A stretch of 26,067 bases of DNA from a virus. The first letter of the stretch is position 1; each line of letters begins with the position of its first letter. This document shows positions 1-26,067 of the stretch, in pieces. The notes under the pieces were generated by a model. It was given only the letters and a program-made list of their open reading frames with translations. It did no database searches and was not told the DNA's origin. The stretch spans positions 1-26,067 of the IMG/VR virus record IMGVR_UViG_3300017719_005669; one strand, written 5' to 3'. Position numbers and translations under genes: made by a program.

Positions 1-6
1 GATTAG

Positions 7-1797
7 TTGTCGGCAGGTGGCAGCGGAACAGCAATTACTGCTGCGGCAACTGATCCTGAAGGCGATGCGATCACTTGGTCGTTAGAAGAAGTATCGTCTG
101 GACCGTCCGGAGACTCAAAAATTGTTGTCGGTGCACAAGGTGATAGTAACTTTGCGGGTGCGGTTTATCTTTACGATTTAGACGGATCTAATGAAATAAA
201 AATTGTTCCGCCTAATACAATAGAACAGGATAGAGTTGGATTTGATGTTGCTGTAGCAAACCAGAAGATATACATTTCTGCAGTGTTGGAGGATAATGAA
301 TCATTAAACCCAGAAGGGCAACATGGATCTGTCTGGATATATGATCTTGATGGATCGAATGGTCAAATCTTGCGAGCGGATACAGATGAACATATGTTGA
401 ACTTTGGTCGAAGTGTATCTGCGGCAGGGGGCAAGCTTGCTGTATATGCGGACGGTACAGATAATAGCGGAAAATTGTTTATCTATGATGCAGACGGATC
501 AAATGAAATTCAAGTCACTGAACTGCAATCTGGAAATGGTTATGCTTATGACATGATCATGGACGATTCGAAGATTGTTGTTGGCAACAGCAATACCCTC
601 CCAGTTCAAGTTTTCAACCATGACGGAACTGAAGCGTTCAAACTAACTCCAAGCGGATCTCCAAATGGTTACGGGAGTCGCGTAGCAATGGGTTCTGATA
701 AAATTGCTGTCGCATATGAAAACGGTGCTTATGTTTTCAATTCGGATGGAACAAACGAACAGATTATTAGTGGGTTATCTAACCTTCCGGAGTTGGCAAT
801 TGGTAGTGGAAAATTGGTAATGGTAAATACTGTGGTAGATACGGTATATGTATATGACATAGAGTCTCTAACATTAGAGGCATCATTCTCTTCTTCGTTC
901 ACTAATTATCAATTTGGATTTAGAGTTTCTGTTGCAGATAATAAAATTTATGTAACGAATCTTAATCCTACTGGAGTCGGAACTCTAGAGGTGTATGACT
1001 TAGATGGTTCAAACGGTTACATAATCAATTCTAATGTTTCAGGAGATTATTATGGATACAGTGTGGATGTTAGTGATGGCGCTGCACAATCTGCACTCAA
1101 CGGCGTCACAGTAACACAGTCTGATAACGTGTTTACAGTAACGCCAGGAAGCGAAGCGACTTCGTTCTCAATGAGATTTACTGCGACTGATGCGAATGGT
1201 AATGCTACGACGACGACTTCTGCCTTTACGGTTGAAGACGCGCCAGAACCTCAAATGGGTGATTTGTTCATTGGATCTGATGGGAACTCCACTGGAGATT
1301 TCAATCACGCATCAGAAGTTGATGCTTGGACTAAAACCAGCAACACGAATTGGTTAGCGCACAGATCAGGTGAAGGTGGACACATGGAAATGGGATGGGG
1401 TACAAATAACCAAGTCGGTGGATATATCGAGTTGGATGTAGTCCCTAATACCGAATATACCATTTCGTTCTCTGGAACTGCTACTTCTGGTGCGCCTGTA
1501 GGTCATGCAAATTATCGTGATGCATATGTTAATGTTCGTGTTGTAGACTCTGAACCAGTTGGAACAAATGCAGCTGCATTGATTCTACAGACAACACCAT
1601 CTACTACTGGTGGATCATATCCGAGTGGAGCATCCGGAGATAACGGATACCAGTCTCAAGGGTCCAAGTCTGGTTATCAAACATTAACCGGAACAATAAC
1701 TCCACATGGTAGTAAATTGACGATACAACTATTGAATGTGGATAAAGTTGTTCAGTACTTTGACGATTTCTCAGTAACAGGGTTAATCCCAGTATAA
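7..1797 (+). CDS. Structural or adhesin-like protein with 7-repeat beta-propeller nested in an Ig-like domain
   Basis: The 596-codon frame encodes a probable secreted or virion surface protein; no enzyme motif is visible. Residues about 6-35 look like the first half of an Ig/cadherin-like domain (motif TDPEGDAITWSL). Residues about 36-358 hold seven repeats, each starting K[IL]xV or K[IL]Y[IV] and most containing YDxDGSN. This matches the FG-GAP-like propeller pattern and a seven-bladed fold. Residues about 359-413 look like the second half of the Ig-like domain (VTVTQSDNVFTVTPG, FTATDANG). Residues about 417-596 form an aromatic- and Gly-rich beta domain reminiscent of a carbohydrate-binding jelly roll. 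The only candidate start is TTG at 7, directly after an in-frame TAG at 4-6. No ribosome site can be seen because the window begins there, so the N-terminus is uncertain and the protein may be truncated or interrupted. A receptor-binding role is inferred from the domains and from the neighbouring fiber genes. Confidence 0.72.
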   Translation: MSAGGSGTAITAAATDPEGDAITWSLEEVSSGPSGDSKIVVGAQGDSNFAGAVYLYDLDGSNEIKIVPPNTIEQDRVGFDVAVANQKIYISAVLEDNESLNPEGQHGSVWIYDLDGSNGQILRADTDEHMLNFGRSVSAAGGKLAVYADGTDNSGKLFIYDADGSNEIQVTELQSGNGYAYDMIMDDSKIVVGNSNTLPVQVFNHDGTEAFKLTPSGSPNGYGSRVAMGSDKIAVAYENGAYVFNSDGTNEQIISGLSNLPELAIGSGKLVMVNTVVDTVYVYDIESLTLEASFSSSFTNYQFGFRVSVADNKIYVTNLNPTGVGTLEVYDLDGSNGYIINSNVSGDYYGYSVDVSDGAAQSALNGVTVTQSDNVFTVTPGSEATSFSMRFTATDANGNATTTTSAFTVEDAPEPQMGDLFIGSDGNSTGDFNHASEVDAWTKTSNTNWLAHRSGEGGHMEMGWGTNNQVGGYIELDVVPNTEYTISFSGTATSGAPVGHANYRDAYVNVRVVDSEPVGTNAAALILQTTPSTTGGSYPSGASGDNGYQSQGSKSGYQTLTGTITPHGSKLTIQLLNVDKVVQYFDDFSVTGLIPV

Positions 1798-1809
1798 CAA
1801 CAAAAAAAT

Positions 1810-1817
1810 TATAAATA
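1810..1817 (+). promoter_or_regulatory. T4-type late promoter (TATAAATA)
   Basis: This is an exact match to the T4 late-promoter -10 consensus TATAAATA. It lies in the 45-base gap before the gene at 1843 and upstream of its ribosome site AAGGAG (1830-1835). In T4 such sites are read by RNA polymerase carrying the phage sigma factor gp55 with gp33 and the sliding clamp. Two further exact copies in the window, also just upstream of structural genes, support the call. Confidence 0.8.
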
Positions 1818-1842
1818 AACAAAACCTTTAAGGAGACAGAAA

Positions 1843-3135
1843 ATGTCACAAGTATCTTTAACTCCAATCCCAGTTGACGGCGGAACTATTGTTGACCTGT
1901 CGACTGCTGGATATTGTCAAATGGGCAATGGTCAATATTTTGTTGTTTATGCCCAAATTAATCCGAATCACGTGTTTGGTTGCCTTTACACTGTAACTGG
2001 AGAGGGAACAAGTTCTCCTTCTATTACAATTCAAAAGACGCAATCTATCGCAGGTATCGCACCATCAACAACGTCCGCAAGCCAACTTTCGTTTAGAGTT
2101 GCAAAACTAAATGACGACACGGTCGCAATTTTGGTTCAAGGAGGGACTTCTGCTAATGTGTACCCGATCCGAATTGATGCTGATGATGACAATAATATGT
2201 ATCAGGTAGATGATGAATACACTGTTAGTTCGATTGCAAGTCCGGCGTACATGACTATGATGTTTGAACAAGTTGCCGAGAACAAAGTTGCTTTCGGTTG
2301 GACAGAATTCAGCCCGACGGGCGACTCATACATGTATTGTCGACTTGATAAATTATCATTCAATACAAGTAATGATACTATGTCACGCATACAGATGAGT
2401 CTTCCTGGTTCAGGAAAGTTCATGGAAACCCAGGATCGCCCTTACGGATGGATAGGTTTGAAAGAAGTTAAAACTTCGCCAGGGACTTTCTACATAACAT
2501 ATTACTTGAACTATAGTTCGTCTATTTCTCAAAGCAATGGGTATATGATTTTCCGTAGCGATTTTTCTGGGGGTCAAGTATACGATGTGATGGCAAGAAC
2601 CGGTGGAAATCCACAGGATGGTGACCTAGGCGATCTCATGAATTCGCTGCCTATTGCATACTCGACAAGCGATTGGTATATGGTCGGTGAAGGAGTTGGA
2701 TATGTACATGGTGGATCTAGTAGCAATTCTGTACAGGATGAACGAAGTTTCGCCAGCGATATCGTGCGCGATTATAGATTAGATTCGAGTTATCTGGAAT
2801 GGCATCAGCTTGGTAACGACGATGAAAAGACAATGATTTATATTCATGCGAATCATGGAACTAGCAGTGGCACCGATCAGTGGTCTGATAATTCTGTTAA
2901 GCATCCATACACTTACAAACTTCGAGTACTGAAACCAGGAACTGGTACCACGTTAATCTGCTCTCCATCTACTTCTAACGCTATAACATTCTCTACAGGA
3001 TCAAGCGTAACGCCAATGACAACACAACCTGAGTCTTTTTATAAGATTAGCGAATCACTGATTGGCATGGTTGGTATAAAGAATAGAACTAGTAGTGCAT
3101 CTCACGAAATCGTAATGTGCTACCTTAAATTCTAA
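1843..3135 (+). CDS. Unrecognised beta-rich phage structural protein
   Basis: This 430-residue protein is not recognised by a family name. It has no signal peptide or membrane segment and is dominated by short beta-strand-like stretches separated by Gly/Ser/Asn/Asp turns. Several segments have the pattern 'K-x-N/D-D-x-V-A' (for example RVAKLNDDTVAILVQ near residue 90 and QVAENKVAFGWTEF near 145). These resemble successive propeller blades and echo the KIAV/KIYV blades of the upstream gene, but the match is loose. The ATG at 1843 is well supported by AAGGAG at 1830-1835 with a 7-base spacer, and an exact late promoter lies at 1810-1817. A strong intrinsic terminator follows the stop codon, so the gene may be transcribed on its own in late infection. 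A virion surface or receptor-interaction role is inferred from position only. Confidence 0.8.
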   Translation: MSQVSLTPIPVDGGTIVDLSTAGYCQMGNGQYFVVYAQINPNHVFGCLYTVTGEGTSSPSITIQKTQSIAGIAPSTTSASQLSFRVAKLNDDTVAILVQGGTSANVYPIRIDADDDNNMYQVDDEYTVSSIASPAYMTMMFEQVAENKVAFGWTEFSPTGDSYMYCRLDKLSFNTSNDTMSRIQMSLPGSGKFMETQDRPYGWIGLKEVKTSPGTFYITYYLNYSSSISQSNGYMIFRSDFSGGQVYDVMARTGGNPQDGDLGDLMNSLPIAYSTSDWYMVGEGVGYVHGGSSSNSVQDERSFASDIVRDYRLDSSYLEWHQLGNDDEKTMIYIHANHGTSSGTDQWSDNSVKHPYTYKLRVLKPGTGTTLICSPSTSNAITFSTGSSVTPMTTQPESFYKISESLIGMVGIKNRTSSASHEIVMCYLKF

Positions 3136-3156
3136 ATCAGTATCATTAAAGATATG

Positions 3157-3183
3157 AAAGGGGACTTCGGTCCCTTTTTTTTT
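3157..3183 (+). terminator. Rho-independent terminator with UUCG tetraloop
   Basis: The arm AAAGGGGAC (3157-3165) pairs with GTCCCTTTT (3170-3178) around a TTCG loop (3166-3169), and the T run extends to 3183. The nine-pair stem contains one G-U pair and is capped by the very stable cUUCGg tetraloop typical of T4-family terminators. It lies 21 bases after the stop of the 1843-3135 gene and before the next late promoter, so it separates two transcription units. Confidence 0.93.
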
Positions 3184-3195
3184 ATTTCAATATCT

Positions 3196-3203
3196 TATAA
3201 ATA
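3196..3203 (+). promoter_or_regulatory. T4-type late promoter (TATAAATA)
   Basis: This is an exact match to the T4 late-promoter consensus. It lies 13 bases past the T run of the terminator and 35 bases before the ATG of the giant fiber gene. The terminator-promoter pair indicates that the giant fiber begins a new late transcript. Confidence 0.83.
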
Positions 3204-3238
3204 GATCTTGTATAATTACTCGCCAGGATCAGTTTAAG

Positions 3239-6200
3239 ATGACAGACGTAAAAATATCGCAACTACAGGAATTGAATCAGGTTGGTGATAAAGACACCCT
3301 GATTGTTAACGACGCAAGTGACGGTGGCAGAACCAAGAAAGTAAGAAAAGAAAATCTATTCGCTGACACTGTTAAGAATGTCACCGATGATGGTAATGAC
3401 GCAGTTGTAAATCAAGACCTGATTGTAAATAACGACATTGAGGTTGGCGGAGACGTTCGTGCGACAGGCGAACTCAGTTTCGGTAAGTTACGTGATCACG
3501 TCACACAAGTTACAGTAAACGGCATTGTAGATAATGCTGACGATTTTCTAGCACTCGACTCTACGATTCCTACCTCTGGTGCGATCCGAGGTTATGTTGT
3601 TGACACCATGGCGGAGATGGGTGTTGGCGCACTTAACGATAAGATCGAAGGTCTGCGGTACGATATCTATTCAAAAGACTCTGCGTTCATCGAGGACGTA
3701 ATTACCACGGCGAACCTTCCTCTCGTAGGAAGAATGGACATTGACAGTGACAACCTCGCTACACTGGAAGGCGAGTTTGATCAATTTAAGATTGATGTTA
3801 ACAGAGATATTGGCAACAACAATTCAACGTTGAGCAATTTAAATTCTCGTATGGGAACTGCCGAGTCTGGCATTAGGACTCTTACTAATACAGTTGCTTC
3901 TCTTGACACTGATCTGTCATCTAGAATTGATCTTACAAATATCAATCTCGGATTGCTTACTAATCGTGTTTCAACCAACGAGTCAGCAATTCTTTCCCTA
4001 GACTCTGCGCTACAAATAGAAATAGAAGCAAGACAACAGGGCGACGCCAACCTTGATTCTGATTTGACAGCAGAAACCAATGCCAGAATAAATGCTCTTA
4101 GCGCACTTTCTGGTGACCTCGATTCTGAGAAGGGCGATCGTTTCGCAGCAATCAATGACCTTATTTCACGCCTCGATTCTGAAAAGGATGATCGTCTTGA
4201 TGCAATCGAAAGTGTGCTGGCACAACTGGATTCTGAAAAGGATGACCGTCTAGGTGCAATCGAAACTGTACTTGCACAACTGGATTCTGAGAAAGACGAC
4301 CGCCTCGATGCAATCGAAACTGTACTTGCACAACTGGACTCAGAAAAAGATGACCGTCTAGGTGCAATCGAAGATTTATTGTCAGAACTCGATTCAGAAA
4401 GACTCGACAGAATCAACTCAGTTGAAAATGTATCTTTAAACCTTGATTCAGAAGTCAGCGACCTTCTTACTAGATTAGACTCAGAACGTGCAGATAGAAT
4501 ACAATCAGACGCCGACCTTTTAGACCTAATCGACTCTGAACGTGGCGCAAGGATTTTAGGCGACGCTGCTATACAAAGCAACCTTGACTCAGAAGCGAGA
4601 GCACTTTCTCTCACTATCTCTAATCTCTCTTCTAAAGTTGATTCTGAAACATCGAATCGTCTTGACGCAATCGAAGACCTGCTCGATTTACTTGACTCCG
4701 AGCGATCAGATAGAATTATCGATAACCAGGGTATACAGACCGGACTTGATTCGGAAATCTCAGCACGTATCGATGCACTGTCAGAACTAACCAGTTCGCT
4801 TGATTCCGAAAGAACCTCGCGCCTTGCCGACGAACAATCGTTACGTCAAGATTTAACAGATCTAATTAATCAGGGCGACTCGGATACGCTCGCGAGCGCG
4901 AAGGCGCATGACACGCTACTCATTGGCGACGCGTCAATTGATGGGACTTCCGGTAACACTGTAGTAGAAAGAATTGACTCGGCAAGAGACTATGCTATAC
5001 AGCAAGCAGCGAATACTGTCGGCATCGAAAACTCTGATAGAATCGCAGCAGACTCTGATCTACGAGCACAGATTGACGCAGAAGAACTACGCGCCAAAGG
5101 TGAAGAGCATCGCATTGAGCAGAAAATTAATAACGTCATAACCAACACAGATCCTGCTGCCATAGACTCGTTGACTGAAATCGTCAACTACCTCAACGAA
5201 GTCGACAGCGATGTAAGGGATCTCGTTTCATCTAACACTTCTAGAGTATCTGACGAAGCTTCTGACCGTATAACAGGTGACTCGGCGCTTAGTGCTAAGA
5301 TTGATCAAGAAACCTTAGCGCGTAAAGCGGGAGACTCTGACTTACAAGATGCTGTAAATACAAGAATTGATCAAGAAATCTTAGCACGTAGAACAGGTGA
5401 CTCCGACTTACAAGATGCTGTAAATACAAGAATTGATCAAGAAATCTTAGCACGTAGAACAGGTGACTCCGACTTACAAAATGCTATAAATGCGGCAGAT
5501 TCTGATATCAATGCAAGAATAGATCAAGAAGTTTTAAATCGCCTCTCGGTCGGAGAAGATCTACAAGATAACATCGATTCTGCTAGATCAGAACTCATTA
5601 ATAGAATTGAGCAAGAGGAATCGCTCAGGGCGGTAGGAGACTCTGCTACGCTTTCTGCTGCTCAACTATACACTCGTCAACGCGATGCATTAATGATCGG
5701 TGACGCGACTGTAGACGGTACAGCAGGAAACACAATTACCTCACGTATTGCTACAGCAAAACAAGAAGCAAACACATATACTGATAACGAAATTATTGGA
5801 CTGAAATCAGGAGAGGTCACATCTCTGACCTCAAGAATGGACTCGGCAGAGAGCAGACTGGATGACGCCGAAACAGCACTCGACTCGGCGACTGCTCGCT
5901 TAACAAATATTAACAAGACCCTCAGCGATCTGATTGACTCTGAATCTCAACGAGCAATCGGAGTCGAAGGGAATCTTCAAAGTCAGATTGATTCAGGTCT
6001 AGGTCGTACACTGAACTTAGAATCAGACTTGACCAGCATGATAGACTCGGAAACGCAACGAGCAATTGGAGTCGAAGGGAATCTTCAAAGTCAGATTGAT
6101 TCGGCAACACTGCGACTAACCAACATTAATCAAACTCTTGACGGTCTTATTGATTCAGAAATGAACCGTGCCCTTGATGTCGAATCAGAATTGAGAGGAC

Positions 6201-9200
6201 TTATTGATTCTGAGTTGAGTCGCGCGATTGACGCAGAGCGTTTCTTACGAGACCTTATCGATTCAAGTCTATCGCTTTCTATCAACGCTGACTCAGATAT
6301 CCGCCTCGACATTGATGCGAACACAGCAGCGATTGACTCGGAGATAACCCGAGCGATTCGTGTTGATGGCGAATTACAAGGTCTGATTGACTCTGCAACG
6401 CTACGATTGACTGGCATCAACGAGACTCTTAGTGACCTAATTGATTCTGAGATGAACCGTGCGTTAGCAGTAGAAGGATCTTTACAAAGTCAGATTGATT
6501 CAGGTCTAAGTCAAACATTGAATCTAGAGTCTGACCTCCTCAGTAGAATCGACTCTAATTCAACTTCTATCGCTGACGAGATCGCGCGAGCACTTGAAGC
6601 GGAAGGCGATCTACAAGATCTGATTGACTCGGAGTCCACAAGAGTCACTGACATCAACAAAGAATTGAGCGACCTAATTGATTCTGAGACTCAGCGAGCG
6701 ATTGATGTTGAAACAAGATTGCAAGATCAGATTGACTCAGGACTCGAACGTTCAGTCAACCTTGAATCAGACTTGCTAGGAAGAATTGACTCGAACGCAA
6801 CCTCTATCGCTGAAGAAATAGGCAGAGCGATTTTGGTAGAAGAAGGTTTGCAGGATGCGATTGACTCTGCGACTAGTCGCCTAACAAATATTAACCGTAC
6901 TCTGTCTGACCTCATTGATTCTGAGATGACTCGCGCGATGGGTGTCGAGTCAAGGTTACAGGGTCAGATTGATTCGGGTCTCGAGCGATCTGTGAATTTG
7001 GAGTCTGACCTCCTCAGTAGAATCGATTCCAACTCAACTTCTATCGCTGATGAGATTACTCGTGCGATTCTTGCCGAAGGTGATTTACAGAGCGGAATCG
7101 ATTCAGCAACATCGCGGTTGACTAATATCAACAAGAATCTCAGTGATCTGATCGACTCAGAAATGAATCGCGCATTGGATGTTGAGAAAGAATTACAAAG
7201 TCAGATTGATTCGGGTCTAAGTCGATCGATCAACCTTGAAGCAGACTTAACTAGCATGATTGATTCGAATGCAACAGACATTCGAGCGAACAGTGCATTG
7301 ATCAACCAGGAAATAGCACGCGCGATTCTTCGTGATTCTGAACTCAGCACTGCTATAACACAAGAAGCGGCAACAAGATATGGCGCTGACTCTGCACTAC
7401 AAATTAACATTGATGCTGTAAACCGCAGGGTTGATGGATTGTTAGACAGTGCTCCTGGTGATTTGGATACAATCTTAGAAATCATCGAAGCGTTCAGAGA
7501 TGCGGATAGTGATCTCAAAACGCTAATTCAAGATAACTCTTCAATATTATCAACCCTGAATACTGACGTCGGTATCCTACAAGGAGAGATGGACGACGCC
7601 GAAGATATTCTTGATGACCTTCAACCAAGAATGGATTCGGCAGAGAACCGTTTAGATTCTCTCGAAGGAAGAACCTCAGTCGGTGAGTCAGATGTTGCAG
7701 ATCTTCAGAACAGACTAGGATCTGGACTACTCGACACTGTTAACCAAGTAATTATTCCTTCTATCAACGAACTACACGGCGAGCACGATCTAGTTGAAGG
7801 TCGTGTAACAGCAGCAGAATCTGATATCGCAGCGAACTCATTGTACAATCTGACTGCCTTTGACTCAGTTATCTCAAGAATACAAATTACAGAAGGTCGA
7901 CTGGACTCAAACTCTGCAGTATTGGTTGATGTCCTTAGTGATATTGTTTCATTACAACTCACTGACTCTGCGTTAGACGCAAGGATCTTAGCGAACGACA
8001 GCGATATCGCGCTGCTTGATCTAAGAGTTGACGGTAATGACTCAGATATCGATACAATTAGAACAACCATACAGAATATAAAAGGCGGTAAGCAGGTTCT
8101 TCGTGAAACGAATCCTCTTACAGTCAGCGATGACACTATCACGTTACACCTCGCTGATGACACTAGTGTCAGCGTTACAGTTAACGATAACTTCTTAACT
8201 GGTATTTCACTAGATCCAACAACAGGTGTTCTGACTGGATTCCGAAGAGACGGTCAAACTGTTTCGACTGGGTTTGATAGCAGATATGTACACAATCAAA
8301 GCAGTCAAGCATTGCGTGCTGTCAATCCTATTACCGTTGACAACGATACAATTACGCTTCACTTGGCAGATGGAAATACTGCACAGGTAACTGTTGACGA
8401 TTCAGATGTTAACAACTTCGTCAACGGGTTGACGTTTAATTCGTCAGACGGTGTGCTAACAGCATCGCGCTCTGGATTACCTGATTTGAATGTGACACTT
8501 GATGGACGTTATCAACCAACGGGTAGTTATGTCACTACTAATAGCGCACAGGCGTTAGACCCAACTAACCCGATCACTGTGCTTAACGACACCATCACTC
8601 TGAACCTAGCAGATGGAAATTCGGTAGCAGTAACTGTCAACGACAACTTCTTGACTGGTGTTGCATTTAATACAACAACAGGTTTCCTAACCGCAGTTCG
8701 AAATGATGCTGGATTAGTAACAGTTAGTTTGGATGGACGCTATGTTGAGAAGACTAGCACTCAGGCACTTGATCCAACAACACCATTAACGGTTGATGAC
8801 GACACGCTTACATTACATCGTGGCGACGGAAGTTCTGTCAGCGTTTCGGTTGCTGATAATCAGGAACTTGAGTGGGATAGTGCTACTGGTGAGTTGAGCA
8901 TTTCTAACGGAAACTCAGTAGACCTCGATGGGCGTTATGTTGAGCAAACCAGCGTTCAAGCATTGCCAACAGGTAGCGCGTTGTCGGTCAATGACGACAC
9001 GATTACTTTGACACGTGCAGATGGTACTGTTGAATCAGTAACGATCTCTGACGCAAACACTAACACTTATGTCACTGACCTTTCTATGGATTCTTCTCTA
9101 GGCGAGATATCTATTACACGAAACGACGGTGGCACTTTCCTACTTAACTTGGCAGATGTTTTAGTTAAGAGAAACAGTCCTCAGGCACTTGATCCTGACA

Positions 9201-12200
9201 CTCCGCTATCAGTTAGCGACGACACAATTACTTTACATCGCGCAGATGGAACTTCAGTTAGTGTCACGATTGATGACGAATTTTATCCAGACGATCAGAC
9301 CTTGAGTTGGAACTCAGGTACAGGCGAAATAACAATCACCGATGGTAATACTATTGACATCGATGGACGTTACGTTGAACAAACCAGTTCTCAAGCGTTA
9401 CCGTCAGGACCTGCGTTGGCGGTCAATGACGATACGATCACTTTGACTCGAGCGGATGGTACAACTGAATCTGTTACGATTTCTGATGCGAACACAAATA
9501 CTTATGTGACAGCAGTCGCGTTGAACGGTAGCGGAGAACTTACTGTAACAAGAAACGATGGTGGTTCGTTTACGGTTGACTTAGAAAGTCATTTCGTATC
9601 GAAGACTAGTGCACAGGCGCTTCATCCAACGAATCCATTAACGGTGAGCGACGACACAATTACTCTGAACCGAGCAGACGGTACTTCGGTCAGCGTTACG
9701 GTTGATGATGAGTTTTATACAGATCAAGATCTAAGTTGGGATGGAACTAAGGGCGAACTTTCCATATCTGATGGAAACACTGTAGACCTTGATGGTCGTT
9801 ATGTTGAGCAAACCAGCGCTCAAGCATTGCATCCGACTAACGCATTAGAAGTGAATGATGATACAATCACTCTTTACAAAGCAGACGGTACATTCGAATC
9901 TCATTCTATCATTGATGCAATCGGAACTGATTATTTCATCACAGGTTTATCATTCAACACTAATAATGGTACGCTGACTGGATCTCGTAATGACGGGAAT
10001 ACGGTCTCAACGAACTTCGATGGACGTTATGTAAATCAGAACAGTGTACAGGCACTACGTGCTAACACTCCACTGACTATTAGTGGTGACACTATTACAT
10101 TACATCGTGCTGACGGTACATCTATCAGCGTTGATATAGACGACGAGTTTTATCCTGACGATCAAACAATTTCTTGGAACGCTTCTTCAGGTGAGTTGAC
10201 TATATCAGATGGTAACACTGTCGATATCGATGGACGTTATACTCAAACCACAAGCGCACAAGTTTTACGAGAAACGAACGCAATCGCAGTTAATAATGAC
10301 ACGATTACGATTTACAAGGGCGACGGCACTTCTGAGTCAGTTACAATCAGCGATGCTAACACTAACACTTATACAACGCATTTCGAATTGAACGCTGATG
10401 GTGAACTTAAACTCACCAGAAATGATGGCGGGATATTCACTATTGACTTAGAAAGTCATTTCGTCGATAAAGCAGGAGCGCAAGCATTACACCCTACTGA
10501 CGCGTTGAGGGTCAGCGGAGATACAGTCTATCTGTACAAGGGCGACGGTACCCACGAAGAAGTTACCATCGATGACAATAACGATTATATCACTGGCGCG
10601 TCATTTACTGGTGGTACGCTTGCTCTAACTGGACTGGGTGCTGCGGGTGCTTCAGTCAGTTTGGACGGTCGTTATCAACCAGTTGGTAGTTATGTTACAA
10701 CAACAAGTGCCCAAGCGCTGCATCCTACTAACGCGCTGGAAGTAAATGACGATACGATTACAATTAACAAGGCAGACGGTACTTCAGAAAGTCATGATAT
10801 CTCTGACGCGCTTGGTACCGACTACTTCATTACAGGTCTGTCATTCAATACATCAGATGGTGTATTAACCGGAACACGCAACGACGGTAATTCAGTGACT
10901 GCCTCGCTTGATGGTAGATACGATAATTATGTAAATTGGAAATTGACTGACGGTTCAACAACTGAAAGCATTTCCTCCGGCGAAACTATCACGGTTTCTG
11001 GCGGCGATAATGTCACCACAACGTTGTCAACGTCGACGAATACATTGGAGATTAGTGCTGAGAACGATTTCGTCACTGGTGCGTCATTTAGCAACGGTAC
11101 TCTGTCATTGACCGGAACAGGAGACGCAGGTGCTTCGGTAAGTCTGGACGGTAGATATGTCGAACAGACAAGTCCTCAGGCACTACGTTCGACCAACCCT
11201 CTGACAGTTAATAACGACACGATTACACTTCACCTCGCTGACGGAACTACGGATACAGTAACAATCAGCGACGAGAATACTAACTTCTACATCAACGCTG
11301 CTACGTTTAGTGGCGGTACTCTGTCGTTGACTGGTGTCGGTGCAGCAGGTGCTTCGGTTAATCTTGATGGTCGTTATGTTCCTAATGATGGAGCACAAGC
11401 ATTACATCCTACTGATGCGCTGAGAATATCTGGCGACACAATCACGTTGTACAAAGGTGACGGAACCTACGAATCAATTACAATTGATGATGAACACTAT
11501 CATTACCAGAACCTTTCTTTCAGCGGTGGTCATAGTGGTACAGGAGTTCTTTCGATTTCTAACGGAAACTCAGTAGACCTCGATGGGCGTTACGTTCATC
11601 AGACAAGTTCTCAAGCGTTACCTGCAGGCGCGGCACTTGCAGTTAGTAATGACACAATTACTCTGACGCGTGCAGATGGTACTGTTGAATCAGTAACAAT
11701 TTCTGACGCAAACACTAACACTTACGTCACTTCTTTATCGTTCAATGATGGAGATGGTACGCTAGCAATCGGTAGAAACGATGGTGGCAGTTTCTCTGTT
11801 GATCTCGATGATCGATACGTACATAGTCAGAGTCCACAGCTACTCAGAGCAACGAATCCTCTTACAGTCAGCGGCGATACAATTACGCTTCACATGGCAG
11901 ACGGATCGACAGATGCTGTAGAGATCGACGACGATTTCTTCCCAAATCAAGACCTGAGTTGGAATGGAGCAAACGGGCAACTATCCATCTCCAACGGTAA
12001 CACTGTTGACCTTGATGGACGCTATCAACCTGCCGGTGATTATGTAACAACCTCACACGTTCAGGCGCTACATCCAACAGACGCGCTGCAGGTTAATAAC
12101 GATACAATTACTCTGAAGAGAGCGGACGGTACAACTGAATCTGTTACAATCAGTGACGCAATTGGTACTGACTATTTCGTTACAGGAATATCGTTTAATA

Positions 12201-14089
12201 CTGGTAATGGAGTTCTTACTGCTAACCGTAATGATGGTCAGACATTGACGACTGACTTTGATGGTCGATATGTTGAGCAGACTAGTGCTCAAGCACTTCG
12301 CGCTAGTGATGCGTTGACAGTTAGTAACGATACAATTACAATTCACAAGGGGGACGGTACTTCCGAATCTGTAACGATTAGTGATTACTTCGAATATGAT
12401 GATCAGACACTCAGTTGGAACGGTTCTACTGGTAAACTTACGATCTCTGACGGAAATACAGTTGATCTCGATGGTCGCTATCTGCTACAGGGAACATACG
12501 ACAATTATGTTTCTTGGAACTTGTCAGACGGTTCTACTTCAGAAGTAGTAACATCAGGTGAAACTATCACGATTGCTGGTGGATCTAACGTCAGTACATC
12601 AATGAACACGACCAGTAATACGCTTACGATTAGTTCAACTGACACCAACAATTATCTTTCAAGCGTTTCGTGGAATGCTTCTACTGACGAAATCGCGTTC
12701 GGTCGACATGGTCTGAGCAATTTATCGGTTGATCTAGGTCTGTCAGAAAGATTCGACAAGTACAGTCACTGGACAATCAGTGATGGAACCAATACCGAAA
12801 ACATCATCTCTACTCAAACGCTGAAGATTGTAGGCAGCGGCGGTGCTAGCACTTCTTACAGTGCTAGTGCTAATACTCTGACTGTCACTTCGGCGAACGA
12901 CTTCATTACTGGAGCTTCGTTTAATTCAGGAAACGGTATTTTATCGCTCACTGGAACTGGTGGCGCAGGTGCTTCGGTTGATCTGGATGGACGATATCTG
13001 CTAAACGGAACATACGATAACTATGTTTCTTGGAATTTAAAGAATGGATCCGCCACCGAAGCAGTTACTTCTGGTGAAACTATTGAGTTCGCAGGAAGCG
13101 GCGCAAGTAGCGTTTCGTACAGCGCTTCAAGTAAGAAAGTAACAATTAGTTCAACGGATACTAACAATTATGTCAACAGCGCAAGTTTCAGCGGCGGTAC
13201 ACTTACTTTGGGCGGTGTCGGCGCAGCAGGTGCTTCGGTTAGTCTTGATGGACGCTACCAGATAGCAGGAAGTTATGACAACTACAATCATTTTAAAGTG
13301 AAGGTTGGATCAAATAACACTGACAACATCTACTCAGGAAATACGTTGAACTTCTTGTCAGGCGGCGCAACGTCATTAGGATATAATGCTGGCACGAACA
13401 CGGTAACGATTTCTTCTACTGACACTAACACCGACACGAACAACTACCTTGACGGTGCTTCGTTTAATACGAGTAACGGTATTCTAACAATGTCGCGCGC
13501 AGGTCTGGGAGACGTAACAGTTGACCTTGACGGTCGTTATGCGACAAGTAATACAGATACAACATATGATTTGTATGCTTCTACGAGTAATACTATTTCC
13601 GGAGCGGCGATTACATTAGATCCGAGCAGCGGGACTTCTGATCAGGTATGGTTACAAGGCGGCAATAATGTTTCAGTAAGTCGCGTTTCTAGTAATCAAA
13701 TTAACATCGCTTCTACTGATACAAACAACTATGTAACTAGCGGCAGTTACAGTGCTGGTACTGGTAAACTGACATTACATCGTCAAGGGTTGTCCTCTAT
13801 CGATGTGACGATTGGTAGCAACAGCAACAACTACCTTGACGGCGCTTCGTTTAACACTAGCAATGGTGAACTGACCTTGGGTCGTAGCGGTTTGTCTAAT
13901 ATTGTTGTTGACCTTGATGGTCGATACTCAACTACAGATACAAATACGACTTATTCAACAGCAACCTCTTCGACGCTGGGACTTGTCAAGATTGGTTACA
14001 CCGAGAACGGCAAGAATTATCCAGTCGAACTTTCTAGTGGAAAGATGTTCGTTAATGTCCCATGGACCGATACAAATACTAATACATGA
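3239..14089 (+). CDS. Giant tail fiber protein, ends at an in-frame TGA
   Basis: The protein has 3,616 residues, far longer than T4 gp34 (about 1,290) or gp37 (about 1,030). Residues 1-130 form a compact domain paralogous to the start of the 15857-18727 gene (shared KNVTD, DLIVNNDI and IPTS motifs) and are probably the docking end. Residues about 150-1,610 are helical repeats of 18 residues beginning [LI]DS, a likely trimeric coiled-coil shaft. Residues about 1,616-3,616 are beta modules: 19 copies of 'Q-A-L ... DTITL..ADG' and 19 exact DGRY motifs plus variants. The later part also carries DNYVxW and 'TDTNNY' units typical of phage fibers. ATG at 3239 follows a late promoter; the ribosome site is weak (AGGA, 3225-3228). 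The frame stops at TGA 14087-14089 but remains open beyond it into an S74 chaperone domain. This looks like one gene interrupted by a stop codon. Fiber identity is firm; which T4 fiber it replaces is unknown. Confidence 0.9.
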   Translation: MTDVKISQLQELNQVGDKDTLIVNDASDGGRTKKVRKENLFADTVKNVTDDGNDAVVNQDLIVNNDIEVGGDVRATGELSFGKLRDHVTQVTVNGIVDNADDFLALDSTIPTSGAIRGYVVDTMAEMGVGALNDKIEGLRYDIYSKDSAFIEDVITTANLPLVGRMDIDSDNLATLEGEFDQFKIDVNRDIGNNNSTLSNLNSRMGTAESGIRTLTNTVASLDTDLSSRIDLTNINLGLLTNRVSTNESAILSLDSALQIEIEARQQGDANLDSDLTAETNARINALSALSGDLDSEKGDRFAAINDLISRLDSEKDDRLDAIESVLAQLDSEKDDRLGAIETVLAQLDSEKDDRLDAIETVLAQLDSEKDDRLGAIEDLLSELDSERLDRINSVENVSLNLDSEVSDLLTRLDSERADRIQSDADLLDLIDSERGARILGDAAIQSNLDSEARALSLTISNLSSKVDSETSNRLDAIEDLLDLLDSERSDRIIDNQGIQTGLDSEISARIDALSELTSSLDSERTSRLADEQSLRQDLTDLINQGDSDTLASAKAHDTLLIGDASIDGTSGNTVVERIDSARDYAIQQAANTVGIENSDRIAADSDLRAQIDAEELRAKGEEHRIEQKINNVITNTDPAAIDSLTEIVNYLNEVDSDVRDLVSSNTSRVSDEASDRITGDSALSAKIDQETLARKAGDSDLQDAVNTRIDQEILARRTGDSDLQDAVNTRIDQEILARRTGDSDLQNAINAADSDINARIDQEVLNRLSVGEDLQDNIDSARSELINRIEQEESLRAVGDSATLSAAQLYTRQRDALMIGDATVDGTAGNTITSRIATAKQEANTYTDNEIIGLKSGEVTSLTSRMDSAESRLDDAETALDSATARLTNINKTLSDLIDSESQRAIGVEGNLQSQIDSGLGRTLNLESDLTSMIDSETQRAIGVEGNLQSQIDSATLRLTNINQTLDGLIDSEMNRALDVESELRGLIDSELSRAIDAERFLRDLIDSSLSLSINADSDIRLDIDANTAAIDSEITRAIRVDGELQGLIDSATLRLTGINETLSDLIDSEMNRALAVEGSLQSQIDSGLSQTLNLESDLLSRIDSNSTSIADEIARALEAEGDLQDLIDSESTRVTDINKELSDLIDSETQRAIDVETRLQDQIDSGLERSVNLESDLLGRIDSNATSIAEEIGRAILVEEGLQDAIDSATSRLTNINRTLSDLIDSEMTRAMGVESRLQGQIDSGLERSVNLESDLLSRIDSNSTSIADEITRAILAEGDLQSGIDSATSRLTNINKNLSDLIDSEMNRALDVEKELQSQIDSGLSRSINLEADLTSMIDSNATDIRANSALINQEIARAILRDSELSTAITQEAATRYGADSALQINIDAVNRRVDGLLDSAPGDLDTILEIIEAFRDADSDLKTLIQDNSSILSTLNTDVGILQGEMDDAEDILDDLQPRMDSAENRLDSLEGRTSVGESDVADLQNRLGSGLLDTVNQVIIPSINELHGEHDLVEGRVTAAESDIAANSLYNLTAFDSVISRIQITEGRLDSNSAVLVDVLSDIVSLQLTDSALDARILANDSDIALLDLRVDGNDSDIDTIRTTIQNIKGGKQVLRETNPLTVSDDTITLHLADDTSVSVTVNDNFLTGISLDPTTGVLTGFRRDGQTVSTGFDSRYVHNQSSQALRAVNPITVDNDTITLHLADGNTAQVTVDDSDVNNFVNGLTFNSSDGVLTASRSGLPDLNVTLDGRYQPTGSYVTTNSAQALDPTNPITVLNDTITLNLADGNSVAVTVNDNFLTGVAFNTTTGFLTAVRNDAGLVTVSLDGRYVEKTSTQALDPTTPLTVDDDTLTLHRGDGSSVSVSVADNQELEWDSATGELSISNGNSVDLDGRYVEQTSVQALPTGSALSVNDDTITLTRADGTVESVTISDANTNTYVTDLSMDSSLGEISITRNDGGTFLLNLADVLVKRNSPQALDPDTPLSVSDDTITLHRADGTSVSVTIDDEFYPDDQTLSWNSGTGEITITDGNTIDIDGRYVEQTSSQALPSGPALAVNDDTITLTRADGTTESVTISDANTNTYVTAVALNGSGELTVTRNDGGSFTVDLESHFVSKTSAQALHPTNPLTVSDDTITLNRADGTSVSVTVDDEFYTDQDLSWDGTKGELSISDGNTVDLDGRYVEQTSAQALHPTNALEVNDDTITLYKADGTFESHSIIDAIGTDYFITGLSFNTNNGTLTGSRNDGNTVSTNFDGRYVNQNSVQALRANTPLTISGDTITLHRADGTSISVDIDDEFYPDDQTISWNASSGELTISDGNTVDIDGRYTQTTSAQVLRETNAIAVNNDTITIYKGDGTSESVTISDANTNTYTTHFELNADGELKLTRNDGGIFTIDLESHFVDKAGAQALHPTDALRVSGDTVYLYKGDGTHEEVTIDDNNDYITGASFTGGTLALTGLGAAGASVSLDGRYQPVGSYVTTTSAQALHPTNALEVNDDTITINKADGTSESHDISDALGTDYFITGLSFNTSDGVLTGTRNDGNSVTASLDGRYDNYVNWKLTDGSTTESISSGETITVSGGDNVTTTLSTSTNTLEISAENDFVTGASFSNGTLSLTGTGDAGASVSLDGRYVEQTSPQALRSTNPLTVNNDTITLHLADGTTDTVTISDENTNFYINAATFSGGTLSLTGVGAAGASVNLDGRYVPNDGAQALHPTDALRISGDTITLYKGDGTYESITIDDEHYHYQNLSFSGGHSGTGVLSISNGNSVDLDGRYVHQTSSQALPAGAALAVSNDTITLTRADGTVESVTISDANTNTYVTSLSFNDGDGTLAIGRNDGGSFSVDLDDRYVHSQSPQLLRATNPLTVSGDTITLHMADGSTDAVEIDDDFFPNQDLSWNGANGQLSISNGNTVDLDGRYQPAGDYVTTSHVQALHPTDALQVNNDTITLKRADGTTESVTISDAIGTDYFVTGISFNTGNGVLTANRNDGQTLTTDFDGRYVEQTSAQALRASDALTVSNDTITIHKGDGTSESVTISDYFEYDDQTLSWNGSTGKLTISDGNTVDLDGRYLLQGTYDNYVSWNLSDGSTSEVVTSGETITIAGGSNVSTSMNTTSNTLTISSTDTNNYLSSVSWNASTDEIAFGRHGLSNLSVDLGLSERFDKYSHWTISDGTNTENIISTQTLKIVGSGGASTSYSASANTLTVTSANDFITGASFNSGNGILSLTGTGGAGASVDLDGRYLLNGTYDNYVSWNLKNGSATEAVTSGETIEFAGSGASSVSYSASSKKVTISSTDTNNYVNSASFSGGTLTLGGVGAAGASVSLDGRYQIAGSYDNYNHFKVKVGSNNTDNIYSGNTLNFLSGGATSLGYNAGTNTVTISSTDTNTDTNNYLDGASFNTSNGILTMSRAGLGDVTVDLDGRYATSNTDTTYDLYASTSNTISGAAITLDPSSGTSDQVWLQGGNNVSVSRVSSNQINIASTDTNNYVTSGSYSAGTGKLTLHRQGLSSIDVTIGSNSNNYLDGASFNTSNGELTLGRSGLSNIVVDLDGRYSTTDTNTTYSTATSSTLGLVKIGYTENGKNYPVELSSGKMFVNVPWTDTNTNT
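4118..4441 (+). repeat. Six tandem 54-base (18-residue) coiled-coil units
   Basis: Six consecutive 54-base units start at 4118, 4172, 4226, 4280, 4334 and 4388. Each encodes 18 residues of the form LDSEKDDRLxAIExVLxx. The middle units differ mainly at synonymous positions. Eighteen residues equal five turns of an ideal alpha-helix, so hydrophobic positions stay on one face along a straight rod. They lie inside the giant fiber gene. Confidence 0.93.
5333..5464 (+). repeat. Near-perfect 66-base tandem duplication
   Basis: Two adjacent 66-base units (5333-5398 and 5399-5464) differ at one base, GACTCT versus GACTCC. Part of a third copy begins at 5465. Each encodes 22 residues (DSDLQDAVNTRIDQEILARRTG pattern, shortened here to key motifs DSDLQDAVN and IDQEILARR). 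The near identity at synonymous sites points to a recent duplication within the fiber shaft. Confidence 0.93.
6386..7333 (+). repeat. Four 237-base (79-residue) higher-order shaft repeats
   Basis: Units begin at 6386, 6623, 6860 and 7097, exactly 237 bases apart. Each encodes 79 residues made of four subunits of 18, 18, 18 and 25 residues. The subunits begin IDSAT or IDSES, IDSEM or IDSET, IDSGL, and IDSN with the motif TSIADEI (TDIRANS in the last unit). The 25-residue subunit equals 18 plus one heptad. A related but differently spaced unit begins at 6095. Confidence 0.88.
8090..13935 (+). repeat. Array of beta-strand fiber modules (QAL / DTITL / DGRY)
   Basis: This region encodes 19 diverged copies of 'Q-[AVL]-L-x(5-8)-[VI]-x(2)-DTITL-x(2)-[AG]DG', most closed by a DGRY motif (19 exact, plus DSRY, DDRY and two ESHF variants). 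Two module types alternate: one with VTISDANTNTYVT and RNDGG, the other with 'DDEFYPDDQTLSW' followed by SISDGN. From about 10918 on, a third type starting DNYVxW joins. Some copies share long stretches of identical DNA. Confidence 0.87.
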
Positions 14090-14284
14090 TATTCATTCAG
14101 TTTCCTTGACAATAACGATGGTGCAGATGATGTAACATTACGCGTTACTGCTGGCGGATCCGGATCTGGAACGACAGACCTTGAGTTCGAAGGTAATAAT
14201 AACATTACATTTACTTCGCCAGGGTCAAATAGGATTAGTGCGTTAATTGCTAATAACTCAGTCGGTAATGCTAAACTCGCCAAC
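14087..14284 (+). other. In-frame TGA and open 65-codon bridge to the chaperone domain
   Basis: TGA at 14087-14089 ends the giant fiber frame. The next 65 codons (14090-14284) contain no stop in that frame. They encode fiber-like sequence (VTLRVTAGGSGSG, NNSVGNAKLANM) that runs straight into the ATG at 14285. The bridge holds no ATG, GTG or TTG in that frame, and no Shine-Dalgarno sequence lies before 14285. TGA is used as a normal stop by other genes here (18727, 19062, 24857). A nonsense change, a sequencing or assembly error at one codon, or true readthrough could explain it; the sequence alone cannot decide. Confidence 0.85.
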
Positions 14285-15019
14285 ATGGCCAGCGGAACAA
14301 TCAAGGGAAGAGTCGCGGCTGGTACAGGAGACCCCCAAGATCTATCAGCAGAGCAAGTAAGAACTCTGCTTAATATTACAGATACAAACGATTACATTAA
14401 TGACGCGACGTTCAACACAGGTAGTGGTGTGCTCTCTCTGACAGGTTCAGGTTCGGCAGGAGCGTCGGTTGATCTGGATGGGCGTTATTACGTTCGCGGT
14501 GATCACGTTGATCTGAACGATGATAAGAAGGTTCAGTTCGGTACTGGCGATGACTATGAGGTTTCGTTCAACGGAAGTCACTTGTATATTCACCAGAATC
14601 AAAATACTGCTAATGACATTTACATCACTAATGTAGCGGAAGCTAACAAATTCTTCTTTAATGTCTCTACTGGCGATTTCCATGCTGATGGCGATATCAT
14701 CGCATACTCCAACTCGGTATCTGATGAGAAGTTGAAGGAAAACATCACGATCGTCGAGAATGCTGTGGATAAAGTGCAGCAACTTCGCGGCGTAGAGTTT
14801 ACTTGGAAAAAGGACGGCGAAAAGTCTGCTGGTGTGATCGCACAAGATGTCGAGAAGGTTCTTCCTCAGGCAGTCAAGGAAAAGGATATCATGGGCGAAG
14901 GCGAAGTCGTTAAGACTGTCAACTATGATACCATGAGTGCTCTGTTTATTGAAGCGATCAAAGAACAGCAAGAACAGATTGAAGCATTAAAGGCAGAAAT
15001 CAAAGCGTTAAAGGAGTAA
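14285..15019 (+). CDS. Fiber C-terminus with S74 intramolecular chaperone domain
   Basis: The 244-residue open frame is the probable C-terminal part of the giant fiber. Residues 1-30 carry the fiber motif IKGRVxAGTGDPxDL and residues 40-69 another beta module ending DGRYY. Residues about 146-244 are an S74 (endosialidase-type) chaperone domain. Its Ser146-Asp147 and Lys151 match the SDxxxK self-cleavage arrangement (SDEKLK), and the sequence GVIAQDVEKVLPQAV is characteristic. The last 25 residues form a heptad coiled coil. In this family the domain drives trimer folding of the fiber and then cuts itself off. ATG 14285 is the first possible start after the TGA but has no ribosome site, so independent translation is doubtful. 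The natural reading is residues 3,683-3,926 of one protein starting at 3239. AAGGAG at 15011-15016, inside the end of this gene, serves the next gene. Confidence 0.87.
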   Translation: MASGTIKGRVAAGTGDPQDLSAEQVRTLLNITDTNDYINDATFNTGSGVLSLTGSGSAGASVDLDGRYYVRGDHVDLNDDKKVQFGTGDDYEVSFNGSHLYIHQNQNTANDIYITNVAEANKFFFNVSTGDFHADGDIIAYSNSVSDEKLKENITIVENAVDKVQQLRGVEFTWKKDGEKSAGVIAQDVEKVLPQAVKEKDIMGEGEVVKTVNYDTMSALFIEAIKEQQEQIEALKAEIKALKE

Positions 15020-15022
15020 GAG

Positions 15023-15814
15023 ATGGCACTTCCTGCTTCTGGACAGATTGGGTTCGGTCAGATTATCACTGAGTTTAAAGGTACAAATAATCAAACCGAA
15101 AATGAGATCAGCGATTACTACTCAGGTGCTGGTCTCGTTACATCAACAACTGGACCAAACGTTCCGACTTCCGGCGAAATACGTTGGAGCGACTTCTATA
15201 ATGCATCGAACGTCTCTGGCACGGCGGATACGTCATGGAGTATGAATTGGGATCTTCAAAATTCTGTCAGCGCGACGAGCGGTTATACCGAAGCATACGG
15301 ATGGGTACAATTTTCTCGAGAAGATACAAACAATCGCGTGAAGATTAACTGGGCGGATGGCACTTCTACTACACAGGCAACAGTATATACTGGATATGTA
15401 ACACATAGCAATCTAGGGACGATTACTTCAATTGAAGCGCAGTATAATGTATCATCGCAATCTTGTAATAGTAATTGTGCAACAATGGGTAGTAATGGAA
15501 TTCCTAATGATGGTAGTTACACTCCTACACTGTTTGGTTATAGCAGCGGGACATATTACACCGTTCCAAGTTCTGGAGGATTAAAATTTGAATGGTTGGC
15601 GCAAAGTAATCCGAATCAAAACCTTACTGGCGAGATAGGTGGGGCATTCCCTATGGTCATAGGAGGTGATCCTCATTTTAGAATAAAGATTGTTTCAAGC
15701 GCAGGAACATTCTATTCTGTTTGTAGCGTTACTGCGACAAATATTTCCCTTTCCGCTAGTAATGGCAGTACCAATACCGGTGGGTTTGGTGGCGGTAATT
15801 TTGGTGGCACTTAA
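15023..15814 (+). CDS. Small fiber-like structural protein with glycine-rich tail
   Basis: The 263-residue protein begins MALPASGQIGFGQI and continues with ISDYYSGAG and VPTSGEIRWSDFYNAS. This N-terminal module recurs in structural or fiber-like proteins of marine phages, where the usual form is 'ISLSEYY...PTSGxISxSDFY'. The middle (residues about 70-240) is beta-rich with four Cys (two in the short motif SCNSNC near residue 148), unusual in this Cys-poor region. The C-terminus is glycine-rich, ending GGFGGGNFGGT. ATG at 15023 has AAGGAG at 15011-15016 with a 6-base spacer. It starts three bases after the S74 frame ends, so the two are probably co-transcribed. An accessory or tip role on the fiber is inferred from position and the Gly-rich end; function is otherwise unknown. 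Confidence 0.8.
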   Translation: MALPASGQIGFGQIITEFKGTNNQTENEISDYYSGAGLVTSTTGPNVPTSGEIRWSDFYNASNVSGTADTSWSMNWDLQNSVSATSGYTEAYGWVQFSREDTNNRVKINWADGTSTTQATVYTGYVTHSNLGTITSIEAQYNVSSQSCNSNCATMGSNGIPNDGSYTPTLFGYSSGTYYTVPSSGGLKFEWLAQSNPNQNLTGEIGGAFPMVIGGDPHFRIKIVSSAGTFYSVCSVTATNISLSASNGSTNTGGFGGGNFGGT

Positions 15815-15817
15815 CCG

Positions 15818-15825
15818 TATAAATA
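15818..15825 (+). promoter_or_regulatory. T4-type late promoter (TATAAATA)
   Basis: This is the third exact TATAAATA in an intergenic gap, 31 bases before the ATG of the second fiber gene. A near copy (GTAAATAA) follows at about 15830-15837. The arrangement matches that before the giant fiber, so the two paralogous-N-terminus fibers each have their own late promoter. Confidence 0.82.
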
Positions 15826-15856
15826 ACACGTAAATAAATTTTGGAACATTGGTGAC

Positions 15857-18727
15857 ATGACGACAGATGATAAAGATGTAAGAATCTCAGAACTACAGAA
15901 AGTAGTCGAAGTCAGCGACGATGACATTCTCATCGTCAGTGACACCAGCTTGGGTAATAAAACACGAACCGTTCGCAAAGGCGACCTCCTAAAAGAAATC
16001 ACCAAGAATGTTACCGATTCCGGCGATAATGCTGTTGTCGCATCAGACCTTATCGTCAATAACGATATTACCTTATATGGCGATTTAAGAACAACAGGTA
16101 AAATATCGTTCGGTCAACTTGAAGACAGAGATAACGACGTCGTGGCATCTGGTATTGCGAATACCAGAGAGATGCTTTTAGAACAAGAGGATGCTATCCC
16201 AACTTCAGCAGCATTGCGCAGTTTCATGGATGGGCAATATAATTCAATACAGAGCATAGTCACCAGCGGATTACAAACAATTGAGGTCAGGATCGATCAA
16301 GACAGCGATTCTCTGTCAGCATTGTCGCAGTATACGCTGGCATTGGAAGCGGCATTGAACGCAGAAGACTCTGCATTTGCGACTGCTTTGCATCAATTAA
16401 CAGCATATGTTGAACATAATGACAGCGGAATATCTGCCTTATCACGACAGATAGTCGAGTTAAATGCAGTGATTGCATCTAAGGCATCGGCGAGTGCGTT
16501 ATCGTTGTTAGAAGCGAGAGTCAACGTTAGTTCCGACAGCATAAACCTCCTTTCACGCGACCTTGTAGAATTATCAGTTTCGCTCGATTCAGCATTTGAG
16601 CGACTCGATGGCATGAATTACATCATCGATAGTGCAGTGGGAAGAGCGCGAGAAGAACTGTCGACTCGTCTCGATTTAGACAGCGAGAGGTTAACAATCG
16701 AGTCACTAAAAATTGTAGACCTTCAATCAGAACTCGCAACTATTGATTCTGATTACATTGTCAATGCTACTGCTGATGCGAGAAGTCAACTTCGAACTCT
16801 GATCGACAGAACAGACAGCGACCTTACTATTTTATCGGATCAATTCTTATACCTAGAAGCGCGGTTGAGCACCATCGGAAACGATTCTTCTGTCCAAGAA
16901 GCACTCGCCACTGCAATTGACTCAGTATATGCGCGTATTGATCTGACTGACAGCGGTGTGACCGTTTTGTCTGGTAGAATGCAAGAATTTCAAGCAAGTC
17001 TAGAAACGATCGATTCTGACTTCATACAAAGCGCCACTGCTTCTGCGATTCAAGGCGTCAACTCTAGGATAGATCAGACTGACAGCGGTGTGACAGTATT
17101 AGCGGATCAAGTTTTAATACTCGAAGCAAGTCTAGAAACTGCTGGACTAGATTCATCATTCGTACAGTCAGCGATTGCTACCGCAGTTGATTCTGTATAT
17201 GCACGTATTGATCTGACTGACAGCGGTGTGACCGTTTTGTCTGGTAGAATGCAAGAATTCCAAGCAAGTCTAGAAACGATCGATTCTGATTTTGTCACCG
17301 ATGCGATGGCGACATCAATTCAGGGTGTCAACTCAAGAATTGATCAAACTGACAGCGGTGTGACTGTTTTATCAGAGCAGGTACTTTCGCTATCTGCTGC
17401 ATTATCTACTGCTGGTTTAGATTCAGATTTTGTCTTAGATGCTGTTGCTACTGCTACTGATTCAGTGATGGCAAGGATAGACTTGACCGACAGCGGTATC
17501 TCTGTCCTATCCGGTAGAGTACAGGAATTCGAAGCATCTCTCACCGAAGGCATTGACTCTGACCTAGTGTTGTCAGTTGTCGGCGGGGCAGTAAATGAAC
17601 TGTCAACTCGAGTAAATCAAGATAGCGATAGATTAACGGTTCTATCGCAGGATGTAACGACGCTTTCTGCTGCACTATCTACTGCTGGACTTGATTCAGA
17701 TTTCGTCTTAGATGCTGTTGCTACTGCTACCGACTCAGTAATGTCAAGGATCGATCTGACTGATAGCAGCATTTCAGTTTTGTCTGGTAGAGTTCAAGAG
17801 TTTGAAGCATCATTGACTGAAGGTTTAGATTCTGATCTTGTATTGTCAGTTGTCGGCGGGGCAGTTAATGAACTGACAACGCGTGTTAATCAAGATAGTA
17901 ACAGACTCTCGGTTTTATCACAGGATGTCACTACACTATCTGCAGAATTATCTAATGTAATTGATTCAAGTTTCGTCGTTGATGCTGTCGGTGATGCGGT
18001 CAGCGAATTATCAACAAGAATTGATCAGGATAGCGACAGTTTAACAATCCTCTCACAACAAGTTACCACGCTTTCTGCTGCATTAAGTAACACACTAGAC
18101 TCTGACTTCGTGTTGGATGCTCTAGCGACTGCCACTGATTCAGTTATTTCTAGAATCGATCAAACAGACAGTAGTCTTTCGGTTCTTTCCGGACGCGTAC
18201 AAGAATTTGAAGTTTCGCTTACAGAAGTGCTTGATTCTGACTTCGTTCTGGATGTTACTGGTCAGGCACTTAGCGACCTTTCGACCAGAATAGATCGAGA
18301 CAGTGATAGACTGCGCGTCGTATCGCAAGATGTCACTGAATTGTCTGTAGCGGTCGACAGCGACTTCGCAAGCATTAGTAGTACACTACAAACAATTGTC
18401 GACGATGATGGTAATGCTTCTGCAGTTTATGCTTTGAATCTCGACGTGAATAATCATATCGCAGGTATTCGTTTAGACAACGATGGCAACACCGCGAACT
18501 TCGCAGTAACTGCTGATACATTTAAGATTATTAATGCATCAGACAATGAGATTCAACCGTTCACTGTTGATGGCGATCAAGTTGAACTTTCTAATGCAAC
18601 AGTCACCGGCAACTTGGATGTAACTACTTCTGATGCCACGGGATCAATGAATATAAAAGGTAATTTAATTACAATAAGTGATGCCAACGGAACGGTTCGA
18701 GTTAAGTTAGGAGATCTATCCGCATGA
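15857..18727 (+). CDS. Second tail fiber with gpJ-like (DUF1983-type) C-terminus
   Basis: The protein has 956 residues. Residues 1-130 are paralogous to the start of the giant fiber: both have KNVTD, a DLIVNNDI motif, a TG-[KE]-[IL]-SFG motif and IPTS. This implies a shared docking site. Residues about 135-845 are repeats of about 45 residues (RID.TDSG[VI][ST]VLS motif) arranged in pairs of about 90. They resemble the 'RI...TDS.V..LS' stretches that precede the tip domain in lambda gpJ-like proteins. Residues about 848-956 (YALNLDVN, GIRLDNDG, FAVTADTFKI, PFTVDGDQV) fit the gpJ C-terminal tip family (DUF1983-type), which normally contacts the receptor or the central tail fiber in siphophages. 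The ATG at 15857 has only a weak upstream GGTG (15851-15854). Its stop overlaps the next start (ATGA), indicating translational coupling. Fiber assignment is firm; the family name for the tip is from motif memory. Confidence 0.87.
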   Translation: MTTDDKDVRISELQKVVEVSDDDILIVSDTSLGNKTRTVRKGDLLKEITKNVTDSGDNAVVASDLIVNNDITLYGDLRTTGKISFGQLEDRDNDVVASGIANTREMLLEQEDAIPTSAALRSFMDGQYNSIQSIVTSGLQTIEVRIDQDSDSLSALSQYTLALEAALNAEDSAFATALHQLTAYVEHNDSGISALSRQIVELNAVIASKASASALSLLEARVNVSSDSINLLSRDLVELSVSLDSAFERLDGMNYIIDSAVGRAREELSTRLDLDSERLTIESLKIVDLQSELATIDSDYIVNATADARSQLRTLIDRTDSDLTILSDQFLYLEARLSTIGNDSSVQEALATAIDSVYARIDLTDSGVTVLSGRMQEFQASLETIDSDFIQSATASAIQGVNSRIDQTDSGVTVLADQVLILEASLETAGLDSSFVQSAIATAVDSVYARIDLTDSGVTVLSGRMQEFQASLETIDSDFVTDAMATSIQGVNSRIDQTDSGVTVLSEQVLSLSAALSTAGLDSDFVLDAVATATDSVMARIDLTDSGISVLSGRVQEFEASLTEGIDSDLVLSVVGGAVNELSTRVNQDSDRLTVLSQDVTTLSAALSTAGLDSDFVLDAVATATDSVMSRIDLTDSSISVLSGRVQEFEASLTEGLDSDLVLSVVGGAVNELTTRVNQDSNRLSVLSQDVTTLSAELSNVIDSSFVVDAVGDAVSELSTRIDQDSDSLTILSQQVTTLSAALSNTLDSDFVLDALATATDSVISRIDQTDSSLSVLSGRVQEFEVSLTEVLDSDFVLDVTGQALSDLSTRIDRDSDRLRVVSQDVTELSVAVDSDFASISSTLQTIVDDDGNASAVYALNLDVNNHIAGIRLDNDGNTANFAVTADTFKIINASDNEIQPFTVDGDQVELSNATVTGNLDVTTSDATGSMNIKGNLITISDANGTVRVKLGDLSA
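16923..18330 (+). repeat. Paired 45-residue fiber repeats with 270-273 base period
   Basis: Repeats of about 135 bases are organised as double units. The block at about 16923-17027 recurs at about 17193-17297 (270 bases on) with a handful of base differences. A second block, GATGCTGTTGCTACTGCTAC at 17438, recurs at 17711 (273 bases on). The near identity of neighbouring units suggests recent duplication or gene conversion in the fiber shaft. Confidence 0.87.
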
Positions 18728-19062
18728 GTTACGGGTTAGAACTAAGAGACGCCAATGGGAATGTAACTCTTACAGTTGACGATAGAGTCGCATTCTTTTT
18801 AGATAAGAAGTCTGTTAACATAACAGATGGTACTTCTCAGACGTTTTCGTATACTCAAAACGTGATGGGCGCTTCTATGATTTCTGTGGCAATGAATACT
18901 GACACTAATGCTGGACAGTTTTCGTTGATGCCGTTTGCGGGACAAAGACTACTAGTTAATTCATCTAACAATACAGTCACCGTTTCTTATGATTCTACGA
19001 ACAAGCTTGGACCTAGTGCTCCTTCGGTGACTATGGAATTTATCGTATTTGGTGGCGGGTGA
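18724..19062 (+). CDS. Small MSYG-type tail-associated protein
   Basis: The 112-residue protein begins [20 protein letters not shown]. This matches a pattern seen in small tail-region proteins of many phages (MxYGxxVxxxxGxxxFD), often located just after a gpJ-like gene. The rest is beta-rich and ends in a Gly-rich FGGG. The start overlaps the preceding stop as ATGA, so it is probably translated by coupling with the gpJ-tip fiber. The next gene begins with the same MSYG[LF] motif one base after this stop, so the two are likely tandem paralogs with different C-terminal lengths. A role as an accessory protein of the fiber tip is inferred; no catalytic motif is seen. Confidence 0.8.
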
Positions 19063-19063
19063 T

Positions 19064-20134
19064 ATGTCTTACGGTTTCCAAGTATTAAACAACAACGGAT
19101 TCGTTCAGTTCGATACAAACCAAGACCTAAAACACATGATGAAGGTGCAGTCATACACCATATCAGTGGGATCGCGACCATTATCAGAATATTATTATGG
19201 GTTTTCTCCATACTATAGTTATGCTTACGGAAATTCGCAGGGTCCGATTTCTATAACACCCCCTTCTGCATTGGGTAGTTCTATAGTGAGACAGAGCGGA
19301 TCAGTTCAACAAAGATATTTTAAGCAAAAAAATATATTGATGGTAAGACCATCATCACGTTCTATGTATCCTTGTGCTATTTCTTGGAGTTCGACGGGGC
19401 ATATACATTGTTATTCTAAAGTTTCAGGATCTTTCATCATTGATGAATATGAATACGTCGGCGAAACTAACTTTAATGCTCAAGTATCTGCATTGGGAAC
19501 CAACAGGCATGCGCTTCAAGTATATGATACTAATGGCGACGTAACCTTTGACAGCGGTCTATTACCTACTCGTATTGCAGGAATCAATAGTCTAACATAT
19601 CCTAATACATCAACTCCTGTGTCTGGTTTGTTGAACAATAAACTTGACAAAAGTTTACACCTATTCGATCAAAGCGGTGGTGATGCAACTCAACAGAATT
19701 TCCCACAAGGTCTTGTCCGAACAACTTCCGGATTAAAGTGGAAAGCAGGAACTTCTTCTAACGATATTTGTACAGTTGTTGAAATGGTTGTAGAATTTAA
19801 TTATGCAAATCCGCCAGATCACATAGAATACTTCTTGTTTTCTGCGACAGGCACTACACCAGTTGTTCTTAATAGTGGTACATCGTCACAAACAAGTACA
19901 CCAGCACCGGCTCCGGCACCAACCCCTGCACCTGCACCTGCGCCGGAACCAGAACCTGAACCTGAACCTGAACCTCAACCTGAACCACAACCTGAACCTG
20001 AACCTCAACCTGAACCACAACCTGAACCTGAACCAGGATTCCCAGACTTCGGTGGCGGCGAAACGCCAGAACCTGAACCTGAACCAGATCCAGGGTTCCC
20101 AAACGATGGTAGCGGTAACTTTGGGAATGTCTAA
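19064..20134 (+). CDS. MSYG-type tail protein with Pro/Glu-repeat tail
   Basis: The 356-residue protein begins [17 protein letters not shown], similar to the preceding 112-residue protein and presumably a paralog. A second copy of the motif occurs near residue 147 ([17 protein letters not shown]), so the protein may hold two such domains. Residues about 279-324 are a low-complexity Pro-Ala then Pro-Glu/Pro-Gln stretch, which should be an extended, acidic stalk. The C-terminus is Gly/Pro-rich ([14 protein letters not shown]). ATG 19064 is preferred over TTG 19049, because it preserves the paralog's MSYG start and lies one base after the upstream stop. The stalk and Gly-rich end suggest a surface-displayed tip, which is an inference. 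Confidence 0.8.
19961..20020 (+). repeat. Perfect 30-base tandem duplication in Pro/Glu stalk
   Basis: Bases 19961-19990 and 19991-20020 are identical and encode [10 protein letters not shown]-type decapeptides. They sit in a longer 6-base-period tract of CCTGAA-like units from about 19940 to 20034. Such in-frame arrays can lose or gain units by slippage without shifting the frame. Confidence 0.92.
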
Positions 20135-20137
20135 ATA
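20130..20137 (+). promoter_or_regulatory. Possible late promoter (TCTAAATA)
   Basis: This sequence has one mismatch to TATAAATA. It overlaps the stop of the preceding gene and lies 25 bases before the ATG at 20163. A ribosome site GGAG (20149-20152) follows it. The spacing resembles the three exact late promoters, but a single 7/8 match in AT-rich DNA is weak evidence. Confidence 0.35.
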
Positions 20138-20162
20138 GAAATTAATTCGGAGTAATAAACAA

Positions 20163-20621
20163 ATGAGAGAGAAGGTATTTTTTATACGAGGCAACGGTGA
20201 GGTAGATCATGTTCTACATCCATCCTCGAACAATCATGAATATGTTGATGGAGATACCGATGACAACGGGCGTTTAATCAAGCACATGGACGAACACGTC
20301 GACATAGATCATTTTATTGTAAATAAGTATTGGGACTTCAACACATCAAGTTGGGAAAATCGAGATCAGGCACCTAATCAATATTATTACTGGGGTGGAA
20401 CATCGTGGATATTCAATCAAAGCAAGATAATGGAAATCGTACGCGCAGAAAGAACGCGTTTTCTATCTTCTTCTGATTGGACACAACTCCCAGACTCTCC
20501 ATTATCAACAGATGTGAAGAATACTTGGGCGGTATATCGGCAAGGATTAAGAGATATCACAGATAATCTAGATGGTATTGAAAGTTTAGATGATGTAATT
20601 TGGCCAACGAAACCAGAGTAA
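20163..20621 (+). CDS. Tail fiber assembly chaperone-like protein
   Basis: The 152-residue protein has a C-terminal domain (residues about 92-150) with the pattern RAERxRFLSSSDWTQLPDSPLSxxxKxxWxxYRQxLRDI and a final WPTKPE. This is the hallmark of the phage tail assembly chaperone family (Pfam Phage_tail_APC type), whose members help fold or trimerise tail fibers. Residues 1-90 are less conserved, acidic and rich in His and aromatics (HxDxDHFI, NQYYYWGG), and may bind the specific fiber partner. The start at ATG 20163 has GGAG at 20149-20152. Its place right after the fiber cluster fits a chaperone for one of those fibers. Note that the giant fiber also has its own S74 chaperone, so the partner here is more likely the gpJ-tip fiber or the MSYG proteins. 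Confidence 0.83.
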   Translation: MREKVFFIRGNGEVDHVLHPSSNNHEYVDGDTDDNGRLIKHMDEHVDIDHFIVNKYWDFNTSSWENRDQAPNQYYYWGGTSWIFNQSKIMEIVRAERTRFLSSSDWTQLPDSPLSTDVKNTWAVYRQGLRDITDNLDGIESLDDVIWPTKPE

Positions 20622-20624
20622 ATT

Positions 20625-23600
20625 ATGCATAATCATTTTTTGGACAAAAGACGTAGACACATAAATCTACGCACCGCGAAAGTAGGTGGTGTTCTTCCTG
20701 AACACTTCGCGGCAGCATATCCTAAATTTATTTCGTTGCTCGAACACTACTATGAGTTCATGGACTCTGACGGTTCTTCGACAGAGATGCTCAATCACCT
20801 ATTCGCTGCGCGAGACATCAATGAAACTGAATTGGATCTGCTTTCGTTTATCGAAGACGAGTTGTTGCTTGGCGGTTCATATTTCCAAGGGTTCGCGAAT
20901 CAAGGCGCAACTCCACAAGAGCGCGAGGCACAACTACGTGCCGCTGCTAACTTCTCGAATATTATGTTCCGCTCGAAAGGGACGCGGTTCGCTATCGAAT
21001 GGTTCTTCCGTTCTTTCTACGGGATTGACGCCGAGGTAGTGTATCCAAAAGAAAATATATTTAAGGTCGGCGACGTCAACTCAAGGATTGGCGCCGACTC
21101 GCTGCGTTATTTGACCAACGATGAACTATACCAAACCTTTGCGCTTTTGGTTCGTGTTGGTGTTCCTATCTCGCAGTGGAAAGACTTGTTCAAACTATTC
21201 GTGCATCCTGCAGGTATGTACCTCGCCGGAGAAGTATTGCTAGAGGATACGGTACAGTCTCTGGTAAGTACGCGCATGGACGACTCTGCAGTCTCTCAAA
21301 GGATCACTCCATCATATTCGATAGGCGTGTTACCTTCTGACTCAGAAAACGAGGGAACGCTATTTAAGTTCACAGTGACTGGAACCGATATACCAGATAA
21401 TACAGATGCGCTTTATTATTATGTTGACCATATTTCTACATCTGATTCAGATTTCGCGGCACCCCCACCAAGTATATCTTCGCCATCGTACTTTGAAATA
21501 AACGATAGTGCTGGTACTGCAGTCGGTAAGTTTTCTATTCCAACCAAGACAGACTCTGATGAAACTGAAGGCGTCGAGCAGTTTAATGTATTCTTGATTG
21601 ACGATGAGGATCGTATCAAAGGGCAGTCGCTGATTAATCTGAACGATGTTATCTCTTCATATGTTATCACACCATCATCCGCTACGCCAAGCGAGGGTGA
21701 TATCATAACATTTGATGTTGCTGGAACGGACGTGCCGAATAACGGCAACACAACGTTGTATTATTATGTTACGCACGGTACAACCTCAGACTCAGACTTC
21801 ACGATTGCACCACCAACATCCACTACCGCGCAACCGTTCTCCATATTAAACAGCAATGGATCGTTCTCGCTGAGAACCATGGTTGACAATGTTGTGGATG
21901 ACAATGAAACATTTACAGTTTCGCTGCAAACTGAGGCGAGCGGTGGTACAGCGAAAGGTTCTGTTTTAATTACTGTTTCCGATACAATTCCAACATTTGA
22001 TCTGACGGTCGATGATCCAGTAGAAGGCAATCCACTTATCGCTTTGCTATCAGTTGATTCAACAACAATTGGAGACACTGTCAACTGGAACGTAACAGGT
22101 GCTGCTGCTTCTGACTCTCGTTTACTGTCGACATCTGGTTCGTTTACAGTTACGGGTGCCGCGGACACTTACTTACTGTCGAATACAACTTCTCTACTGA
22201 CTTATCAAGGACCAACGGCAGGAACTGTTTCGTTTACTTCTGATCTCGGATTTACTGATAACGATGCCTTTAACCTTTTAGATCAGGCACCTGTTTACAC
22301 TATCACTCCTTCTTTTTTGATATCAACCGAAGGCGATTCAGTATCCTATGAGATTGGCGGCACTAATATTCCTGACTCGAATGTAAACTTTTACATCAAC
22401 CTCGGGGAAACTACTGCAGCAGATTTCGTGGGAACAGTTCCGCAGTCAGGTTCCCCTGATACGATTACCATGTCAGGCGGCGTCAGTTCTCCTTCACCCC
22501 TATTACAGTTTGCAACTAACGGTGACCTCGATCCTGAGACATTTACTGCAGTGGTAGAGACAACCACTGGTACTGAACTCGCAACGCTTGACTATACTAT
22601 CGCAGGAAACCGCGTGTATCAATTGAGTTTGGACAGTGCCAACTTAGAGATTGACGAGTCCAAGGCGGTACAAACTGTCTCGTTCTTCACGACTGATTCT
22701 GACGGAACATACTATTACTGGTTCCAAGGGAATAACATTAATTCCGATGATTTTGTTTCTGGATTTGCTCCCGTAACAGCGAAGCAATCATTTACTGTGT
22801 CAACAAATTATGGCACAATCTTCGCCGACCTCAATCAAGACCTCTTGCGAGAAGGTACTGAGACATATAAGGTTCTGGTTTCTAAAACAGCAGGGGGCGG
22901 TGCGCTTGCTGAATCGCCAACCATCACGATTCTCGACACAAGTATTCCGACATATAATGCCATCGCAAGCGATCAAGTCGAAGGATTAAGCGTGCCGGTT
23001 GTAATAACAGTTGACCGCGCACAGAGCGAAATAGTCAACGCTAAAATTACAGGTCCTTCTGATCTCACTAATAGGATGGTTGTCACAGAAAAAACTAAAT
23101 TGGTTTCAGGGTCCCCCGATTATCTATTCTTCGATACGACTTCTGATACTACTGGGCATGGAGACCTAACAGGAACAGTAACACTAAGACTTGATAGCGC
23201 TAATGGTTTATTATTAGCGACAGATACTTTTGTTTTATCTGACGAAGCATCTGCTTATTCTTTGACCACTGACCTCGCTAATGATTCTGCTAACGAAGGT
23301 GACACGATTAACTTTACGTTTGACGGCACAAATATTGTCGACGGAACGTTTCATTACCGTACTTCGAATATGTACCCAGTTAGAACCGATCAGGTCGTCC
23401 CTCAGGGAACATTTTTCATATACCTCGAAGATACCTCCAACCTTGCATTAGGCATGGAGACAAACACTTCAGATATTCCTGGAACCATCGCGAGTATATC
23501 TTCTGGGTCTGGAGTAACTATGAGCAGTGCAGTACCGTTTAGCAATTTGCCAATCGGTACTGATTTTCACTTTGCTCAACCAGAAGTATTTGCCGATTTC

Positions 23601-24485
23601 GATGCGACCTACGAGGCGTCAGGAACGTTTAGTGCCGCGTCAAACAACGGGACGTTCCGAGTTGATGTAGCAGAAGACGGAGATCTATCGGACGAATCTT
23701 ATACCTTTGGCGTTTATGATTCGCACTTGGGGTCGCTCCTTGCTTCGAGGTTGGTTAGCATCAACGATACTTCTCTGGGTGACCTTGTACAATTCTCAAG
23801 CAAACCTACAAGCGTCTCAAAAACTGACAACACTTCTGCTGTTGTTGCTGAAATACAATTCAGATCTAACGGTGATTATTATGGTTCGTTCGCCACTGTT
23901 ACAACTTCCTCTTACACATACAATGCTTCGACGCATTACTGGGAAGCAATAGAAATTGATCCAGGAGATTATGAGGTAACAATAGTTTGGGATGGTGAGA
24001 CAGTCATTGACTCGCAAGTGTTTATTGATTACGAACCTTCTCAGTTAGTTGGTATTAATGATAACAAATATTTACAGGGTACTTCGCAAGGTGGCGGAAG
24101 GTATGCTGTTGCAAGAAGAACCGAAGGCATGGAGCAACTCGGGACTTGGTTAAACCCTACCACATCTCTGCCAGGAGATGCGGGGGATTATCGAATCAGG
24201 GCATCCAAAACAAATGAATCTGGTTCGCCTACATTCTCAGGGAGTTTTGGAACTTGGGAATTGCTCTCCTCTTTACGCAGATGGACCATCAGGGTAGTTG
24301 ACAATAATGTTTCTGCTAGTGCTGATTTCGTTTTCGAAATACAGAAGGTTGGTGACGCTGGTAATTCTGACAGTTGGTCACTAACATTCGAAGCGAATGA
24401 AACTTATAATGCTGGAGGCAGGAGTGGTGCTGGATCTAGTACAGGCGGGGACGACGACGGCGGTACAGATGTATCGATGAAATAA
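20625..24485 (+). CDS. Large virion structural protein with Calx-beta-like repeats
   Basis: The protein has 1,286 residues. Residues about 1-215 are a helical domain (LPEHFAAAYPKFISLLEHYYEF, FRSKGTRFAIEWFFRSFYG, VHPAGMYLAGEVLLED). It resembles the N-terminus of large structural proteins of marine T4-like phages, probably tail or baseplate parts. Residues about 225-1,060 hold seven beta-sandwich repeats. Five are Calx-beta-like with EGD or EG, YY and SDF motifs. Two, starting IPTFDLTVDD and IPTYNAIASD, are a divergent type. The order is A-A-B-A-A-B-A. The seventh repeat carries an insertion. Residues about 1,065-1,250 form a different beta region ending in a Gly/Asp-rich tail. ATG at 20625 follows the chaperone gene by 3 bases, with only a weak GAG upstream. 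No membrane segment or enzyme motif is visible. Structural identity is likely; exact location in the virion is unknown. Confidence 0.8.
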   Translation: MHNHFLDKRRRHINLRTAKVGGVLPEHFAAAYPKFISLLEHYYEFMDSDGSSTEMLNHLFAARDINETELDLLSFIEDELLLGGSYFQGFANQGATPQEREAQLRAAANFSNIMFRSKGTRFAIEWFFRSFYGIDAEVVYPKENIFKVGDVNSRIGADSLRYLTNDELYQTFALLVRVGVPISQWKDLFKLFVHPAGMYLAGEVLLEDTVQSLVSTRMDDSAVSQRITPSYSIGVLPSDSENEGTLFKFTVTGTDIPDNTDALYYYVDHISTSDSDFAAPPPSISSPSYFEINDSAGTAVGKFSIPTKTDSDETEGVEQFNVFLIDDEDRIKGQSLINLNDVISSYVITPSSATPSEGDIITFDVAGTDVPNNGNTTLYYYVTHGTTSDSDFTIAPPTSTTAQPFSILNSNGSFSLRTMVDNVVDDNETFTVSLQTEASGGTAKGSVLITVSDTIPTFDLTVDDPVEGNPLIALLSVDSTTIGDTVNWNVTGAAASDSRLLSTSGSFTVTGAADTYLLSNTTSLLTYQGPTAGTVSFTSDLGFTDNDAFNLLDQAPVYTITPSFLISTEGDSVSYEIGGTNIPDSNVNFYINLGETTAADFVGTVPQSGSPDTITMSGGVSSPSPLLQFATNGDLDPETFTAVVETTTGTELATLDYTIAGNRVYQLSLDSANLEIDESKAVQTVSFFTTDSDGTYYYWFQGNNINSDDFVSGFAPVTAKQSFTVSTNYGTIFADLNQDLLREGTETYKVLVSKTAGGGALAESPTITILDTSIPTYNAIASDQVEGLSVPVVITVDRAQSEIVNAKITGPSDLTNRMVVTEKTKLVSGSPDYLFFDTTSDTTGHGDLTGTVTLRLDSANGLLLATDTFVLSDEASAYSLTTDLANDSANEGDTINFTFDGTNIVDGTFHYRTSNMYPVRTDQVVPQGTFFIYLEDTSNLALGMETNTSDIPGTIASISSGSGVTMSSAVPFSNLPIGTDFHFAQPEVFADFDATYEASGTFSAASNNGTFRVDVAEDGDLSDESYTFGVYDSHLGSLLASRLVSINDTSLGDLVQFSSKPTSVSKTDNTSAVVAEIQFRSNGDYYGSFATVTTSSYTYNASTHYWEAIEIDPGDYEVTIVWDGETVIDSQVFIDYEPSQLVGINDNKYLQGTSQGGGRYAVARRTEGMEQLGTWLNPTTSLPGDAGDYRIRASKTNESGSPTFSGSFGTWELLSSLRRWTIRVVDNNVSASADFVFEIQKVGDAGNSDSWSLTFEANETYNAGGRSGAGSSTGGDDDGGTDVSMK

Positions 24486-24500
24486 TCGTAGGAATTAATT

Positions 24501-24857
24501 ATGAGCGAACAAGATAAGAAAAACATCAAGGACGATTACGAGACTTCCCGAGATACGTATCTCGATTTGATCGAGAATGGTAAACGCGGGATGGACCTAA
24601 TGATGGAGGTCGCGCGCGAGAGCGAGCACCCACGTGCGTTCGAAGTGCTCTCCGGAATGATCAAGAACATCGCTGATGTGACCGATAAACTGATGGATCT
24701 AAATAAAAAGAATATGGAAATTACGAACGATCCTAAGAAAGAAGAACAAAAGGCAATCACTAATAATAATGTTTTCATAGGAAGTACCACTGACCTGCAG
24801 AGAATACTGCAACAAAATGATGAGAAGGTGATTGATGTTAGCGATCAGGATGAATGA
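24501..24857 (+). CDS. 16: Terminase small subunit (T4 gp16-like)
   Basis: The 118-residue protein is the likely small terminase, which in T4 forms rings, recognises concatemeric DNA and regulates the gp17 packaging motor. It is shorter than T4 gp16 (164), mainly at the N-terminus. The central helices (MDLMMEVARESEHPRAFEVLSGMI, given here in part as RESEHPRAFEVLSGMI) align with the T4 region containing 'ADSPRHMEVFATLM'. The C-terminal NNNVFIGSTTDLQRIL matches T4 'NATVFMGSPTELMDEI'. ATG 24501 has TAGGA at 24489-24493. The gene overlaps the large terminase by 23 bases, and the gp17 ribosome site GAGAAGG lies inside its 3' end, so their expression is coupled. Confidence 0.93.
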   Translation: MSEQDKKNIKDDYETSRDTYLDLIENGKRGMDLMMEVARESEHPRAFEVLSGMIKNIADVTDKLMDLNKKNMEITNDPKKEEQKAITNNNVFIGSTTDLQRILQQNDEKVIDVSDQDE

Positions 24858-26067
24858 TAGTTACCTTGGTAATATTAATGTAAAACGGGATGGCGTACAA
24901 CAACAATGGACTGAAGAGCAAGTTGTTGAGTATGCCAAGTGTATGAAAGACCCTTCGTATTTCGCAAGGAAATATGTCAAAATCATATCACTCGACAAAG
25001 GTCTCGTCAACTTTGACCTTTATCCGTATCAGGAAAATATGTTCAACCATTTTAATGATAATCGTTTCTCGATTGTCCTCGCCTGTCGACAGAGCGGTAA
25101 GAGTATTTCATCTGTTGTTTATCTATTATGGTATGCTGTATTTCACCCTGAGAAGACGATTGCTGTACTCGCTAACAAAGGCGCCACAGCAAGAGAGATG
25201 CTCGCCCGAGTTACCTTGGCGCTTGAGAATCTACCGTTCTTTCTACAGCCAGGTTGCCGTGCTCTTAACAAAGGTTCAATCGAGTTTAGTAATAACAGTC
25301 GCATTATTGCTGCTGCCACTAGTGGTTCTTCTATTCGTGGTATGTCTGTTAACCTGCTGTTTCTCGACGAGTTTGCGTTCGTTGAGCGTGCTGCTGAGTT
25401 CTACACTTCAACCTATCCTGTTATCTCTTCTGGTAAAGACACGAAAGTTATCATCACCTCTACGGCGAACGGAATTGGAAATACCTTTCATAAGATCTGG
25501 GAAGGTGCTGTACAGAAAGTCAATGAGTACAAAGCATTCACGGTAAACTGGTGGGACGTTCCTGGGCGAGACGAAGAATGGAAACGCCAAACGATATCCA
25601 ACACATCTCAGATGCAGTTCGATCAGGAATTCGGAAACACGTTCTTCGGAACGGGGGATACTTTGATTGGGGCAGAAACCCTATTGAATCTTAGAGCACT
25701 GCCACCAACCAAAGTATTGGAGAATGGTTGCCTCAACGTATACGAAGAAACACAACCCAATCATGAATATCTCATGACTGTTGACGTAGCGAAAGGAAGA
25801 GGACAGGACTATTCGACTTTTACAGTTATCGACATTGCCACACGCCCGTTTCGTCAGGTCGCTGCGTATCGGAACAACACTATTTCTCCAATACTCTTCC
25901 CTGATATTATATATAAAATCGCGAAAGCGTACAACAATGCATACGTTGTAATTGAGTCGAACGATCAGGGCGCAGTCGTGTGCAACGGTCTGTACTACGA
26001 TCTGGAATACGAAAATGTGCACGTAGAGTCTGCCGTAAAGGCGAACGCCATTGGTATTGAGATGACA
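24835..26067 (+). CDS. 17: Terminase large subunit (T4 gp17-like), truncated by window end
   Basis: The first 411 codons of the packaging motor ATPase-nuclease are present; T4 gp17 has 610. Visible motifs are Walker A ACRQSGKS (residues 83-90), Walker B LLFLDE (Asp178, Glu179) and coupling motif TSTANG (208-213). The start of the RNase H-like nuclease domain, VDVAKGRGQDYS, contains Asp317 and Asp325. VIESND (Glu374) fits the position of the second metal-binding acid; the third would lie past the window. ATG 24835 (MLAIRMNDSY) is preferred over ATG 24850 because GAGAAGG (24822-24828) stands 6 bases before it. In T4 the protein docks on the portal and pumps DNA with ATP energy, then makes headful cuts. 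No intron or inserted endonuclease is seen in the visible part. Confidence 0.96.
   Translation, partial: MLAIRMNDSYLGNINVKRDGVQQQWTEEQVVEYAKCMKDPSYFARKYVKIISLDKGLVNFDLYPYQENMFNHFNDNRFSIVLACRQSGKSISSVVYLLWYAVFHPEKTIAVLANKGATAREMLARVTLALENLPFFLQPGCRALNKGSIEFSNNSRIIAAATSGSSIRGMSVNLLFLDEFAFVERAAEFYTSTYPVISSGKDTKVIITSTANGIGNTFHKIWEGAVQKVNEYKAFTVNWWDVPGRDEEWKRQTISNTSQMQFDQEFGNTFFGTGDTLIGAETLLNLRALPPTKVLENGCLNVYEETQPNHEYLMTVDVAKGRGQDYSTFTVIDIATRPFRQVAAYRNNTISPILFPDIIYKIAKAYNNAYVVIESNDQGAVVCNGLYYDLEYENVHVESAVKANAIGIEMT

Follow-up and report, generated by a model that had tools for sequence, protein, structure and literature searches.

The window (the whole stretch of DNA analysed, 26,067 nucleotides of a 26-kb virus record) carried a giant fibre gene and, in the same frame, an S74 intramolecular chaperone domain that was separated from it by one TGA. 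The 3,616 codons upstream of this stop contained no other stop, and from 14090 the fibre frame was open for 309 further codons, up to a TAA at 15017-15019. The position of the stop, the frame open into S74 as far as 15019 and the T following the TGA (the sequence reads TGAT) were all as originally predicted. The features of the locus were as follows.

3239 to 14089, + strand: ORF of the giant fibre, ending at the TGA (3,616 aa; from the ORF list)
12896 to 14085, + strand: last fibre stretch colinear with the closest relative before the seam (87.6% DNA identity; dN/dS 0.155)
14087 to 14089, + strand: in-frame TGA (context ACA TGA T), at the cassette seam
14090 to 14389, + strand: swapped cassette lacking in the closest relative; its N-terminal module is YSFSFLDNNDGADDVTLRVTAGGSGSG... 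and its C-terminal module VGNAKLANMASGTIKGRVAAGTGDPQDLSAEQVRTLL
14285 to 14287, + strand: first in-frame ATG past the TGA, internal Met of an LANMASGTIK motif
14285 to 15019, + strand: ORF after the stop (244 aa; from the ORF list)
14390 to 15016, + strand: region colinear again with the closest relative, carrying S74 (86.8% DNA identity, 93% amino acid identity; dN/dS 0.094)
14720 to 15016, + strand: S74 intramolecular chaperone (PF13884; profile match), beginning at the predicted autocleavage Ser

An open frame of this length past a stop was exceptional in the window: past the other stops the frame was closed again after 0-51 codons. The two exceptions, 15019 and 20621, are each followed by a real gene that shares the frame by chance. 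No in-frame ATG, GTG or TTG was found between the TGA and 14285, and a scan of the window detected no ribosome-site-like sequence for any start keeping the whole S74 domain, in agreement with the earlier claim that no start precedes 14285 and that the ATG there has no ribosome site. The sole such sequence (AAGGA) precedes the ATG at 14891, inside the S74 domain, and the LANMASGTIK motif, to which the Met at 14285 belongs, is conserved in other phages. Tandem repeats occur in the giant fibre gene at 4116-4453 and 5300-5491 (54/108 nt and 66 nt units).

The S74 domain matched PF13884 over its full length (E 1.6e-16, profile positions 1-58 of 58), and the PHROG matches of the S74 fibre were tail-fibre families. 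The predicted autocleavage Ser (codon 14720-14722) lies in the motif SDEKLK, with a Lys five residues further, and both residues were invariant in the S74 alignment (A2); the spacing equals that of the Ser1264/Lys1269 pair reported for T5 pb1 (PMC4690869). The C-terminal domain is shared with the K1F endosialidase, T5 pb1 and the phi29/GA-1 appendage (PF13884), and the C-terminal helix is rich in E/K, as in other fibres with an S74 intramolecular chaperone. The best match among solved structures was the distal subunit of the phage S16 long tail fibre (PDB 6f45; E 9e-10, residues 28-130), which was solved from an intact gene product, unlike the split S74 of the window. In the known S74 members and in the relatives examined fibre and chaperone are joined, whereas in the window a stop lies between them.

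IMG/VR yielded a single close relative, IMGVR_UViG_3300028384_000675 (hereafter G001; 92.9 kb), which had a gene order in common with the window and was about 87% identical in DNA in the fibre region. Its fibre and S74 domain form a single uninterrupted ORF of 3,630 codons, which bears out the original view that the stop cuts one gene in two. Fibre and chaperone thus lie in one polypeptide in G001 but, with TGA 14087 read in the standard code, not in the window. Searches with the neighbouring genes (15023-15814 and 1843-3135) for further members of the lineage returned G001 again and distant loci without an upstream S74 fibre; bacterial genomes yielded two distant fibre matches, both without interruption, and annotated phages distant matches only.

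DNA similarity to G001 ended at 14085, adjoining the TGA, and restarted at 14390. Between these breaks G001 has a different, slightly longer cassette, and neither cassette had a match in the other sequence. The bridge between the stop and the S74 region is therefore a swapped fibre tip cassette with the TGA at its upstream seam, although the seam was placed by the end of the BLAST alignment, which is good only to a few bases and limits the argument from coincidence. The location of the stop at the seam of an exchanged cassette is new here and was missed by the original prediction. The bridge had been read as normal fibre sequence. Its first module is common in phage fibres and its second half (VGNAKLANMASGTIKGRVAAGTGDPQ) is likewise a widespread fibre module, but with the cassette absent from the closest relative it is not a simple continuation of the fibre.

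Other parts of the window also differed from G001. A second fibre-like protein (15857-18727), with a PF09327 tail tip domain, was about 34% identical to the N terminus of the giant fibre over 220 residues. Its C-terminal part and the genes up to 20622 had no DNA match in G001, suggesting that this second tip region was also exchanged. Within that region, ORF 19049-20134 ends in a Pro-Glu stretch encoded by an 18-copy CCTGAA repeat (19925-20034); this ORF was listed with a TTG start and may really start at ATG 19064. At the other end of the window, ORF 7-1797 encodes FG-GAP repeats, and its best G001 match was only 38% identical, compared with 78% for the neighbouring gene.

Of 120 distinct S74 domains surveyed, 59 belonged to ORFs that extended 450 residues or more upstream, 40 lay in frames open to the locus end and 21 in shorter ORFs. 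The window was the only one in which a single stop splits S74 from a long fibre in the same frame: no split fibre/S74 pair was present among the other 119 domains, and the other 20 of the 21 short ORFs had an ATG no more than 36 codons beyond the stop before them and seem to encode short proteins in their own right. Three loci (L012-L014) were considered as split candidates and rejected, being independent short fibres (262-308 aa) with a virion-anchor N terminus of their own.

The codon expected at the site of the stop was read from instances of the first cassette module (YSxSxVD...RLTAGGSGSG) gathered by profile, as the codon before the conserved Tyr. It was a sense codon in 105 of 106 distinct instances, the window being counted among the 106: Thr in 84, Glu in 14, Ile in 4, Ala in 2, Arg in 1 and a stop in the window, with no recurrence of a stop in the other 105. 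Most of the sense codons at the site (ACN, GAA, ATA, GCA) are at least two changes away from TGA, and the lone Arg was one AGA. The origin suggested earlier, TGG to TGA, is not favoured, as Trp was found in none of the 106 instances. A scan of viral contigs for GAYACNAAYACNTGRTAYTC (DTNT-(TGG or TGA)-YS) gave 111 stretches, and among the 80 loci read there was no fibre match, the seven matches with TGA lying in no open fibre frame and those with TGG lying outside long fibre ORFs.

The region past the stop is under strong purifying selection and was constrained for most of the divergence from G001 (dN/dS 0.094, dS 0.39, after the stop; 0.155, dS 0.41, before it), though in a two-sequence dN/dS a very recent loss and no loss look alike. 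No second lesion was found in the frame from 14090 to 15019, and no other obvious lesion was seen in the window genes comparable with G001. The constraint downstream and the lack of a further lesion indicate that the stop is recent, is absent from the real genome, or is bypassed.

We give about an even chance (roughly 0.5) to a recent nonsense lesion at the module seam, separating the fibre from its cis chaperone. The stretch 3239-15019 would then form a single tail-fibre gene, in a phage whose baseplate is T4-like. The gene product would be a trimeric fibre folded in cis by the C-terminal S74 domain, which would then be cleaved off. Close to the tip, a different cassette would have replaced what lay between the DTNT linker and the last repeat, with a nonsense TGA exactly at the upstream seam. 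The mRNA would yield mainly a 3,616-aa fibre lacking tip cassette and chaperone and probably mis-trimerised at its end, the S74 region would not be translated independently, and the lesion would be recent, the part downstream being otherwise intact and still under apparent selection. By analogy with other S74 fibres, a product stopping at 14087 should not fold or mature normally. We infer that the phage itself carries the lesion, and that this arose with the exchange or on it: a seam position in a gene of about 3,900 codons, at a site where most of the sense codons are two or more changes away from TGA, points to an event at the junction more than to a random change of one base. This is an argument of plausibility, not proof; a single change could still account for the stop if it struck an uncommon codon (AGA, 1 of 106), and the seam junction was carried by one contig only. 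A phage that dominates its sample to the point of being assembled would, as a rule, require its fibre, which speaks against a lesion unless the fibre is dispensable, as are the L-shaped fibres of T5 and the side-tail fibres of lambda. In lambda PaPa, the tail fibre gene stf is inactivated by a frameshift; there, as in the window, an accessory fibre gene is broken and the rest of its frame is intact, whereas the break in the window consists of a nonsense codon where two modules meet and is known from one metagenomic contig only.

The main rival, which we regard as possible but less likely than the lesion, is a consensus or assembly error: the phage would have a sense codon in place of the TGA (14087-14089), and its fibre-S74 gene would be intact over 3,926 codons. 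It would account for the uninterrupted genes of all the relatives examined and for the strong selection downstream without a second lesion; the junction comes from a metagenome contig with no independent replicate, and repeat-rich fibre genes, of which this one with its several arrays is an example, are hard to assemble. A random change, however, would have had to strike the very codon at the seam, whose usual forms mostly need two changes, and a misjoin within the contig is not suggested, as exact repeats spanning the seam reached no more than 10 nt in the window, below usual assembler word sizes. Two further readings would let the fibre do without its S74 domain in cis. That the S74 part is a separate protein acting in trans, started at 14285 or elsewhere, is the least probable of all the explanations: short separate S74 proteins do exist, as in the three loci with short fibres described above, but those have an anchor domain and an ATG close past the preceding stop, and the fragment in the window has neither an anchor domain nor a start of its own with a ribosome site, the ATG at 14285 being an internal Met of a conserved module. 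It is hardly more credible that the fibre has lost S74 and folds with the help of a chaperone supplied in trans by the tail-fibre-assembly-like gene 20163-20621 (PF16778/phrog_4912). This gene is present in the window and had no match in G001, but it adjoins the second swapped fibre/tip region (18346-20622), which it more likely serves, and the S74 part is still constrained.

Leaky termination, whether through a host suppressor tRNA or through UGA readthrough of a basal or programmed kind, would yield a little complete fibre, with the short form as main product. Bacteria show basal UGA readthrough, and the 309 open codons under purifying selection are consistent with such a product; nevertheless, we consider this unlikely. 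The arrangement was conserved in no relative examined, the 120 nt past the stop folded no better than shuffles (z +0.65), and no Rfam match for a readthrough element was found near the stop, so that the conserved stop and the stimulatory structure or leaky context of programmed readthrough were both lacking. No tRNA gene was found in the window or in the 92.9 kb of G001 (weak evidence, the window being partial), so the suppressor tRNA envisaged in the original prediction was not found and its readthrough proposal gained no positive support. The same TGAT context terminates genes at 19062 and 24857, and a homotrimer would need three read-through chains in an excess of the short form lacking S74. 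An elaboration in which the UGA at the seam acts as a regulated or leaky switch, most fibres ending before the tip and a minority carrying cassette and chaperone, with mixed tips in the population, is very improbable. In the coat/A1 system of Q-beta, UGA readthrough extends a short coat protein that is the main product, and there too a UGA separates a structural protein from an in-frame extension; the window differs in having no conservation and no evidence of readthrough, and its extension is a chaperone rather than a minor capsid extension. Wholesale reassignment of TGA is unlikely, as originally argued, because TGA ends 4 of 13 ORFs in the window and 14 of 63 in G001, and the terminase small-subunit-like gene (24857) ends with TGA in both. 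The stop-codon-reassigned crAss-like phages (PMC11210395, PMC7886860) also have in-frame stops in structural genes, whereas the window has one in-frame TGA only, uses TGA to terminate other genes and has no suppressor tRNA that could be found. A literature search for S74 together with a stop codon, or for UGA readthrough in tail fibres, returned nothing.

The most likely explanation is therefore either a fibre gene broken not long ago or an error in a base, rather than a new mechanism, and no new mechanism is shown. If the stop is an error, it is a warning for the annotation of giant fibre genes in metagenomes. If it is real, one would expect the phage to rely on another receptor-binding protein. 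The locus offers a clear snapshot of fibre-tip module exchange with a frame break at the seam, and suggests how the exchange of a tip can disarm a fibre by parting it from its cis chaperone.
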